Shown: positions 1 through 64,000 of the stretch, one piece after another
Numbering within the stretch: the stretch's first letter is position 1
Layout of the letters: each line of letters starts with the position of its first letter
Assembly (NCBI RefSeq): GCF_009761675.1
Contig: NZ_QUZH01000015.1
Coordinates: forward strand, 124,001-188,000
Reading direction: 5' to 3'
Origin: Bhargavaea sp. CC-171006
Lineage (GTDB): Bacteria > Bacillota > Bacilli > Bacillales_A > Planococcaceae
Length of the DNA stretch: 64,000 nt
Notes under the pieces: generated by a model
Databases searched by the model: none
What the model was told of the DNA's origin: nothing
The model's input: only the letters and a program-made list of their open reading frames with translations
Made by a program: the position numbers and the translations under genes

Positions 1-125
1 TCTTCTTCCCGCTCGAACCGGAGGACGATGTCATGCCATTCCTCCGCGAGATGCATCAGGTAGCGGTGCTCGTTTTCCAGGAGCCGCACCGCCGGCTCCG
101 TAAACTGCAGTTGTCCGTTTGCCAT
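1..125 (-). CDS. Hemerythrin-like (HHE) protein, N-terminal part only
   Basis: The first 41 residues are visible; the rest lies beyond the left edge. The protein starts MANGQLQFTEP and contains ENEHRYLMHLAEEW, which resembles the first iron-binding helix of bacterial hemerythrin-like (HHE) proteins. The ATG at 125 follows an AGGAGGCG ribosome binding site (132-139) with a six-base spacer. It lies 100 bases downstream of nreC on the same strand, so it could be the last gene of the nar-nre transcript or have its own promoter. A second hemerythrin-like gene at 11.8 kb supports a role in O2, NO or iron-sulfur protection during nitrate respiration. The family call rests on a short fragment. Confidence 0.6.
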   Translation of the reverse strand, partial: MANGQLQFTEPAVRLLENEHRYLMHLAEEWHDIVLRFEREE

Positions 126-225
126 CTGCGACGCCTCCTGTCTGTTGAGTCAGGGTGGTTGCTTTCCGTTCCGTCACACGTTTTCCGTGGGGAAGCCCAA
201 GAGCCGGCAATCTACTCCCCCTTCC

Positions 226-882
226 TCAGAAGTTCAGCAGTTTTTTCCTGAGGGCGAATTCGACGAGTTCCGGGCGGCTTTTCAGGCCGAGCTTTTCCAT
301 GATTTTGGCTTTGTGCGCCTCGACGGTCTTGACGGAGATGTAGAGCATCTCGGCGATTTCCTTGTTGCCATAACCTTTGGCGACGAGCGGGAGAATCTCG
401 AGCTCTCGCTTGGAAAGGAGCTCATACGGATCATCCGGAGCCATGGTGTGGTCGGCTTTGACGAATTCGCGGACAAGCGAGGTTGTCATCTTCGGATGGA
501 TGTATGTGCCGCCGCGCCTGATCGTGCGGATGGCGTGGAGCAGCTCCTCATCAGGGGCGTTTTTCAGCATGTATCCGGATGCGCCGCTTTTCAGGACGTT
601 GAACAGATACTCCTCATCATCGTGCATCGTCAGGATCAGGATCTTCGTGTCCGGAAAATCCTCCTTGATCTTGCCTGTCGCAATCAGCCCGTTTTCACCA
701 GGCGGCATGCTGAGATCCATGATCAGGAGGTCCGGATGATGCCTTGCGACCATCTTGTAGGCTTCGATACCGTCTGCCGCCGTCGCAACGACTTCCATGT
801 CTTCCTGAAAATTGAGGATCATCGAGAAGCCGCTCCGGACGACGGCGTGGTCATCCGCGATGACAATCGAAATCTTGTCCAT
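226..882 (-). CDS. nreC: NreC, nitrate/oxygen response regulator (NarL/FixJ type)
   Basis: This is a 218-residue LuxR-family response regulator. The receiver domain (about 1-120) has the acidic pair DD10-11, phospho-acceptor D56 in LLIMDLSMP, and K106-like lysine in GYMLKNAP. The C-terminal helix-turn-helix (about 150-212) contains [18 protein letters not shown]. Its start codon overlaps the nreB stop codon by one base (TGATG), and GGAGG lies just upstream, so it is translationally coupled to its kinase. In staphylococci phosphorylated NreC activates nar, nir and narT. The genes immediately upstream are nreB, nreA and narGHJI, which makes the assignment secure. Palindromes resembling the reported NreC target lie upstream of narG and modA in this window. 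Confidence 0.93.
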
Positions 883-1946
883 CAGCGGACCTCCTTTCCC
901 TGGAGCGCCGGGACACTCAGACGGATTGTCGTGCCGGTGCCCGGCGCGGAGTCCACGTCAAGCGTGCCTCCGACCAGCTCCGCGCGCTCCTTCATGCCGT
1001 ACAGGCCAAGACCCGTTCCCTCCGGTTTGTCGCCGGGACGGAATCCCGTGCCGCCATCCCGGACGGTGAGGAGGAGCCGGCTCCGATCGCCTTTGAGCAT
1101 AACCGAAACCGAGTCCACATCCGCATACTTGAGCGCGTTCAGGATCGCCTCCTGGCACACCCGGTAAATGACGGTTTCAATCTCTGTTTCAAACCGCTTC
1201 ACCGGCAGGTCGGATGAATAGTCGACGGTGAGGCCATACGTTTCCTCAAGGCGCTTGAAATGCGAGCGGAACGCCGCATCCAGGCCGAGGTCGTCGAGGG
1301 CGGCCGGGCGCAGCTCGACCGAGATGTTCCGGATGTCCTCCAGGAGTCTGGACAACGAGGCTTCGGTCTCCTTCACCTTGGCCAGCACATCCGCGTCACC
1401 CGTCATGTACTTCAGCACGCGGAGGTCGACGACCGCGCTCATGAGTTCCTGAGCCACCCCGTCATGAAGCTCACGGGAAATCCTACGGCGCTCGTTTTCC
1501 TGCGCATCGATGATATGCTTCATCATCTTGTTCTGATAGGCCTTTTCCTGCATGCGGTGCTGGCGCGTCATGTCGCGCAGCAGGAACACCCGGATGTCGT
1601 TTTCCGGGTCGACGGTATGGAATGAGGAGGCATACGGCACGAGGCCCTGCCCCTTCGTGTTCAGGTACAGCTGGAAGGACGAGAAGTCGCTGCGTTCCGG
1701 TTGATGGAAGTAGCAGTTCTCACACGTCTTCTGCCCGGTTTCATCCACATATCCGGCGCAGACCTGACAGAGCGCGCCATCATTGCCGTCGAGAAGCGCT
1801 TGCAGCACGTCGCGGTCGAGGATCTTTTCCGCCGCCGGGTTGGCGGCAAGCGCCCTGCCCTCCCCGTCAAAAAACAGGATGGCTTCGCTGCTCTTGTCGA
1901 ACATCTTCAGCATCAGCTCATTCAGCAGATCCTGCTTTACGCTCAC
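882..1946 (-). CDS. nreB: NreB, oxygen-sensing histidine kinase with [4Fe-4S] PAS domain
   Basis: This soluble 354-residue kinase has an N-terminal PAS-like domain with C60-x2-C63-x11-C75-x2-C78, the same cysteine spacing as staphylococcal NreB, where the four cysteines hold an oxygen-labile [4Fe-4S] cluster. No membrane segment is visible, so it should act in the cytoplasm. A HisKA_3 dimerisation domain carries H161 in ELHDGVAQE, and an HATPase domain has an N-box (NALKYA) and a G-box (GTGLGLYGM). Under anoxia the cluster-loaded form is expected to phosphorylate NreC. It overlaps nreA by four bases (ATGA) and nreC by one, so the three are co-translated. The length matches the family. Confidence 0.94.
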
Positions 1947-2398
1947 CGGGTCACCAGCTCCTTCCCGTCAAATCCGGGAAATGAGGCAGATGCCTCGGCC
2001 ATCTCCATGCAAAGCGTTTCCGTCACCTCGGCACAGCCGTTCCGGTACCCGCCGAGCAGGACGCCCTTTACGCGCCCGCCGTCATAGAGCGGCACAGCGG
2101 CGATGCTGGTCAGCTCTTCGGTTTTGACGATCGGATAATCGAACACAACCGGCGTATGCCGGTCAGGGTCGATAAAGGGCACCAGCAGTGGTTTTCCGGT
2201 CTTGAAGACCGTCCCGGCAATGCCCCTGCCGGACCGGAGGACAATGCGGCGGTAGCGGTTGTTCAGGTTTCCGGACGCGAACCGCCAGCGGACCGAATAA
2301 CCGCTCGGGGCGTCTTCCATCGCCAGCGCCATAAAGTCGAAGCCGAGCCGTTCCCGGAGCCTGTCGATCACATTCTGGTAGTTTGTCAGTTCATTCAT
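1943..2398 (-). CDS. nreA: NreA, nitrate-binding GAF protein
   Basis: This is a single-GAF-domain protein of 151 residues. In staphylococci NreA binds nitrate and restrains NreB, so that the nar genes are induced only when nitrate is present. I place the start at the ATG at 2398 (MNELTNYQNV) because GAGAGG lies about eight bases upstream and the length then matches known NreA. An in-frame ATG at 2437 with AGAGGA close upstream would add 13 residues and cannot be excluded. The gene lies 52 bases after narI and overlaps nreB by four bases. Its position between narI and nreB is the strongest support. Confidence 0.88.
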   Translation of the reverse strand: MNELTNYQNVIDRLRERLGFDFMALAMEDAPSGYSVRWRFASGNLNNRYRRIVLRSGRGIAGTVFKTGKPLLVPFIDPDRHTPVVFDYPIVKTEELTSIAAVPLYDGGRVKGVLLGGYRNGCAEVTETLCMEMAEASASFPGFDGKELVTR

Positions 2399-2450
2399 CG
2401 CGGACCTCTCCCGTTTTTCCGCCCGATCGGCGTTCATTCTTCCTCTCAGC

Positions 2451-3131
2451 TTAATTCACCTTATGCCTCCTGTACAGGATGTAACTTCTGCCGACATACG
2501 ACAGCGGGACGCTCCAGACATGGACAAGACGCGTGAACGGCCAGAGCGCGAAAATAAGGAAAGCAGCCAGAATATGAATCTGGAAAGACACCGGAACCCC
2601 GAGCATGTAGGATGCATCCGGACGCAGCAGGAACAGGTCGCGGAACCATACAGAAATCGTATCCCTGTAGTCGAATGCAGGATTAACGGCATTCGTCACG
2701 ACCGTCGCGTACATCCCCATGAAGACGATGATCAGCAAAAGTGTGTTGACGATCATGTCGCTTGCGGAACTGAGCTTCCGCACCGCCTTGATCGAAAATC
2801 GGCGGAACGTCAGGATGAACATCCCGAGAAGCGTGACCAGCCCGAAGAACCCGCCGATCCAGATGGCGCCGAGGTGGTACATGTGGTCATTGACACCCAT
2901 TGCCCGCATCCATTCCTTCGGGATGCCAAGTCCCGAGACATGGCCGAGAATGACCGGGATGATCCCGAGGTGGAACAGCAGGCTCCCGACCATAAGCTGT
3001 TTTTTTTCGATGAATTCACTGGACTTGGCCGTCCAGTGGAATTTGTCCACTTTATAGCGGTAGATATGTCCGACGACAAAGACCGCAATGCAGATATAGG
3101 GGAAAATCACCCATAGAAATTGGTCAACCAT
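2451..3131 (-). CDS. narI: NarI, nitrate reductase gamma subunit (cytochrome b)
   Basis: This is the 226-residue membrane subunit that takes electrons from the quinol pool and passes them through two b-type haems to NarH. About five membrane segments are visible. The haem-ligand histidines are at H54 and H64 (FHLGIIPVILGH) and H186 and H204 (QIHILAAF and RLVHVW), close to the E. coli positions 56, 66, 187 and 205. The start overlaps the end of narJ by eight bases. It is the last structural gene of narGHJI, followed directly by nreA. All expected ligands are present and nothing is unusual. Confidence 0.96.
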   Translation of the reverse strand: MVDQFLWVIFPYICIAVFVVGHIYRYKVDKFHWTAKSSEFIEKKQLMVGSLLFHLGIIPVILGHVSGLGIPKEWMRAMGVNDHMYHLGAIWIGGFFGLVTLLGMFILTFRRFSIKAVRKLSSASDMIVNTLLLIIVFMGMYATVVTNAVNPAFDYRDTISVWFRDLFLLRPDASYMLGVPVSFQIHILAAFLIFALWPFTRLVHVWSVPLSYVGRSYILYRRHKVN

Positions 3132-3690
3132 GAGCCGGTGCCTCCTCTAAACACGCTTTGAATGTTTCCCGCAGCCCCTTGATGAGGTGGAAATACGGAC
3201 TTTCCTCCTTTTCGAGTGCTTTCATCAGGTGGTAGGTGCCGTCTTCTAGAACCCCCATCAGGATCCGGAAACTGTCGGGCGTGCGCGGGTCATCCAGCCA
3301 TTCGGCGGCATAGAGGAACTCGCACATGAGCGGCAGGTAGTCGGACAGCTCCTCGTCCGGCATCTCCAGGCCGTACATCTCATAGAGCACCTTGAGCTTT
3401 GCGAGCATCTGTCCGCGCTCGCGGGCATCCTCGAACTTGAACCAGGTCATGTACAGCGCGCAGTCCTCCTCGAAGTCGAATGTCGCGGTGTACAGTTCCC
3501 TGAGCTCATCCAGGCTGAACGTCTGGACCTCCTCCCAGTACCGGAGTACATGGGCCCTTGCCGGATGGTCAGGGCCGAATGCCTCCCCGACCTGGTCCGG
3601 ATGAAAATCCCGCTTGTCCGGCCACGTCAATTGGTTGGAAAAGAATCCGAATGAATCTTTGAACGTATACAGCTTCCGGTTATCAATCAC
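3124..3690 (-). CDS. narJ: NarJ, nitrate reductase assembly chaperone
   Basis: NarJ is a cytoplasmic chaperone that holds apo-NarGH until the molybdenum cofactor is inserted; it is not part of the mature enzyme. The predicted protein is 188 residues, close to Bacillus NarJ. I start it at GTG 3690 (VIDNRKLYTFK), which overlaps the narH stop and follows a GGGGGA sequence; a longer reading frame upstream merely runs through narH in another frame and starts with an implausible Arg-rich stretch. The TorD/NarJ-like all-helical content and the acidic, Leu-rich sequence fit the family. The end overlaps narI. Confidence 0.92.
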   Translation of the reverse strand: MIDNRKLYTFKDSFGFFSNQLTWPDKRDFHPDQVGEAFGPDHPARAHVLRYWEEVQTFSLDELRELYTATFDFEEDCALYMTWFKFEDARERGQMLAKLKVLYEMYGLEMPDEELSDYLPLMCEFLYAAEWLDDPRTPDSFRILMGVLEDGTYHLMKALEKEESPYFHLIKGLRETFKACLEEAPAHG

Positions 3691-5269
3691 GCCAGATTCC
3701 CCCGTAGAAGTTCTCTTCGTAGATCTCCTTGCCGGTCTTCGTCTCCGTGCCGGCTCCCGGACTCGCCGGTCCGCATCCGTCGCATCCCGCGCCGCCCGTG
3801 CCCATCGCGCCAAGGCCCATCGTGTCGCCGCCGAAGCCTGCGGATCCCTGCATGTCGTACGTGTTCATCCGGTTCTCCTTGTGGGAGGTCGGGATGACGA
3901 ACCGGTCGTCATACTTCGCGATTGCGAGCAGTCGGTACATTTCCTCGGTCTGCAGGGCGGTCAGGCCGACCCGCTCAAGCCGGGATTCATCGAACTCTTT
4001 GCCCGACGACAGCGCGCGCATGTACTGGCGCATCATCGCCATGCGCTGGAGCGACCCCTTGACCGTCTCCGTATCGCCCGCCGTCAGCATGTTCGCGAGG
4101 TACTGGACCGGCGTGCGCATCTCCTCGATCGCCGGGAAGATCATGTCCGGGTTCTTGATCGAGTCCTTGCCCTCGAAGTAGTTCATGATCGGCGAAAGCG
4201 GCGGCACATACCAGACCATCGGGAGCGTCCGGTATTCCGGGTGGAGCGGGAATGCGAGCTGGTGCTCGATCGCGAGCTTGTAGACCGGCGAGTTCTGAGC
4301 GGCCTCGATCCAGTCCTCCGTAATGCCGTCGCGGCGCGCCTGCTCGATCACTTCGGGGTCGTTCGGGTCCATGAAAAGGTCGCACTGCGCGCGGTAAAGA
4401 TCCTTCTCGTCCGGCGTCGAGGCGGCTTCCAGCACCCGGTCCGCGTCATACAGCAGGACGCCGAGGTATCGGATCCGGCCGGTGCACGTTTCCGAGCAGA
4501 CCGTCGGCAGGCCTTCCTCAATCCGCGGGAAGCAGAACGTGCACTTTTCTGCCTTGTTCGTCTGCCAGTTAAAGTAGACCTTCTTGTAAGGGCACCCGGT
4601 CGTGCAGTACCGCCAGCTGCGGCACGCCTCCTGGTCGACCAGCACGATGCCGTCCTCGTCGCGCTTGTAGATCGCGCCCGCCGGGCAGGATGCCACACAG
4701 CTCGGGTTCAGGCAGTGCTCGCAGAGCCGCGGCAGGTAGATCATGAACGACTTCTCGAAGTTGAACTTGATCTCTTCCTCGATCTTCTGGATATTCGGGT
4801 CCAGCGGGCCGGTCACATCTGCGCCGGCCAGATCATCTTCCCAGTTGGAGCCCCACTCGAGGTCCATCTTCTCGCCCGTCACGGCCGAGTAGGCGCGGGC
4901 GACCGGCGGGTGCTCGCCTTCGCCCGCTGTGACGAGGTGGTCGTAGTTGTACGTCCATGGCTCGTAGAAGTCGCGCATCTCCGGCATGTCCGGGTTGTAG
5001 AAGATCTTCCCGAGTGCCACCTTGGACAGGCGGTTCCCCGACTTCAGCTCCAGGTTGCCGTTGCGGAGCTGCCAGCCGCCCTTGTACACTTCCTGGTCCT
5101 CCCATCGCTTCGGGTAGCCGATTCCCGGCTTCGTCTCCACGTTGTTGAACCACATGTACTCCGCGCCTTTCCGGTTCGTCCAGGTCGTTTTGCAAGTGAC
5201 GCTGCATGTGTGGCAGCCGATGCACTTGTCCAGGTTCATCACCATTGCAATCTGAGCTTTAATCTTCAA
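3683..5269 (-). CDS. narH: NarH, nitrate reductase beta subunit (iron-sulfur)
   Basis: This 528-residue protein is the electron-transfer subunit between NarI and NarG. Four ferredoxin-type cysteine groups are visible. The first is C16-x2-C19-x2-C22-x3-C26 (CIGCHTCSVTC); later groups include CEHCLNPSCVASCPAG, CRSWRYCTTGCPY (where Trp replaces one Cys, as expected for the [3Fe-4S] site), and CTFCFPRIEEG. It begins inside the end of narG (11-base overlap) and ends inside narJ. The tail carries a Gly-rich segment (about 485-515) with extra cysteines (GCDGCGPA) not found in E. coli NarH; its role is unknown. Confidence 0.96.
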   Translation of the reverse strand: MKIKAQIAMVMNLDKCIGCHTCSVTCKTTWTNRKGAEYMWFNNVETKPGIGYPKRWEDQEVYKGGWQLRNGNLELKSGNRLSKVALGKIFYNPDMPEMRDFYEPWTYNYDHLVTAGEGEHPPVARAYSAVTGEKMDLEWGSNWEDDLAGADVTGPLDPNIQKIEEEIKFNFEKSFMIYLPRLCEHCLNPSCVASCPAGAIYKRDEDGIVLVDQEACRSWRYCTTGCPYKKVYFNWQTNKAEKCTFCFPRIEEGLPTVCSETCTGRIRYLGVLLYDADRVLEAASTPDEKDLYRAQCDLFMDPNDPEVIEQARRDGITEDWIEAAQNSPVYKLAIEHQLAFPLHPEYRTLPMVWYVPPLSPIMNYFEGKDSIKNPDMIFPAIEEMRTPVQYLANMLTAGDTETVKGSLQRMAMMRQYMRALSSGKEFDESRLERVGLTALQTEEMYRLLAIAKYDDRFVIPTSHKENRMNTYDMQGSAGFGGDTMGLGAMGTGGAGCDGCGPASPGAGTETKTGKEIYEENFYGGIWRD

Positions 5270-8200
5270 GCCAGTTGACCTCCCTTTTCTTCCTGATCAT
5301 GGCATATTCGTCACGCTGGTTTCCGATCGGCCCGTAGTAGTTGAATCCGTAGCTGAGCTGGGCGTAGCCGCCGACCATCTGTGTCGGCTTCATATGGATG
5401 CGCGTCGGCGCGTTGTGGCTGCCGCCCCGCGTGTCCGTGATTTCCGACCCCGGCGTCTGGATATGCCGGTCCTGTGCGTGGTAGGCAAGCAGCGTGCCTC
5501 GCGGAATCCGGTGGCTCGTGACCGCCCGGCATGTGAGCGCGCCGTTCCGGTTGTACACTTCAATCCAGTCGTTGTCCGAGATCCCGTGCTCCGCCGCTTC
5601 CTCGTTGTTCATCCAGGCGACCGGTCCTCCGCGGAACAGCGTCAGCATGTGCAGGTTGTCCTGGTACATCGAGTGGAAGTTCCATTTACCGTGCGGCGTC
5701 AGGTAACGCAGGACCAGCTTGTCTTTTCCGCCACGCACTTCCCTGTCTCGCGGGCCGAACACCATCGGCGGCAGCGTCGGCTTGTAGACCGGGAGCGCTT
5801 CCCCGTACTGAAGGAAGATCTCGTGGTCAATGTAGAAGTGCTGGCGGCCGGTAAGGGTCCGGAACGGCACGAGCCGCTCGATGTTCGTCGTGAACGGCGA
5901 GTACCTGCGGCCGGCTTTGTTGGAACCGCTGAACACCGGCGTCGGGATGACTTCCCGCGGCTGGGCGGTGATGCTCTGGAATGTGATCCGCTCCGCCGCG
6001 CGCTCCGCCGAGATGTCGGCAAGTTCCACGCCGGAAAGCTTTTCCGCTTCCTTGTAGGCCTTCTGGGAAAGGCGTCCGTTCGTCGCGGACGACAGATGAA
6101 GCACCGCGTCAGCCGCCTGGCGCGCCGTCTCGACCTTCGGCAGGCCGCTCTTGATCGACTCGTCGTGGTAGACGCCGTTGATGCGCTTCAGCTCCTCGTA
6201 TTCTTCGGCTGCCGAGAAGCTGACGCCGTGCGCGCCGGTCTTGCCGACCTGGAGATTCGGGCCGAGCGTGATGTATTTGTCGTAGATCTTCGTATAGTCG
6301 CGCTCGATGATACTCAGGTTCGGCATTGTCTTGCCCACGACCGCCTCCACTTCCCCTTTTGCCCAGTCGCGGACAAATCCGAGCGGCTGGGAGATCTCGC
6401 TTTCCGAGTCATGGTTCAGCGGCGTGGTGACGAGGTCCTTGTAGACGCCGGGCAGATGGGTCTGCGCCATCCCTGAGAATACTTGCGCCAGCCTTCGGAA
6501 AATGTCCCAGTCGGTGCGGGATTCCCAGAGCGGATTGACCGCCGGGTTGAACGGGTGGACGAACGGGTGCATGTCGGTCGATGACAGGTCGGTCTTTTCG
6601 TACCATGTCGCGGCCGGCAGCACGATGTCCGAATGGAGCGGTGTCGTCGTCATCCGGAAGTCGAGCGAGACGAGAAGATCGAGCTTGCCTTCCACTTCGT
6701 CGCGCCAGACGATCTCCTCCGGCTTCACTTCCTCGTTCGGCCGCGCCATGAGCGCATCGGCCGTGCCGAGCAGGTGCTTCATGAAGTATTCCTGGCCCTT
6801 GGCGGAGCTCGAGATCAGGTTCGAGCGCCAGACGAACATTGTCCGAGGGAAGTTTTCCGGCGCCGCCGGGTCCTCGATTGCGAACTTGACTTCGCGGCTC
6901 TTGATCTGATCGGCCGCGCGCCCGATGATTTCCTCGTTTGTCGTCTTGCCTTCACGGGCGGCCTCTTCCGCGAACAGCAGGCTGTTCTTATTGAACTGCG
7001 GATAGCTCGGCAGCCATCCGAGCCGCGCGGCCATGACGTTGTAGTCGGCCGGGTGGCGGTAATCCAGTTTGTCTGCTAGCGGAGACTTCAGCGATTCGGT
7101 GTCCCCTTCCTCGTAACGCCACTGTTCGGTGCCGAAGTAGAAGAACGAAGTCCCGTTCTGGAGGCGCGCCGGTCCCTGCCAGTCTTTCGCAAAGGCGAGC
7201 GTTGACCAGCCCTCGATCGGGCGGCACTTTTCCTGGCCGACATAATGTGCCCAGCCGCCGCCGTTGACGCCCTGGGAAGCGGTCAGAATGACGAGGTTCA
7301 GGATCGAACGGTAGATCGTGTCGGAGTTGAACCAGTGGTTGATGCCTGCGCCCATGATGATCATGGAGCGGCCGCCCGTATCCAGCGCGTTCTGTGCAAA
7401 CTCGCGGGCGATCTGGGTCACCACAGATGCCTTGACGCCGGTAATCCGCTCCTGCCAGGCCGGCGTGTAGTGCGATTCCGCATCGTCGTAGCTTTTCGCG
7501 TCATACGGATTGTCCGTCCTGCGCACGCCGTACTGGCTCATCATCAGGTCGAAGACAGTCGCCGCGTATTGCTCCGTGCCGTCCGCCAGGCGGACTTTCC
7601 GCGCCGGGATGACGCGGCGGAACGTGCCGTCGCCGGAGTCATCGAAGAACGGGAATTCAATCTCCTTCCATTCTTCGCCGTGTCCCTCGACGGTGAGTGC
7701 CGGCTCGATGCGCGTCCCGTCCTCTTTGTCGAGGATCAGGTTCCATTTGCCGTCCTTTTCCCAGCGCTGGCCCATCGTCCCGTTCGGCACGACGAACTCG
7801 TCCGCCGCCTCATCGAAGATTACCGGCTTCCATTCGGCATTTTTCGTATCGCTGCCGAAGTCACTCGCGCGCAGGAAGCGCCCTGCCTTTAGAGAGTCGT
7901 TATGCGGGTCGAGCAAAATCATGAACGGCATGTCCGTATACTGCTTCGCGTAGTCGATGAACATCTTTTCTTTTCGCTCCTGGTAAAACTCACTCAGGAT
8001 GACGTGGGTCATCGCCTGCGCGAGCGCGGCATCGGTGCCCGGGTGCGGCGCGAGCCAGTTGTCCGCGAACTTCACATTTGCGGCAAGGTCAGGCGCGATC
8101 GAGACGACCTTCGTCCCCTTGTAGCGCACTTCGGTCATGAAGTGCGCATCCGGCGTCCGCGTTAGCGGCACATTCGAGCCCCACATCATGAGGTAGCCCG

Positions 8201-8939
8201 CGTTGTACCAATCCGATGATTCCGGTACGTCCGTCTGCTCGCCCCAGATCTGCGGCGAGGATGGCGGAAGGTCGGCGTACCAGTCGTAGAACGACAGCAT
8301 CTCCCCGCCGAGAAGCGAGATGAACCGTGCCCCTGACGCGTAGGAGATCATCGACATGGCCGGAATCGGCGTGAAACCGGCAATCCGGTCCGGGCCATAT
8401 TTGCGGATCGTGTAGATCAGCTGCGCGGAAATCAGCTGTAGCGCGTCATCCCAGGCGACGCGGATCAGGCCGCCCTTGCCCCGGACCCGCTTGTAGCTCA
8501 TCGCCTTTTCCGGATTCTCGACGATGCTCGCCCATGCATTGATCGGATGGCCGTCGTTTTCCGCGAGCGCCTCGCGCCACAGCTTCCACAGCCTTCCGCG
8601 CATGTACGGGTACTTCACCCGATGCGGGCTGTACTCATACCACGAGAACGTGGCGCCCCGCGGACAGCCCCTCGGCTCGAACTCCGGCATGTCCGGACCG
8701 CAGGACGGATAGTCGATCTGCTGGTTTTCCCAGGTGATGACGCCGTTTTTGACGAACACCTTCCAGCTGCAGGAACCGGTGCAGTTCACTCCGTGCGTCG
8801 TCCTGACGACCTTGTCATGGGACCAGCGCTGGCGGTACATGTTCTCCCAGTCCCGGCTTTTCGCCTCCAGGATCGACCAGTTCCCCGAATAGCTCTCCAC
8901 GGGCTTGAAGAAGTTCAGGCCATATCTTCTCTTTTTCAT
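5259..8939 (-). CDS. narG: NarG, nitrate reductase alpha subunit (molybdenum catalytic subunit)
   Basis: This is the 1226-residue catalytic subunit that reduces nitrate to nitrite at a bis-MGD molybdenum centre. The N terminus has H49-x3-C53-x3-C57-x34-C92, the His/Cys ligand set of the FS0 [4Fe-4S] cluster. There is no twin-arginine signal, so the site faces the cytoplasm as in NarGHI and unlike Nap. The segment YNAGYLMMWGSNV (about 243-255) includes the expected Mo-pocket region. The ATG at 8939 follows AAGGAGTG. It is the first gene of the operon and is preceded by the regulatory region at 8990-9070. Length and motifs match Bacillus and Staphylococcus NarG. Confidence 0.97.
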   Translation of the reverse strand: MKKRRYGLNFFKPVESYSGNWSILEAKSRDWENMYRQRWSHDKVVRTTHGVNCTGSCSWKVFVKNGVITWENQQIDYPSCGPDMPEFEPRGCPRGATFSWYEYSPHRVKYPYMRGRLWKLWREALAENDGHPINAWASIVENPEKAMSYKRVRGKGGLIRVAWDDALQLISAQLIYTIRKYGPDRIAGFTPIPAMSMISYASGARFISLLGGEMLSFYDWYADLPPSSPQIWGEQTDVPESSDWYNAGYLMMWGSNVPLTRTPDAHFMTEVRYKGTKVVSIAPDLAANVKFADNWLAPHPGTDAALAQAMTHVILSEFYQERKEKMFIDYAKQYTDMPFMILLDPHNDSLKAGRFLRASDFGSDTKNAEWKPVIFDEAADEFVVPNGTMGQRWEKDGKWNLILDKEDGTRIEPALTVEGHGEEWKEIEFPFFDDSGDGTFRRVIPARKVRLADGTEQYAATVFDLMMSQYGVRRTDNPYDAKSYDDAESHYTPAWQERITGVKASVVTQIAREFAQNALDTGGRSMIIMGAGINHWFNSDTIYRSILNLVILTASQGVNGGGWAHYVGQEKCRPIEGWSTLAFAKDWQGPARLQNGTSFFYFGTEQWRYEEGDTESLKSPLADKLDYRHPADYNVMAARLGWLPSYPQFNKNSLLFAEEAAREGKTTNEEIIGRAADQIKSREVKFAIEDPAAPENFPRTMFVWRSNLISSSAKGQEYFMKHLLGTADALMARPNEEVKPEEIVWRDEVEGKLDLLVSLDFRMTTTPLHSDIVLPAATWYEKTDLSSTDMHPFVHPFNPAVNPLWESRTDWDIFRRLAQVFSGMAQTHLPGVYKDLVTTPLNHDSESEISQPLGFVRDWAKGEVEAVVGKTMPNLSIIERDYTKIYDKYITLGPNLQVGKTGAHGVSFSAAEEYEELKRINGVYHDESIKSGLPKVETARQAADAVLHLSSATNGRLSQKAYKEAEKLSGVELADISAERAAERITFQSITAQPREVIPTPVFSGSNKAGRRYSPFTTNIERLVPFRTLTGRQHFYIDHEIFLQYGEALPVYKPTLPPMVFGPRDREVRGGKDKLVLRYLTPHGKWNFHSMYQDNLHMLTLFRGGPVAWMNNEEAAEHGISDNDWIEVYNRNGALTCRAVTSHRIPRGTLLAYHAQDRHIQTPGSEITDTRGGSHNAPTRIHMKPTQMVGGYAQLSYGFNYYGPIGNQRDEYAMIRKKREVNWLED

Positions 8940-9005
8940 TCATCCGACACTCCTTTTTGGCAGGACAATTGGACAGAATGCTAGTAGTACTATTCTGATA
9001 GTTTC

Positions 9006-9068
9006 ATTATGGTGGTTTCCGCCAACACTTCCCATTAGGGAAAAACCTATCAGACGGCGGGAATTCCC
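9006..9068 (-). promoter_or_regulatory. nar operon control region with two NreC-like palindromes
   Basis: On the minus strand a CATAAT (9006-9011) is a possible -10, with no recognisable -35, as expected of an activator-dependent promoter. The 14-mer TAGGGAAAAACCTA (9036-9049) matches nine of ten fixed positions of TAGGG-N4-CCCTA, the NreC target I recall from Staphylococcus carnosus, and would be centred about 43 bases before the start site. It overlaps a second dyad, TTCCC-ATTA-GGGAA (9029-9042). A further GGGAATTCCC palindrome is at 9059-9068. The promoter positions are inference. Confidence 0.6.
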
Positions 9069-9140
9069 TTTATTGGGGGGAGCAGCGTGGACTATAAACG
9101 GGGGCAGTACGTCAGGGTGGCTGTCGGGGACCGGTCGTGC

Positions 9141-9320
9141 TTATTTCAAGTTTGGGCGCAGTATTGCAACTTCGAAGCTCTTATTGCAACTTGCGTTTCC
9201 TTATTTCAACCTGTGGATCCTTATTTCAACTTCGGAGCATCAATTTCAATTCGCGGAACCTGATTGCAATTCTCGGTCCTTTATTGCAAATTCCGGTTCC
9301 TTACCGCAAATCGGGAAAGA
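9141..9320. repeat. 20-bp-period tandem array, type A (nine units)
   Basis: Nine head-to-tail units start at 9141, 9161, 9181, 9201, 9221, 9241, 9261, 9281 and 9301, exactly 20 bases apart. Each unit has a conserved first half, approximately TTATT(T/G)CAAC, and a variable second half of about eight to ten bases. There is no insertion or deletion across 180 bases although the variable halves have diverged. No plausible protein is encoded. The array runs without a break into type B at 9321. Confidence 0.92.
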
Positions 9321-9480
9321 GGAATTCGGACTTACAGCTGGCGGTCCGGACTTGGACGCCGTAATTCGGACTTAGACACCGGATTCCGGACTTACAGATT
9401 TGATTTCGGACTTACGCATGAGGTTTCGGACTTAAAACCTTGATTTCGGACTTACGCTCCCCATTCCGGACTTACACAGG
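9321..9480. repeat. 20-bp-period tandem array, type B (eight units)
   Basis: Eight units start at 9321, 9341, 9361, 9381, 9401, 9421, 9441 and 9461, in the same 20-base register as type A. The conserved core is ATT(T/C)CGGACTTA(C), followed by about seven variable bases. Aligned in register, types A and B share ATT(T/G/C)C at positions 3-7, so they look like diverged versions of one repeat. The array lies between the modC terminator and the nar promoter. The reverse complement of the 36-kb core (TTCGTACTAT) is a close relative. Confidence 0.92.
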
Positions 9481-9525
9481 GTTGCTCCCCCATTTCCCTC
9501 GCCGCCCATGGTCCACTAAAGGCAA

Positions 9526-9554
9526 TAAAAAAGCCTCCCTTATCAAAGGGAAGC
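9526..9554 (-). terminator. Intrinsic terminator of modABC
   Basis: On the minus strand GCTTCCCTT and AAGGGAGGC form a stem with a four-base loop followed by TTTTTT. The stem starts inside the last codons of modC and its stop codon lies at the stem-loop junction. Confidence 0.85.
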
Positions 9555-10202
9555 TTCAGATATCAGAAGTTCGGCCATGCGGCCTTTCTCGATCCGGACG
9601 ATGCGGTCCGCGGTGCGTCGGGCTTCGTCCATGCTGTGGGTGACCATGAGGACGGGGATCTGCCAGTCCCGATGGATGCGCATCAGCTCGTTCCGGCAGC
9701 GCAGCCGGGTTTCGTCGTCGAGCGCGGAGAACGGCTCGTCCAGCAACAGCAGTTCCGGTTTCATCGCGAGCGCCCGCGCCAGTGCCGTGCGTTGCTTTTC
9801 GCCGCCGGAGATTTCGTGCGGATACTTGTCCATGAGCGGCCGGATGCCGAGCAGCTCGGTAAGTTCCTTCACATGGAGCGGCTCGGGCTTTCCTGGAAGC
9901 CCGAACAGGATGTTCTCACGCACCGTCATATGGGGGAAAAGCGCATAGTCCTGGAACAGGTAGCCGACACGACGCTCCTGGATCCGGAGCGGTTTGCGGC
10001 CATCTTCCGCAAACACCCGCCCGCCAAGCTCGATCCGGCCAGAATCCGGCTTGACCGTTCCCGCCAGACAGTTCAGGAAGGTCGTCTTCCCCGAGCCTGA
10101 CGGGCCGACGATTGCGACGATTTCCCGATCCATCCTAAATTCGGCCTGCAGATCAAACTGCGGCAGCCGTTTGGTGAATTCCGCTTTCAGCACCACGCTC
10201 AC
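9543..10202 (-). CDS. modC: ModC-like molybdate ABC transporter ATPase (short form)
   Basis: This 219-residue ATPase energises ModB for molybdate uptake. It has Walker A GPSGSGKT, Q-loop (LFQDYALFPH), signature ISGGEKQR, Walker B LLLLDEPFSALDD and the switch histidine in MVTHSMDEA. E. coli ModC is about 350 residues; the C-terminal molybdate-binding (mobe/TOBE) domain is absent here, so this copy should lack trans-inhibition by bound molybdate. It overlaps modB by four bases and ends in an intrinsic terminator. A sulfate or tungstate importer is the main alternative, but the neighbouring nar operon favours molybdate. Confidence 0.85.
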   Translation of the reverse strand: MSVVLKAEFTKRLPQFDLQAEFRMDREIVAIVGPSGSGKTTFLNCLAGTVKPDSGRIELGGRVFAEDGRKPLRIQERRVGYLFQDYALFPHMTVRENILFGLPGKPEPLHVKELTELLGIRPLMDKYPHEISGGEKQRTALARALAMKPELLLLDEPFSALDDETRLRCRNELMRIHRDWQIPVLMVTHSMDEARRTADRIVRIEKGRMAELLISEASL

Positions 10203-10882
10203 TCCCTTCCCCGTCTTCTTGAGGTCTTCCTGCGCCAGCCGTTCAGCCAGGTGATGGCGGCAAGGCCGAGCAACGTGATGAGGACGACCCAGAACATCGC
10301 CTCGCCGGTGCGTCCGGCCTCATAGGAAAAATAGATGGCAAGCGGAATGGTAACGGTCTCGCCCGGGATGAATCCGGCGATCATGAGTGTTGCACCAAAT
10401 TCCCCCAGGCCCCGTGCGAACGAGAGGACGAGTCCCGCCAAAATACCCGGCCAGGCAAGCGGGAAGGTCACTTTCCGGAAGATCCGCCATTCGCTGACGC
10501 CCATCGTGCGGGCAACGTTTTCCCATCTGGGGTCGACCTTCTCGAACGCCGCCTGCACGCTCTGATACATCAGGGGGAGTGACACGATGAATGAAGCGAT
10601 CACCGCCCCGACCCATGTGAAGACAATCCGGATGCCGAACCAGTCCTCGAGCAGGCGTCCGATGGGTCCATTCACGCCGAACAGCATGATCAGCCCGAAT
10701 CCCACCACGGTCGGCGGCAAAACAAGCGGCAGCAAAATCAGCGCTTCGGCCGCGCTCTTGCCCGGGAATTCCCTGCGCCCCATGAACCGGGCGAGAGCGA
10801 TGCCCGTTACCGCCGCGAGCACCGTGGATAGCAGCGCGACGCGGAGCGACAGCGTGAGCGGCGAGAGGTCCGGAACCGTCAC
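10199..10882 (-). CDS. modB: ModB, molybdate ABC transporter permease
   Basis: This is a 227-residue inner-membrane permease with about five to six hydrophobic helices. The EAA-type loop that contacts the ATPase is visible around WRIFRKVTFPLAWPGI, followed by the LGEFGATLM segment typical of ModB/CysT-type permeases. It overlaps modA upstream and modC downstream by four bases each, so all three are translationally coupled. A palindrome GGGAATTCCC occurs inside this gene, but it is coding sequence and probably chance. Confidence 0.9.
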   Translation of the reverse strand: MTVPDLSPLTLSLRVALLSTVLAAVTGIALARFMGRREFPGKSAAEALILLPLVLPPTVVGFGLIMLFGVNGPIGRLLEDWFGIRIVFTWVGAVIASFIVSLPLMYQSVQAAFEKVDPRWENVARTMGVSEWRIFRKVTFPLAWPGILAGLVLSFARGLGEFGATLMIAGFIPGETVTIPLAIYFSYEAGRTGEAMFWVVLITLLGLAAITWLNGWRRKTSRRRGRE

Positions 10883-11643
10883 TTGCCGTCCTCCGGCTGC
10901 GCAAAGCCGTAGTCTACGATGACTTGCCGCCCATTATCGCCTGTCAGCAGTTCAAGGAAGGCCTCTGCGGCAGCCGTATTTTCCGCCTGTTCCGCAATTC
11001 CCGCCGGATAAACAATCGGTGTATCGCCCGGCGGAAGCTCACCCACGACCTCTACCTTGTCCGAAATGGCCGCATCCGACCGATAGATGATGCCAAGGTC
11101 CGTATTGCCGCTTTCCACATATGTCAGTACCTGCCGGGCGTCCTTGCCGTAGACCAGGCGGCCGTCCAGATCGTCCCATAGCCCTGCAGTATCGAGAGAT
11201 TCTTTTGTATAGATTCCGAGCGGCACGCTGTCCGGCTGTCCGACGGCGATGCTGCCTCCCGGATTCCGAAGCACGTCCTCGACATTGCTGTCCATTGTCC
11301 CCGCTGAAACGAGGACGAGCCGGTTTTCTGCGAACGGGATGACGGTTTCGGCATCTATGTAACCCGCGTCCGCCGCCTTTTCCATATCCGTACTGCTGGC
11401 CGACAAAAACAGGTCGAACGGGGCTCCCTGTTCAATCTGCGCGCGGAGTTTCGTCGAGGAGCCGTAATTGATGACGAGCTCGGTGTCAGGATGCGACTCC
11501 CTGAACACCGGCTCCAGTTCCCCGATCGCATCCATCAGGCTTGCGGCAGCCGAAATGCGGAGCGTCTTTTCCTCTTCCGCACCTGATGCCCCGCAACCGG
11601 CGAGAAGCATTGCGGCCGCGGCAAACGCGATGATCTTTTTCAT
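10879..11643 (-). CDS. modA: ModA, molybdate-binding lipoprotein
   Basis: This 254-residue extracytoplasmic binding protein has an N-terminal lipoprotein signal with lipobox LLAGC (Cys17), so it should be tethered to the outer face of the membrane. The mature part starts with LRISAAASLMDAIGELEPVF, typical of ModA, and has the oxyanion-binding Ser residues early in the fold (SAAAS, YGSSTKL). It is the first gene of modABC and supplies molybdenum for the NarG cofactor. A good promoter lies at 11665-11693 and an NreC-like palindrome just upstream of it. Confidence 0.92.
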   Translation of the reverse strand: MKKIIAFAAAAMLLAGCGASGAEEEKTLRISAAASLMDAIGELEPVFRESHPDTELVINYGSSTKLRAQIEQGAPFDLFLSASSTDMEKAADAGYIDAETVIPFAENRLVLVSAGTMDSNVEDVLRNPGGSIAVGQPDSVPLGIYTKESLDTAGLWDDLDGRLVYGKDARQVLTYVESGNTDLGIIYRSDAAISDKVEVVGELPPGDTPIVYPAGIAEQAENTAAAEAFLELLTGDNGRQVIVDYGFAQPEDGK

Positions 11644-11664
11644 GCCCGTCCCCCCTTTTCTTAA

Positions 11665-11693
11665 AAAATAGTCGAGCCTGCATCGCTTGTCAA
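11665..11693 (-). promoter_or_regulatory. Sigma-A-type promoter of modABC
   Basis: On the minus strand TTGACA (11688-11693) is followed by a 17-base spacer and TATTTT (11665-11670), giving transcription from about 11658. This is a canonical -35 with a weaker -10. The palindrome CAGGGAATTCCCTG sits about eight bases upstream of the -35 element. Confidence 0.75.
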
Positions 11694-11700
11694 ACGCGCT

Positions 11701-11754
11701 CAGGGAATTCCCTGTATCCCCTGTGGACCTTCCCCGTCTTCCGGGAATTCCCTA
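11701..11754. promoter_or_regulatory. Two NreC-like palindromes between modA and the hemerythrin operon
   Basis: CAGGGAATTCCCTG (11701-11714) is a perfect 14-base dyad and matches eight of ten fixed positions of TAGGG-N4-CCCTA. CCGGGAATTCCCTA (11741-11754) also matches eight of ten. The two are 40 bases apart, centre to centre. The first lies about 50 bases before the modA start site; the second overlaps the -35 region of the divergent promoter whose -10 is TATACT (11765-11770). NreC control of both operons is inference. Confidence 0.55.
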
Positions 11755-11764
11755 TTTCCTGTGC

Positions 11765-11770
11765 TATACT
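11765..11770 (+). promoter_or_regulatory. -10 element of the hemerythrin / SEC-C operon
   Basis: TATACT stands 30 bases before the ATG at 11800 with no consensus -35 (CGGGAA at the expected place), which suggests that an activator or regulator bound to the overlapping palindrome sets its activity. Confidence 0.5.
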
Positions 11771-11799
11771 GATAGAAAAATCTGAAAGGATGGAAAATC

Positions 11800-12225
11800 A
11801 TGCCCGGACCCGCATTAAAGCAACTCCATGCGCATCACGCAATCCATCAGGGCGCGCTCACAGGCGCCATCCAGAAAACCGATGAAGTCAAGCGCCTGCT
11901 GAAAGCCGGGGAAGGAGAGGTCGCGAAGATGGCAGCCGACCACCTCCTCGAATACTGGGAAACCCGCATCATCGCCCATGCGGACGCCGAGGAAGACGGT
12001 TTCTATCAGGAAATGGTCGGGCTGCATCCGGAGCTGGAGCGCGCAGTCATCCAGCTGACACGTGACCACGACCTGATGAGGACAATGGCGAAGGACATTA
12101 AACGGATGCTCACGGAAGAGGGCCTGACCCCGGATGTCATGCAGCAGTTCGAGGCGCTGATCGTGGTCGATGACATCCACAGCCGTGACGAAGAACGCTT
12201 GCTCCTGGACGAGCCGAACCGATGA
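11800..12225 (+). CDS. Hemerythrin-like (HHE) domain protein
   Basis: This 141-residue all-helical protein has spaced His/Glu/Asp residues of the hemerythrin fold: an N-terminal HAHHAIH, H60 and E64 in IIAHADAEEDGFY, H90-D91 in TRDHDLM, and H127 in IHSRDEE. Such proteins bind a di-iron centre and have been linked to O2, NO or iron-sulfur repair. ATG 11800 follows AAAGGA. The stop overlaps the start of the next gene (GATGAG), so both proteins are made together. NreC-like palindromes directly upstream and modABC opposite suggest a role in nitrate respiration, perhaps in dealing with NO; the substrate is not shown. Confidence 0.8.
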   Translation: MPGPALKQLHAHHAIHQGALTGAIQKTDEVKRLLKAGEGEVAKMAADHLLEYWETRIIAHADAEEDGFYQEMVGLHPELERAVIQLTRDHDLMRTMAKDIKRMLTEEGLTPDVMQQFEALIVVDDIHSRDEERLLLDEPNR

Positions 12226-14063
12226 GGGCACAGGAGCGGGATGCTGCCGCCGGGCGCAATGACCCGTGTCCGTGCGGCAGCGGCAAGAAATACAAAAAGT
12301 GCTGCGGCGCCGAAAAGGACCGCAAACGGCTGGAGCGGGAGATCGACCAGGACATCGGACGTGTCCTCGAAGGCTTTTTCGCAGCCCATCCGACCCCTTC
12401 CGAACTGCAGGAACTGACAGCGTTGAGGCGTGATGAAGGTGAAGTGCTCGCTTCCCTTCACGGGGAAGAAGAGGCCGGCATGATCATCGGCGACCTGTAC
12501 TTTTTCCAGAAAAGGGCCGATATCTGGAACGATTACATCCGGAAAGCTGCAGAAACAGAAAGCCGCGTAAAAGTCCGGTCGGTCCTGGAAAATTTCCTGG
12601 ACCCTCTGCTCCTCGCCCTTCTCGTGACGGATTCGGACATGCGTACTGTACATACTGATGACGTACTGACGGGCGACAGATTCCACCTCGCCGCCGGCCC
12701 TTCCATCTGTGCACGGGCGGGTGATGTGCTGATCGGATTTTTCGTGAGGGACTCAAGAGCAGATGGCCGTCTTTTGCCGCTCAACAGCCTCGTCACCGCG
12801 GAAGGCGCGGAAGAGGAGACCATCGAGAAATTGCGGCAGGCCGCTTCAGGGCAGGATGCCCAAGCGTTTTTCCTGGCGCATCCCCTTGCCGCCTACAGAT
12901 TGTTCGGCCATGTCATCGAAGAAACCGCACTTCCGGAAAGCATCTCCGGGGCCACAGAGGCGCTCGAGGACTTCATGATCGAAGAAGACCTTAAAGATGA
13001 CCGCATTGTAGAAGGGTTTTTCCATTTCCTCGGCAGCAAGGAAGATGTCCCGGACGGCGCCATTGCAGGGGCCGTGTGGCACGGCATCCGCTCCGGCGCA
13101 TTCGGCCTCAACTGGTCGCTCGCCGAGACAGCCGGCCATTTCGGGACGGACCCGGACTCCGCCCGGCAATTCGCACAGGAATTTGGCCGTTTCATGGACG
13201 AGGCAGTGGCTCATGAAGACGGTGAGACTCCCGTATACGCACTTGGGGCCGGTACCGATCCGATGCCTGCGGAGTTCAGGAACTGGCAGATGTTCATGCA
13301 TCTGAAAGATGCGGAAGTTGCTGACCAAAAAGCGCTTCGGCGGCTTATGGAAGCCTACGAAGACCGGCCATATATGCCGCATTCCGCCAAAGAGGAAGCT
13401 CAGATCCGTGCATATGAAGCCTATCTCGCAAAAGACGCGGATATTCGTGAAGAAAAGGCCCGGGAAGCCCTGCAGCTTGATCGCGAAAATGCCGATGCCC
13501 TTATGCTTCAGGCGGAGCGGACGGAAAACCCGGAAGAGCAACTGGCCCTTCTGCGCCGTGCTGCTGCTTCCGCTGAACGGCAGTTTGAGCCGGACATCGA
13601 GATTGCCTGGGGCTATGTGCCAAACCGGCAGTACCTGCGTGCGCGGTTTCGGATCGCCGTCCGGCTCTGGGAGGAAGGGCGGATGGAAGAAGCATTCGAT
13701 GAACTCTATGCCATCCTCCAGCTAAACCCGGGTGACCATCAGGGGGCACGCTATGTCGCGCTGTCGGCCCTGATCTCCCTCGGAAGGCTGGACGAAGCGG
13801 AAAGCCTGATCGCCCATTACGAGGATCCCGATGGGGACAACGCCTTTTTTGCCTGGTTCCGTTGGGGGATTGAACGAAAGAGGAATCTGCTCTCCCCTGC
13901 CGCGGAAGGCGCATTCCGGATCGCCGAAGAGCAGAACCCTTACACCGTGAAATATGTTCGCAACCGACCGGAAAGCGACCCGTACCCGAAAAACGCGGCG
14001 ATTACGCCTCGCTCCCCGGAGGAGGCCCGGCTTATCTGGACACTGCTTGAAAAGACCCTTTAA
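12222..14063 (+). CDS. SEC-C motif protein with TPR-like C-terminal half
   Basis: This 613-residue protein starts with a SEC-C zinc-binding motif: NDPCPCGSGKKYKKCCG, with C16, C18, C27 and C28, as found at the end of SecA. The middle 400 residues match nothing I recognise. From about 395 to 600 the pattern of Ala/Leu/Tyr helices (for instance ALQLDRENADALMLQAER and AILQLNPGDHQGARYVAL) resembles tetratricopeptide repeats. There is no signal peptide or membrane helix. The ATG overlaps the stop codon of the hemerythrin gene, so translation is coupled. The function is unknown; a scaffold for protein-protein contacts is inference. Confidence 0.75.
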   Translation: MRAQERDAAAGRNDPCPCGSGKKYKKCCGAEKDRKRLEREIDQDIGRVLEGFFAAHPTPSELQELTALRRDEGEVLASLHGEEEAGMIIGDLYFFQKRADIWNDYIRKAAETESRVKVRSVLENFLDPLLLALLVTDSDMRTVHTDDVLTGDRFHLAAGPSICARAGDVLIGFFVRDSRADGRLLPLNSLVTAEGAEEETIEKLRQAASGQDAQAFFLAHPLAAYRLFGHVIEETALPESISGATEALEDFMIEEDLKDDRIVEGFFHFLGSKEDVPDGAIAGAVWHGIRSGAFGLNWSLAETAGHFGTDPDSARQFAQEFGRFMDEAVAHEDGETPVYALGAGTDPMPAEFRNWQMFMHLKDAEVADQKALRRLMEAYEDRPYMPHSAKEEAQIRAYEAYLAKDADIREEKAREALQLDRENADALMLQAERTENPEEQLALLRRAAASAERQFEPDIEIAWGYVPNRQYLRARFRIAVRLWEEGRMEEAFDELYAILQLNPGDHQGARYVALSALISLGRLDEAESLIAHYEDPDGDNAFFAWFRWGIERKRNLLSPAAEGAFRIAEEQNPYTVKYVRNRPESDPYPKNAAITPRSPEEARLIWTLLEKTL

Positions 14064-14069
14064 ACAAAC

Positions 14070-14105
14070 GAAGCCCGCAGCGCCTGGCTTGGCGCTGCGG
14101 GCTTC
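14070..14105. terminator. Bidirectional terminator
   Basis: GAAGCCCGCAGCGCC and GGCGCTGCGGGCTTC form a perfect 15-bp stem with a six-base loop between the convergent SEC-C and DUF4003-like genes. Confidence 0.9.
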
Positions 14106-14123
14106 GTGTTTTCTCCGGACCAA

Positions 14124-15119
14124 TCAGGAGCCGCCGTCCCCACCCCCGCCGGCCGATGCTGCGGCAGCCGCCGCGGCAGCGCCGCTCGATGCCATGATCG
14201 CCTGCTGGGCACGGAGCACTTGTTCCACGGACGCGGCGATGCCGATGTGGGCTGCCTGCTCTCCCGTCGTCATTTCCATGAGCACCGACTGGATGGCCGC
14301 GGACAGCGCCATTTCTTTGTACCAGCGGAACAGTTTCATCTCCGAGAGGGCCTTGGCCGTCTCCACGATATGCTCCACTTGCGATTGTTCCACGTGGAAC
14401 ACGGTGAGAAGACCGATTGCCGGATAATGGAGCGGCTTGACTTTCAGCCCTTCCGCTTTCAGCCGGTTACGGATTTCGGAAGCCTTTTCCGCCCGGCTCT
14501 CTTCAAAGGCGGCATTGCCGTAAGTGATCGTCTGGGACATCCACTGCAATTCGTTTCCAAAACGGAAACCGCGGGTCTTCAGATCCTGGTAATACTGGTG
14601 CATCACTTCTGCCAGCTCCGACGGACTGATTGCCTGGCTGCCGAGCAGCACGGCAAATGTGTAGTCATCATCTGATGTCAGGATGCGGTGCCTCTGCTTC
14701 ATTTCGTCAAAGAGCATCTTTCCCGCAATCGCCTCACGGCGGGCCTCCCCTTCCTCATCCGAAAGCAGCGTCGCCGCCAGATAGGAATGGATCGTGTTTC
14801 TGAATCCAAGTCCTTGGAGGATCTCCTGTTTTTCAAACAGATCGTCTGCCATCTCCTGTGGAAGCTCGCCTTCGCCCGACGCGTCCAACAGTGCAGAAAT
14901 CAGCGGGTGGAACTGCCCACGGACGGGGGAAAAGAGACCTGACCGCTTTTTCAGCGCATCGGCCACTTCCCTGAGCCTCCCGGCATCAAAACCCTTTTCA
15001 CCAAGAGCATAAATTCCCGCAATCGACAGCAGCACCCGCTTGTCGACCGTCCAGCTGAACAGGTTCACGAGTTTCGGATAAATCGTCTCATAGCGGTTCT
15101 TGATCATGGCCGTTTCCAT
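14124..15119 (-). CDS. DUF4003-like protein of unknown function
   Basis: This is a 331-residue soluble protein, mainly helical, that resembles the DUF4003 family of Bacillales; no function is known to me. It ends in a low-complexity tail rich in Ala and then Gly/Ser (about 312-331), a sign of a flexible end. I choose ATG 15119 because AGAGGTGAT lies six bases upstream; a GTG at 15128 would add three residues. It is transcribed alone between two terminators. The family name is from memory of sequence style and should be treated as tentative. Confidence 0.6.
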   Translation of the reverse strand: METAMIKNRYETIYPKLVNLFSWTVDKRVLLSIAGIYALGEKGFDAGRLREVADALKKRSGLFSPVRGQFHPLISALLDASGEGELPQEMADDLFEKQEILQGLGFRNTIHSYLAATLLSDEEGEARREAIAGKMLFDEMKQRHRILTSDDDYTFAVLLGSQAISPSELAEVMHQYYQDLKTRGFRFGNELQWMSQTITYGNAAFEESRAEKASEIRNRLKAEGLKVKPLHYPAIGLLTVFHVEQSQVEHIVETAKALSEMKLFRWYKEMALSAAIQSVLMEMTTGEQAAHIGIAASVEQVLRAQQAIMASSGAAAAAAAASAGGGGDGGS

Positions 15120-15253
15120 TCGGATCACCTCTCATGACATATATACGGACCGGCGCCGCAAGAGTTTCGTTTTATCGTGGCAGAGGCCAAGTGTACACCT
15201 TTCCACCGGGAAAGGATACGCCCGGCACAAGCCACTCCTCTTTTAGCATACCC

Positions 15254-15283
15254 AAAAAGGGCATCCCGCTCACCGGGATGCCC
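15254..15283 (-). terminator. Terminator of the trp operon
   Basis: On the minus strand GGGCATCCCG and CGGGATGCCC pair in a 10-bp stem with a five-base loop, followed by TTTTT. It lies just after trpA. Confidence 0.9.
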
Positions 15284-15292
15284 TACATCCTA

Positions 15293-16081
15293 TTATTCAG
15301 CCGGCACCGCGATGTCTTTCGCAGAGCCGATCAGTTCTTTAATCGGTTCCCTTTCCCCGCGGTGCAGCGCGTCGACAATCGCACTGCCGACAATGACGCC
15401 GTCCGCCGTCCGGCCGAAGTCACGGACGTGTTCAGGTGCCGAGATGCCGAAGCCGGCAAGGACAGGAATGTCCGCGATGGCCTTCAGCCGCTCCAGACGG
15501 CCATCGGTCGTCCCCCCGAAGCTGTCGCGGACACCGGTGATGCCATCGACGGTGACCGCGTAGATGAAACCTTCCGCAGCTTCCACAATTTTCCGGATCC
15601 GGTCTTCCGGAGCGGACAGCGGGATGAGCCGGATCAGGTCGATGCCGTTCATCCGGAGGCAGTCCTCGAGCGGTTCGCTTTCTTCGAACGGCACATCCGG
15701 GACGATGACACCGGCAATCCCGGCCTCCTGGCAGTCGTTTGCGAATCCTGCCATGCCGTAGCTGAGCACCGGGTTCAGGTAGGTCATAAAGATGATCGGG
15801 ATGTGCACCTCTTCACGGATCGCCTTTACTTCTTCGATGACCGCCTTCAATGTGGTGCCTGCCGAGAGCGCGCGGAGACCCGCTTCCTGGATGACCGGCC
15901 CGTCAGCAGCCGGGTCGGAAAATGGAATGCCGAGCTCGACGGCCGTCGCGCCCGCTTCCTGCAGAAACAGAAGATCCTCCTTCAGGCGATCGAGTCCGCC
16001 GTCGCCCGCCATGATGTACGGGACAAATGCACAGCCGCCGGCTTCGCGTGCCTGAAGGATAGCTTTGGTGATCTCAGACAT
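15293..16081 (-). CDS. trpA: TrpA, tryptophan synthase alpha subunit
   Basis: This 262-residue TIM-barrel protein cleaves indole-3-glycerol phosphate to indole, which is channelled to TrpB. The catalytic Glu is in [16 protein letters not shown] and the catalytic Asp in [11 protein letters not shown]. The phosphate-binding segments [10 protein letters not shown] and GSAIVDAL are present. It overlaps trpB by eight bases and is the last gene of the operon. Nothing is unusual. Confidence 0.97.
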
Positions 16082-17300
16082 TACCGTCTCCTCCCTTCAG
16101 TGCATCCCGCACGGTCATGACATCCTTGTCGCCGCGCCCGGACAGGCAGATGACGACAATCTGGTCAGGGGACATGCCGGATGCAAGCTCCACGGCGTAA
16201 TGCACGGCGTGTGAGCTCTCGAGCGCCGGAAGGATGCCTTCCTTCCGGCTGAGCATCTTCAGTGCCTCAAGAGCCTGTTCATCCGTGACCGATGTGTAGG
16301 TCACACGCCCCGTATCGCGGAAATGCGAATGCTCGGGACCGGCACCCGGATAGTCAAGCCCCGCGGAGATGGAATGGGCCTCATTGATCTGGCCTGCTTC
16401 ATCCTGCAGAAGGTACATGTAGGCGCCGTGAAGCGCGCCCGGCCGGCCGCCGGTAAGCGCCGCGGCATGCTTGCCTGTTTCAATGCCGCTTCCCGCGGCC
16501 TCGACGCCGTAGAGGGCGACCTCCGTGTCATCCACAAACGGGTGGAACATGCCGATCGAGTTGCTTCCGCCGCCGACGCAGGCGACGACCGCGTCCGGCA
16601 GGCGCCCTTCCTTCTCGAGGATCTGGCGCCGGGTCTCGGCACCGATCACCCGCTGGAAGTCACGTACAATCTCCGGGAACGGATGCGGCCCGAGTGCGGA
16701 ACCGATGACATAATGCGTGTCGGAGACATTTGCCACCCAGTAGCGGAGCGCCTCATTGACCGCGTCCTTCAGCGTGCCGGAGCCCTGGTCAACCGAGACC
16801 ACAGAAGCGCCCAGCAGTTCCATCCGGAAGACGTTCAGCTCTTGACGCCGGATGTCCTCCTTGCCCATGAACACGATGCATTCCATGTCGAGCAGCGCGC
16901 AGGCGGTCGCGGTCGCCACGCCATGCTGGCCCGCTCCGGTTTCCGCGATGATCTTCGTCTTGCCCATCCGCTTGGCGAGAAGCGCCTGGCCGATCGCATT
17001 GTTGATCTTGTGCGCGCCGGTATGGTTCAGGTCTTCGCGCTTCAGATAGATTTTTGCGCCGCCCGCGTTCTCTGTCAGACGTTCCGCAAAGTAAAGAGGG
17101 TTTTCACGCCCGACATAGTCTTTCAGATAGTATTCCAGCTGTGCCACAAACTCAGGGTCCTCTTTTGCTTCCCGGTAAGCCGTCTCGAGCTCGAGGAGCG
17201 CCGGCATGAGCGTCTCGGGGACGAAGCGGCCCCCGTATTCACCGTAACGGCCGGTTTTATCGGGTGCTTGATATGCTTTTTGCTCTGTTGTGTTCACCAT
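16074..17300 (-). CDS. trpB: TrpB, tryptophan synthase beta subunit
   Basis: This 408-residue PLP enzyme condenses indole with serine to make tryptophan. The PLP lysine is K98 in [11 protein letters not shown], and the phosphate-binding loop GGGSNSIG is visible around residue 240. It starts [11 protein letters not shown] and shares one base with the trpF stop (TGATG). The length is normal for the Bacillota TrpB1 type that works with TrpA, whose gene follows. Confidence 0.97.
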
Positions 17301-17917
17301 CAGGCCTCTCCCCTTTCCTTCACGGCACGGATAAATCCTCGGATCAGATCCGGGTCTTTCCGCTTATCCCGTTCCACGCCACTTGACACGTCGAGTGCAT
17401 ACGGAGTTGTCTGTCTGACCGCCTCAGCCGCGTTGCCGGCGTTGAGTCCGCCGGCGATGATCGTCCGTTCCCGCGGGATGCCGGCCTCGGCAAGGAGCGA
17501 CCAGTCGAACACATTCCCGCTGCCTCCCCGGAAGTCGGTGCCCGGCGCATCAAACAGATAATAATCCACGTCATATTCGGCAGCCCTCCGGACATCCTCT
17601 GCCGTCCGGACGGAAAATGCCTTGATTGACGGCAGGCCGATTTTCCGGATCTGCTCAGGCGTCTCGTCGCCGTGGTACTGCACATAATCCAGCGGAACAT
17701 TCCGGTAGACGGTGCGGAGCTCTTCGGCATCCGGATTTACGAAGACGCCGACTTTCTTGACGTTCTCCGGTACACGGGCTGCCAGCTCCGCCGCCCATTT
17801 CATATCGACGCGCCTCCGGCTCGGGGCAAAGACGAATCCGATGGCGTCGGCTCCTGCATCGATGGCGGCTTTGACATGCTCGGCTTCCATGAGCCCGCAG
17901 ATTTTCACCCTTGTCAT
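17300..17917 (-). CDS. trpF: TrpF, phosphoribosylanthranilate isomerase
   Basis: This 205-residue TIM-barrel enzyme converts phosphoribosylanthranilate to CdRP. The general base Cys is in VKICGLM near the N terminus, and the general acid Asp is in FDAPGTDF. The C-terminal phosphate site reads [10 protein letters not shown] followed by DVSSGVE. It overlaps trpC by four bases (ATGA) and is fused to neither neighbour, as in most Bacillales. Confidence 0.96.
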
Positions 17918-18702
17918 GGCCGGAGCACCCCTTCCGCCCCGCGGTAAGAGCGGATGACCGCACCCGGGTCGCCGCTCCGCATGAGCGACTCCCCGACGAG
18001 GATGGCGTCCGCGCCGTTTTCCCGGACGCGTGCGGCATCCTCCGCCGACATGATCCCGCTTTCCGAAATCAGATATCGTCCCTGCTTTTTGCCGGCACGG
18101 GCGGCCAGCCGCTCTGTGTTGCCGAGGTCGACTTTGAACGTCTTCAGGTCACGGTTGTTGATGCCGATAAATGCCGGATCCAGTTCAAGCGCCCGGTCCA
18201 TCTCCTCTTCGTCATGCACCTCGACGAGGACATCGAGTCCTGCTGTCACCGCATAGGCGTGCAGCTCCCGGAGCCGCTCCTGCGGCAGCGCGGCCACAAT
18301 CAGGAGGATCACGGAGGCACCCGCCTGGAGCGCCCGGTCGATCTGCAGTTCATCGATGATGAAGTCCTTGCAGAGAATCGGGATCCGGACAGCTTCAGCA
18401 ACAGCTGCCAGATCTTTGTAGGACCCCTTGAAAAATGCTTCTTCCGTCAGGACGGAAATGCAAGATGCGCCTGCCTGTTCATAGCGCAGCGCCTGCTCGG
18501 CGGGATCCGCGTTCTCGTTAATGATGCCCTTTGACGGGGAGGCCCGCTTCACCTCGGCGATGACGCCAAGTCCGTCCTTTGCATCAAATGATTCCGACAG
18601 ACGCGGCCGCTTGTGCCGGATTGCCGGCGTTGCCGGGATTTCTGCCCGCAGTGAAGGAAGCCGCTTCCGCTTTTCTTCCAGAATATCGTCCAGGATCGTC
18701 AT
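17914..18702 (-). CDS. trpC: TrpC, indole-3-glycerol phosphate synthase
   Basis: This 262-residue TIM-barrel enzyme makes indole-3-glycerol phosphate. The catalytic lysines and glutamates lie in IAEVKRASPSKG, PILCKDFIID and LVEVHDEEE, and the phosphate site includes GINNRDLKTF and SESGI. It overlaps trpD by four bases and trpF by four bases. All expected residues are present. Confidence 0.97.
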   Translation of the reverse strand: MTILDDILEEKRKRLPSLRAEIPATPAIRHKRPRLSESFDAKDGLGVIAEVKRASPSKGIINENADPAEQALRYEQAGASCISVLTEEAFFKGSYKDLAAVAEAVRIPILCKDFIIDELQIDRALQAGASVILLIVAALPQERLRELHAYAVTAGLDVLVEVHDEEEMDRALELDPAFIGINNRDLKTFKVDLGNTERLAARAGKKQGRYLISESGIMSAEDAARVRENGADAILVGESLMRSGDPGAVIRSYRGAEGVLRP

Positions 18703-19727
18703 GGCGTGACCGCCTCCTTTGTTTGCTGGTGGAACCGGATGACGGATTCCAGCTTTTCCATCGCCTTGCCGGACAGGATGATGTCTTTTGCAAGACCGAC
18801 GCCTTCCTGTGCACTTTCTGCGCGCCCTGCGGCAAACAGGCCGATACCCGCGTTGAAAGCGACAGCATCGAATTTCGGGCCGCGGGCACCGCCGAGGACC
18901 GAGCGGAGGATTTCCGCGTTTTCCCGGCCGTCTCCTCCCTTGAGGGCGGACAGCGGGGCAGACGTGAGGCCCACATCTTCAGCTTCGAGCGTGAACGGGA
19001 TCAGGTCGCCGTTGTCCAGCAGCACGAAGTCATTCGGCCCCGCGAGAGAGGCCTCATCCATGCCGCCCGCTCCGCAGACGACGATCGCTCGCTTGCGGCC
19101 CTGCATCCGGAGAACCGATGCATAGTTCATCGTAAAGTCCTTCCGGCTGATGCCGGTGAACTGGGATGCCAGCGGAACGGGATTCGTCAGCGGTCCCGTC
19201 AGGTTGAAGATCGTGCGCCGTCCGAGCCGCGAACGGATCTGTCCGATGCGCTTCATTTTCGGATGCAGCCGCGGGGCAAAGAGGAATGCGATGCCTTCCT
19301 CGCGCAGCTGCCTTGCCGCCTCCTCCATATCCTGTTCGAGCCCGATGCCGAGTGCCTCCAGCACATCGGAGCTGCCCGAACGGCTGGAGATTTTCCGGTT
19401 GCCGTGTTTGGCGACCGGAACACCTGCGGCAGCCAGGACGAATGCCGAGGTCGTACTGATATTGAAGCTGTCCGAACCGTCTCCGCCCGTCCCGCAGTTG
19501 TCGGTGTACGGGGCTTCCGGGACATTCGGCTCGATCGCCATTCCGCGGGTCACCTCGGCAAGCGCCGCCACCTCGTAGGTTGTCTCTCCCTTGTCGGCAA
19601 GCGCCGCGAGGAATTCGCCGACCTCTTTTTCCGGCGTGCGCTCATCAAACATGAACAGCGCGGCTTCTGTCATTTCCTCGTAGCTCAGATCGTTTCCGTT
19701 CCGTACTTTCTGTGTAAACTCTCTCAT
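18699..19727 (-). CDS. trpD: TrpD, anthranilate phosphoribosyltransferase
   Basis: This 342-residue enzyme transfers phosphoribose from PRPP to anthranilate. The PRPP-binding loop GTGGDGSDSFNIST (about 81-94) and KHGNRKISS (about 108-116) are intact. The stop overlaps trpC. It is preceded by a 32-base gap after trpG, the only non-overlapping junction inside the operon. Confidence 0.97.
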   Translation of the reverse strand: MREFTQKVRNGNDLSYEEMTEAALFMFDERTPEKEVGEFLAALADKGETTYEVAALAEVTRGMAIEPNVPEAPYTDNCGTGGDGSDSFNISTTSAFVLAAAGVPVAKHGNRKISSRSGSSDVLEALGIGLEQDMEEAARQLREEGIAFLFAPRLHPKMKRIGQIRSRLGRRTIFNLTGPLTNPVPLASQFTGISRKDFTMNYASVLRMQGRKRAIVVCGAGGMDEASLAGPNDFVLLDNGDLIPFTLEAEDVGLTSAPLSALKGGDGRENAEILRSVLGGARGPKFDAVAFNAGIGLFAAGRAESAQEGVGLAKDIILSGKAMEKLESVIRFHQQTKEAVTP

Positions 19728-19759
19728 CTCTGCTCCACTCTCCTCTGCTCTCTATGGTG

Positions 19760-20386
19760 TTATAGCCCGGGAATCCGCTGGGGACCGGATGCATTTTCTT
19801 TCTGTTTGTTGAAGGCCTTGGCCTCTTCCAGGAAGGCGGCCAGCAGCCGCTCCCCCCTTTCCGTTCCGACCGATTCCGGATGGAACATGAGCCCGTAGAC
19901 CGGATGGCGGTCGTGCCGCACGGCCATGACCGTGTTGTCATCCATCGAGTAGGCGTCAGCGTGCAGGACTTCGGGAAGCGCTCCCTCGTCTAGTGCCGCC
20001 GAGTGGCAGCACATCACGCGGAGCGGTTGGGGAAGATAGGCGAACAGGCCGCCCCGCTTGTGCCTTACCATGGCCGGCTTGCCGTGACGGATCTGGGTGC
20101 GCCGGCTTTTTCCTTCGCCATAAGCGGCTGCGATGATCAACTGGCCGAGCGAGACGCCGAGGATCGGGACATCCGCCCCGAACTCCCGCACAATCTCCAT
20201 TGATTCCGGCCAGTCTTCAGGACTCCCGGGACCGGACGACAGGATGATCGCGGTCGGGTCGAACCGCTCGACCTTCGACAGCGTCGCCGCCTTCGCATCC
20301 AGGATGCCGATGTCCTCACCCAGCACGGCGAGGGCGCCGGACAGGTTCTGGGTAAATGAGTCTTCGTGATCGATCAGCAAAATCAT
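19760..20386 (-). CDS. trpG: TrpG-like glutamine amidotransferase lacking the nucleophilic Cys
   Basis: This 208-residue class I amidotransferase subunit should pair with TrpE and supply ammonia from glutamine. The fold is clear: HEDSFTQN at the start, the oxyanion strand LSSGPGSPEDW, and H169 and E171 in FHPESV. However, the elbow that normally reads GVCLGHQ is GVSLGQL (Ser79, Gln82, Leu83), so the catalytic cysteine is missing and the two residues after Gly are also changed. Hydrolysis of glutamine should be impaired or absent. TrpE may use free ammonia, or a second TrpG/PabA encoded elsewhere. It overlaps trpE by four bases. Confidence 0.88.
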   Translation of the reverse strand: MILLIDHEDSFTQNLSGALAVLGEDIGILDAKAATLSKVERFDPTAIILSSGPGSPEDWPESMEIVREFGADVPILGVSLGQLIIAAAYGEGKSRRTQIRHGKPAMVRHKRGGLFAYLPQPLRVMCCHSAALDEGALPEVLHADAYSMDDNTVMAVRHDRHPVYGLMFHPESVGTERGERLLAAFLEEAKAFNKQKENASGPQRIPGL

Positions 20387-21750
20387 TTGACCACCTCCGT
20401 GAGCGAACGGGCTTTGTTAGCCGTCTCCTTATATTCCAGTTCCGGACGGGAGTCATGGACGACTCCTGCGCCTGCGCGGACCGAAGCAATCCCGTCTTTG
20501 ATGAAAAAGGTCCGGATGGCGAGCGCCATGTCCATATTGCCGTTAAAGCCGATGTAGCCGACAGAGCCCCCATACAGGCCGCGAGGCGACGGCTCCAGAC
20601 GGTCGATGAGCGCCATCGCCCTGCCCTTCGGCGCGCCGGTCACGGTGCCGGCCGGAAGGCATGCCTTGATGGCATCGAACGCATCCGCACCCTCTTTCAG
20701 CTGCCCTTCCACTTCAGAAACGAGATGCATGACGTGCTCATAGCGGACGACTTCCTGATAGGCGGTCACCTTGACCGTCCCCGGTACTGCAGCTTTCGCG
20801 ATGTCATTGCGCCCGAGGTCGACGAGCATATCATGCTCGGCCAGTTCTTTCGGGTCGGCGAGAAGTTCCGTCTCAAGCGCCCGGTCTTCTTCCCGGTTTT
20901 TTCCCCGACGGCGGGTCCCGGCGATGGGGTTCATCGAGAGGGTGCCCCCCTTCGCCTTCACGACACTTTCCGGAGAAGTCCCGACGATGACCGTCTCTTC
21001 GAGGTCGATGATGTACATGTACGGCGACGGGTTGCGCCTGCGGAGCCGGCGGTACAGTCCGAAAGGGCTTCCGGAAAACGGTGCGCTCAGGTCACGGGAC
21101 AGGACCACCTGATAAAGCTCGCCTGCAGCGATGGCGCCGATTCCCTGCCGGACCGCTTCCTCGAAGGCTTCTTTTTCGGTATCCGATGTGAACTCGCCGA
21201 GCGTGAAAGCTTCCGTTTCCGGCTCGCCGGACAGGATCTGGGACTCGACTTTGTCAAGATCATCATCCGCCGGCCCATCCCCTAGATTGGTGCGGACAAT
21301 CGAGACTGTGCCCTCCAGATGGTCGAAGACGATGACGGTGCTGTAGACATTCAGGAGAACATCCGGCCCTGCACCGCCGGTTACCTTGTGCTCTCCCGCC
21401 CCGTATCCGATCGCCCCGACGGCGCCTCCCGCAAACGGGAAGGCTTCCGGTGAAGCGACCCTCGGCAGCAATCGCTGAAGCAGCTCCAGCGGCTCGCCCT
21501 CATGCCGGAATACTCTGCCCGTTCTGCAGTCCCGCTCTTCAAGGACACGGCCCTCCGCGCGGTATGTCTTCACCGGGTCCTGTCCGATGTAGGAATAGCG
21601 CCCCGGTCCGTCATGCGCGCCCGAGCTTTCCAGCATGAACTTCCTGCTGCCCTTCAGCCTGCCGAATACGGCCACCGGCGTCAGCGCATCCGCCGCAATT
21701 CTTCTGACGGCCACCCGTCCTGACTCTGTCTGTTCTCTGACTGTGCTCAT
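20383..21750 (-). CDS. trpE: TrpE, anthranilate synthase component I
   Basis: This 455-residue enzyme adds ammonia to chorismate and releases pyruvate. The chorismate-binding core is intact: NPIAGTRRRG, AEHDMLVDLGRNDI, PAGTVTGAPK and RAGAGVVHDS. The N-terminal part holds a FMLESS segment like the LLES motif of the tryptophan feedback site. It is the first gene behind the T-box leader and follows GGGAG about ten bases before ATG 21750. It is somewhat shorter than E. coli TrpE (about 520) but normal for the compact Bacillota type. Confidence 0.96.
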   Translation of the reverse strand: MSTVREQTESGRVAVRRIAADALTPVAVFGRLKGSRKFMLESSGAHDGPGRYSYIGQDPVKTYRAEGRVLEERDCRTGRVFRHEGEPLELLQRLLPRVASPEAFPFAGGAVGAIGYGAGEHKVTGGAGPDVLLNVYSTVIVFDHLEGTVSIVRTNLGDGPADDDLDKVESQILSGEPETEAFTLGEFTSDTEKEAFEEAVRQGIGAIAAGELYQVVLSRDLSAPFSGSPFGLYRRLRRRNPSPYMYIIDLEETVIVGTSPESVVKAKGGTLSMNPIAGTRRRGKNREEDRALETELLADPKELAEHDMLVDLGRNDIAKAAVPGTVKVTAYQEVVRYEHVMHLVSEVEGQLKEGADAFDAIKACLPAGTVTGAPKGRAMALIDRLEPSPRGLYGGSVGYIGFNGNMDMALAIRTFFIKDGIASVRAGAGVVHDSRPELEYKETANKARSLTEVVK

Positions 21751-21779
21751 CTCTGCTCAGCTCCCTTTTCTCAGAAAAT

Positions 21780-22128
21780 CAAAAAGTCCCCCGCAACAGG
21801 CACAGCAGTCCTGTTGCGGAGGACGGAGAATATCCGCGTTGCCACCTCCGGTTGGGGCGGATCGCCCCCTCTCGGCCATGCCGCAGATCGCGGCACGTTC
21901 CCTTAACGCGGGAAGGTCGTCCGCCGGGCCCGGGCCACGGCGGCTCTCATAAGTCCATTCACATGCGGGGCGCTCCGGCTTCCACCTGCCGCCGGCTCTC
22001 TGGGCCGCCTGTCGCATGCTACTCCTCTTACTCTGCAATTTCTCGGCTATGCTGTGCTCTACTCTGCTCTTTGATCCAAGGGCGATGCCGCTCCCGGCAC
22101 CTTCTGCCCCTACCGGACTAAAAAGTTA
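21780..22128 (-). promoter_or_regulatory. tRNA-Trp T-box riboswitch of the trp operon
   Basis: On the minus strand the leader holds the T-box core AGGTGGCAACGCGG (21834-21847), close to the consensus AGGGTGGNACCGCG. Stem I has an AGAGA-type motif followed by CCGGCGGCAGGTGG, then the specifier region GAATGGACTTATGAGAG with codon UGG at 21957-21955. UGG is the tryptophan codon and fits the operon. An intrinsic terminator follows at 21781-21824. Uncharged tRNA-Trp would favour the antiterminator and let transcription reach trpE. Confidence 0.93.
21781..21824 (-). terminator. Regulated terminator of the trp T-box
   Basis: On the minus strand GTCCTCCGCAACAGG pairs with CCTGTTGCGGGGGAC, with a nine-base loop, followed by TTTTTGATTTT. 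The 5' part of the stem is needed by the competing antiterminator that contains the T-box core. Confidence 0.9.
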
Positions 22129-22134
22129 ACACTC

Positions 22135-22163
22135 ATCTTACATTGTTTAGAAAATACCGTCAA
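22135..22163 (-). promoter_or_regulatory. Promoter of the trp operon
   Basis: TTGACG (22158-22163) and TAAGAT (22135-22140) are separated by 17 bases on the minus strand; transcription would start near 22128, just before the T-box stem I. Confidence 0.8.
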
Positions 22164-22210
22164 GTCCGTTTTCAGATTTTCTTCAGGCTGGCTTTTCAGA
22201 CTGCCGCCGG

Positions 22211-23698
22211 TTATTCCAGTTCTGCGATGGCTTCTGCGATCTCATCCTGGATCGGTGTGACGGAGCCCGCCAGATAATTGTTGAACAGGATGGAGAAGAT
22301 GTACTCCTCCCCATTTTCCGCGGTCACATAGCCGGACAGTGACGAGACACCGGTGAGCGATCCGGTCTTCGCTTTAACGTTCTCCGCAGCTGCGGTGTCC
22401 TTCATGCGGGTGCGGAGCGTGCCGCCGGTCATCCGGTCCGGATGGCCCGCGACAGGAAGTGAATTCAGGAAGACCGGGAACCACGGCTCTGCCTGGGCCT
22501 TATAGAGAAGGACAGAAAGCTGCTCCGCGGTCACAAGGTTCTTATGCGACATGCCGGAGCCATCACGCAGGCGCATGCCGGCCGGGTCGAGGCCATATGC
22601 TGCAAGCACATCCTCCATCACGCTGAGTCCGGCATCCCACGAGCCTTCTCCGGCACCCTTGCGGCCGATTTCCTTAACGAGCACTTCCGCATGACCGTTA
22701 TTGCTGAGCTTCATGAACGGGATATACAGCTCGCTAAGCGGCATTGATTCCTTTGAAGCCAGGGCGGTCGCACCTTCAGGGGTTTCACCCTCCGCAAGCT
22801 TCCCGGAAACTGTGATGCCTTCCTGCTTCAAAGCCTGTTTGAACAGATCAAGCGCATAAATCGTCGGGTCCTCGACGGCCGTCCAGGAACGCGATGCTGT
22901 CGCTCCGACCGGAATCGTTCCCGTAATTACAATGTTATTCGTGCCGTGCTCGCGGGTGATGGAAATCGATTTCTTCCCGTCTTTGGCAACGGTCTCTGCG
23001 CGGTTGTCGATCGTCACGGATTCCGTAAACGGCTCGAGCGTGATCTCCGCCGCGGCACCTGCTTCATTGGCCGGATTGACGTTCACGATGACGGTGCCCG
23101 CGTCATAGTCGTTGTTCGGCGAAGCGGTCAGTGCTGACACGCCGGCTCCGGTGTAGTTGTGCTCATCTGACCAGTTCAGGTCTTCCGACAGCAGCACGTC
23201 ATCATACCAGCTGTCATCCGCGATGAGGCTGCCGTGGACTTTCTTGACGCCCTTCGCCTTCACATCCTTTGCGAATTGGGCAAAGTCTTCCTTGAGCAGA
23301 GTCGGGTCGCCCTTGCCTCGAAGATACAGGTCACCCTTCAGGACGCCTCCAGGAGTCAGCTTGCCCGTATGAAGGACATCCGTCATGAACCGGTGGTCAG
23401 GCCCAAGCACTTCAAGTGCAGCGACGCCGGTCAGGATCTTCATGTTCGAGGCCGGATGGAGCAACAGATCATCGGTGCGCTCGAAAACCGTCTCCCCCGT
23501 AGAGGCCTTTGTCACATTCACCCCGAATGAGGCGCCATCCAGCCTCGGGTCCTTGAGGATTTCGCTCAGTGCGTTGCCGAGTGCGGCACCTTCTTCAGTC
23601 GCGACGGCGGGCTGCAGGCCGGGTGCGGCGCCTGCGGGTACGAGAAGAAGCGCTGAAAGTGTCATTGCGGTTAGCCATTTTTTCTTCGTGGCCGGCAT
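22211..23698 (-). CDS. dacC: D-alanyl-D-alanine carboxypeptidase/endopeptidase (PBP4a, peptidase S13)
   Basis: This is a 495-residue secreted penicillin-binding protein that trims or cleaves peptidoglycan peptides. A signal peptide covers about the first 34 residues (KKK, then a hydrophobic run, then AVA-T). The three active-site motifs are S84-x-x-K87 in HPASNMK, SNN in KLSNNGHAE, and KTG in AKTGSLTG. The large insertion between motifs one and two is typical of S13 enzymes such as B. subtilis DacC (491 residues). It is transcribed on its own upstream of the trp leader. Confidence 0.93.
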   Translation of the reverse strand: MPATKKKWLTAMTLSALLLVPAGAAPGLQPAVATEEGAALGNALSEILKDPRLDGASFGVNVTKASTGETVFERTDDLLLHPASNMKILTGVAALEVLGPDHRFMTDVLHTGKLTPGGVLKGDLYLRGKGDPTLLKEDFAQFAKDVKAKGVKKVHGSLIADDSWYDDVLLSEDLNWSDEHNYTGAGVSALTASPNNDYDAGTVIVNVNPANEAGAAAEITLEPFTESVTIDNRAETVAKDGKKSISITREHGTNNIVITGTIPVGATASRSWTAVEDPTIYALDLFKQALKQEGITVSGKLAEGETPEGATALASKESMPLSELYIPFMKLSNNGHAEVLVKEIGRKGAGEGSWDAGLSVMEDVLAAYGLDPAGMRLRDGSGMSHKNLVTAEQLSVLLYKAQAEPWFPVFLNSLPVAGHPDRMTGGTLRTRMKDTAAAENVKAKTGSLTGVSSLSGYVTAENGEEYIFSILFNNYLAGSVTPIQDEIAEAIAELE

Positions 23699-23868
23699 GG
23701 ATTTTCCCCCTTAAGAATCAGTTTGAACCAGTGTAGCAATAAAATTCTGAATTCTCTATCTTATGATGGGCTTATTTTCTTCTTGCATGAGCGGGAGAAA
23801 AGTCCCGGCCACAGACTAAGCACCCGCCGGATGGGTATAGTGAAAATAGTGGAAGGAGGCGATGGAGC

Positions 23869-25227
23869 ATGGCGGCTGACATGAAATCCGAACAGCTGAC
23901 AATCGCCCTCGTCCGGCAGCTGAAGGAAGGCGACCGGAAAGGGTTTTTGAAGCTGTTTATGGATCTGCGCCCGTATGACCAAGCCGTACAGTACATGGAA
24001 ATCCCGAAAAAACATCACCCGCTGATTCTGGAATGGCTCGACCTTCCGGCCATTACGGAGATGCTTCCGTACCTAGAGCCGGAGAATCAGATGGAATTCA
24101 TCAGAGCCCTCGGGCCCGACAAGGCCGTTCCTGTCCTCGACATGATGCAGAACGACGACCTTGCTGCGATGCTGACGGACCTCTCGCCGGAAGAGATCGA
24201 CCGGCTCACCGGCCAGATGCTCAAGGAAGAAGCGGAAAGCGTACGGAAGATTCTCGACTATCCGCCGGAGACGGCCGGCCGCATCATGACGAACCGCTTT
24301 GTCTGGGTCCACGAGGACTATACAGTCGGGCAGGCGGTCGAAAAGCTGAAAAACTACAGCGACTACGCGGAATACCTGAACTATACATACGTCATCAACA
24401 GCGACAAGCAGCTGATCGGCGTTTTGTCGTACCGACAGCTGCTCCTGACAGATGCGGACACGCCGGTCAGGGACGTCATGTCCCGCCGTGTCATTTCGGC
24501 GAACGCCCGGACTGACCAGGAAGACGTGGCCAAGCAGTTTGCGCGCTATGATTTTGTCGCGGTCCCTGTCACCGATGATGACAATGTCCTCGTCGGCATC
24601 ATCACCGTTGACGACGTGATCGATGTCATCGTCCAGGAAGCGGATGAAGACATCGAAATGCTGATGGCGAGCGGTAAGCAGATTGACTTCCGGACAAAGC
24701 CGGTCACGGCCGCCATGCGGCGTCTGCCTTGGCTGATCCTGCTTCTGTTTATCGGACTCGTTTCGGGCAGCATCATCAGCGGATTCGAAGACACCCTTAA
24801 CCAGGTGGTCGCCCTTGCATTCTTCATGCCGCTCATCGCCGGCATGACGGGGAACACCGGCACACAGTCTCTGTCGCTGATCGTCCGCGGGCTCGCAACG
24901 GAAGACCTGGACATGAAAACCGCTATCCGGGTCGTGCTCCGCGAACTGATGGTCGGCATCCTCATCGGTATCATATGCGGCGTGCTCATCTCGATCATCG
25001 CCTTTATCTGGCAGGGCAGCTTCATCCTCGGAATCGTGGTAGGCGCCTCACTCGTCATCACGCTCATCATCGGGACGCTGGCGGGCACGATCATCCCTCT
25101 CGTCCTCAGCCGGTTCAAATTCGACCCGGCCGTGGCAAGCGGCCCCCTCATCACGACTGTCAACGACATCCTCTCGCTCCTGATCTACTTCGGGATCGCG
25201 ACGATGTTCCTGAATTACCTGACGTGA
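23869..25227 (+). CDS. mgtE: MgtE, magnesium channel/transporter
   Basis: This 452-residue protein has the MgtE layout: an N-terminal helical superhelix (about 10-135), two CBS domains (about 140-262; IGVLSYRQLLL and VGIITVDDVIDV) that sense Mg2+, a connecting helix, and five membrane helices from about 288. The pore motif PLIAGMTGNTGTQS is intact. ATG 23869 follows GGAGG. I looked for an M-box riboswitch in the 170-base leader and did not find one, so control is probably at the protein level. Confidence 0.95.
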   Translation: MAADMKSEQLTIALVRQLKEGDRKGFLKLFMDLRPYDQAVQYMEIPKKHHPLILEWLDLPAITEMLPYLEPENQMEFIRALGPDKAVPVLDMMQNDDLAAMLTDLSPEEIDRLTGQMLKEEAESVRKILDYPPETAGRIMTNRFVWVHEDYTVGQAVEKLKNYSDYAEYLNYTYVINSDKQLIGVLSYRQLLLTDADTPVRDVMSRRVISANARTDQEDVAKQFARYDFVAVPVTDDDNVLVGIITVDDVIDVIVQEADEDIEMLMASGKQIDFRTKPVTAAMRRLPWLILLLFIGLVSGSIISGFEDTLNQVVALAFFMPLIAGMTGNTGTQSLSLIVRGLATEDLDMKTAIRVVLRELMVGILIGIICGVLISIIAFIWQGSFILGIVVGASLVITLIIGTLAGTIIPLVLSRFKFDPAVASGPLITTVNDILSLLIYFGIATMFLNYLT

Positions 25228-25259
25228 CGTCAATCCGTGCCAGACTGTGCACAACAACA

Positions 25260-25301
25260 AAGCAGCTGACCGCCATCCCATCCGGGTGCGTCAGCTGCTT
25301 T
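25260..25301. terminator. Bidirectional terminator after mgtE
   Basis: AAGCAGCTGAC and GTCAGCTGCTT form an 11-bp stem around an 18-base interior. The right arm overlaps the stop codon of the convergent gene ending at 25291. Confidence 0.8.
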
Positions 25302-25731
25302 CATCCTGCCCGATCTTTGCGATCAGCTGTTCCATCATTGCATTCAGCCGCTCGATGTCCGGCGAAGGTTGCCGGTCCAGTTTCTGTGCCATTTCATCGA
25401 TCTGTTTTTGCATCAGTTCCATCTGCTGCTGACTTTGCTGTTCCTGCTGGTCATTCAGCTGTTTCTTCAGATCATCCAGCTGTTGCTGGAATTGCGCATG
25501 CAACTGGTCCTCCTGCTCTTGCTCGATGCGGGCTTCCTCTATGGCAATGGCGGCGCCGATCACTCCAAGCGTATCACCGATCGCTGCAAGGATTCCGCCA
25601 AACAGTCCGATTGCAGCTCCACGGCTGACCGGTGAGCCGCCCGAATTATTGCCGCAATTACCCGCCTGGTATTGTTGGCTTGGCGGATATTGAAGGCCTC
25701 CGCCATTCTGATAGGGAGGTCCCTGCCACAT
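25291..25731 (-). CDS. Small Gln-rich coiled-coil protein, unknown function
   Basis: This protein of about 146 residues has three parts: a Pro/Gly/Gln/Tyr-rich N terminus (MWQGPPYQNGGG onward), a short hydrophobic segment (GAAIGLFGGILAAIGDTLGVIGAAIAI) that may insert in or bind a membrane, and a long Gln/Glu-rich coiled coil. I choose ATG 25731 because GGGGGAG lies about seven bases upstream; ATG 25737 is an alternative. I do not recognise the family. It resembles small spore- or surface-associated Bacillales proteins only in composition. Confidence 0.6.
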   Translation of the reverse strand: MWQGPPYQNGGGLQYPPSQQYQAGNCGNNSGGSPVSRGAAIGLFGGILAAIGDTLGVIGAAIAIEEARIEQEQEDQLHAQFQQQLDDLKKQLNDQQEQQSQQQMELMQKQIDEMAQKLDRQPSPDIERLNAMMEQLIAKIGQDESS

Positions 25732-25905
25732 ATCCATCTCTCCCCCGGTTCGCTTCCCTTTATGGATCCACTTCTCCACTATCATATGAACCGGGCGTGC
25801 AAATGGACCATCAGCACAACGTTTCAACATTTTTAATCAGTTGTGTAACACTTACGGCCCCTTATGTAACATCAGTCCCCGACCCCATACACTCGGGACA
25901 TTTCC

Positions 25906-26592
25906 TCATCGCTCATACCGGACAAACCACTCATTGCCGTCCCCCACCAAAGCAGTTCCTGCCCAGCCAGCCGCGAGCAGCGCCTGCTGGCCGGAGATGT
26001 CATCCATCGGAATTTCGCGGGCATCAGTTCGCTGCCGCTCAGGTGTCTGCAGGTCTTTATAGAAAACATACCGGAGCTTGCCGCCGTACTTCTCCTTGAG
26101 TGCACGGACTTCGAGGCCGTGCCTGAACTTATCCTTCAGGCTCGGGATGTTCCCCGGCATGACCGTCGAGCAGACATAGCGGTAGCGATTCGCGTCCACG
26201 CGGTCCATGAGGACACTCCCCATGAGCGTCTGGAGCGAAAATCCGCGCCACTTCGGGGAGACGGCGGAGATCTCCTGATAGATGACCTTGCCGATCTCGT
26301 CTTCCGGCACGCCAACATCGCGGCCGAGCCCTTCATGATCATTGTCCGGGATGAGCATTGCCCGCCAGGCGATCATCTCGCCGTCCGCATACACCCCGAT
26401 CATCTCGCCGTTGCCGTCCAGGATAAATCGGAATTCATCCTCCGTCAGCGGCTGAAGGCGCTCCTTCACCTCAAGCGCTCCGATGACTTCATCCTGGAGC
26501 GAGAGAACCTCCGGCAACTGCTCCGGAGTAAGCCTGCGCATATGGATGGGCTGGCCGTTTCTCAGTTCACCCTCAAAGATATGGTTCTTCAT
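25906..26592 (-). CDS. GNAT-like N-acetyltransferase
   Basis: This is a 228-residue protein with the overall pattern of GNAT acetyltransferases: the central strand with EMIAWRAMLIP, then a likely acetyl-CoA-binding helix after VSPKWRGFSLQTLMGSVL, where R-G-F-S replaces the usual R/Q-x-x-G-x-G/A loop. The substrate is unknown. ATG 26592 follows GGGGAT at six bases. It is divergent from the VOC gene at 26682 and stands alone. The acetyltransferase assignment is moderate because the P-loop is only partly conserved. Confidence 0.6.
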   Translation of the reverse strand: MKNHIFEGELRNGQPIHMRRLTPEQLPEVLSLQDEVIGALEVKERLQPLTEDEFRFILDGNGEMIGVYADGEMIAWRAMLIPDNDHEGLGRDVGVPEDEIGKVIYQEISAVSPKWRGFSLQTLMGSVLMDRVDANRYRYVCSTVMPGNIPSLKDKFRHGLEVRALKEKYGGKLRYVFYKDLQTPERQRTDAREIPMDDISGQQALLAAGWAGTALVGDGNEWFVRYER

Positions 26593-26681
26593 CACAATCC
26601 CCGCCTTCCGTTCTCAATCGTACTTTACAAAGGATACACTGAAAAGTATCTTTGGGATAACAATGGAAAGGGGATGGGGAA

Positions 26682-27065
26682 ATGGGGATAACGACAATCG
26701 GACAGATCGGCCTGCCGGCGGAGGATATCGAAAGGGCTGCTGTCTTTTATTCGGAAAAGCTGGGTCTGCCGCTTTGGTTCAAGACGGACAACATGGCGTT
26801 CTTTGACTGCGGAGGCGTCCGCCTCATGCTGACGGTGCCGGAGCACGAAGCCTTCGCATCAAACGGATCGGTCATCTATCTGAATACGGATGACATCCAC
26901 ACCCGCGCAAAGGAACTGCAGGAGGCCGGTGTCCCGTTCATGGGCGAGCCTCACATGGTCGCCAAAATGGGAGGAACGGAGACATGGATGGCATTTTTCG
27001 CAGATACGGAAGGCAACCACCTTGCGCTTATGAGTGAAGTCCCTTCGGACGGCGAGACACAGTGA
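26682..27065 (+). CDS. VOC family (glyoxalase-like) protein
   Basis: This 127-residue protein shows two beta-alpha-beta-beta-beta halves of the vicinal oxygen chelate fold: IGQIGLPAEDIERAAVFYSEKLGLPL and VIYLNTDDIHTRAKELQEAG, ending with FFADTEGNHLALMSE, where a metal-ligand Glu/His pair often lies. Members include glyoxalases, dioxygenases and antibiotic-binding proteins; the substrate is not evident. It is a single gene with its own terminator. Confidence 0.8.
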   Translation: MGITTIGQIGLPAEDIERAAVFYSEKLGLPLWFKTDNMAFFDCGGVRLMLTVPEHEAFASNGSVIYLNTDDIHTRAKELQEAGVPFMGEPHMVAKMGGTETWMAFFADTEGNHLALMSEVPSDGETQ

Positions 27066-27070
27066 GCAGC

Positions 27071-27102
27071 ACACCGGACAGGAGATTCCTGCCGGTGTTT
27101 TT
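27071..27102 (+). terminator. Terminator of the VOC gene
   Basis: ACACCGG-A-CAGGA and CCTG-C-CGGTGT form an interrupted stem followed by TTTTT. Confidence 0.8.
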
Positions 27103-27111
27103 AAATGCATC

Positions 27112-27136
27112 AAAAAAGAGCCGGATACCCGGCTCT
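27112..27136 (-). terminator. Terminator of the nicotinamidase gene
   Basis: On the minus strand AGAGCCGG and CCGGCTCT form an 8-bp stem with a four-base loop, followed by TTTTTT. Confidence 0.85.
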
Positions 27137-27217
27137 GACAATAGGTAACGGAAAAATCCGTGCTCCGAAGGAAATGCTGCAGTTTCTGAATGATCACCTG
27201 TCCGCAGAAAGAAGTGC

Positions 27218-27763
27218 TCAGACGACCTTTGCTCCGAGCGTGTTCGTGAAATGCGCCAGCGCCCATTCGTGTCCTGCCGGGTTAAAACTTGCCACCGCGT
27301 CTTTGTGGATGGTGATGGAAAAGCCTTTGTTATAGGCATCCACTGCAGTATGGAGTACGCAGATGTCCGTGCAGACGCCGACGATGTGCAGCTCATGGAT
27401 GCCTCGTTCGCGGAGTTTGATCTCCAGGTCCGTGCCCGCAAATGCACTGTAGCGGGTCTTGTCCATGTAATGGACATTCACATCATCATGATGGGCCTCG
27501 AATACCTCCTGCAGTTCGCCATACAGATCCCGGCCTTCGCTGCCGGCTATGTTGTGCGGCGGGAACAATTTGCTTTCCGGGTGGCATGTATCGCCCTCTT
27601 CATGCCGGTCGATGGCAAAGACGACGTAATCCCCCCGCTCAAGAAATTCCCGTGTCAGGCGTACGATTTCCCCCTCGATCGCCTGTCCGGGTTTCCCGCA
27701 GGTCAGCTTTCCGTCATCCGCGACAAAGTCGATCGTGTAATCCACATTCAGCAAAGCTCTCAT
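27218..27763 (-). CDS. pncA: Nicotinamidase (isochorismatase family)
   Basis: This 181-residue enzyme should convert nicotinamide to nicotinic acid in NAD salvage. The catalytic Asp is in NVDYTIDF, Lys in DKTRYSAF, and Cys in GVCTDICVL. The metal-binding residues Asp and His are in AIDRHEEGDTCHP. I choose ATG 27763 (MRALLNVDYT) because AAGGGG lies seven bases upstream and the length matches B. subtilis PncA; an in-frame ATG two codons upstream is possible. Confidence 0.88.
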   Translation of the reverse strand: MRALLNVDYTIDFVADDGKLTCGKPGQAIEGEIVRLTREFLERGDYVVFAIDRHEEGDTCHPESKLFPPHNIAGSEGRDLYGELQEVFEAHHDDVNVHYMDKTRYSAFAGTDLEIKLRERGIHELHIVGVCTDICVLHTAVDAYNKGFSITIHKDAVASFNPAGHEWALAHFTNTLGAKVV

Positions 27764-27843
27764 ATCCATACCCCTTCCGTGAACCGTATTTCCTATCATC
27801 ATATCAGGGAAGCCCATCACCTGTCATGACACATCCGGACAAG

Positions 27844-27871
27844 AAAACCCCTGCCGCAAACGGGCAGGGGT
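27844..27871 (-). terminator. Terminator of the CoA-transferase gene
   Basis: On the minus strand ACCCCTGCC and GGCAGGGGT pair, followed by TTTCTT. It is only about ten bases past the stop codon. Confidence 0.85.
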
Positions 27872-27880
27872 GCATAGAAT

Positions 27881-29404
27881 TTATTTTGCTTCGACGACTT
27901 CCTTGTCCATCTTCATCGTGCCATGCTCGGCAAGATGCTGATGCCAGGAGAAAGCCTTTTCGAGAACGTGAGGCGTCTGGCCACCACGCTCGAGTGCTTC
28001 CTGATAGTACGCCCAAAGCTGCTTTTTGTAATCCGGGTGTACGCAATTTTCGATGATGAGCGGCACGCGTTCGCGCGGTGCAAGGCCGCGGAGGTCCGCA
28101 TAACCCTGTTCCGTGACGACGATGTCCACATCATGCTCGGTGTGGTCGACGTGCGAGACGAACGGCACGATGCTCGAGATGTTGCCGCCTTTGGCAACCG
28201 ATTTTGTGACGAAGATGGCAAGGCGCGCGTTGCGGGCAAAGTCGCCCGATCCGCCGATGCCGTTCATCATCTTCGTGCCGGATACGTGTGTGGAGTTGAC
28301 GTTTCCGTAGATGTCGAACTCAAGAGCCGTATTGATCGAGATGAGGCCGAGGCGGCGGATCAGTTCAGGATGGTTCGACATTTCCTGAGGGCGCATGATC
28401 AGCTTGTCACGGTACTTTTCGAAGTTGCCGAAGACCTGCTTCATTTTCTCATCGGAAAGCGTGATCGAGCAGCACGAAGCAAAGTCGACCTTGCCTGCAT
28501 CCATCAGGTCAAATACCGCGTCCTGGAGCACTTCCGAATAGACTTCAAGATTCTTGAACTCGGAGTCGATCATGCCGTGGAGGACCGCATTCGCCACGCT
28601 GCCGATTCCCGACTGGAGCGGTGCAAGCGTTTCATCAAGGCGGCCAAGCTCGATTTCCTTGCGGAGGAAGCTGAGCAGATGCTCCGCCATGATTTTTGTT
28701 TCCTCATCCGGCTGGACGATCGTGGACGGAGAGTCCGCCTGGTCAGTGAATACTATTCCGCGGATCAGTTCCGGGTCCACTTTGATACCCGGTGCGCCGA
28801 TGCGGTCATCCGCTTTCAGAATCGGAATCGGGCCGCGCTCACCCTGCTTGCCCGGCTCATAGATGTCATGGATGCCTTCCAGAAGCGGTGTCTGCGCCAT
28901 ATTGATCTCTACAATGATATTTTTCGCGTGGGTGGCAAAGAGAGACGAGTTGCCGACAGATGTCGTCGGGATGATCGTGCCGTCTTCCTTGACCGCAATC
29001 GCTTCGACAATGGCGAAGTCGATCGGGCCCATGGCGCCGGAGCGCACAAGCTCGGCTGTATGGGAAAGATGCTGGTCAACGAAGAACATATCGCCGGCAT
29101 TGATGCTCTTGCGCATCGTCGGATCTGCCTGGAACGGAAGTCGCTTGTTGACGATGCCCGCCTCGGCAAACAGCGTGTCGACATCCGACCCGAGGGATGC
29201 CCCTGTGAATACGTTCACTTTGAAGCCATTTTCTTTCGCACGGTCGACGAGGGCGAACGGAACCGCTTTCACGTCGCCGGCACGGGTAAAGCCGCTGAGG
29301 CCGAGCGTCATGCCGTCCCCGATCCAGGATGCTGCCTCCTCAGGTGTCACAACACGATTGCGCAATGCTTCATTTTCAATGCGATCAAGTTGGATATTAG
29401 TCAT
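27881..29404 (-). CDS. Succinate/acetate CoA-transferase (acetyl-CoA hydrolase family)
   Basis: This 507-residue class I CoA-transferase resembles succinyl-CoA:acetate CoA-transferase (Cat1/AarC/ScpC) and proteins annotated as acetyl-CoA hydrolase. The likely nucleophilic Glu lies in NLEVYSEVLQD, and the CoA-binding Gly-rich segments are GIGSVANAVL and GIGGSGDFARNA. It would exchange CoA between acetate and succinate or similar acids. A cre-like sequence (29480-29493) lies upstream, and a LytTR-type regulator gene is next upstream on the same strand. The exact substrate pair cannot be fixed from sequence. Confidence 0.88.
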   Translation of the reverse strand: MTNIQLDRIENEALRNRVVTPEEAASWIGDGMTLGLSGFTRAGDVKAVPFALVDRAKENGFKVNVFTGASLGSDVDTLFAEAGIVNKRLPFQADPTMRKSINAGDMFFVDQHLSHTAELVRSGAMGPIDFAIVEAIAVKEDGTIIPTTSVGNSSLFATHAKNIIVEINMAQTPLLEGIHDIYEPGKQGERGPIPILKADDRIGAPGIKVDPELIRGIVFTDQADSPSTIVQPDEETKIMAEHLLSFLRKEIELGRLDETLAPLQSGIGSVANAVLHGMIDSEFKNLEVYSEVLQDAVFDLMDAGKVDFASCCSITLSDEKMKQVFGNFEKYRDKLIMRPQEMSNHPELIRRLGLISINTALEFDIYGNVNSTHVSGTKMMNGIGGSGDFARNARLAIFVTKSVAKGGNISSIVPFVSHVDHTEHDVDIVVTEQGYADLRGLAPRERVPLIIENCVHPDYKKQLWAYYQEALERGGQTPHVLEKAFSWHQHLAEHGTMKMDKEVVEAK

Positions 29405-29479
29405 CGTATAATCAACCTCTTCTGAAAAGTTTTAGTTGGAATTAGGAGCAAGTATAAATTTACTTATTTTCATTATTCC

Positions 29480-29493
29480 CTAAAACGCTTTCA
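29480..29493 (-). promoter_or_regulatory. Candidate CcpA (cre) site
   Basis: TGAAAGCGTTTTAG on the minus strand matches 12 of 14 positions of the cre consensus TGAAARCGYTTWCA. It lies about 75 bases before the CoA-transferase start codon, a reasonable place for catabolite control of an acetate-related gene. Confidence 0.4.
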
Positions 29494-29567
29494 TGGAAGA
29501 GGTTTTTGGTCAGAAAAGCCGGTTTCGTGTGTTACCTACAGAAAAATGTGGCTAAAAGCGCACAATT

Positions 29568-30212
29568 TTAGTATCCTAGAATCTTCCTGAAATAACTGGA
29601 ATAGGATTGACTGACCGGCACCCGGTCTCCATTGTCCATCTCCAGCAGGAATGTCGAGTGGGAATCCGGATAGATTTCTCTGATATGGTGGACGTTCACA
29701 ATAAACGAACGGTGGCAGCGGACGAACATATCCCTTGGCAGGACATATTCAAACTCCTGGAGCGTGTTTTTATGGGTCCCAGTCAGACCTTCGGTGACAA
29801 CTTGCGTCTTGCGGTCTTTTACCTCAAAGTATTTGACGTCTCCAAACGGGACAGGCTTCCAGCCATCTTCGGTCCTGACCGTCACGACCGACTTTCCTTC
29901 CGTGTAGGTAGGATAAACAGCGAGGACCGTTCCCTGCAGTTCCCCGTCTTTATGGAACGGGACTGCCATGCCGTGGTACGGAACGCCGAATACCTGCCGG
30001 TCGATGAACTCGGATTCCTTCTGTCCGGAAGAAAGCGCCTTGTGGGCAATCGTGCCTTCCTTCACCGGGTCGCCCGGCCGGATTTTCAGATCGACCCGTT
30101 TGCTCGGACGGTAATAAATATATTGTTCAGTATCGGTGACACCGATCGAAATTTCATCGGAGAACAGTTCTCCCAACACATCAAGCAGTTCTTTTTCTGT
30201 TATTTTTTCCAC
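29568..30212 (-). CDS. LytTR-type transcription regulator with N-terminal sensor-like domain
   Basis: This is a 214-residue protein without a receiver domain. The C-terminal 100 residues carry a LytTR DNA-binding domain (VKYFEVKDRKTQVVTEG, then MFVRCHRSFIVNVHHIREI), which binds paired direct repeats. The N-terminal 110 residues look like a small PAS/GAF-like ligand domain (GVTDTEQYIYYRPSKRVDLK). Because it has no kinase partner it may sense a small molecule directly. It is upstream of the CoA-transferase gene on the same strand, which makes that gene a likely target. Confidence 0.82.
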   Translation of the reverse strand: MEKITEKELLDVLGELFSDEISIGVTDTEQYIYYRPSKRVDLKIRPGDPVKEGTIAHKALSSGQKESEFIDRQVFGVPYHGMAVPFHKDGELQGTVLAVYPTYTEGKSVVTVRTEDGWKPVPFGDVKYFEVKDRKTQVVTEGLTGTHKNTLQEFEYVLPRDMFVRCHRSFIVNVHHIREIYPDSHSTFLLEMDNGDRVPVSQSYSSYFRKILGY

Positions 30213-30333
30213 TATGTCACCTTCCTCCGTCGTTTTTCATTGTTCCCATTATAACGAAAACAGTTAACGCCGCCTATCACGCCCATATTGTTATGAGTGA
30301 CAAATATTAATTTAGTGCTTTATACATACTAAA

Positions 30334-30374
30334 GGCTCCCCGGAATGCCCGATCGTTGGGCGTTCCAAGGAGCC
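30334..30374 (-). terminator. Terminator of the flavin reductase gene
   Basis: On the minus strand GGCTCC-TT-GGAACGCCC pairs with GGGCATTCC-G-GGAGCC; the inner GGAACGCCC/GGGCATTCC arm includes a mismatch. A T-rich stretch follows. Confidence 0.7.
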
Positions 30375-30400
30375 GGGTCAGTGATGGGTGCTGCTGACCT

Positions 30401-30892
30401 TTATTCGTAGAACGACTCGGGGATAGCATCAAATTTACGCCGATGATAGAGAAGCGGTTCTTTTCCGTGATGATCGATCTGCTGTACCTCGCCGATCAGG
30501 ATGCGGTGGTCGCCTCCTCCGACTGTTGTATGCATGCTGCAGTGAAGAACGCCGGCTGCTCCTTTGATGATCGGAAGTCCTTCCGCTGACATCTCCCAAT
30601 CACAGTTTTTAAACCGGTCGAGTCCATGGCTTGCGAACAGGGCACACATTTCCGCCTGATCCGCCGCCAGGATATGGACTGCGAACTGCTTGGCATTTGT
30701 GAATGTATCATAAGTGGAGACCCGTTTATCAATCGACCATAGAATCAGCATCGGGTCGAGTGATACGGACGCGAACGAGTTGACCGTCATGCCGACTGGT
30801 GTACCGTCCGGAGCCGTCGTTGTGATGACTGTTACGCCGGTCGGATAGTTCCCCATCACTTGTTTGAAGGCATTGACTTTCTCATTTTTCAT
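30401..30892 (-). CDS. Flavin reductase-like (FMN-binding split-barrel) protein
   Basis: This 163-residue protein has the flavin-reductase-domain signature: FKQVMGNYPTGVTVITT at the start, VGMTVNSFASVSLDPMLIL (flavin-binding Ser/Thr-rich segment), FAVHILAADQ, and GDHRILIGEV near the end. Such proteins use NAD(P)H to reduce FMN or FAD for a partner monooxygenase. No monooxygenase gene is adjacent, so the partner is unknown. It appears to be a single-gene transcript. Confidence 0.85.
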   Translation of the reverse strand: MKNEKVNAFKQVMGNYPTGVTVITTTAPDGTPVGMTVNSFASVSLDPMLILWSIDKRVSTYDTFTNAKQFAVHILAADQAEMCALFASHGLDRFKNCDWEMSAEGLPIIKGAAGVLHCSMHTTVGGGDHRILIGEVQQIDHHGKEPLLYHRRKFDAIPESFYE

Positions 30893-30995
30893 TTATGTAT
30901 TCACCTCTTTTCCTGGTGGTGGGTTTGCAAGACTTTCATACAGCCCAACTATATCAGAACCGTCCAACACTTTTCGACATGGACGCTTTTCTGTT

Positions 30996-31613
30996 TCACG
31001 TGGAACTTTCGAATCGCCAAAGCGAGAATCGCTCATTTGGATTTTTCTCTGCAAGCCCCGGTACAGGGACATCTTTCAGATGAAGAAATGGGGAATGGTT
31101 CTCGAGTTGGCTGAGGTAATCAAGAGTCGGGTAGTAAAGAATCAAATCGACGGTCCGCGGGCTTTCTTCCACCGACTTCAGAATGTTCGATAAAACTTTG
31201 GCGAACAGGCTTACGGAAAACGGATTAAAGAAATAAAAGACATCATCAAGAGGCTTCACCTGGTAATCTTCGGCCCGGCACCGGATGAATGTAATGGACC
31301 CCTTTAACCGGTTCTTTTTCTTTATCATATACAAATCCCGGTTTTCCAGTGAATCCAGATAAAGCTGGCCGTCCATTTCCACTCCGGTTACCGCTGCCCC
31401 GGTCCTGTGGTTGATGTAAAAGGCCGTCCGCCCCTTGCCGCATCCGAAGTCCACGATTGAACTTGTTCTGCCGGGCCGGTATTCATCCAGCAGAGCATCC
31501 AGCCCCTCGTAAGGGGTCGCTTCGTACCGGTTGTCATGGATGGAGCGGATGCCCCAGTCCTGGACGCCCGCCGTCCGGATGCCGAGCAGCCGGTCTGTTT
31601 CATGTTCGTTCAT
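30996..31613 (-). CDS. SAM-dependent methyltransferase (class I)
   Basis: This 205-residue protein has the Rossmann SAM-binding motif IVDFGCGKGRTAFYI followed by VTGVEMDGQLY, then RAEDYQVKPLDDVFYFFNPF at the post-II position. I choose ATG 31613 (MNEHETDRL) because GGAGG lies seven bases upstream; the frame extends further but through the preceding terminator. The NPF segment is like the N/D-PP-Y/F motif of some amino-methyltransferases, but the substrate is unknown. Confidence 0.8.
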   Translation of the reverse strand: MNEHETDRLLGIRTAGVQDWGIRSIHDNRYEATPYEGLDALLDEYRPGRTSSIVDFGCGKGRTAFYINHRTGAAVTGVEMDGQLYLDSLENRDLYMIKKKNRLKGSITFIRCRAEDYQVKPLDDVFYFFNPFSVSLFAKVLSNILKSVEESPRTVDLILYYPTLDYLSQLENHSPFLHLKDVPVPGLAEKNPNERFSLWRFESST

Positions 31614-31623
31614 CCGAATGCCT

Positions 31624-31657
31624 CCAAAAAAGAACTCACCCGCAATGCGGGTGAGTT
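31624..31657 (-). terminator. Terminator between DinB-like and methyltransferase genes
   Basis: On the minus strand AACTCACCCGC and GCGGGTGAGTT pair in an 11-bp stem with a three-base loop, followed by CTTTTTT. It sits immediately before the GGAGG of the methyltransferase gene, so that gene would need read-through or its own start signal within a few bases. Confidence 0.85.
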
Positions 31658-31671
31658 TATTATATCGCACG

Positions 31672-32199
31672 TTACTGCCCCGGAGGCTTTGTCCGGTATG
31701 TCTCTGATTGGCCTTTCGGAATGCTGAGGGTTTCCCAGTTCTCGCCCGTCAGCATCTTGGCAATGTAGACAATCTGGCCGATATGGGAAGCGACATGGCT
31801 TAAGTGCCGCTCCATCGCATCAATCACGGTATGGCGTTCCCCGCGGATAAAGATCTCTTTAAGCAGATCGTCTTCATCAAGACTATCCAGCGCCCCGAAC
31901 AGGGTCTTCCACCCTGCTTCGGAAATCTCCCGCAGCTCCGCCTTTGTGACTGAGACAATTTCGAATTCCCCGTCCCGGTTGCGGTCGGGCTTTTCACCGT
32001 CGGTCGTGAGAAAGTCGGTCCACCTGGAGATCATGTTCCCCGACAGATGGCGGACAATCACCGCTATGCTGTTGGATTCCGGTCCGGGGACATGATGGAT
32101 TTCTTGGTCGTTCAACTGAGCGACTGCCCGGTCACCTAGGTCTTTCAGTTGATCGAACCGTCCGCGGACAGCCCTGAGATATTCTTGACCGATACTCAT
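31672..32199 (-). CDS. DinB-like (DUF1572) four-helix protein
   Basis: This 175-residue protein resembles the DUF1572/DinB superfamily: SNSIAVIVRHLSGNMISRWTDFL in the first half and ERHLSHVASHIGQIVYIAKML near the end, with His residues (H51, H131, H135-like) placed like the metal triad of bacillithiol transferase-type folds. The reaction is unknown. It starts 12 bases after the VOC gene, so the two are probably one transcript. Confidence 0.8.
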   Translation of the reverse strand: MSIGQEYLRAVRGRFDQLKDLGDRAVAQLNDQEIHHVPGPESNSIAVIVRHLSGNMISRWTDFLTTDGEKPDRNRDGEFEIVSVTKAELREISEAGWKTLFGALDSLDEDDLLKEIFIRGERHTVIDAMERHLSHVASHIGQIVYIAKMLTGENWETLSIPKGQSETYRTKPPGQ

Positions 32200-32211
32200 C
32201 GTGTCTCCCCC

Positions 32212-32643
32212 TCAATCAATAATGAGCATGTCCTGCCCGTCAAACTGCCAGTCCGGCCCGTAAGCGACTTCCCATACATAGCCGTCCGGATCCGAGAAAT
32301 AGCCGGAGTAGCCGCCCCAAAAGACACGCTCCGGCTCCTTCAGAACTGTCCCTCCGGCCTTGCGGGCCTGATCCATGACGGCCTCCACTTCCTCTTGCGA
32401 CTTGGCATTGAAAGCGATCGTGATGCCGGAAAAGCCGCCTCTTTGGGGAGGATCGGCCGCATCGATATCCTTGGCCAGTTCCTCCAGCGGATAAAGCGCC
32501 AGGCGGGTGCCGCCGTTCTTGAAGAACACAACGTCCGGATTGTCTTCCGTGACAGAGGTCTCAAAACCGAGGCCGTCACGGTAAAAGCGGAGTGAGGCGG
32601 TCATGTCAGCAACGCCGAGCGTCAGCAGGTTAATTCTGTTCAT
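32212..32643 (-). CDS. VOC family protein
   Basis: This 143-residue glyoxalase-fold protein begins NRINLLTLGVADMTASLRFYRDGLGF and ends FSDPDGYVWEVAYGPDW, the layout of VOC proteins with a C-terminal Glu ligand. Its start codon shares one base with the stop of the serine hydrolase (32643), so the two are coupled. It and the VOC gene at 26.7 kb are different subtypes. The substrate is unknown. Confidence 0.82.
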   Translation of the reverse strand: MNRINLLTLGVADMTASLRFYRDGLGFETSVTEDNPDVVFFKNGGTRLALYPLEELAKDIDAADPPQRGGFSGITIAFNAKSQEEVEAVMDQARKAGGTVLKEPERVFWGGYSGYFSDPDGYVWEVAYGPDWQFDGQDMLIID

Positions 32644-33692
32644 CAGTTCCCCTCCGTTGAATGAAGATATTCTTCGAATGCTTCCATCATTGGGTACGCG
32701 CCTTCCGACTTGTTCGAGGCCGCCGTGAATACCGCTCCTGACGCAGGATAAATGGCGGAATGGAAACTGACGCCCGGGTCATAGCCCATGACATGGATGC
32801 GCTCTGTCCTTTCCTCTTCCATGTCGATCCACACCCCGTATCCATATCCATCGCCGTCCTCATCCGCCGCATGCCGGGTGAGCAGGCGGGTGGTAAGTTC
32901 TTCCCCGATCATGCGCCTGCCGAGAAGTGCGTCCCAGAACTTGTGCATATCCGGCACAGTCGTGAACGCCCCGCCGTCGGAACCTCCCTGCACCGGAAGC
33001 GAATAGACATTCGTCCGCCACGTGCCGTCTTCTTCATCGATATAGCCGGTGGCTGTGTTTGCCGGCAGGCGGTCTAGCGGCCAGTAGCCGGAATCCATCA
33101 TGCCGGCAGGACGGAAAACATGCTTTTCCACGTAGTCGGTAAAGCGCATGCCCGAAGCCTGCTCGACGATCAGGCCGAGCAGGATGTAGCCCGCATTGTT
33201 GTAGTGGAACCGTTCACCCGGCGCGAACATCATCCCGCGGTCGCTGAAAAGAGGCAGAAAATCCTTCAGGCTGCGGATCATGTACATTGGAACACCCTTC
33301 CACAGCTCCTCAAAATCGTCCATGACAGCCTCGTCAAAGTAATCCGGCACGCCTGATGTATGTGTGAGCAGATGATGGACGGTGATGTTCCGATCAAAAT
33401 TCGGGAATGTTTCTTCCAGGCATTCTCCAAGTGTTGATTCCAGAGAAAGCTTTTCTTCCTCCACGAGTTGGAGGATGGCAACTGCCGTAAATATCTTGCA
33501 GCCCGAGGCAATGCCGAATTTTGTATCCGGACGGTTCTCCCGCTCAGCGGAGCGGTCTGCAAGTCCCCATGCGAATGCCCGGACTTCGCCGTCTCCCATG
33601 TCCGCTCCTGCAGCACCGGAGAACCCCTCTTTCTCTGCGGCTTGATCAAGCCCGTATACCATCGTCCCTTCTTTTCCAGATGCAGTTTTCAT
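32643..33692 (-). CDS. Serine hydrolase, beta-lactamase class C / PBP-like family
   Basis: This 349-residue protein has the SxxK motif in IASGCKIF and a YxN motif in FHYNNAGYILLG; the third motif is less clear (HVMGYDPG replaces HxG). It lacks a signal peptide, so it is probably a cytoplasmic esterase or peptidase of the same fold rather than a beta-lactamase. ATG 33692 follows GGGGGAG. It heads a run of serine hydrolase, VOC and DinB-like genes. Confidence 0.8.
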   Translation of the reverse strand: MKTASGKEGTMVYGLDQAAEKEGFSGAAGADMGDGEVRAFAWGLADRSAERENRPDTKFGIASGCKIFTAVAILQLVEEEKLSLESTLGECLEETFPNFDRNITVHHLLTHTSGVPDYFDEAVMDDFEELWKGVPMYMIRSLKDFLPLFSDRGMMFAPGERFHYNNAGYILLGLIVEQASGMRFTDYVEKHVFRPAGMMDSGYWPLDRLPANTATGYIDEEDGTWRTNVYSLPVQGGSDGGAFTTVPDMHKFWDALLGRRMIGEELTTRLLTRHAADEDGDGYGYGVWIDMEEERTERIHVMGYDPGVSFHSAIYPASGAVFTAASNKSEGAYPMMEAFEEYLHSTEGN

Positions 33693-33864
33693 CAATTCTC
33701 CCCCATTTATGTCCAGTCCTTTATTTACTGTTCGACAAAACCGCCGGCAGCCCTTTACCCATCAATATCTTTTTTCGCCAGCACACCATGAATGGGTTAC
33801 TTGCGTATAGGTCAGCCGGTTCGGCAAAGACTGAATAGAGGACAAAACGAAGGAAGTGAGAATA

Positions 33865-35250
33865 GTGGAAACGGCCTATAAAGGGACAAACAAATTAATC
33901 ATCGGGATCGTATTTGGGGTACTGACCTTTTGGCTTTTTGCCCAAGCCATGGTCAACATCGTTCCGGCAATCCAAGAGGACCTGGGCGTATCGGCGGGAA
34001 CGGTAAATATCGCAATCAGCCTGACCGCCCTTTTCTCAGGGATCTTCATTGTTGCTGCGGGCGGTCTTGCCGATAAAATCGGCCGAAAGAAAATCACGAA
34101 TGTCGGCCTGATCTTAAGCATCATCGGTTCACTTTGTTTAGTGTTGGCAAACGGATCATTCTTACTCATTCTCGGCCGGGTCATTCAAGGCGTATCGGCC
34201 GCCTGTATCATGCCGTCAACGATTGCCCTGATCAAAGACTACTTTGAAGGGGCAGACCGGCAACGGGCACTCAGCTACTGGTCAATCGGTTCTTGGGGAG
34301 GCTCCGGCCTTTGTTCGCTGTTTGGCGGAGCGGTGGCCACTTATATGGGGTGGAAGTGGATTTTTATCTTATCCATCATTTTTGCCGTTCTGGCTTTGTG
34401 GCTGATCAAAGATACGCCTGAGAGCAAGGCAAAGCAGACCGGACATTCCAAATTTGACGTTGGCGGTCTGATCGTTTTCATCATCGCCATGCTGGCCCTG
34501 AACATTTTCATCACACAAGGCGCCGACATGGGCTGGGGCAACTGGCTGACGATCTCCCTGATTGTCGTTGCAGTCATTGGTACCATTGTCTTTATCAAGA
34601 TTGAAAACGGGAAACCGAATGCACTCATCGATTTCAAGTTATTTAAAAACGGGCCCTATACGGGTGCAACCATTTCAAACTTCCTTCTCAATGCCATTGC
34701 CGGAACACTTGTTGTGGCAAACACGTATGTACAGGAAGGAAGAGGGTATACGTCGTTTCAGTCGGGGCTGCTTTCCATCGGCTATCTGATTGCCGTCCTT
34801 TCCATGATCCGTGTAGGAGAAAAGATTCTTCAACGGGTTGGTGCAAAGAAACCGATGCTCTGGGGTAACATTTTGACGGTGATCGGGGTAGGGCTGATGG
34901 GCCTGACCTTCTTGCCGGATCTCGGATACACCATCGTCGTCATTATCGGATTTGCCTTATTCGGTTTGGGATTGGGGATTTATGCGACGCCATCTACAGA
35001 CACCGCAGTTTCAAATGCTCCGGATGAAAAAATCGGGGCTGCATCGGGAATTTATAAAATGGCGAGTTCCCTCGGCGCTGCTTTCGGGGTCGCGATTTCC
35101 GGAACTGTCTATGCCTCGATTGCAGCCAACGTTGGGCTGGATGTTGCAGCAACCGCAGGAATTATCACCAACGTCATCTTCGGAGTGCTCGCATTGCTGT
35201 CGATCATGTTCCTGGTTCCGCATGACGCAGGAAAAAGTGAAGTGAAATAA
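33865..35250 (+). CDS. NorB-like MFS multidrug exporter (14 membrane helices)
   Basis: This protein of about 461 residues resembles staphylococcal NorB: KGTNKLIIGIV at the start, LADKIGRKK in the loop between helices 2 and 3, and SYWSIGSWGGSGLCSLFGG in helix 5. Fourteen membrane helices can be traced. I choose GTG 33865, which has GAAGGA ten bases upstream; a GTG at 33856 is too close to that site. The codon use looks more AT-rich than that of the neighbours, a possible sign of acquisition. Substrates such as quinolones and quaternary ammonium compounds are known for NorB; none is shown here. Confidence 0.85.
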   Translation: METAYKGTNKLIIGIVFGVLTFWLFAQAMVNIVPAIQEDLGVSAGTVNIAISLTALFSGIFIVAAGGLADKIGRKKITNVGLILSIIGSLCLVLANGSFLLILGRVIQGVSAACIMPSTIALIKDYFEGADRQRALSYWSIGSWGGSGLCSLFGGAVATYMGWKWIFILSIIFAVLALWLIKDTPESKAKQTGHSKFDVGGLIVFIIAMLALNIFITQGADMGWGNWLTISLIVVAVIGTIVFIKIENGKPNALIDFKLFKNGPYTGATISNFLLNAIAGTLVVANTYVQEGRGYTSFQSGLLSIGYLIAVLSMIRVGEKILQRVGAKKPMLWGNILTVIGVGLMGLTFLPDLGYTIVVIIGFALFGLGLGIYATPSTDTAVSNAPDEKIGAASGIYKMASSLGAAFGVAISGTVYASIAANVGLDVAATAGIITNVIFGVLALLSIMFLVPHDAGKSEVK

Positions 35251-35261
35251 CTCAATTGATG

Positions 35262-35290
35262 AAGGCGGCCACTTTTTCAGGCCGCCTTTA
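35262..35290. terminator. Terminator after the NorB-like gene
   Basis: AAGGCGGCC and GGCCGCCTT form a perfect 9-bp stem with a nine-base loop, followed by TA-rich sequence. Confidence 0.85.
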
Positions 35291-35316
35291 CCATGTTTCC
35301 GAACGTGCATCTCAAG

Positions 35317-35512
35317 ATAGAGTGCCGTAATCAAATCTAATACGGTGATCCGAAAATAGAGAGGTAAGTACGCCCCAGCCGATAGTACGAAAATGCAACA
35401 CATACTACGCATCCCGTCTCTATCCCGAAAAACCTCATCCGTCAGATTTCCACAAACTGTGGCGCCTAGTCCATTATCCCGTTCTGCCGGCAGATTCCCG
35501 ACAGAATCTCCA
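35317..35512. repeat. Degenerate repeat array joined to a remnant of the APH gene 3' end
   Basis: From about 35317 to 35440 there are five degenerate units of the array found at 36041-36180 (cores near 35317, 35338, 35364, 35382 and 35402, then CTATCCCGAA at 35420). The next 70 bases resemble the coding end of the APH-like gene at 36177-36245: read on the minus strand both give GGAATC-GCAGAAC-GGAT, but here with stop codons in frame. It is therefore a diverged copy of 36061-36245 in the same orientation. Confidence 0.65.
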
Positions 35513-35531
35513 TTAACAATGTAGAACTACC

Positions 35532-35556
35532 AAAAAAGCCCCCGGTAACCGGGAGC
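35532..35556 (-). terminator. Terminator of the small secreted-protein gene
   Basis: On the minus strand CCCGG and CCGGG with flanking GC pairs form a short stem followed by GGGCTTTTTTG. Confidence 0.75.
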
Positions 35557-35568
35557 CGCAAAGTTGGA

Positions 35569-35913
35569 TCAGTGGATGGAACCAAAGTATAGCTGACCGC
35601 TGTCCAAGTCGATCACCTTCAGCATGTCAGTCCGCTTGATGAAGATGGTCTTGTATTGTGGCCGGCTGTTTGCGTCCTTATACAGAATAATACGCTTGCC
35701 GTAGTTGTCCTCCACCACCTTAGGTGTCAAACCATCCATATCGATAATGGATTCAGTTTTGGGGACTTCGGGATATTGGCTGATTGCACTACCTGCAGTG
35801 ACGGCTTTTGCTGCTTCCGCCTCGTCTGTCTGGAACATACTTGCCGTCCCGATTCCCGCTCCGGCAATAAGCATTGTGCTGAGTGCAATGGTGATTACTT
35901 TGTTTCCCACCAT
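35569..35913 (-). CDS. Small secreted protein of unknown function
   Basis: This 114-residue protein has a clear signal peptide (VGNKVITIALSTMLIAGAGIGTASM, with probable cleavage at AEA-A near residue 35). The mature part of about 80 residues contains VVEDNYGKRIILYKDAN and a strand-rich C terminus (MLKVIDLDSGQLYFGSIH). There is no cysteine. I do not recognise the family. The gene lies between two homologous repeat blocks (35317-35512 and 36041-36245), so the segment could be mobile or duplicated as a unit. ATG 35913 follows AGGAGA. Confidence 0.7.
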   Translation of the reverse strand: MVGNKVITIALSTMLIAGAGIGTASMFQTDEAEAAKAVTAGSAISQYPEVPKTESIIDMDGLTPKVVEDNYGKRIILYKDANSRPQYKTIFIKRTDMLKVIDLDSGQLYFGSIH

Positions 35914-36040
35914 GATCCTCTCCTTTTCTCAAGGTCTGCTCTAAGCGTACCCGGGTTTTCTGAGAAGATGATGAGAAGGCGGTTAAAATTTCCATAGAAT
36001 GGGGCCCTCAGTCCGAATCCATTGGAATGCGTATTCGGCA

Positions 36041-36180
36041 ATAGTACAAATTCGCAGCCGATAGTACGAAATCCGAATCTATAGTGCGATAAGGGAAAAT
36101 TAAGTACGAAACCGTGCCTGGTAGTACGAAAATGAAGTGCATACTACGATACTCATCCCTATACTACGAAACCCCATCAC
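36041..36180. repeat. 20-bp-period tandem array, type C (seven units)
   Basis: Units begin at 36041, 36061, 36081, 36101, 36121, 36141 and 36161, exactly 20 bases apart. The core is AT(A)GTACGAA or ATACTACGAA, followed by about ten variable bases. The reverse complement of the core, TTCGTACTAT, resembles the type B core TTCGGACTTA at 9321-9480. The last unit provides the TAG stop codon of the APH-like gene (36164-36166). Confidence 0.9.
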
Positions 36181-37108
36181 TCAGAACCCCGGAAAGCTGC
36201 CGCGCATACCATTCCGTGATCCGGTTCTGCAGACGGATTCCTTGGAGGTTCCCCTCCTCGGCATTCCAACAGGCGGACATGATGGTCATCGCGATGCAGG
36301 CCCGGAACAGCCGCTCCCTGCCGACCGGGAGCCGCGAGAGCATGACCGAAGTGCGCAGATCAAGCGTTTCTTCAAGTGGTTTGCCTTCCAGCTCGTTATA
36401 GAGATAAGGCGCAAGATCACAGGCGGGGTCCCCCGCATAGCCATGCGGGTCGATCGCCATCCAGCCGCGCTTTTCATCCAGCAGGATATTCTGATGATGA
36501 AGGTCGCCGTGAAGCAGTTCTGTCGTGCCATGATGCTCGAACCAGCTAAAGCAATCTTCTGCAAGCGTGACATGAGACTCTGGAATCGGGCCGCCATCCG
36601 GATGCATGGCCCGGTATTTGGCGCAAGCTTCCTTCCCCATCCTTCCGACCGGGCGGATTTCCGCACCATACGGAAGCGGCCTGCGGATCCTTGTCCAAAC
36701 GTTACAGAAGCTCTCCGTCGCTTCCTTTTCATCCCGGAAAGCCCGGAGCATGGTGCCCGGTGACAGGTGCTCGATCAGCTGCACCCCATCTTCGGGCACG
36801 GCACGGAGAAGCCGGGCGCATCCGCCCCCTCCATATTCAGACACTGCCAGGATTTCATTCCGGCTGTCCTCCGTCGGCACACTTATTTTCATCACGGCTT
36901 CCGTCCCGTCCGCACATGTCACGAAAAGCACATAATTATAGGACAGATTGGGAGCGGGACCTTTCACCGACAGCCCCCAATCCCGCGTGTAACGGGCAAC
37001 CGTTTCCCCAAGCCCTTCCAGATAGGTCTTACCCGCCACTCCAAAGACCGCAACCATCCGATCTTTGAATTCCTGCGGCGGATTTGCCTGATGATTTGAA
37101 GGTTCCAT
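36164..37108 (-). CDS. Aminoglycoside/hydroxyurea phosphotransferase-like kinase
   Basis: This 314-residue protein resembles the APH_6_hur family (streptomycin 6-kinase-like). The catalytic segment is TELLHGDLHHQNIL and the metal-binding segment MAIDPHGYAGDPACDLAPYL. ATG 37108 (MEPSNHQANPP) follows AGGAGAG at six bases. The stop codon lies inside the last unit of the repeat array, so the reading frame has been trimmed or closed by the repeat. Resistance activity is possible but not shown; many chromosomal members have unknown substrates. Confidence 0.8.
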   Translation of the reverse strand: MEPSNHQANPPQEFKDRMVAVFGVAGKTYLEGLGETVARYTRDWGLSVKGPAPNLSYNYVLFVTCADGTEAVMKISVPTEDSRNEILAVSEYGGGGCARLLRAVPEDGVQLIEHLSPGTMLRAFRDEKEATESFCNVWTRIRRPLPYGAEIRPVGRMGKEACAKYRAMHPDGGPIPESHVTLAEDCFSWFEHHGTTELLHGDLHHQNILLDEKRGWMAIDPHGYAGDPACDLAPYLYNELEGKPLEETLDLRTSVMLSRLPVGRERLFRACIAMTIMSACWNAEEGNLQGIRLQNRITEWYARQLSGVLSDGVS

Positions 37109-37296
37109 GAACTCTCTCCTATCTCCGGATTCTTCCCAGTTGAAAATGTATACATTATGCAATTCGATGTATACAAAACAAAAAACATGCGCGGATAATA
37201 CGCAATATATTGTCTGAAAACACTTTCATATACAGATTCCGTAAAAACCCAGTTATAATTATACAAAACGACGCGTTACGGAAGGAAGGTTTTCAG

Positions 37297-37917
37297 ATGG
37301 ACGGACTCCTGGGATACATTACAATAGCGGCGATGATTGTCATTATGCCGGGTGCGGACACGATTCTGCTTGTCCGCAACACCCTGAGCCATGGGACGAA
37401 AGCCGGCCGGTATTCGACGCTGGGCATGGCGACGGGCCTCCTTTTCTGGACGCTCATCGCTGTACTCGGACTCGCCGTCGTCATTGCGAAATCGGTCGTG
37501 CTCTTCACCATCATCAAGTATCTCGGAGCCGCTTATCTGATTTACCTCGGCATCAAGAGCCTGTTCACGAAAAACCTTCTTTCTGTAGAAGAACTCGAAG
37601 CGGACACTTCCTCAGGGGCGAAATCCTATCACAAGGAATCATTCAGGCAGGGACTGTTCAGCAACATCTTTAATCCGAAAACTGTGATCGCTTATGTAAC
37701 GATTATGCCACAGTTCATCAACCTGGACGGCAACGTACCGGAGCAGCTGGTCATCCTTGGACTAATCCTGACGGGCCTCGCGGTCGGCTGGTTCTTTACC
37801 CTCGTCTTCATCATGGACCATGCCAAGCGCTGGCTGAACAATGCCCGCTTCCAGAACGGATTCATGAAGGCGGCGGGAGCCCTGCTCGTCGGCTTCGGAA
37901 TCAAGACAGCATTATGA
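37297..37917 (+). CDS. LysE/RhtB-family amino acid exporter
   Basis: This 206-residue membrane protein has about six helices and the family signature near the start (MIVIMPGADTILLVRNTLSHG) plus SNIFNPKTVIAYVTIMPQF in the middle. I choose ATG 37297, with GAAGGAAGG upstream. Members export lysine, homoserine, threonine or other amino acids; the substrate here cannot be assigned. It is a single gene with its own terminator. Confidence 0.87.
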   Translation: MDGLLGYITIAAMIVIMPGADTILLVRNTLSHGTKAGRYSTLGMATGLLFWTLIAVLGLAVVIAKSVVLFTIIKYLGAAYLIYLGIKSLFTKNLLSVEELEADTSSGAKSYHKESFRQGLFSNIFNPKTVIAYVTIMPQFINLDGNVPEQLVILGLILTGLAVGWFFTLVFIMDHAKRWLNNARFQNGFMKAAGALLVGFGIKTAL

Positions 37918-37928
37918 GAACATTCTCG

Positions 37929-37962
37929 ATCGGCAAGGGGTCGCGCCCTTGCCGATTTTCTT
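37929..37962 (+). terminator. Terminator of the LysE-family gene
   Basis: ATCGGCAAGGG and CCCTTGCCGAT form an 11-bp stem with a six-base loop, followed by TTTCTTT. Confidence 0.9.
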
Positions 37963-37998
37963 TATGGGCCATCCATCGGATCAGAACCGCCAAATACA

Positions 37999-38033
37999 AG
38001 AGACATCCGGGATTAAGCGTCCCGGATGTCTCT
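37999..38033 (-). terminator. Terminator of bioYB
   Basis: AGAGACATCCGGGA and TCCCGGATGTCTCT form a perfect 14-bp stem with a seven-base loop, just after bioB. Confidence 0.9.
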
Positions 38034-38044
38034 TCTTAATATTT

Positions 38045-39034
38045 TCAGACCGGCTCCGCCATTTTCGGCATTTCAATCTCAAAGCCGAGATCTTGGAGCA
38101 TCTTGAAGTCACTGTTTTCTTCCTGGCCTTCAGTCGTCAGATAGTCGCCGACGAAGATGCTGTTGGCCGCGTACAGGCCGAGCGGCTGGAGGGAGCGCAG
38201 ATTGACTTCGCGGCCCCCGGAGATGCGGATCTCCTTGGTCGGATTGATGTAGCGGAAGAGGGCTAGCACCTTCAGGCAGTAGCGCGGATTCAGCTCGTCC
38301 GTGCCTTCCAGTTTCGTCCCGTCAATGGCATGGAGGAAGTTGACCGGAATCGAATCGGCATCCAGTGCGCGCAGCGACCGTGCGATATCGATGACATCCT
38401 CCTTTGTCTCCTTCATGCCGACGATGGCCCCTGAACACGGTGACATGCCGTTGCGCTTCGCCATCTCGACCGTGCCCACCCGGTCTTCATATGTATGTGA
38501 GGTCGTGATGAAATCATGATGGCGCTCGGAGGTGTTGAGGTTATGGTTGTACCGGTCGACACCGGCTTCCTTGAGCTTGGCTGCCTGCTCCTCTTTCAGG
38601 ATACCGAGGCAGGCGCATACCGTCAGGCCGTACTTCTCCTTGATTTCTTCGACTGCCTCGCTGACCACACGGACGTCTTTCGTCGTCGGGCCCCGGCCGC
38701 TCGCCACGATGCAGTACGTGCCGGCCTTATTTTCATAGGCCCTTCGTGCGCCTTCCAGAATCTGCTCCTTCGTGATGAACGGATACTTCTCGATCGGCGC
38801 GGTGGAGTCCCTGGATTGTGCACAATAGCCGCAGTTTTCCGGGCAGTAGCCGCTTTTTGCATTGATGATCATGTTCAGTTTCACTTTTTTCCCGTAGTAA
38901 TGCTTCCGGATCGTAAACGCTCCGTGCAGGAGCGGCAGAAGATCGTCATCATCCGTCTCCAGGATCGCCATGGCTTCCTCATCCGTCAGAACCTTTCCCC
39001 CGATTACTTCTTCAGCAAGCGTCTGCCAGTTCAT
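38045..39034 (-). CDS. bioB: BioB, biotin synthase
   Basis: This 329-residue radical SAM enzyme inserts sulfur into dethiobiotin. The SAM-cluster motif is CPENCGYC, with further cysteines of the auxiliary [2Fe-2S] cluster in later segments. ATG 39034 overlaps the bioY stop. No other biotin-synthesis gene (bioA, bioD, bioF, bioW) is next to it, which suggests that BioB works on imported or separately made dethiobiotin. It is under the same BirA-box promoter as bioY. Confidence 0.96.
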   Translation of the reverse strand: MNWQTLAEEVIGGKVLTDEEAMAILETDDDDLLPLLHGAFTIRKHYYGKKVKLNMIINAKSGYCPENCGYCAQSRDSTAPIEKYPFITKEQILEGARRAYENKAGTYCIVASGRGPTTKDVRVVSEAVEEIKEKYGLTVCACLGILKEEQAAKLKEAGVDRYNHNLNTSERHHDFITTSHTYEDRVGTVEMAKRNGMSPCSGAIVGMKETKEDVIDIARSLRALDADSIPVNFLHAIDGTKLEGTDELNPRYCLKVLALFRYINPTKEIRISGGREVNLRSLQPLGLYAANSIFVGDYLTTEGQEENSDFKMLQDLGFEIEMPKMAEPV

Positions 39035-39654
39035 CGCATTTCCCCCTCATTGGTTTTGATAGGAATGATCTTCAGCACTTTCTGCATCCGGAAAGCAAAG
39101 AACCCGGCCAGTACCGCAAGCACAATATCCTTCGGCAGCGGCGGCATCATCCACGCCCACGCCATCCAGTAGGAGAAGCCTTCCGGTGCGCTGAACCACA
39201 GGCTGTATGCCGCGTACATCCAGTTTGTCCCGAACAGGTAGTTGATGACTGTCGCAACCAGAGCTGCAGTCACAAATGACTTGAGCGTCCCCCTGTGCTC
39301 AACAATCCGTCCCGCCACGTAGGCGATCAGGATAAACGAGACGATAAAGCCGAATGTCGGCGACACGAGCGATGAGGCTCCTCCGCCGAACCGGGCAAAA
39401 ACCGGCGCACCCGCGAGACCGATCAGCATATACACCGTGCAGGCGATCGCCCCTTTCCGGCTGCCCAGGATGAGCCCTGCCAGGATGGCAAAAAACGTCT
39501 GAAGTGTAATCGGCACGCCCCCGACGACCAAAAACGGCACAAACGATGTAATGTTGGCCCCGATCATCATCAGTGTTGCGAACAGCGCGCAATGCACGAG
39601 ATCTAGCGGATGCCATCGTGCATGGGATCTTGTTGGTGCGGTTGCTTGCATCAT
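39031..39654 (-). CDS. bioY: BioY, biotin transporter S component (ECF type)
   Basis: This 207-residue membrane protein has about six helices. Typical BioY segments are present: GGVPITLQTFFAILAGLILGSRKGAI and GLAGAPVFARFGGG-SLVSPTFGF. It binds biotin, or possibly dethiobiotin, and works with a shared ECF energising module encoded elsewhere. ATG 39654 follows GAGGGGG. It is the first gene after two BirA boxes and is coupled to bioB by a four-base overlap. Confidence 0.94.
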   Translation of the reverse strand: MMQATAPTRSHARWHPLDLVHCALFATLMMIGANITSFVPFLVVGGVPITLQTFFAILAGLILGSRKGAIACTVYMLIGLAGAPVFARFGGGASSLVSPTFGFIVSFILIAYVAGRIVEHRGTLKSFVTAALVATVINYLFGTNWMYAAYSLWFSAPEGFSYWMAWAWMMPPLPKDIVLAVLAGFFAFRMQKVLKIIPIKTNEGEMR

Positions 39655-39673
39655 TCATTTCCCCCTCAATTAG

Positions 39674-39700
39674 GTTAACCACCAGATATAATTTGTTAAC
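39674..39700 (-). promoter_or_regulatory. BirA box 1 (leader)
   Basis: GTTAAC-N15-GTTAAC (39674-39679 and 39695-39700) is the BirA operator pattern. It lies between the promoter and the bioY start codon. Confidence 0.85.
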
Positions 39701-39731
39701 ACAAATATCATAGATAGAGAAACGCCCCTTA

Positions 39732-39758
39732 GTCAACCTATTATTTATTTTAGTTAAC
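39732..39758 (-). promoter_or_regulatory. BirA box 2, overlapping the bioY -35
   Basis: On the minus strand GTTAAC (39753-39758) and GTTGAC (39732-39737) are again 15 bases apart. The second half includes the probable -35 TTGACT, followed after 18 bases by TATGAT. Biotin-loaded BirA would block the promoter directly. The box is also upstream of the divergent pgeF-like gene. Confidence 0.75.
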
Positions 39759-39823
39759 CCATATCCCCATATCCCCTTGTATCTGTCTCTCCCCTTTCGT
39801 TAAGATGAAGGCAGGTGATAAAA

Positions 39824-40585
39824 ATGAAACCCAAAATCTATATGAACGATCATGTTCTTGCCGGCATGACGATGAAAGATACGGCCCGGCCGGAAGACAA
39901 CAATATGGCGCTCCATTCGTGTGAAAACCCTGAAAGAGTCATGGAAAACCGCAGGGTCCTTACAGATTGGGCCGGCGTGCCGCTTTCCCGGTTTGTTCTT
40001 GCCCACCAGACGCACAGCGACAGATTTCATAAAGTGACCGCTGACGACTTCGGACGCGGGGCGGACAGTGCCGATACCGCAATTCCGGACACCGATGCCC
40101 TCTACACTTTTGAGCCGGGTGTGCTGATCGGAAGCTTCACGGCGGACTGTGTGCCGGTCATATTTTCCCATGAACAATCGGGACTGATCGGGGTGATCCA
40201 CTCCGGCTGGCAGGGCACCGTGAAGGAAATCACGCCAAAGCTGTTCAGACACCTCCAGGACGCGGAAAACTGCGCTCCCGAAGCCTTCCGTGTTCAGCTC
40301 GGTGCCGCACTCAGCCAGGAAAAATTCGAAGTAGACCGGGATGTGTATGAGAAGTTCAAGGCACTCGGCTATGCCGATGATTTCGTTGAATACAACGAAG
40401 CAACCGGCAAATGGCATATCGATAACCAGAAGACGGTCGAAGCCCAGCTCCTGCAGGCAGGCATTCCGGCCGACCGGATTGTCCTCGACCGCACCTGCAC
40501 GTTCAAAAGCCCCGACGGCTTCTCGTACCGTGAGGACAAGAAGGCGGGGCGTCATCTGAGCTTTATCGTGAGGAAAACACACTGA
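39824..40585 (+). CDS. PgeF/YfiH-type multicopper-fold purine nucleosidase/oxidase
   Basis: This 253-residue protein belongs to the YfiH/LACC1 family (polyphenol oxidase or purine nucleoside phosphorylase activity; also called peptidoglycan editing factor PgeF). The zinc-site residues are His in LAHQTHSDRF, Cys in SFTADCVPVIF and His in GVIHSGWQGT. I choose ATG 39824, with AGGTGA about six bases upstream; a GTG at 39815 is an alternative. B. subtilis YlmD sits in a division cluster, but this gene stands alone, so it may be a second paralogue. Confidence 0.85.
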   Translation: MKPKIYMNDHVLAGMTMKDTARPEDNNMALHSCENPERVMENRRVLTDWAGVPLSRFVLAHQTHSDRFHKVTADDFGRGADSADTAIPDTDALYTFEPGVLIGSFTADCVPVIFSHEQSGLIGVIHSGWQGTVKEITPKLFRHLQDAENCAPEAFRVQLGAALSQEKFEVDRDVYEKFKALGYADDFVEYNEATGKWHIDNQKTVEAQLLQAGIPADRIVLDRTCTFKSPDGFSYREDKKAGRHLSFIVRKTH

Positions 40586-40590
40586 ATCCT

Positions 40591-40620
40591 TCCGCCCGGC
40601 AGGCCCGGGCGGATTTTTTA
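40591..40620 (+). terminator. Terminator of the pgeF-like gene
   Basis: TCCGCCCG and CGGGCGGA form a stem with a seven-base loop, followed by TTTTTTA. Confidence 0.9.
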
Positions 40621-40621
40621 T

Positions 40622-41107
40622 TCATCTCCAGGTGCGGTCCAGCTTGTCCGCGTAAAAACGGATTGCCTTCCCGTAATCCCTTATTCTCGGGTCCGATGTG
40701 GTATCCGCAAGGTTGTTCAGCAAAAGCTCCATCGCTTCTGCGTGCCGGCCGAGATTGTGAAGTACCATGGCATGGAACACCTGAAGGGCGCGGCTTTCCG
40801 GGAATTCTTCCCTTCCCCAGGTAAAGGTTTTATCCGATTTTTCGTATTCACCGAGCGCCCTGTACGTGCTGCCTAGTCCAAGAAAGGCGCCTTCCCGGTC
40901 TTTTCCCGACAGGCCCATCCGAATGGCCTCTTCATAATGCGGCACGGCCGAAGCCTCTTCTCCAAGCGCATCAAAACTCCACGCTGCCTGGTATTGGATC
41001 TCCGGGTCATCGGGGTGTTTCTTCGCCAGTTCCACAAACCGTTCATTCGATTCCTTCAGCCGCCCTTCCTTCCGGAGCCGGACGGCCGTTCCGATTTCTT
41101 CTCTCAC
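40622..41107 (-). CDS. Tetratricopeptide repeat protein
   Basis: This 161-residue soluble protein is built of about four TPR units, for example RFVELAKKHPDDPEIQYQAAWSFDALG, AVPHYEEAIRMGLSG and TYRALGEYEKSDKTFTWG. TPR proteins act through protein-protein contact; no partner is suggested by the neighbours. The start at 41107 follows a GGGG-A-GGAAT-type site. It is divergent from the citrate sensor gene. Confidence 0.82.
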   Translation of the reverse strand: MREEIGTAVRLRKEGRLKESNERFVELAKKHPDDPEIQYQAAWSFDALGEEASAVPHYEEAIRMGLSGKDREGAFLGLGSTYRALGEYEKSDKTFTWGREEFPESRALQVFHAMVLHNLGRHAEAMELLLNNLADTTSDPRIRDYGKAIRFYADKLDRTWR

Positions 41108-41124
41108 AGGATTCCTCCCCTTCC

Positions 41125-41152
41125 TTGTCCCCTTAAGACGTTCAGCTATAAT
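41125..41152 (+). promoter_or_regulatory. Promoter of the citrate two-component operon
   Basis: TTGTCC (41125-41130) and TATAAT (41147-41152) are 16 bases apart; the start site would be near 41159. This shows that an in-frame ATG at 41156 is not a start codon. Confidence 0.7.
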
Positions 41153-41200
41153 TAAATGACAGTTCTTCCTGACATGGAAGAGGAAAGGAGGCCGCCGGTC

Positions 41201-42799
41201 TTGGAAAAAAGGAACATTCTCTCCGGACGGTTCAGCTTGAGAGGGAAAATGATCTTACTCATCAGCCTGCTCATTGCGGCGGTCTCCCTTCTGTTCGCTT
41301 CTCTCCTGTATGATCTCATCTCGGATACGGTCGAAGATCAGGCCGGCAAGCGGGCGATCAGCATCGCACACAGCGTCGCAGAGATTCCCGAACTGCAGGA
41401 CGCCTTTTCCCTGGAAGACCCCGCTTCCGTCATACAGGACATCGTCACCCCCATTCTGGAAAAAACAGAAGCGGAGTTCATCGTTGTCGGCAACCTGGAT
41501 GGAATCCGCTATTCCCATCCTGAACCGGAGAAGATTGGAGAAGAAATGGTCGGGGGCGACAATGAGCGCGCACTCCGATTCGGGGAATCCTATATTTCAA
41601 AAAAAAGAGGCACTCTCGGGCTGTCGATCCGGGGAAAGGTTCCGGTCTATCATGAGGGAGAGATTGTCGGCGTTGTATCGGTCGGCATCCTGAACGACAG
41701 TGTGCAGACCCTGATCGAACAGAGGGCCCGCTCCCTATGGCTGACGCTGGGGCTCATTTTGCTGATCGGGATCATCGGTGCCGTTGCCATCTCCAACTAC
41801 ATCAAGCGGCTTCTCGGCAACAAGGAACCCGAAGAAATCTCCGACCTGTATTCTCGGCAGGAGGCCATTCTCCAGTCAACCCATGAAGGCATTCTCGCCA
41901 CGGATGCAAACGGACGGATCACACTCATCAACACGGCGGCCAGCCAGATTCTGAACGGCAGTCCCGAGATGGTCCAGGGCGGTTCCATCGACCGTCTCCT
42001 TCCCCCCAATATCGGTCTTGGCCGAGAGTATCAAGGAAGGGAAATGGTGCTCGGCAACCAGACGGTCCTTGCCAATCAGACTCCCCTTTCGGGAAGCGGG
42101 ACATATGCCGGTTCCGTCATCACCTTTCAGAGAAAAAGCGAAATCCAGAAAATCACGGAAGAGCTTTCCAGAATCCGCCAGTATGCAAATACGCAACGGG
42201 CGCAGACGCATGAACACTCGAACAAGATGCATGTGATTCTCGGCCTGCTGATGAACGGCCGTCCTGAAGAAGCCATCGACTATATCCAAAAAGAAAACAA
42301 TGTCAAGCACAGTCAGCTCAAGTTCCTGGAAGACCGCCTGTCCGATCCCCTCATTCAGGCCCTCCTGCAGGGCAAGCAGATCCGGGCGGAAGAACTCGGC
42401 GTCAAGCTGTTTATCAACCCGGACAGCAGACTGTCCCATGAATTGTCCGAAGAGCAGCAGGATGCCGTCCTGACCGCACTTGGCAACGTGATTGAAAACG
42501 CCTTTGATGCCGTTCGCGGGAAAGCCGACGGGGAGCGTGCCGTCTCGGTTTACTTCACTGACCTGGGGAATGATGTCCTGTTTGAGGTCGAGGACACCGG
42601 GGGCGGTGTCGCTCCTAGCACCTTCAGCCACCTGTTCGAGCAGGGTTTCTCCACCAAAAACGGGGAGGGCCGGGGCATCGGCCTCGCCCTCTCCAGGCAG
42701 TCACTGGCGGAAGCCGGTGGCGAAATCACTTATGAAGAAGGGGAAGACGGCGCCTGCTTCATCATCAGCATCCCGAAAGAAGAGGAGGAAGAATCATGA
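41201..42799 (+). CDS. citS: CitA/DcuS-type sensor histidine kinase
   Basis: This 532-residue membrane kinase has two membrane helices (about 12-35 and 182-203) around an extracytoplasmic sensor domain of the CitA/DcuS type, a cytoplasmic PAS domain (about 220-320), an H-box in THEHSNKMHVILGLL and an ATPase domain (NVIENAFDAV; DTGGGV; GRGIGLALS). I choose TTG 41201 because AAAGGAGG lies nine bases upstream and the earlier ATG lies at the transcription start. It overlaps the response regulator gene by four bases. Citrate or a related dicarboxylate is the likely ligand, judging by the CitMHS transporter gene that follows. Confidence 0.9.
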   Translation: MEKRNILSGRFSLRGKMILLISLLIAAVSLLFASLLYDLISDTVEDQAGKRAISIAHSVAEIPELQDAFSLEDPASVIQDIVTPILEKTEAEFIVVGNLDGIRYSHPEPEKIGEEMVGGDNERALRFGESYISKKRGTLGLSIRGKVPVYHEGEIVGVVSVGILNDSVQTLIEQRARSLWLTLGLILLIGIIGAVAISNYIKRLLGNKEPEEISDLYSRQEAILQSTHEGILATDANGRITLINTAASQILNGSPEMVQGGSIDRLLPPNIGLGREYQGREMVLGNQTVLANQTPLSGSGTYAGSVITFQRKSEIQKITEELSRIRQYANTQRAQTHEHSNKMHVILGLLMNGRPEEAIDYIQKENNVKHSQLKFLEDRLSDPLIQALLQGKQIRAEELGVKLFINPDSRLSHELSEEQQDAVLTALGNVIENAFDAVRGKADGERAVSVYFTDLGNDVLFEVEDTGGGVAPSTFSHLFEQGFSTKNGEGRGIGLALSRQSLAEAGGEITYEEGEDGACFIISIPKEEEEES

Positions 42800-43494
42800 A
42801 GGACTTCTCTGTCCTGATCGTCGAAGACGATTTCAGGGTGGCCGATATCAACCGGCAGTACATCGAGGCCGTGGCAGGATTCCGGGTAGCCGGCACGGCA
42901 CGGAGTGGACGCGAGGCGCTGGATTTCCTGGCCCATCCGGATCCGCTCCCCGATCTGGTCCTGCTTGATCTCTATATCCCGGATGTGCAGGGACTGGAGC
43001 TGTTCCGCACGATCCGGCATCAGTATCCTGACATGGACCTGATTGCTGTCACTGCGGCCAACGAAGCCGAGACGGTCCGCGGCTTGTTGCGGGGCGGCAT
43101 CTTTGACATTATTATCAAGCCGTTTGATGTGGACCGGTTCGCCAAAACACTGGAAAAATACCGGGCGTTCCGCGAGCAGACCGACAGTATGGCAGCGTAT
43201 AGCCAACAGGAAATCGACCGGCTCACAGGTTTCCAGAGCCTTCCCTCGGCTGCCGCGTCAGGCGGGGATGAACTGCCCAAGGGCATTGACCCGATCACAC
43301 TCGGCGAGATTCTCGGATTTTTCGAAGAGTCCCGGACAGACGGCATCACAGCAGCCGAACTCAGCAAAGAGATCGGGACGAGCCGCTCGACTGCGCGGCG
43401 ATACCTGGAGTACCTGGTCTCCGCCGGCAAGATCCGGACGCATCTGATCTACGGAACGGTCGGACGGCCGGAACGCCGATACACCCCACTGTGA
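42796..43494 (+). CDS. citT: CitT/DcuR-type response regulator
   Basis: This 232-residue protein has a receiver domain (acidic pair E10-D11-D12, phospho-acceptor D58 in LVLLDLYIPD, lysine in IIKPFDVDRF) and a C-terminal helix-turn-helix of the CitB/DcuR class (GITAAELSKEIGTSRSTARRYLEYL). It is translationally coupled to the sensor kinase. By analogy with B. subtilis CitT it should activate the transporter gene downstream. Regulator sites were not resolved in the 160-base gap to that gene. Confidence 0.9.
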   Translation: MKDFSVLIVEDDFRVADINRQYIEAVAGFRVAGTARSGREALDFLAHPDPLPDLVLLDLYIPDVQGLELFRTIRHQYPDMDLIAVTAANEAETVRGLLRGGIFDIIIKPFDVDRFAKTLEKYRAFREQTDSMAAYSQQEIDRLTGFQSLPSAAASGGDELPKGIDPITLGEILGFFEESRTDGITAAELSKEIGTSRSTARRYLEYLVSAGKIRTHLIYGTVGRPERRYTPL

Positions 43495-43613
43495 AACTTA
43501 TGAACTTTATTTGTTCTAATGAGGAATATTTGATTTATCAGAGTAATCTTTATCCCCTTCCCTTCCATGTGATATTTTCACTACAATGCGAAACGCGGAA
43601 AGTTTCACTCTCT

Positions 43614-43627
43614 TGCAAGCGTATTCA
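43614..43627 (+). promoter_or_regulatory. Candidate CcpA (cre) site before the citrate transporter gene
   Basis: TGCAAGCGTATTCA matches 12 of 14 positions of the TGWAANCGNTNWCA consensus and lies 28 bases before the start codon. CcpA repression of citM is known in B. subtilis; its use here is inference. Confidence 0.4.
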
Positions 43628-43654
43628 TTCTTGGAATCGGAAGGGGATTTATAA

Positions 43655-44992
43655 ATGAGCCTAAGTGTCATTGGATTTCTAACCATACTGGTAATCGTCG
43701 CCCTGCTGATCAGCGGGAAGGTCACTCCGATTGTTGCGATGGTCATTCCGCCGATTATCGGTGCTTTGATCGCGGGGTTCACCTTCTCCGAACTGGGGAC
43801 TTTCTTCGATGACGGGATCGCCACAGTCATCTCAGTCGCTGTCATGTTCATCTTCGCAATCATCTTCTTCGGCATTATGCAGGATGCCGGGTTGTTTGAC
43901 CCGATCATCAGCAAGATGGTCACCTGGTCGAGGGGAAATGTCATCCTCGTCAGCATCGCCACGGTCCTGATTGCCGCAATCGCCCAGCTGGACGGCTCGG
44001 GGGCTTCTACATTCCTGATCACGATCCCCGCCCTTCTCCCGCTCTATAAGCGGCTGAAGATGAACCCATATCTGCTGCTTTTGCTGGTCGGAGGTTCGGC
44101 CGCAATCATGAATATGCTTCCGTGGGGAGGCCCTCTTGGCCGTACGGCTTCCGTCCTCGGCATGGATGTCACGGAGCTTTGGAGACCGCTTATCCCGATT
44201 CAGGGAATCGGACTCGTTCTGATGTTGATTCTCGCCGTCCTTCTTGGAATGAGGGAACAGCGAAGGATCATCAAAAAGTATGGTTCTCTCGAAGTGGCAG
44301 CCACAATTGATCTGACCGCTGATGATGCCTTTCAGAGCGGGCCGGAGACAGCAGAAGCGGACAACTCCCTTGCACGGCCGAAACTGCTCTGGGTCAATGC
44401 GATCCTGGCCATCACCATCATTGCCCTGCTCATGTCGGGTATCATCCCGGCAGGCCTGGCCTTCATGATCGGGGTTGCCATCGCCCTGCCGATCAACTAT
44501 CCGAGCACGAAAGACCAGATGGACCGGATCCGCGCACATGCACCAAGCGCGCTCACAATGGCCTCCATTATCCTGGCGGCCGGACTGTTCCTCGGCATCC
44601 TGAACGGGACAGGCATGCTGACTGCCATCGCGACTGACGCAGTCAATATCCTGCCGGCCTCTGTCGCGCCTTATCTTCATATCATCATCGGGATTCTCGG
44701 CGTTCCGTTCGACCTGCTCCTCAGCACGGACGCCTACTACTTCGGCCTATTCCCTGTAGCCGAGCAGATCGCAGCGACGTACGGCGTACCTTCGCTGTCC
44801 ACTGCCTACGCGATGATCATCGGGAACATCGTTGGTACGTTCGTCAGCCCGCTTGCACCTGCCGTCTGGCTCGCGCTTGGGCTTTCCGGGCTCGAGATGG
44901 GCAAGCACCTGCGCTACTCCCTTTTCTGGTTGTGGGGACTGGCCCTCGTGCTTCTGTTCATCGCCGTATTGATGGGACTTATCCAGGTTTAA
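43655..44992 (+). CDS. citM: CitMHS-family metal-citrate transporter
   Basis: This 445-residue membrane protein with about twelve helices belongs to the CitMHS family: FIFAIIFFGIMQDAGLFDPII, AQLDGSGASTFLITIPALLPLYKRL and LPWGGPLGRTASVLG are typical. Members take up citrate in complex with Mg2+ or Ca2+, or other hydroxy-acid complexes. The gene follows the CitST-like pair, has GGAAGGGG before ATG 43655, and ends at a terminator. The metal preference cannot be read from the sequence. Confidence 0.87.
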   Translation: MSLSVIGFLTILVIVALLISGKVTPIVAMVIPPIIGALIAGFTFSELGTFFDDGIATVISVAVMFIFAIIFFGIMQDAGLFDPIISKMVTWSRGNVILVSIATVLIAAIAQLDGSGASTFLITIPALLPLYKRLKMNPYLLLLLVGGSAAIMNMLPWGGPLGRTASVLGMDVTELWRPLIPIQGIGLVLMLILAVLLGMREQRRIIKKYGSLEVAATIDLTADDAFQSGPETAEADNSLARPKLLWVNAILAITIIALLMSGIIPAGLAFMIGVAIALPINYPSTKDQMDRIRAHAPSALTMASIILAAGLFLGILNGTGMLTAIATDAVNILPASVAPYLHIIIGILGVPFDLLLSTDAYYFGLFPVAEQIAATYGVPSLSTAYAMIIGNIVGTFVSPLAPAVWLALGLSGLEMGKHLRYSLFWLWGLALVLLFIAVLMGLIQV

Positions 44993-44997
44993 TCAGA

Positions 44998-45030
44998 CAA
45001 CCCGCTCCGGGTCCGGAGCGGGTTGTTTTG
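44998..45030. terminator. Terminator after the citrate transporter gene
   Basis: CAACCCGCTCCGG and CCGGAGCGGGTTG form a 13-bp stem with a two-base loop, followed by TTTTG. It can serve both converging genes. Confidence 0.85.
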
Positions 45031-45042
45031 TGTTCTCCAGTA

Positions 45043-45825
45043 TCAGAATTGCACGCTGAAGCTTGCGAACCGATGGATACCCGTGCCAAACCTTATTAGT
45101 TCCCGATTCCGCAGATCCCTGACAGCTTCCTTAACCTCTGTAAGAATCTGCGCGTCCAGCCCCACTGTGTTATGCGATCCGAAGACCCTGCTTACCCCCG
45201 GAATATCCGCAATGCGTTCCAGTGAACGGACCAGGTCTTCCGGATTCGTGGTCGGATAAAACGCGTAAATCGGCGTCTCATCGTACAGCAGATCCCCCGT
45301 GAACAGATAGCCCTTCGTTTCATCGTGGATGGTGATGTGTCCCGGCGAATGTCCCGGCGTGTGGTAGATTCTCAGCACCCTGTTACCGAGGTTGAAGACA
45401 TCCCCCTCTTTCAGAGTACCTGCGGGAACTCCCCGGAACGGACGGTAGGTTTCCGGATCGAAGCCGTGCGGCGTCGGAATGGTGATGTCACGAGTCATCT
45501 CTTTCCTGATCTGCTCGTCAGTCCGCCCTTTGATGCCGTTGACAATCCAGTCCAGCTCCTTTTCGTGGACATAGAACGTATCAAACTGCCCGTGACTGCC
45601 GATATGGTCCGCATGGACATGTGTCGTCAGCACTTCAACCTGCAGATCGGTCAGCCGGTCGGTGATCTTCCTGATATTGCCGATTCCGAGTCCGGTGTCG
45701 ATCAGTATCGCCCTGTCCAGACCGATCAGTAAAAACGAATGTACTTTTTCCCAATGGCCGTATTCGCTGATGGCGTATGTATCGGAATCAATTTGTTGAA
45801 CTGTGAACCAGTCATCCCGGATCAT
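45043..45825 (-). CDS. Metallo-beta-lactamase-fold hydrolase
   Basis: This 260-residue enzyme has the zinc-binding motif THVHADHIG, a second site His in YHTPGHSPGH, and Asp in FTGDLLYDE and a final His in VFGSHNT. It lacks a signal peptide and so acts in the cytoplasm. The family covers glyoxalase II, lactonases and other esterases; the substrate is not evident. It starts 11 bases after the aspartate-dehydrogenase gene, so the two are probably co-transcribed. Confidence 0.82.
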   Translation of the reverse strand: MIRDDWFTVQQIDSDTYAISEYGHWEKVHSFLLIGLDRAILIDTGLGIGNIRKITDRLTDLQVEVLTTHVHADHIGSHGQFDTFYVHEKELDWIVNGIKGRTDEQIRKEMTRDITIPTPHGFDPETYRPFRGVPAGTLKEGDVFNLGNRVLRIYHTPGHSPGHITIHDETKGYLFTGDLLYDETPIYAFYPTTNPEDLVRSLERIADIPGVSRVFGSHNTVGLDAQILTEVKEAVRDLRNRELIRFGTGIHRFASFSVQF

Positions 45826-45836
45826 CCTATCCCCCC

Positions 45837-46616
45837 TTATCCGATAACCACCGGACTCCCTTGGTTTTTCAATGCAGCCAGGACGCTGAGAGCCGCCAGA
45901 TAACTTGTTTTCGGATTGCCCGGCATGGGCAGGTTTTCGATTGTCGCCGCCATGCTTCCGAAACTCCCCTCCGCCTCGACCGTATGGGTGTTCCGATTCA
46001 CGGACGGATCCGCGATCACTCTGACCTTCGCCATTTCTGTTCCGATGCCGGCGAGCGACAGGGCAAGGGCGACATTGACGTTTTTCGGGAACTTCTTGAT
46101 CGCCTCGCCCGCAGGGCCCTCAAAAAGCAGCTTTTCTTCGCTGATGCCCTCAAGCCCGAGAGATGCCGGTGATTTTCTTGTAGTGATCATCACCTTCTCC
46201 AATCCGCCTGAAGCATTCGCGGATTTCAGCAGATCCAGGCCGCCGATCGCACCCGACGGCAGGTGGACGGTGCATCCGTTCTTCTTGGCGGTTTTCCTGA
46301 CTTCCTCCAGAAAAACGGCGTCCGCAAATGCGCCAATGCTGCTGACGATCAGATCTTTTTCATTCTCCAGAACCGGAACCGAATAGGCGGCGGCCACTTC
46401 CACCGCCGCCGCCTCGACCACGATATCGACGTCAGATCCGATGAATGATTCAAAATCATGATGAAACTGAGCCTCGTACTGTTCCGACAGTTGCCCGCCG
46501 GTCTCCCGGTTGCGTCCGAAAATGGCGGTGACGGTTCCCGCGGTCTGTTTTTCTTCGTTGATGCTCTTAAGCAGGTAACTCGCTATATTTCCGGTTCCCA
46601 TAATGCCGATTTTCAC
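45837..46616 (-). CDS. L-aspartate dehydrogenase family protein
   Basis: This 259-residue protein starts with a Rossmann fold KIGIMGTGNIASYLL and shows segments typical of L-aspartate dehydrogenase: VVEAAAVEVA, LPSGAIGGLDLL, FPKNVNVALALSLAG, the active-site His in NRNTHTVEAEG, and LPMPGNPKTSYLAALS. The enzyme makes iminoaspartate (for NAD synthesis with NadA) or deaminates aspartate. I choose GTG 46616, with GAGGGGGAGA upstream. There is no nadA or nadC beside it, so a role in NAD synthesis is uncertain. Confidence 0.83.
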   Translation of the reverse strand: MKIGIMGTGNIASYLLKSINEEKQTAGTVTAIFGRNRETGGQLSEQYEAQFHHDFESFIGSDVDIVVEAAAVEVAAAYSVPVLENEKDLIVSSIGAFADAVFLEEVRKTAKKNGCTVHLPSGAIGGLDLLKSANASGGLEKVMITTRKSPASLGLEGISEEKLLFEGPAGEAIKKFPKNVNVALALSLAGIGTEMAKVRVIADPSVNRNTHTVEAEGSFGSMAATIENLPMPGNPKTSYLAALSVLAALKNQGSPVVIG

Positions 46617-46760
46617 AATGAGTCTCCCCCTCAGCAATTGTCTAATCAGGATGCACGACCATGGACTGTCTTCCACACCGGCCTGTCCGACTCCTCCGGA
46701 TGGATTTACTTGACTAGACCACTGATGCTTTTAAAAGAAAGCTCCGTCAATGCAACAAGT

Positions 46761-47020
46761 AAAGGGGCTGTCCGAAAAGTGTATTTCCATCATAAAATGC
46801 AAAACAGCAGTGGCTCTGATCGCTTTCCGCGGGCGTTGCCTTAGTCTCCTCGGACTCCGTCCTGCGGGGTCTTCGGCTAACGCTATTCCCGCAGGACAGG
46901 GAAGCCTCCTCGAACAAGCCTCGCACGAAGGAAATGCGAAAGCATTTTCGAGGAGTCTCTCGACGCCACTGCTGTTTGCCATAGATACAAGAATTTAATT
47001 ACTTATTGGTCAGCCCCTTT
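46761..47020. mobile_element. MITE-like non-autonomous element, about 260 bp
   Basis: The ends AAAGGGGCTGTCC (46761-46773) and its inverted counterpart (AAAGGGGCTGACC on the minus strand, 47008-47020) form imperfect terminal repeats of about 22 bases (17 identical). Two nested inverted repeats lie inside: AAACAGCAGTGGC at 46802-46814 with its complement at 46965-46977, and GTCCTGCGGG at 46859-46868 with its complement at 46888-46897. No open reading frame of note is present. The terminal sequence resembles IS1182-type ends, but that attribution is from memory. No clear target duplication is visible. Confidence 0.75.
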
Positions 47021-47027
47021 TTCTGAG

Positions 47028-47819
47028 TCACTTCCTGACCGCCTGGGCTTTTGAGAGAAGCGGGCGCCCATTGTCCCAGATGACATTGACCGGAATGCCG
47101 AAGAATTCGGACATGCGCTCTCTTGTGACAAGTTTTTCCGTGGCACCGGCATCGAAAACCTGCCCTTCCTTCAGAAGTAGTGTCTTGTTGAAGGCCGGCA
47201 GGATCTCCTCGATGTGGTGCGTGACATAAAGGATTGTAGGCGCGTCCGGCCTTTGTGCGATCCGCCCGATCGATTCCAGCAATTCCTCACGCGCAAGGAA
47301 GTCGAGCCCGTTTGTCGGTTCATCCAGGATCAGCAGTTCCGGATCAGCCATCAGCGCACGCCCGATCAGCACCCGCTGTTTTTCACCTTGTGACAGCGTG
47401 TCGTAGCGGCGGTTGGCATATTCGAGGCAGCCGAGTTCCCTGAGGATGTCGACCCCCTTCCGGTCGATCTCTTCCGTCGTCTCCTCATGCAGCCCGAACG
47501 ATGCGTACGCGCCGCTCAGGACGACCTCATACGCATTGTCCCCCGGCTCAAGCTTTTCCTGGACCAGTGACGAGACAAATCCGATCCTTCTGCGCAGCCG
47601 CTCCGCAAGGTACGTCTTCCCGAACTCCATCCCGAGCACACGGATCGTTCCTGTTGTCGGGAACAGATAGGCGTTGATGAGTTCAAGCAGCGATGTTTTC
47701 CCTGCCCCGTTCAGCCCGTACAGCACCCAGTGATCCCCTTTTTCGACCTTCCAATTGATGTCTTTCAGTATCCATTTCCCCTCCCGCTTGCGGGAGACGT
47801 TTTCCATCTCGATGATCAC
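47028..47819 (-). CDS. ylmA: ABC transporter ATPase, YlmA type
   Basis: This 263-residue ATPase has Walker A GLNGAGKT, signature LSQGEKQR, Walker B LLILDEPTNG and a switch His in YVTHHIEEI. The sequence and length resemble B. subtilis YlmA, a soluble ABC ATPase whose partner and substrate are not known. No permease gene is adjacent. The stop codon is only eight bases from the right end of the MITE-like element, so that element may now serve as its 3' end. The start at 47819 follows AGGTGAAGC-type sequence. Confidence 0.78.
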   Translation of the reverse strand: MIIEMENVSRKREGKWILKDINWKVEKGDHWVLYGLNGAGKTSLLELINAYLFPTTGTIRVLGMEFGKTYLAERLRRRIGFVSSLVQEKLEPGDNAYEVVLSGAYASFGLHEETTEEIDRKGVDILRELGCLEYANRRYDTLSQGEKQRVLIGRALMADPELLILDEPTNGLDFLAREELLESIGRIAQRPDAPTILYVTHHIEEILPAFNKTLLLKEGQVFDAGATEKLVTRERMSEFFGIPVNVIWDNGRPLLSKAQAVRK

Positions 47820-47871
47820 AGCTTCACCTTCTTAATGTTCTGACTATATTGTACACCTGATTGAACATAGG

Positions 47872-47900
47872 AAAAAGAGGCCCCTCGCCGGAGCCTCTTT
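47872..47900 (-). terminator. Terminator of the pst-phoU operon
   Basis: On the minus strand AGAGGC and GCCTCT (with a short bulged inner stem) are followed by TTTTT, immediately after phoU. Confidence 0.8.
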
Positions 47901-47903
47901 TAA

Positions 47904-48566
47904 TCATTCATTCAGATTCAGTGTTTTCCCCTTGACCATGAAAATGATATTCTCGGCCATGTTCGTGACGTGGTCGCCGACCCGTTCGAGATGGCGGCTG
48001 ATAAAGGCCAGCTGGGTGATCTGGTTGACATAGTCCGGGTTCCGGTGCATGTAGCCCATGAGTTCCTGGATCATCCGGCCGTATGCCTCGTCGATCGCAT
48101 CATCTTCTTTGGCAAGCTCGAATGCAAGGTCGATGTCCTCCAGGTCATAGGCGTCAAACGCCTTCCTGAGCATGACTCCCACGGCATCCGCCATTTTCGG
48201 GATGTCAACGATCGGTTTGATGAGCGGTTCTTCTCCGATGTGGAGCGTACTTTTCGCGATGTTCACCGCGAGGTCGCCAATACGTTCAACGTCGGTCGAG
48301 ATTTTGAGCGCGACAATGATTTTACGGAGGTCGGTCGCAACTGGCTGCTGCTGTGTGATCAGCTGGATCACTTTCTGGTTGATCTCCTCATCCAGCGCGT
48401 TGATCTCGGCGTCTTTCTGTTTGACCGCTTTTGCCAGTGTCAGGTTTTGCGTTTTCAGTGCGTCCATCGAATCCCCGAGCTGGCGCTCCGCGAGATCCAC
48501 CATCCGGAGAAGCTTACCCTTCAGTTCTTCCAGTTCCGATTCAAACGTTTTGCGTACATTTCCCAT
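47904..48566 (-). CDS. phoU: PhoU, phosphate uptake regulator
   Basis: This 220-residue protein is two three-helix bundles, each with the metal-binding E/D-x-x-x-D-type motif (DVERIGDLAVNIAK and HLERVGDHVTNMAENI). PhoU links the Pst transporter to the PhoR kinase. I choose ATG 48566 (MGNVRKTFE), which gives the family length and has GAGG upstream; the longer frame starts inside pstB. It is the last gene of pstSCAB-phoU. Confidence 0.95.
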   Translation of the reverse strand: MGNVRKTFESELEELKGKLLRMVDLAERQLGDSMDALKTQNLTLAKAVKQKDAEINALDEEINQKVIQLITQQQPVATDLRKIIVALKISTDVERIGDLAVNIAKSTLHIGEEPLIKPIVDIPKMADAVGVMLRKAFDAYDLEDIDLAFELAKEDDAIDEAYGRMIQELMGYMHRNPDYVNQITQLAFISRHLERVGDHVTNMAENIIFMVKGKTLNLNE

Positions 48567-48591
48567 ATTCCTCAACCTCGTGTCCCCCTTC

Positions 48592-49428
48592 TTAGCCGAA
48601 CCGGCCGGAGATGTAATCTTCGGTCCGCTGGTCGGCCGGGTTTTGGAAAATCTTATTCGTGTCATCGAACTCAATGACTTCCCCGTTCAGGAAGAACGCC
48701 GTTTTGTCCGATATCCGCGCGGCTTGCTGCATGTTGTGCGTGACAATGATGATCGAGTAGTTTTCTTTGAGTTCCTGTACGAGTTCCTCGACTTTAAGCG
48801 TGGAAATCGGGTCGAGGGCGGATGTCGGTTCGTCCATCAGGATGACGTCCGGCTCGATCGCCAGTGCGCGGGCGATGCAGATCCGTTGCTGCTGACCACC
48901 CGAGAGCGAGTAGGCATTCGTGCTCAGACGGTCCTTGACCTCATCCCAGATTGCCGCGCCGCGAAGGCTCTGCTCAACAATCTCATCAAGAATCTTCTTG
49001 TTCTTGATGCCGTGAATGCGCGGGCCATAAGCGATGTTGTCGTAGATTGATTTCGGGAACGGGTTCGGCTTCTGGAACACCATGCCGACCCTTGTGCGGA
49101 GTTCCTCTACAGAATACTTGGCGTCGAAGATGTTGCGGCCACGATAGAGGATTTCGCCGGATGTCCGGACGCCGTCGACAAGTTCCACCATGCGGTTGAG
49201 CGTTTTGATGTAGGTGGACTTCCCGCAGCCCGAAGGACCGATGATTGCCGTGACTTCGTTTTCGCGGATCGGCAGGTCGATGTTCTTCAGAGCGTGGTGG
49301 CTGCCATACCAGAGGTTCAGCTGCTTTGTATCATAAACGACCGGCTTTGCCGTTTCCCGGATTGGTGCTTCCACCGGGCTCACGGCTGCTTGGGTCTCTT
49401 TATCGGTTCGGTTCATAAGTTGTACCAT
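48592..49428 (-). CDS. pstB: PstB, phosphate ABC transporter ATPase
   Basis: This 278-residue ATPase has Walker [10 protein letters not shown], the PstB-specific Q-loop region FQKPNPFP, signature LSGGQQQR, Walker [14 protein letters not shown] and the switch His in VTHNMQQA. It energises PstAC. The start at 49428 has GGGAGG upstream. It lies 20 bases after pstA and 25 before phoU. Confidence 0.97.
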
Positions 49429-49448
49429 TCCTTTTTTCCTCCCAGTTC

Positions 49449-50360
49449 TCAGTATCGCTTCTGGAATTTATTCCGGATCAGGACAGCAATCGAATTCATC
49501 AAAAGCAGGAACGCCATGAGAACAATGATGCCCGCGGAGGCAACTTTCTGGAAGTCTGCCTGCGGCCGTTTCGCCCAGTCGTAGATCTGCATCGGCAGTG
49601 CCGTGAAGGTATCCATGACACCCGACGGCAGGAATTGGATGATGACCGGCACACCGATGACGATGAGCGGCGCGGTCTCTCCGACCGCCCGGGATAGGGC
49701 GAGGATGCTGCCTGTCAGGATGCCCGGGATCGCACTTGGAAGAACGACACGGACAATGGTCTGCCATTTGGTCGCGCCCATCCCGTAGGACGCTTCACGC
49801 ACATGCTGGGGCACGGCACGGATCGCTTCCTGGGCGGCAACAATGATGACCGGAAGGATGAGCAGGCTCATCGTGAATCCGGCGGCCAGGATGCTGTTTC
49901 CGAGAGCCAGCGCCCGTACGAAGATCGTCAGGCCGAGAAGACCGAAGACGACGGACGGGACGCCTGCCAGATTCGAGATGTTCATGCGGATAAAGTCATT
50001 GACCCGATTTTTCTTGGCGTATTCCTCCAGGTAGATCGCCGTGCCGATTCCGTGGAACATCGAAACCGGTGCGACGACCGCCATGAGCCAGAGCGATCCG
50101 ACGAGGGCAGCCTTGATGCCTGCCTTCTCCGGGAAGCGCGATGCAAAGTTCTGGAAGAAGTCGGCAGACAGGAAGCCGATGCCCTGCGACAGGATCCTGT
50201 AGAACAGGATGCCGAGCACGAGCAGCGCCACAAGTGTCGCCATGAAGAACAAAGTTTTGAAAACGCTATTGGTAATTTTCCGGCCGTCCATCCGCTTGGA
50301 CACGGACGCCGGATCAATAAAGCGTTTGTTGACGCCGGGTTGCTGTTCAGTGATTCTCAT
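49449..50360 (-). CDS. pstA: PstA, phosphate ABC transporter permease
   Basis: This 303-residue permease has six membrane helices and the EAA-type loop [25 protein letters not shown] that contacts PstB. It forms the membrane channel with PstC. It starts one base after the pstC stop codon. Confidence 0.95.
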
Positions 50361-50361
50361 C

Positions 50362-51312
50362 TTAATACGCCTCCCTGAATCGTTTCGTGATGCGGCTGGC
50401 CAGGAAGTTCATCAGGAGTGTGAAGAGGAACAGTGTGAAACCGACAGCATAGATCGAATAGTAGATCGGCGTGCCGTACCCTGCGTCACCCGTGGAGACC
50501 TGCACGATATAAGCAGTCATCGTCTGGATGGAGCCGGTGAAATCCGCATCGAAGCGCGGGGTCGAACCGCCTGCGAGTGACACGATCATCGTCTCTCCGA
50601 TCGCACGCGATGTAGCCAGAACAACCGATGCGAGGATTCCGGAAAGGGCCGCCGGAAGGACTACTTTCATCGCGACTTCAAATTTCGTCGCGCCCATCGC
50701 AAGGGCCCCTTCCCGCATGGCATTCGGGACTGCACTCATGGCGTCTTCGGAAAGTGAAGCGATCATCGGAATGATCATAAAACCGACCACGATCCCGGGA
50801 CTGAGGGCATTGAAAATCTTCAGGTCCGGAATGATTGTCTGCAGGACCGGCGTCACGAATGTCAGAGCGAAGAATCCATAGACGATCGTCGGGACGCCCG
50901 CCAATACCTCAAGGACCGGCTTGATGATCCGGCGCGCGTTGTCCGTTGCATATTCGCTCAGATAGATCGCAGCTGCCAGGCCGATCGGAACTGCCACAAC
51001 CACAGCAATCAGTGTGATCTTGAGCGTACCGACAATCAGCGGCAGGATGCCAAATTTCGGTTCCTTATTGGAAAACGGCAGCCATTCTGTTCCGAAGATG
51101 AACGACAGGATCGGCACTTGTCTGAAGAACGTCACCGTCTCAAAGATCAGCGTGGCAACAATGCCTACAGTTGTCAGCACAGAGACGCCAGCAATCAGAA
51201 AGAGGATGACCGGGATGATTTTCTCGATGATTTTTTTTCTTTTGTTGTTTCCCGCTTTGGCGATCAGTTCCTGTACGGATGCCCGTTCCCGGGTAGTCGG
51301 ATTTACCATCAT
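50362..51312 (-). CDS. pstC: PstC, phosphate ABC transporter permease
   Basis: This 316-residue permease has six membrane helices and the loop EGALAMGATKFEVAMKVVLPAALSG typical of PstC. It forms the channel together with PstA. ATG 51312 follows GGAGGTAA. An 83-base gap separates it from pstS, which may hold a processing or attenuating structure. Confidence 0.95.
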   Translation of the reverse strand: MMVNPTTRERASVQELIAKAGNNKRKKIIEKIIPVILFLIAGVSVLTTVGIVATLIFETVTFFRQVPILSFIFGTEWLPFSNKEPKFGILPLIVGTLKITLIAVVVAVPIGLAAAIYLSEYATDNARRIIKPVLEVLAGVPTIVYGFFALTFVTPVLQTIIPDLKIFNALSPGIVVGFMIIPMIASLSEDAMSAVPNAMREGALAMGATKFEVAMKVVLPAALSGILASVVLATSRAIGETMIVSLAGGSTPRFDADFTGSIQTMTAYIVQVSTGDAGYGTPIYYSIYAVGFTLFLFTLLMNFLASRITKRFREAY

Positions 51313-51395
51313 TTACCTCCATTTATTTGAAAAGCAGAAAGAAATGAGCAGCGGAATGCCGCTCATTTACTCTGCAAAGAGATTAGAGATTAAAA

Positions 51396-52397
51396 TCAGT
51401 TTTTGAATTCTTCAAGCTTGGCAATCTGTTCGTCGGTATCTTCCTGTGGGAGGCTGACATAGCCTACAGCTTCAGCCATCTCACCTGCATTGTTAAGCGC
51501 GAATTCAAAGAAGTCGTAAGTTGCTGCGTCGTTCTGGAGCGACTCGTTGCTGACGTAAGTGTAGAGCGGACGGGACAGCGGCGAATATTCACCGGCTTCG
51601 ATCGTATCATGTGTCGGCTCAACACCGTCGATTGCGACAGCTGTGATGGAGTCCTGGTTGGCTACGTAGTACGAGAAGCCGAAGAAGCCGATGGCGTTCT
51701 TGTCACCTTGTACGCCTTGTACGAGGACGTTGTCGTCTTCAGAGAGTGTTGCGTTCTGAACCATGTCTTCTTCTTCAAGGATGACTTCGTTAAAGTAGTC
51801 ATATGTGCCGGAGTCTGTGCCCGGAGAGTAGAAGACAATTTCTTCTTCAGGCCATTCCGGATTGATATCGGACCATTTCTTGGTTGTGCCGTCTTCGACC
51901 CAGATCTTCTTCAGGTCTTCGACTGTCAGCTCTGTTGCCCAGTCGTTTTCCGGGTTAACAACTACTGTCAGGCCATCGTAAGCCAGAAGGAACTCGGTGT
52001 AGTCGACGCCAGCTTCTTCAAGCTTCTGCTTTTCTTCGTCTTTGATCTCACGGGATGCGTTCGAGAAGTCAGTCTCGCCTGCGATGAATTTCTCGAATCC
52101 GCCGCCTGTTCCGGATACGCCGACCGTTACCTGGACGTCAGTGCCTGTTGCTGCATATTCTTCGACGAGGGCTTCCATGACCGGCGCGACTGTACTCGAG
52201 CCATCGCCGGAAACTTGGCCTTCAACTGCTGCTTCAGAAGACTTATCTGCAGATTCGCTTGCCGTGTCGCTTTCAGCTGCCTGTTCTTCAGTTGCTTCGT
52301 CTGTTGCTGCATCTTCTTCTGTGTCGCTTCCGCATGCGCCAAGCAGCAGAGCCGATGAGACGACAGTGAGTCCGAGATAGTGTTTCCAGCTTTTCAT
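51396..52397 (-). CDS. pstS: PstS, phosphate-binding lipoprotein
   Basis: This 333-residue binding protein has a lipobox LLGAC (Cys22), a long acidic Glu/Ala/Ser/Asp linker (about 24-60), and then the PstS fold: SGDGSSTVAPVMEAL and GVSGTGGGFEKF for phosphate contact, and SPGTDSGTYDYF with the Ser/Asp/Arg set. It captures phosphate outside the cell and hands it to PstCA. It is the first gene behind a PhoP box. Confidence 0.96.
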   Translation of the reverse strand: MKSWKHYLGLTVVSSALLLGACGSDTEEDAATDEATEEQAAESDTASESADKSSEAAVEGQVSGDGSSTVAPVMEALVEEYAATGTDVQVTVGVSGTGGGFEKFIAGETDFSNASREIKDEEKQKLEEAGVDYTEFLLAYDGLTVVVNPENDWATELTVEDLKKIWVEDGTTKKWSDINPEWPEEEIVFYSPGTDSGTYDYFNEVILEEEDMVQNATLSEDDNVLVQGVQGDKNAIGFFGFSYYVANQDSITAVAIDGVEPTHDTIEAGEYSPLSRPLYTYVSNESLQNDAATYDFFEFALNNAGEMAEAVGYVSLPQEDTDEQIAKLEEFKN

Positions 52398-52469
52398 GTA
52401 ATTGTTCCCCCTGTTAGTCGTAGTCGTTTTGTTTACAGTCCCTACTTTACCAACGTGTTATTGAGGGCA

Positions 52470-52497
52470 AATGAATAGAATGTAAAGGGATTGTTAA
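52470..52497 (-). promoter_or_regulatory. PhoP box of the pst operon
   Basis: On the minus strand TTAACA (52492-52497), TTTACA (52481-52486) and TTCATT (52470-52475) recur with an exact 11-base period. This is the Bacillus PhoP direct-repeat pattern TT(A/C/T)A(C/T)A-N5. It lies about 75 to 100 bases before pstS. Confidence 0.85.
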
Positions 52498-52499
52498 TG

Positions 52500-52815
52500 T
52501 GGAGATGAGGGGAATTTACAAAGTTAACAGAGCACCGGGAAGACGGAAGGACGATATCCCAGGAATTCTGCTGGTAATGGCGCCGTACATAAGAAGGATG
52601 GTGAATGAGCACATCTAGCCAATCGTATTAAAATACAGTCTTGCAAATCAGGAAATAAGAATCGGCAGCAAATCAGCATCATAGAGAGAAAGTCATATAG
52701 AAAGAAAATTATATTTAGGTATATTAGACGGATACAACCTCTTAATTATTAGAAGCTGTACTCATAAAAAGACTGATGCCGTTTTAGGAGTGTTCCATTC
52801 CTTTACCTCTGAATA
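52500..52815. other. AT-rich gene-free stretch
   Basis: Apart from the last elements of the pst control region I see no coding frame, no known RNA and no clear repeats in these 300 bases. The composition is more AT-rich than in the flanks, and short in-frame stops occur in all frames, as in decayed or non-coding DNA. Confidence 0.55.
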
Positions 52816-52844
52816 TTGACGGTCCGGTCACGATACGCGATAGT
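52816..52844 (+). promoter_or_regulatory. Promoter of the ECF S-component gene
   Basis: TTGACG (52816-52821) is followed by 17 bases and GATAGT (52839-52844). Transcription would start near 52851, six bases before the leader stem P1. Confidence 0.65.
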
Positions 52845-52855
52845 TTAAGCTAATC

Positions 52856-52943
52856 TGACCCCTTCAGTTCGGTTAAAATTGAACCTTTTCATAAGCCAGC
52901 AATCAGGTATGATAAGTCATATCTTTCAGAAAAGAAGGGGTCA
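52856..52943 (+). promoter_or_regulatory. Structured leader RNA enclosing the ribosome binding site (candidate riboswitch)
   Basis: A perfect 10-bp stem P1 joins 52856-52865 (TGACCCCTTC) to 52934-52943 (GAAGGGGTCA); the second arm contains the AAGGGG ribosome binding site. Inside are hairpin P2 (52867-52884, GTTCGGT with ATTGAAC, seven pairs with two G-U) and hairpin P3 (52905-52924, AGGTATGA with TCATATCT, eight pairs with one G-U, loop TAAG). The 20-base J2/3 and the nine-base J3/1 are single-stranded. I could not match it to any riboswitch class that I know. Confidence 0.65.
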
Positions 52944-52945
52944 TC

Positions 52946-53485
52946 TTGCAGAAAACACATCCGGTTTCCGTCACACGAAACAAAACCTACGATATGATCA
53001 TCACCGGGATGCTGATTGCGCTCGTTTTCATGGCGACACTGTTGCTCAATATCAAACTGCCGATTACAGCAAACGGCGGCCTGGTGCATCTGGGTACCGC
53101 CATGCTCTTCATTTCCTCCATCATGTTCGGACCAAAAAAGGGCGCCATGGCTGGCGGTTTCGGCATGGCGCTCTTCGATCTGGTGTCCGGCTGGACATTG
53201 TGGGCGCCGTTCTCCCTTCTGACTCGTAGCCTGCAGGGCTATATCGTCGGGAAAATCGCCTGGTCCGGCGGCCGGGAAGGAAAGAGCCCGGTCTTCAATA
53301 CGATTGCGGCCATTGTCTCGCTGCCATTCATGCTGGCAGGCTACTATCTATGCGAAGCAGTACTCTTCAGCAACTGGATCATTCCGGCGGCCTCAATTCC
53401 GGGCAATATCACGCAGAACGTAGTCGGCCTGATTGTCGCCATCCCGGTCTGTATCGCACTTAAAAAGATCCCTGCATTTAAATAA
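52946..53485 (+). CDS. ECF transporter S component (vitamin-type substrate unknown)
   Basis: This 179-residue membrane protein has about six helices and the pattern of ECF-type S components: GGLVHLGTAMLFISSIMFGPKKGA and MALFDLVSGWTLWAPFSLLTRSLQGYIVGKIA. Members of this group (COG4720-like) have been linked to vitamin precursors such as HMP or pyridoxine. The start is TTG 52946, with AAGGGG six bases upstream; there is no ATG in the right place. The leader forms a stem that can hide this site, so translation is probably controlled by a ligand or by temperature. Confidence 0.8.
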   Translation: MQKTHPVSVTRNKTYDMIITGMLIALVFMATLLLNIKLPITANGGLVHLGTAMLFISSIMFGPKKGAMAGGFGMALFDLVSGWTLWAPFSLLTRSLQGYIVGKIAWSGGREGKSPVFNTIAAIVSLPFMLAGYYLCEAVLFSNWIIPAASIPGNITQNVVGLIVAIPVCIALKKIPAFK

Positions 53486-53490
53486 CAAAC

Positions 53491-53530
53491 AAAACAGAGC
53501 GCCGTCCCATGCGGGATGCGCTCTGTTTTA
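53491..53530. terminator. Bidirectional terminator
   Basis: AAAACAGAGCGC and GCGCTCTGTTTT form a perfect 12-bp stem between the convergent ECF and mqo genes. Confidence 0.9.
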
Positions 53531-53534
53531 TATA

Positions 53535-55040
53535 TCAGTTATGGACAGGCTCTTTTTCACTTTCGTTCAGGCCGAGCACTTCTGCAGTCTCGGAGTGGAT
53601 CTTCTCGAAGAGTTCAGGATTCTCGGAGAGTGAAATGCCATAGGATGGAACCATCTCCTTGATCTTTGGCTCCCAATCGCCGTACTGCTCTGGGAAGCAT
53701 TTCTCGAGAATCTCAAGCATGACGTGGACTGCCGTGGACGCACCCGGAGATGCTCCAAGCAGCGCCGCAACCGAACCGTCCTGGGCCGTTACGACTTCTG
53801 TGCCGAACTGGAGCGTACCTTTGCCGCCCTGCTCGGTGTCTTTGATGACCTGGACGCGCTGACCTGCGATGACGACATCCCAGTCCTCGCTTTTCGCATT
53901 AGGGATGAACTCACGCAGCACGTCAACGCGCTGTTCCTGGTTCAGCATCAGCTGCTCAATCAGGTATTTCGTCAGTTTCATTTCCTTAGCGCCTGCGGAC
54001 AGCATCGTCAGCAGGTTATTCGGCTTCACGGACTTGATCAGGTCCAGATACGAACCCGTCTTCAGGAACTTCGGCGAGAAGCCGGCGTAAGGCCCGAAGA
54101 GGAGGGAACGCTTGCCGTCGATATAACGGGTGTCGAGGTGGGGCACTGACATTGGCGGCGCGCCGACCTTCGCTTTGCCGTATACTTTCGAACGGTGCTG
54201 CTCGATGACTTCCGGGTTGTTGCAGACGAGGAACAGCCCGCTGACCGGGAAGCCGCCGATCTGCTTGGATTCCGGAATGCCTGTTTTTTGGAGCAGGTGC
54301 AGGCTGCCGCCGCCCGCTCCGATAAAGACGAACTTCGCCGTATGGTACTCCAGCTTATTGCCGTCGAGGTCGCGGACCTTCACTTCCCACTTGTCGCCGG
54401 AGCGCCGGATGTCCTCGACACTGTGGCGGTAATCGACCGATACATCCTGGCGCTGCAGGTGGTCAATGAGGACACGCGTCAGCTCACCAAAGTTGACGTC
54501 CGTGCCGGAGTCGATTTTCGTGGCTGCGATCGGCTCGTCGGCATTGCGGCCTTCCATCATCAGTGGGATCCATTCCTTCAGCGTCTCCGGAGAGTCGCTG
54601 AACTCCATCCCCTTGAACAGCGGATTGCCGGAAAGTGCTTCGAAACGTTTTTTCAGGAACGAAACATTGTCCTCGCCTTCCACAAAGCTGATATGCGGAA
54701 GCGGCATGATGAACTTCTCAGGATCCTGGATCAGATTATTCTTGACCAGGTGGGCCCAGAACTGACGGGAAAGCTGGAACTGTTCGTTTACACGGATCGC
54801 TTTCTTTGTTTCGACCGTGCCGTCTTCTTTCTGGGGCGTATAGTTCAGCTCGCACAGCGCAGAGTGGCCTGTGCCCGCGTTGTTCCATTCGTTGGAGCTT
54901 TCTTCCCCCGGTTTATCCAGTTTCTCAAACACCTTGATCTTCATGTCCGGCGAGAGCTCTTTCAGCAAGGATCCCAAAGTCGCGCTCATGATACCGGCAC
55001 CAATCAAAATCACATCTGTCTGCTTTTGCATGCTGCTCAT
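53535..55040 (-). CDS. mqo: Mqo, malate:quinone oxidoreductase
   Basis: This 501-residue FAD enzyme oxidises malate to oxaloacetate at the membrane and feeds electrons to quinone. The N-terminal FAD motif is [14 protein letters not shown], followed by [20 protein letters not shown], which is characteristic of Mqo. [17 protein letters not shown] and the C-terminal [10 protein letters not shown] are also typical. The start at 55040 follows AAGGAAGG. A -10 TATAAT at 55146-55151 (minus strand) may drive it. Confidence 0.95.
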
Positions 55041-55289
55041 GACAACCTTCCTTATCCCCTGGATTTATAATAATAAAACAGAGCTCCTGCCCCGGTGACC
55101 AACAGGCACCGGCCGGGAACACAGTTATGTTAATTCTTAATCTTTATTATAACATAGTTCGATAATTGACTTTCCTATTTACTTCCGATTGCACACAGTA
55201 CAATTATACCTTTTTTGCATCTTCAATCAGGCCTCGCGGACCGAACAAGGAACACCATGCGTAAAAGAGCATTCAGCGGCACAGACTAG

Positions 55290-55325
55290 AAAAGGCTTTC
55301 ATCCGCATGATACGGATGAAAGCCT
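55290..55325 (-). terminator. Terminator of the DUF378 gene
   Basis: AGGCTTTCATCCG and CGGATGAAAGCCT form a 13-bp stem with a seven-base loop, with a T-run on the minus strand. Confidence 0.85.
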
Positions 55326-55386
55326 ATGAATTCGTTCTAACGCTGGAGCAGTATAAATTCTGAGCGGTGCCAAGCAGTGTTTATTA

Positions 55387-55725
55387 TTACAATCCATCAA
55401 TGTTACGGTTCGTCCCTTTTTCCTCAGCATCCCGCTCTTTACTGAAATCGGGCTCCTCACCGAATTCTGTGCGCAGATCCTGGTTGGAAATTCTTGAGGG
55501 TCGGTCACTGTCAGCCACGGTGTCAATCTCCTCGCTCGGTTTAAACAACAGACCGATACAGACTAGGGCACTGATTCCGACAAGACCATAAACCACCCTG
55601 GACAAGAATGCATCTTGACCGCCAAATAGAGTTGCAACTAAATCAAACCGGAAAAAACCGATCAATCCCCAGTTTATCCCACCAATAATCAAAAGCGCCA
55701 GCGCAATCCGTGAAAGCACACTCAT
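55387..55725 (-). CDS. DUF378 (YuzA-like) membrane protein with charged tail
   Basis: This 112-residue protein has two membrane helices (about 4-27 and 43-62), with the DUF378 signature GGINWGLIGFFRFDLVATLFGG between them. Unlike typical DUF378 proteins of about 70-80 residues it has a hydrophilic tail of about 45 residues rich in Asp, Glu, Arg and Lys. Its function is unknown. Confidence 0.8.
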   Translation of the reverse strand: MSVLSRIALALLIIGGINWGLIGFFRFDLVATLFGGQDAFLSRVVYGLVGISALVCIGLLFKPSEEIDTVADSDRPSRISNQDLRTEFGEEPDFSKERDAEEKGTNRNIDGL

Positions 55726-55949
55726 ATATGGACTCCTCCTTCCTGATTCGTATTTATCCTTTACCGAAACCCATTTTTAATACATATTTAATCATGAAGG
55801 CAGGTACTCAAATGATGATCTGTATTTGAACTGGTCCACTTTCGAGCCGGCTCTCAGGACGGCTCTGTAATCAAAATTTGTGATTCACCCATAAAACAAC
55901 GTATAGTAAGCATCAAACCAAACAATCCTCTGATAAGGGATGTGCAGAC

Positions 55950-56657
55950 ATGCGTATTAATAAATACATCAGTGAATCCGGAAAGACATCCAGGCGCGGT
56001 GCCGATAGGCTCATTGAAGAAGGGCGCGTGACGATCAACGGCAAACGTGTCTCGATCGGCACTCAAGTCGAACCCGGAGATGATGTCCGGGTGGACGGAA
56101 ACCCCGTCCGGGTCGCAAGAAACAATGTCTATCTTGCCTTGAACAAACCTGTAGGCATTACGAGCACGACAGAAAAAAGCGTAAAAGGGAATATTGTCGA
56201 CCTGGTCAATCATCCCTTGAGAGTATTTAACATCGGGCGCCTTGATAAAGATTCTGAAGGCCTGATCCTTCTTACGAATGACGGCGATATCGTCAATGAA
56301 ATCCTGCGTTCCGAAAACAGGCATGAAAAAGAATACATCGTTTCAGTGGATAAACCGATCAACCCTGAATTCCTGAAGAACATGGAAGAGGGCGTCAAGA
56401 TATTGGGAACAAAAACACTTCCCTGCAAGACAGAGCAATTATCAAAATACGATTTCAAGATCATTCTGACACAGGGGCTGAACCGTCAGATCCGCCGCAT
56501 GTGCGAGGCGTTGGGATATCAGGTTTACCGGCTGCAGAGAATCCGGATCATGAATATCCATCTGGGCAACCTTCCTCCCGGACAATGGAGGGACCTGTCG
56601 AAAAAAGAACGGACCGCATTATTTAGAGAGTTAAACTACGAGCCGAAAGAATGGTAA
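55950..56657 (+). CDS. rluF: RluF-type 23S rRNA pseudouridine synthase
   Basis: This 235-residue enzyme has an N-terminal S4 RNA-binding domain ([27 protein letters not shown]) and an RsuA-type catalytic domain with the catalytic Asp in [17 protein letters not shown] and the pocket segment [15 protein letters not shown]. The pattern is that of RluF, which modifies U2604 of 23S rRNA, or of the closely related RluB/RsuA enzymes; sequence alone does not settle the target base. ATG 55950 follows AGGGATGTG. Confidence 0.85.
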
Positions 56658-56671
56658 TGGCCATAGAACGT

Positions 56672-56728
56672 AAAATGATCATCGAATCCTTGTCCAGTCA
56701 ATGGGACAGATCCGATGATCATTTCTTT
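56672..56728. terminator. Bidirectional terminator after rluF
   Basis: AATGATCATCG and CGATGATCATT (outer) plus the inner GTCC/GGAC pair make a long interrupted stem followed by TTCTTTTG. Confidence 0.8.
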
Positions 56729-56741
56729 TGGTCGTCTGCTG

Positions 56742-56936
56742 TTACTCACCGTGCTGGCGATCCAATGCTTGATATTCCTTCATATAAGGACCGTCATCCG
56801 CTACGGTTGAATGATACAGCGCTTTGATGGCCAAGTTTTTCTCCAGGCCCATTTCGGATTTGATCTTCTTTAGTTCATCATGCAAATCTCGGTGCTGGTT
56901 GATCAGCTTGGTCATGACGGTTTTGCTGTATCTCAT
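56742..56936 (-). CDS. Small hypothetical protein
   Basis: This 64-residue charged, helical protein begins MRYSKTVMTKLINQHRDLHDEL. I choose ATG 56936, with AAGGATGTG upstream; the frame extends further to 56987, but with no ribosome binding site. There is no cysteine, signal peptide or membrane helix. I do not recognise the family. It is a lone gene convergent with rluF. Confidence 0.5.
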   Translation of the reverse strand: MRYSKTVMTKLINQHRDLHDELKKIKSEMGLEKNLAIKALYHSTVADDGPYMKEYQALDRQHGE

Positions 56937-57050
56937 CTGGTCACATCCTTTTTTTATCTGCCTTAAGTGTAGCCTATGAAAGGTCATTTAGTCTGGCTGC
57001 AGCTAATTTCTGGTATGATTGTCTGGAATGAATCATTGAAAAGAGAGTGA

Positions 57051-57707
57051 ATGATGGACCGTTTAATTCAGAACCTCACAGGCTGGATCCGCAACTCCGA
57101 TAAGCAGTTGATCATCGGTATTTCGGGTCATGGAGCTGCCGGTAAAACCACTTTTGCTCAACAGCTGATGGATGCCCTAAAGTTAGAGGCGAATTACTTG
57201 AATACAGATCCCTATATCGTCAGTTCAAGCATCAGGAAACACTCAGATATTAAGTACCCTTACAAGGGAACGTTACACCACTTTAAAATGACGGCCTGCC
57301 ATCCCGCAGCACATCACATCCCTTCACTGGAAAGAGACATCCGCATGATTAGAGAAGGCTTGGATCTGCTGACAATTGAAACACATTATTCTTCAGCTGA
57401 GCGACTCTCTTCAGAAAATAATGTAACGATTGTAGAGGGAATGAGTGTGGCGTTCGCTGACCCCGAACTATTCGATCTGCTGATTTATTTTTATACGGAC
57501 GGCAGCACAGAGCTCGAACGGCGATTTGGAAGAGATATAGAGGAGCGGGGAACAGAACTTGAATATCTAAAGCAATCCCACAACGAGAGACGTATACAGT
57601 ACGAAGTCTTTATGCACCCATACAGTGAACATTTCGATACGATCATAAAAAGTACGAAAGAAGGAACCATGAGTATCGAGAAAAATACGTTTGATCCATC
57701 TATTTAG
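57051..57707 (+). CDS. P-loop kinase, uridine-kinase-like
   Basis: This 218-residue protein has a Walker A motif GISGHGAAGKTTFAQQL and the fold of the uridine kinase/phosphoribulokinase group. Residues LNTDPYI, THYSSAERL and VEGMSVAF match the positions of the nucleoside-binding and Walker B strands (TIVEGM). The substrate (a nucleoside or another small alcohol) is not clear. ATG 57051 or 57054 follows AGAGAGTGA. It is a single gene with its own terminator and AT-rich codons. Confidence 0.78.
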   Translation: MMDRLIQNLTGWIRNSDKQLIIGISGHGAAGKTTFAQQLMDALKLEANYLNTDPYIVSSSIRKHSDIKYPYKGTLHHFKMTACHPAAHHIPSLERDIRMIREGLDLLTIETHYSSAERLSSENNVTIVEGMSVAFADPELFDLLIYFYTDGSTELERRFGRDIEERGTELEYLKQSHNERRIQYEVFMHPYSEHFDTIIKSTKEGTMSIEKNTFDPSI

Positions 57708-57720
57708 CGTGCAAACGATA

Positions 57721-57764
57721 AAACCACCTGGAAGCTGTCCATTCAGCTTCCAGGTGGTCATTTA
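57721..57764 (+). terminator. Terminator of the P-loop kinase gene
   Basis: CCACCTGGAAGCTG and CAGCTTCCAGGTGG form a 14-bp stem with a six-base loop, followed by TCATTTATTT. Confidence 0.9.
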
Positions 57765-57803
57765 TTTCCGTCCCTTTACATTTATTCATGAGACTTGTGT
57801 TAT

Positions 57804-58763
57804 TTATTCGTCTCCCTCATACACGGCTACCAGACGGCCTTGTACTTCTCCGGCTTTTAGTTTTTCAATGCCTTCAGGGATGTCTTTGAATTTAATCTTC
57901 GTTAGTTTTGGATTCAGTTTGCCCGCTGCCATCAGTTCATAGATATCAGCGATATCCTGAGGTGTCCCGCCCACATTCGCCAGTAATCTCTTGGCGCCTG
58001 TGATAAATGAAGTCGTATTGATTGTCGTTTCCAGTTTCCCCATGCCTACCAATACAACCGTTCCGCCTGGTTTCACAACTTCCAATGCATCAGAAGTGGT
58101 GACTCCAAACCCTGCGTAATCCACAATCAGGTCCAGGTCTTTGTCTGCCAGATCTTTAATATCGGATACCACTTCTGCTGCCCCGATTTCCTTGGCCAAT
58201 TCACGCGCCTTCTCACTCACATCGGCTGCATAGATATTCTTGATTCCTTTTGCTACAGCCGCCTGCAGTGCGAATTGACCGAGTCCGCCAATACCGATCA
58301 GGGCAATGTTCATGCCTGGTTTTGCTTGTCCCACATTAAACAAAGCGGAGTATGAAGTCATACCCGCATCCGTCGCTGATGCGGCCATTTCCATGGAAAG
58401 CTCATCCGGAACACGGACCAGATCTTCTGCAGGCGCATGAATTTTGGTCCCGAAACCACCGTCATAAGCATATCCTGGAGCTGTTCTGGATGGTCCGGTT
58501 GGGCATATAGCTACACGATCCCCGACCTTAAAATCAGTAACACCTTCGCCTACTTCAGAAATGACGCCGGCATTTTCATGGCCCATAATGACCGGTGCAT
58601 CCATCAATGTCATCCAGCCCTCATCCTCCAGAGACCCAACATCAGAATGGCATAAACCTACTGCCTTCGTATCAATTACTACACGTCCTGGAGCCGCCTT
58701 CGGATCTTCTTGCTCTACGAGTTGAAGTGGTTCATGTGTTTTAGTGAATTGCCAACCTTTCAT
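57804..58763 (-). CDS. Zinc-type alcohol dehydrogenase family protein, structural-zinc loop missing
   Basis: This 319-residue medium-chain dehydrogenase has catalytic-zinc ligands in VGLCHSDVG and MGHENAGVISEVG and a Rossmann motif GIGGLGQFALQAA. The loop that normally carries four cysteines for the structural zinc is shortened to ICPTGPSRTAPGYAYDGGFG with one Cys only, so a structural zinc is unlikely. Substrate and cofactor preference are unknown; D in AADVSEKARE suggests NAD. Codon use is AT-richer than in most of the window. The start at 58763 is preceded by AAAGGTGGAG. Confidence 0.85.
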   Translation of the reverse strand: MKGWQFTKTHEPLQLVEQEDPKAAPGRVVIDTKAVGLCHSDVGSLEDEGWMTLMDAPVIMGHENAGVISEVGEGVTDFKVGDRVAICPTGPSRTAPGYAYDGGFGTKIHAPAEDLVRVPDELSMEMAASATDAGMTSYSALFNVGQAKPGMNIALIGIGGLGQFALQAAVAKGIKNIYAADVSEKARELAKEIGAAEVVSDIKDLADKDLDLIVDYAGFGVTTSDALEVVKPGGTVVLVGMGKLETTINTTSFITGAKRLLANVGGTPQDIADIYELMAAGKLNPKLTKIKFKDIPEGIEKLKAGEVQGRLVAVYEGDE

Positions 58764-58867
58764 GATCTCTCCACCTTTTTAATTATCTTTAATTCAAACT
58801 AAATATAACAGGGTTATTATTAGTAATCAATGTTTACGTCTTTGGGTTTATTTACATGAAACTGCAC

Positions 58868-59347
58868 TTATTTATGGTATGGCTCATTCTTCATAATCCG
58901 GAACGCCCTGTAGACCTGCTCCATCAATACCAGTTTCATCAGCTGGTGGGGGAAGGTCATCTTGGAAAAGCTGAGTTTTTCGTCCGCTCTATTCAGGACA
59001 TCGGCATGCAGGCCAAGTGACCCGCCGATGACAAATACGACCTTGCTCTTGCCGTAGGTCATCAGTGATTCCAGGTTCCCCGCAAGCTCTTCTGATGACC
59101 GCTGCCTACCGTCGATGGCGAGTGCGATCACGTGGGCATCGGAGGGAATCTTCGACAAAATCCGGTCTCCCTCTTTTTTCTTCACCATTTCCATCTCCGC
59201 ATCACTCAACTGCTCGGGGGCTTTTTCGTCAGGTACTTCGGTCAGTTGCATTTTCGCATAGGGCCGAAGCCGTTTTTCATATTCCTCAATGCCCATTTTC
59301 AGATACTTTTCTTTGAGTTTTCCGACTGTAACAATTGTAATATTCAC
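58868..59347 (-). CDS. rlmH: RlmH, 23S rRNA (pseudouridine1915-N3)-methyltransferase
   Basis: This 159-residue SPOUT methyltransferase modifies pseudouridine 1915 of 23S rRNA in the 70S ribosome. The SAM pocket segment is [19 protein letters not shown] and the C terminus [14 protein letters not shown] is almost invariant in the family. I choose GTG 59347 ([11 protein letters not shown]), giving the canonical 159 residues, with AGGTGG upstream. In Bacillales it is part of the walRKHIJ-htrA-rlmH neighbourhood near oriC. Confidence 0.96.
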
Positions 59348-59393
59348 AGCTTGTCCACCTTTATCAAATCGGTTGTTCACAGGAATTATGCAC

Positions 59394-59738
59394 ATATCCA
59401 CAGCCTAAATCAAGATATGGTGGGCGAGTGTATGTTCGATACCACATATATTGCAGCCTGTTGGCAATAGTCACAAGGTGTGGATAACTCCTCGTTATTG
59501 TTGATGGCTTCCATGTTCGGAAACGCAGCTGTCTCGGCAGTAACTTCGTCTAAAGCCCGGTATATATGGGTTCCGCACGCTTTTTTCTTGACGATTTCCA
59601 ATCAAATACCTCCTTTTCCACTACAGAAAGTTATAAACATTTGCAAATAGTTATCCACATTAGTGGACAATTGCAATTATTCTTTCCAAAAACACAGGCA
59701 GCCGGTTTAAATCTTACCGTGCTGCCCCTTGTGGATAG
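59394..59738. other. DnaA-box cluster
   Basis: Two exact TTATCCACA 9-mers (59651-59659, plus strand; 59479-59487, minus strand) and two with one mismatch (59394-59402, ATATCCACA; 59730-59738, minus strand, CTATCCACA) lie within 345 bases around the CxxH/CxxC gene. An exact 9-mer is expected by chance less than once per window, so this is a true cluster. In B. subtilis one of the DnaA-binding clusters near oriC, as I recall it, is next to yydA (rlmH), the same place. Confidence 0.7.
59410..59601 (-). CDS. CxxH/CxxC small protein
   Basis: This 63-residue protein carries CGTH near the start (residue 9 onward) and CDYC (about 43-46), the two paired motifs of the CxxH/CxxC protein family that sits between htrA and rlmH in Bacillales. 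A zinc site formed by the two motifs is likely. The start is TTG 59601, with GGAGG seven bases upstream. The exact DnaA box at 59479-59487 lies within this gene. Function unknown. Confidence 0.85.
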   Translation of the reverse strand: MEIVKKKACGTHIYRALDEVTAETAAFPNMEAINNNEELSTPCDYCQQAAIYVVSNIHSPTIS

Positions 59739-59787
59739 TTATATTTGTAATACTAGACCAAAATTTCAGTTATTTAGTTGCAACTTG

Positions 59788-60963
59788 CTAGAATTTAATC
59801 TCGGTCTTCATGGATTCACCGGCCCGATACACCTCGAGCGTTACCGTATCGCCCTGTTTCACCTCATTATACAAGTACTTCCGCAAGTCGATCAAATTCG
59901 CAATCGGTTCCCCGTCCATTGCAATGATGACGTCATACTGGCGAAGTCCGGCTTTCTGTGCCGGGGATCCCTGCATCACCTGATCCACAACCACGCCTTC
60001 CGTGACCTCTTTCGGAAGGTTCAGTTCCTCCTGCTGATAAACTGCCGGAATATCGATCAGGTCAAACAGAGTCACCCCCATTTGCGGACGGCGGACTTCC
60101 CCGTGTTCCTCCAGGTCTTCGATGATCGGCACAGCGGAATTGATCGGAATGGCCAGGCCGATCCCCTCGACCGAAGCTTCGGCGATTTTCATCGAGTTGA
60201 TCCCGATCAGCCTGCCGTTCAGGTCGACAAGTGCGCCTCCCGAGTTGCCCGGGTTGATGGCAGCATCGGTCTGGAGGACTTCTGCGTTCCAGTCAATAGA
60301 CTGATCCCCGTTCAGGTCGACCGGTATGGACCGCTCCTTTCCTGATATGACGCCGACTGTAACCGAACCCGAAAAACCGAGACCGAGCGGGTTGCCGATG
60401 GCGATTGCGGTCTGTCCCCGTTTCAACTCATCAGAATCCCCGAACTCAATGACATCCTGCACATCGGCATCATCCATTTCGACAACGGCCAGGTCAGTCC
60501 AAATATCCGCGCCAAGCAGCTTGGCGGGAACTTTTGTGCCGTCCTCCAACGTGATTTCGATTTGTGAAGCGCCCTCAACGACATGGTTGTTCGTGACGAC
60601 GTACGCTTTTCCCTCTTCCTGCTTATAGATTACGCCCGAGCCGACACCTGCCGGAACAGTCTCTTCGGAGCCGGTCCAGTAGTTACCGGCAGTCTGGAGG
60701 TTGGTCACGCCGACAACAGCGGCGGACGCTTCATCGACTGCGCCGACGATGCCATCCTGCAGCTCAAGCGCCGTTTCCGGTGCATCACTGCCCTTTCCGT
60801 TTCCTTCTGCCGACTCTGTATCCGCAACGGTATTGATATTGTTATCCTCTCCCTTTGCATCCTTCTCGGGGGAGAGACAGCCCTGCAGGAGAAGCGCTGC
60901 CGACAGCATGCCGGCCGTGCCTGCATAACGCAGTCTTCGCCGCCCCGTTTCCAAGTTGACCAT
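59788..60963 (-). CDS. htrA: HtrA-family serine protease, apparent lipoprotein
   Basis: This 391-residue surface protease has the trypsin-like triad (His in VVTNNHVVEG, Asp in WTDLAVVEM, Ser in NPGNSGGALVD) and one C-terminal PDZ domain (about 290-385, AQKAGLRQYDVIIAMDGE). It degrades misfolded secreted proteins. The N terminus is unusual: after an Arg-rich start comes a hydrophobic run and LLLQGC, a lipobox-like sequence, instead of the usual internal membrane helix. I choose ATG 60963, with AAAGGA upstream. It follows the walJ terminator and so is transcribed separately. Confidence 0.92.
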   Translation of the reverse strand: MVNLETGRRRLRYAGTAGMLSAALLLQGCLSPEKDAKGEDNNINTVADTESAEGNGKGSDAPETALELQDGIVGAVDEASAAVVGVTNLQTAGNYWTGSEETVPAGVGSGVIYKQEEGKAYVVTNNHVVEGASQIEITLEDGTKVPAKLLGADIWTDLAVVEMDDADVQDVIEFGDSDELKRGQTAIAIGNPLGLGFSGSVTVGVISGKERSIPVDLNGDQSIDWNAEVLQTDAAINPGNSGGALVDLNGRLIGINSMKIAEASVEGIGLAIPINSAVPIIEDLEEHGEVRRPQMGVTLFDLIDIPAVYQQEELNLPKEVTEGVVVDQVMQGSPAQKAGLRQYDVIIAMDGEPIANLIDLRKYLYNEVKQGDTVTLEVYRAGESMKTEIKF

Positions 60964-61059
60964 CCAATCCATCCTTTCTTCATGAAAAACCGCATTTACG
61001 GTTAATCTACCCGATTGGAGGAAATTGAACACAGCAAGGCTTGTTGTGTCTCTCCAAAA

Positions 61060-61088
61060 CAAAAATCCGCCCCCTCAAGGGACGGATT
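61060..61088 (-). terminator. Terminator of walRKHIJ
   Basis: On the minus strand AATCCG-TCCC and GGGG-CGGATT form a stem with a short loop, followed by TTTGTTTT. It separates walJ from htrA. Confidence 0.8.
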
Positions 61089-61092
61089 CTGT

Positions 61093-61881
61093 TCAGACGG
61101 TGACCAGCTCGGTCGGTTCTTCTGCATCGGTGTCAAACAGATGCACGAATTCGCCGGGCCGGACGCCGCAAGTTTCAAGCGTCTGCGAAACACTCAGTCT
61201 CGCAAGGTCTTTCATATTGTTGTCTTTTGACAGATGGGAAAGGTAGATGCGTGTTTCCTTCTGCTCCACCACTTCACTCATTGCGACCGCCGCATCCTCA
61301 TTCGATACGTGGCCGACATCGCTCAGGATGCGCCGCTTGACGTTCCATGGGTAGCGGCCCATCTGGAGCATGCCGACATCATGGTTGCTTTCAAAGACGA
61401 ATGCGTCCGACCCGGAAATCCAGCCTTTCATCCGGTCGCTCACATAGCCGGTATCTGTGATGAGAGCAAGCTTGCGCCCGCTGTCATGGAAAACATAAAA
61501 CATCGGGTTAGCGGCGTCATGCGAAACCGCGAACGACTGGATGTCAAGACTGCCGAACGACTTCACCGCTTCCATATCAAAGGTGTACCGCTGGCCGACC
61601 GGAATGTCTCCGACCAGGCCGTCCATCGCTTTCCACGTCTTTTCGTTTGCGTAGATCGGCATGCCATACTTCCTGGCCGCCACGCCCAGACCTCTGATGT
61701 GATCACTGTGTTCGTGCGTGACGAAGATGCCGTCGACCTGCTTCATGCTGCGGCCGATGCCTCCGAGAAGCCCCTCGAGCTTCTTGTTGCTCAAGCCCGC
61801 GTCCACAAGGAAGGCATGCTCATCGTTTTCTATATAAATGCAATTGCCCGTACTGCCGCTGGCCAATACACTGAATCTCAC
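61093..61881 (-). CDS. walJ: WalJ (YycJ), metallo-beta-lactamase-fold exonuclease-like protein
   Basis: This 262-residue protein has the MBL metal motif VTHEHSDHI, an early Asp in FLVDAGLS, and later His residues in AVSHDAAN and LSHLSKDNN. In Bacillales YycJ/WalJ is encoded at the end of the walRK operon and is thought to be a 5'-3' DNA exonuclease linking cell-wall control and DNA repair. It follows walI by 11 bases and ends in a terminator. Confidence 0.94.
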
Positions 61882-61892
61882 GTTTCGGCCTC

Positions 61893-62696
61893 CTACTGTT
61901 CTTCTTCTTCTGTGTCTGGTTCGGAAAGTTTGTCCATTATCTTATTATCCACTGCGTTGACGAAGTGATCGGCCGTAGTGCCATCGTCCAATTCTACATG
62001 AATATGCCAGGTCGGCACCAGTACTTGCGTCTGAGTTAACTGCACAAGCGGAGAGTAGCCCAGTTTCACTTCCCTGACGTCGGAACCCGGCTGCAGACTG
62101 CCCGACCGGGACAGCAAGCTGATTGCCTGGAGAGGCGTATTCAGGGTTTTCTTTTCGTTAATATCCTTCAGATTGTACAACATGGACTGCTCGTACCGGG
62201 TGACTTCCCGTTCTGCATTCCAATGGACGGTCAGCGTCGAATTCTCATTATAAAAGATTGTTCTGCCGTCATATTCCTGGAAAAAGGTCGCAACCCGATT
62301 TTCCTCATCCACTTCCCATAGCGTGTAATCCTTGCCGTTCGTCACATATTTTTCAAGGAAGTCCTCAAAGTTCAGCTTGCCTTTACTGTCTTCCAGGCCA
62401 AACGGTTCCTCGAGCTCTGAAATGAGTGTATTTTCCCCAGTAATCCTGGGCGTCTGGCCTGCCAGTTCCCTCAGCTCTGTCGTGCTGACAGGCATCAATT
62501 CGCCGGAAACACGAAAGGCTTCCTTGGTCTCCGGAAGATCACCGTAAGTGATATCGTCCACCCTCAGCCGGTCTTCAATGCTCGTTTCACCAAGCACCTC
62601 GAGATTTTCGGACCGGTTCAAATATAGCGAGAACAGGAAAACATTCAGGATGGCGAATACGACGATGAAAATGGTCTTTGTCTTACTCCAGTCCAC
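61893..62696 (-). CDS. walI: WalI (YycI), regulator of WalK
   Basis: This 267-residue membrane protein has one N-terminal helix (about 5-25: [22 protein letters not shown]) and an extracytoplasmic domain of the YycH/YycI fold. Together with WalH it holds the kinase WalK in check through helix contacts. I choose GTG 62696 because GGAGG lies eight bases upstream and the family starts at this point; a GTG at 62705 would sit on the ribosome binding site. It overlaps walH by 14 bases. Confidence 0.92.
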
Positions 62697-64000
62697 TCCT
62701 GCCACCTCCTGTTCCGGCTTTTTTCACAGGATACCATTCCCCGCTCTCCTCGTAGAACCAAGCCGGCTCCAGCGTGTATAACGTTTCTTCATTTCGCTGG
62801 AGTTCGTATCCCCGGACAATGTCACTTACATGATCAAAGTCGACTTCCGGTTGTTGACGAAGGTATTCCGCCACATCCGTTCCGGCCGGAAGGCGTTTTT
62901 CCGAACTTTCCGGGAGGGGTTGACCCAGCTGGTAATAAGGTCTTGAATAGCTGGAGATTTGGCCGTTGCCCCAGATCTGGGTGATTTCAGTGAAAGTAAG
63001 CGAGCTATCACTGAAAACGGGGTACCCCTCGACCTCCATCCGGTATTTGATCAGTTTACGGAGCGGGTCCATCGAGGACAGGACGAAGTCATTGGTCCAG
63101 CCTCCATGCTTGTTGACGAAATTCATACTGTCCAGAAGAAGTTCACTTGGGATGGAAACCCCTTCATTTTCACTTCTCATACTGATATTCGTAAATTTCA
63201 ATGTTTTCATCTGTGTATCAACGATCATCTGGTAATTGATATCAAAGTATTTTTCCGAATGCTCACCGAAGGGTTCCTTCTTTACCATGCTTATATCAGG
63301 GAACAGCGCTTCACTGAAGTCTGAAGGACTGATATCCTGCTGGAAGAAGGTCATGTTGCTGACCGAATTACTTGTTGCGGGAAGATAAAGCGTCCTGGCT
63401 GTTTCACGCTCGACTGCGGCAAAAGGTTCGTACTCTTCGGCTCCCGCCATAAGGCTGCTCAGCCGTTCCGGCTTCACTCCGGTCACATGGGCTGTAAATC
63501 TCCGCCCGCCGTCTGCTCCGATAAAGTGGACAAGACCGATGTCCGATTGTGTTTCAATGACAACCTGGCTGAAGCTTGACTCTGTCGTCACTGAATCACT
63601 GAACCGGAACAGACTGTCCACGACTCCGAACGGAATAGGAGACCGGAAAAAGAGCGTAACGGATTCGGGCTGGCTGATGATTTCGTCCGCCTCATCTGCT
63701 GTGATCTCCTTGTCAGCCTCGGCCAGGTTCTGGAATGACCAGGTCTTCATGAAGTCCATCAGCGTCTTGATGTCCTCCCTGTCCGTGGTGCCGGTTATGC
63801 CGTCCCGGGAAGTGGAGATTATCTTGTAGGGAAGTATTACTTCACTGAGTTTCTGTTTATCCCCGAGGGTGATTTCAGATGTCGGTGACTGTTCGATCGG
63901 CTCGTAATTGGGACGGAATGTCCATATGGAGAAAGTCAGTGTGACGCTAAGAAGGATAAGGAGAATGAGGACTGCCGTTTTGATATGCTCTATATATTTC
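62683..64000 (-). CDS. walH: WalH (YycH), regulator of WalK, cut at the right edge
   Basis: The visible 439 residues cover essentially the whole protein; only two bases of the start codon lie beyond position 64000. It begins KYIEHIKTAVLILLILLSVT, the single membrane helix typical of YycH, followed by the large extracytoplasmic domain. With WalI it restrains WalK. The internal ATG at 63759 is not the start, because the frame continues without a stop and the family N terminus is found upstream. walK and walR should lie to the right. Confidence 0.93.
   Translation of the reverse strand, partial: KYIEHIKTAVLILLILLSVTLTFSIWTFRPNYEPIEQSPTSEITLGDKQKLSEVILPYKIISTSRDGITGTTDREDIKTLMDFMKTWSFQNLAEADKEITADEADEIISQPESVTLFFRSPIPFGVVDSLFRFSDSVTTESSFSQVVIETQSDIGLVHFIGADGGRRFTAHVTGVKPERLSSLMAGAEEYEPFAAVERETARTLYLPATSNSVSNMTFFQQDISPSDFSEALFPDISMVKKEPFGEHSEKYFDINYQMIVDTQMKTLKFTNISMRSENEGVSIPSELLLDSMNFVNKHGGWTNDFVLSSMDPLRKLIKYRMEVEGYPVFSDSSLTFTEITQIWGNGQISSYSRPYYQLGQPLPESSEKRLPAGTDVAEYLRQQPEVDFDHVSDIVRGYELQRNEETLYTLEPAWFYEESGEWYPVKKAGTGGGRSGLE

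Follow-up and report, generated by a model that had tools for sequence, protein, structure and literature searches.

What is the 20-bp repeat that lies between a modC-like gene and narG in Bhargavaea sp. CC-171006, and what would hold it in so strict a register? The site is part of the window, i.e., the whole stretch of 64,000 nucleotides that was analyzed, and comprises the following features.

5259 to 8939, minus strand: narG, nitrate reductase alpha chain (PF00384, PF01568, PF14710), start codon 201 bp from the array
9141 to 9309, plus strand: type A array, nine 20-bp units with core TTATTKCAA, based on sequence, autocorrelation, and own-genome search
9326 to 9474, minus strand: type B array, eight 20-bp units with core TAAGTCCGA on the minus strand, equal to TCGGACTTA on the plus strand
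9530 to 9557, minus strand: intrinsic terminator of the modC-like gene, its T-run ending 47 bp from the array
9543 to 10202, minus strand: ABC ATPase gene (PF00005), modC by context only, 3' end towards the array

The strict 20-bp register of nine type A and eight type B units (window positions 9141 to 9474), first proposed in a sequence-only reading of this DNA, was confirmed. In the autocorrelation of positions 9131 to 9485, identity reached 0.567 at lag 20, with harmonics of 0.543 (lag 40) and 0.542 (lag 60), and was only 0.14 to 0.36 for all other lags between 5 and 63. The type A cores begin at 9141+20n (n = 0 to 8; the ninth core, TTACCGCAA, is degenerate), and type B cores start at 9326+20n (n = 0 to 7), as TCGGACTTA or the variants CCGGACTTA and CCGGACTTG. 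The register had been described as unbroken over 340 bases. This holds within each block, neither of which contains an indel, but not across the two, as the B core starts are offset by 5 bp from the A register. No Rfam family scored above its gathering threshold in window positions 8900 to 9700, and the two sub-threshold matches both lay over the modC terminator.

Types A and B had also been thought to share a motif on one strand, which was not supported; they are better described as one family on opposite strands, with the two blocks mutually inverted. A single motif, W-W-R-N-(T/G)-N-C-R-A, fits all core types (A, TTATTKCAA; D, ATGYGGCAA; B, TAAGTCCGA; C, ATAGTACGA) once B and C are read on the other strand, and an ungapped alignment of 46 four-unit segments included every type. 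Two things led to the minus orientation of the window's type B block: this match to type A, and an orthologous site with B and A-like cores on one strand, where two other Bhargavaea genomes (G003 and G005) have B-type arrays and a third (G004) has a TAATTGCAA array. Judging from the fit, type B would thus be the reversed motif. The fuller Bhargavaea core reads CC-WWRN(T/G)NCRA-N-T, and core length is 9 to 13 bp.

The repeat is dispersed over the genome that carries it (G000; 3,266,877 bases, or 3.27 Mb, in 32 contigs). Two-unit patterns of type A gave 88 pairs versus 12 control matches, those of type B gave 15 forward and 15 reverse pairs, and those of type C gave 8 pairs, with 0 control matches for both B and C. 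Arrays were present in 18 of 20 stretches examined, with only two to three weak units in L267 and none in L268; a profile search added a further array at C19:340083-340238, and array sites number at least 19. The unit caller reported 19 arrays in 17 stretches, missing the type B block of the window and the array of L260.

For the genus, 80 stretches (943,607 bases) were picked around pattern hits in eight Bhargavaea genomes. A lag-20 finder reported 68 arrays in this sample. At lags 14 to 19 and 22 to 38 it gave 0 to 10 each, with 33 at lag 21 and a few at other multiples of three, counts which we read as codon periodicity; at lags 39, 40, 41, and 42 it gave 12, 65, 3, and 24 arrays, respectively. 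The unit caller reported 74 arrays with 858 units, one array being counted twice (L288 and L289). Of 784 unit steps, 751 were 20 bp, 25 were 19 bp, and 8 were 21 bp, in a caller that permits steps of 19 to 21 bp only; on reversed sequence it gave 14 chains versus 91 at its threshold, and those 14 arise because reversal keeps the 20-bp period. When spacing was left free, neighbouring full cores lay 20 bp apart in 379 cases, 19 bp in 7, 21 bp in 3, 18 bp in 1, and 22 to 25 bp in none, with 53 further cases at 40 bp, 15 at 60 bp, and a few at other distances, e.g., 7, 13, and 33 bp. Together with the autocorrelation of the window, these unconstrained distances bear out the earlier proposal that spacing is constrained.

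Type A pairs were enriched in all eight Bhargavaea genomes (19 to 139 matches; controls, 0 to 1), type B pairs were present in six of the eight, and the profile search gave 30 to 49 matches per genome in all eight. Outside the genus, type A pairs were mostly close to controls, with a few counts above them (e.g., 15 versus 3 in G016), and the profile search gave a single weak match among 143 other genomes of the family (G146, genus g4; E = 1.4e-4). In wider genome contigs, the two-unit type A pattern occurred in at least 117 stretches; among the matches listed, nearly all were single and from unrelated taxa, and the named Bhargavaea records with exact matches were B. cecembensis and B. beijingensis. 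Viral contigs gave 33 isolated matches to this pattern, one per contig. By blastn, two arrays had no match in plasmids, and the window array had none in phages. Draft contigs terminate in or at arrays in G001 (C10, C33, C4, and C35) and G006 (C1, C8, and C41; matches at contig positions 1 to 50), and short-read assemblies therefore probably underestimate array number and length.

The sequence-only reading had proposed a search of related Planococcaceae for 20-bp arrays, and these were found in three genera besides Bhargavaea. An unbiased lag-20 scan of 40 stretches (742,433 bases, 16 genera) detected three arrays, all in one genome (G024, genus g18), plus one microsatellite, with 0 to 2 hits at each of nine control lags. 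Such random sampling of other genera is a weak negative, since 20 Bhargavaea grid stretches (400 kb), scanned in this way, yielded 0 arrays where about two to three were expected. The G024 arrays have the core TATTTGCGA in the same layout as in Bhargavaea. With one mismatch allowed, the two-unit TATTTGCGA pattern matched 51 of 200 genomes, most of them one to three times; five g18 genomes had 211 (G024), 163, 37, 18, and 3 (G101) matches, one g7 genome had 7, and within g13 there were 103 in G137, 6 in another genome, and 0 to 1 in most others, i.e., a burst in one g13 lineage. Controls in the enriched g18, g13, and g7 genomes gave 0 to 1 match per strand. In 22 stretches of these genera, 341 units were called at spacings of 20 bp (271), 21 bp (43), and 19 bp (3), a set that includes one four-unit call at 21 bp (L379:6702) which may be coding. 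With spacing free, neighbouring full cores lay 20 bp apart in 237 cases, 21 bp in 34, and 19 bp in 1. The array is therefore not peculiar to the nar operon but belongs to a genome-wide family present in at least four genera.

Within the unit, one half is kept and the other drifts. Core and spacer identities of neighbouring units were 0.816 and 0.553 in A/D arrays and 0.750 and 0.334 in B/C arrays, for units whose caller selects for the core. In a motif-free test of 58 arrays, in which one half of the unit pairs served to pick the phase and the other to score it, identity was 0.780 inside versus 0.532 outside the chosen 10 bases and was higher inside in 109 of 116 halves; with randomly rotated phases, the values were 0.643 inside and 0.669 outside. 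Orthologous units (48 array pairs, 272 matched units, 7 of 10 spacer letters needed for matching) show position-specific constraint: differences amount to 7 to 9% at CC and T10, positions not used by the caller, 2 to 10% at T1, C6, R7, and A8, which it uses, and 16 to 32% at the remaining positions. Pooled differences were about equal (core, 430/2448; spacer, 527/2720), with the spacer figure lowered by the 7-of-10 matching rule. For the window B block and its counterpart in G003, core and spacer differences were 3/72 and 3/80.

In A/D arrays, the spacers tend to alternate, which amounts to a 40-bp dimer. Spacer identity at lags of one to six units was 0.553, 0.637, 0.542, 0.616, 0.533, and 0.604, and in 38 of 49 arrays the lag-2 value was above the average of its two neighbours, lags 1 and 3 (Wilcoxon P = 1.2e-5). 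The corresponding count for B/C arrays was 7 of 13 (P = 0.27). Core position 5 (T or G) alternates as well (0.62 versus 0.79), the dimeric register thus residing mainly in spacer positions and in one core position. The alternation recurs in other genera, where spacer identity in 19 arrays was 0.461, 0.702, 0.482, and 0.650 at lags 1 to 4 and where one array each of G065 and G092 follows a strict 20/21-bp alternation, i.e., a 41-bp dimer. Higher-order repeats of 40 and 60 bp are present inside arrays.

The best reading of the arrays is a DNA-binding array or a transcription boundary. Specifically, we give a probability of about 0.45 to the arrays being head-to-tail sites for a sequence-specific DNA-binding protein, with a putative boundary past terminators. 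The conserved half-unit, the drifting spacers, the near-absolute two-turn spacing, and the dimers argue for DNA recognized by a protein. Each recognition site would be the 9- to 13-bp core (CC-WWRN(T/G)NCRA-N-T, or TATTTGCGA in the three other genera), and since the sites recur at intervals of about two helical turns, in many cases as a 40- to 41-bp dimer, bound molecules could sit close to one side of the helix and cooperate. One protein family would co-evolve with the core.

Possible, and ranking close behind the binding-site reading, is a selfish minisatellite, in which the core promotes slippage or unequal recombination, and so its own duplication in tandem, and units without a core are no longer copied, so that conservation would arise without benefit to the cell; the arrays would persist in 3' intergenic space as promoters and genes cannot tolerate them. 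Such a process would agree with the 40- and 60-bp higher-order repeats, with lineage-specific amplification within a single genus (211 matches in G024 versus 3 in G101), and with the similar core and spacer substitution rates in the pooled counts. Against it stand the position-specific constraint in orthologous units, which extends to positions outside the caller's use, and the near absence of off-register spacing despite diverged spacers.

The binding-site reading is further informed by where the arrays lie. Their earlier assignment to gene 3' ends gains support from the comparisons with terminator hairpins and random placement. In the own genome, seven sites are convergent, ten tandem, and none divergent, each classified site having one or more Pfam-supported flanking genes and two sites being unclassified (L266 and L267). 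An automatic ORF caller placed 72 merged Bhargavaea arrays in 34 tandem, 20 convergent, and 7 divergent gaps, with 11 at stretch edges; other gaps of at least 120 bp comprised 133 tandem, 49 convergent, and 66 divergent ones (Fisher P = 0.005 for convergent versus divergent, orthologues being counted repeatedly). The same caller classed 23 arrays of other genera as 10 convergent, 10 tandem, and 3 divergent. Antisense ORFs are a source of false calls here, as shown by L286, L287, and L334, all orthologues of tandem sites; we therefore rely on the smaller, Pfam-supported own-genome set. There, a terminator-like hairpin lies between the stop codon and the array at 18 of 23 gene ends facing an array, compared with 9 of 23 in the antisense control, and in 14 of the 23 cases no more than 50 bp separate the end of its T-run from the array. 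A terminator directed at the array was found within 90 bp in 39/67 Bhargavaea arrays, 13/20 in the own genome, and 13/23 in other genera, and one directed away in 13/67, 4/20, and 7/23, respectively; 8 of 75 Bhargavaea arrays too near a stretch end were left out of the count. Random placement gave 48/486 towards and 41/486 away. The arrays thus lie past terminators, a location common to Bhargavaea and other genera that speaks against the selfish alternative, although avoidance of promoters could explain a 3'-end location as well. Because an intrinsic terminator precedes the arrays and the next gene follows them, a boundary role would be the likeliest one for bound protein: it might stop RNA polymerase read-through, ease conflicts between polymerase and replication fork, or anchor the nucleoid.

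Strand gives a mixed picture. Relative to the nearest terminator, the core strand is unbiased (same to opposite, 6:7 in the own genome, 14:21 in Bhargavaea, and 5:6 in other genera), and a fixed polarity along the chromosome was rejected on the evidence of own-genome contigs C8 and C11, where arrays run both ways. Tandem sites differ in that most arrays have their core strand antisense to the genes (antisense to sense, 26:6 in Bhargavaea, where orthologues entered the count more than once; 6:1 in the own genome; 7:3 in other genera). This excess makes strand neutrality a weaker argument and would agree with either a polar barrier or an antisense RNA. Consequently, we weighted an RNA-level explanation slightly up and the selfish one slightly down. 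An element acting as RNA, be it a leader, an attenuator, a 3'-end element, or a regulatory antisense transcript, is nevertheless unlikely. The antisense excess (26:6; other genera, 7:3) would suit it, as would the closeness of some B-type arrays to a called start codon (L262, L263, and L294; about 30 bp or less). Some arrays also fold clearly better than shuffled sequence: among 67 arrays, z was below -2 for 24% in the forward and 18% in the reverse direction, and for 16% against a column-preserving shuffle. The mean z was just -1.2 (forward) and -0.8 (reverse), however, and -0.5 against the column-preserving shuffle; the strand relative to the nearest terminator is not fixed across sites, and the window array has no Rfam family above the gathering score. 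Hairpins between neighbouring spacers were rejected for Bhargavaea, where complementarity at odd lags did not exceed that at even lags (A/D, 23/48, P = 0.92; B/C, 7/13, P = 0.50). Two G024 arrays had more spacer complementarity at odd lags (about 3.6 versus 2.6 pairs), and hairpins may form there.

No common neighbour gene or shared DNA-binding partner was found among 40 proteins scanned at 19 own-genome sites; eight of these proteins matched no family. The scanned neighbours are ordinary and include one LacI-type regulator and one topoisomerase. In the same scan, no Cas family, no par-like gene, and no Nop-domain protein was detected. A coding repeat was rejected, since the period is 20 bp and a change in unit number shifts the frame (e.g., by four units, 80 bp, between the nar sites of G006 and G007); the non-coding nature put forward earlier is thereby borne out. 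So is the dissimilarity to CRISPR: its repeats are about 25 to 36 nt, with spacers of similar size (PMC12045711), and a 9- to 13-bp core with a 20-bp period falls short of this; the scanned neighbours include no Cas family.

The same paper (PMC12045711) describes TIGR arrays as two alternating 8- to 12-nt repeats with 9-nt spacers and a Tas gene with a Nop domain. The present arrays resemble this layout in their short repeats and spacers of about 10 nt each and in a dimeric register of about 40 nt, and a guide-RNA array of this kind was therefore considered. We regard it as very unlikely: compared with that layout, the arrays have essentially one repeat with alternating spacers, the alternation residing mainly in the spacers, and occupy many loci per genome. 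The Nop domain (PF01798) had no match in the own genome, while the control gave matches in 4 of 14 genomes, and the Tas gene was likewise not found among the scanned neighbours.

A chromosomal centromere-like or partition site, wrapped by a ribbon-helix-helix or similar protein as ParR wraps parC, is quite unlikely. ParR of plasmid pSK41 binds 20-bp direct repeats (PMC9426499), and the arrays share with parC of pSK41-type plasmids the tandem direct repeats of about 20 bp. They are, however, dispersed over the chromosome at no fewer than 19 sites on many contigs, next to ordinary genes, rather than confined to a dedicated site with linked parM/parR genes, and the 40 neighbours scanned include no par-like gene.

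STAR elements of Staphylococcus (PMC3532100) have a 14-bp GC-rich core, T(G/A/T)TGTTG(G/T)GGCCC(C/A), whose copies are separated by 40 bp or more, and species do not share their locations. The present arrays resemble these elements as direct repeats interspersed between genes, in the pairing of a conserved core with variable spacers, and in the local gain and loss of units; they differ in their core, the 20-bp period, the near-absolute spacing, and sites matched between species. When the consensus and spacing of the 74 arrays were compared by eye with the published STAR consensus, both differed, and a STAR identity was rejected.

A functional analogy exists in TTF-I Sal-box arrays, protein-bound repeats just past the end of rRNA transcription that act as terminator and fork barrier; like the present arrays they follow a transcription end, but they are eukaryotic and confined to rDNA. 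REP/BIME elements, whose palindromic units alternate in orientation, prefer gene ends. They are dispersed extragenic repeats as the arrays are (PMC2817692 and PMC3116915), and they were rejected as an explanation since the units here run head to tail in one orientation per array, are not palindromic, and fold weakly on average. As the sequence-only reading had supposed, no earlier description of such repeats was found in the open-licence PMC literature.

Sites matched across species show how the arrays change. By their flanks, 15 of 20 own-genome stretches could be matched to stretches of other species, and 13 of these 15 sites had an array called in at least two species, whereas L295 and L338 have no more than about two to three units; because stretches were picked around arrays, this estimate of site conservation is biased. 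In the modC-narG gap, A plus B units occur in G000 and G003, whereas G006, G007, and G001 have 11 to 15 called D units, with the terminal units, first and last, each resembling its counterpart among the A units of G000. The gap of G004 has no array, and no full-length modC match was found in G002 and G005. This other core type in three Bhargavaea genomes and the absence from a fourth likewise contradict specificity for the nar site. At the truA-CbiQ site, the cores are C/B in one genome, B in three, A-like in a fifth, and B plus E (TTACTCCAA) in a sixth, always at 20 bp. Hence, the core type of a whole array can change at a single site. The arrays at this site lie between CbiQ-family (EcfT-like) and truA-like genes (L262, L294, L311, and L328, around positions 5960 to 6250), genes that share an operon in Bacillus subtilis. 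There are about two units at L291, L295, and L304. Such differences by whole units or dimers, as at these loci and between the nar sites of G006 and G007, are what a selfish minisatellite would leave, whereas the matching of sites across species speaks against it.

Several observations count against the binding-site reading: a shared partner protein was not found among the 40 neighbours, pooled core and spacer differences are about alike, arrays are absent (G004) or limited to about two units (L291, L295, and L304) at matched sites, orientation is mixed, and 3 of 23 arrays of other genera were called divergent. A bolder form of this reading, which we consider doubtful, is that a fast-evolving protein forms phased filaments on the 20-bp (40/41-bp dimer) arrays past terminators, which would serve as genome-wide insulators or polymerase/fork barriers, with the protein and all arrays changing their recognition sequence together, comparable to centromere or REPIN-RAYT co-evolution, as a previously undescribed system of the Planococcaceae. 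Given how compact bacterial genomes are, a non-coding repeat that keeps a near-fixed phase of two turns at many gene ends, and does so in several genera, implies that some mechanism maintains it. If a protein binds the arrays, they would represent a new class of chromosome boundary or organizing system, and the species series would be a natural experiment in how a protein and its sites co-evolve; if none does, they would be an unusually clean bacterial case of core-driven minisatellite evolution.

A third core, ATAGTACGAA, had earlier been attributed to the nar array. It belongs instead to a second array in the window and its fragment.

36041 to 36169, plus strand: second array, type C core ATAGTACGA, seven called units in 20-bp register
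35382 to 35411, plus strand: type C fragment of two units that are similar to those of the second array

The fragment and the second array lie about 650 bp apart on either side of a small gene, which suggests local seeding of array pieces. The stop codon of an aminoglycoside/hydroxyurea-type kinase gene (PF04655; 36164 to 37162, minus strand) abuts the second array. Elsewhere in the window, lag identity was raised at 25423 to 25603 (lag 21) and 52160 to 52331 (lag 12); as both lags are multiples of three, these are probably coding repeats.
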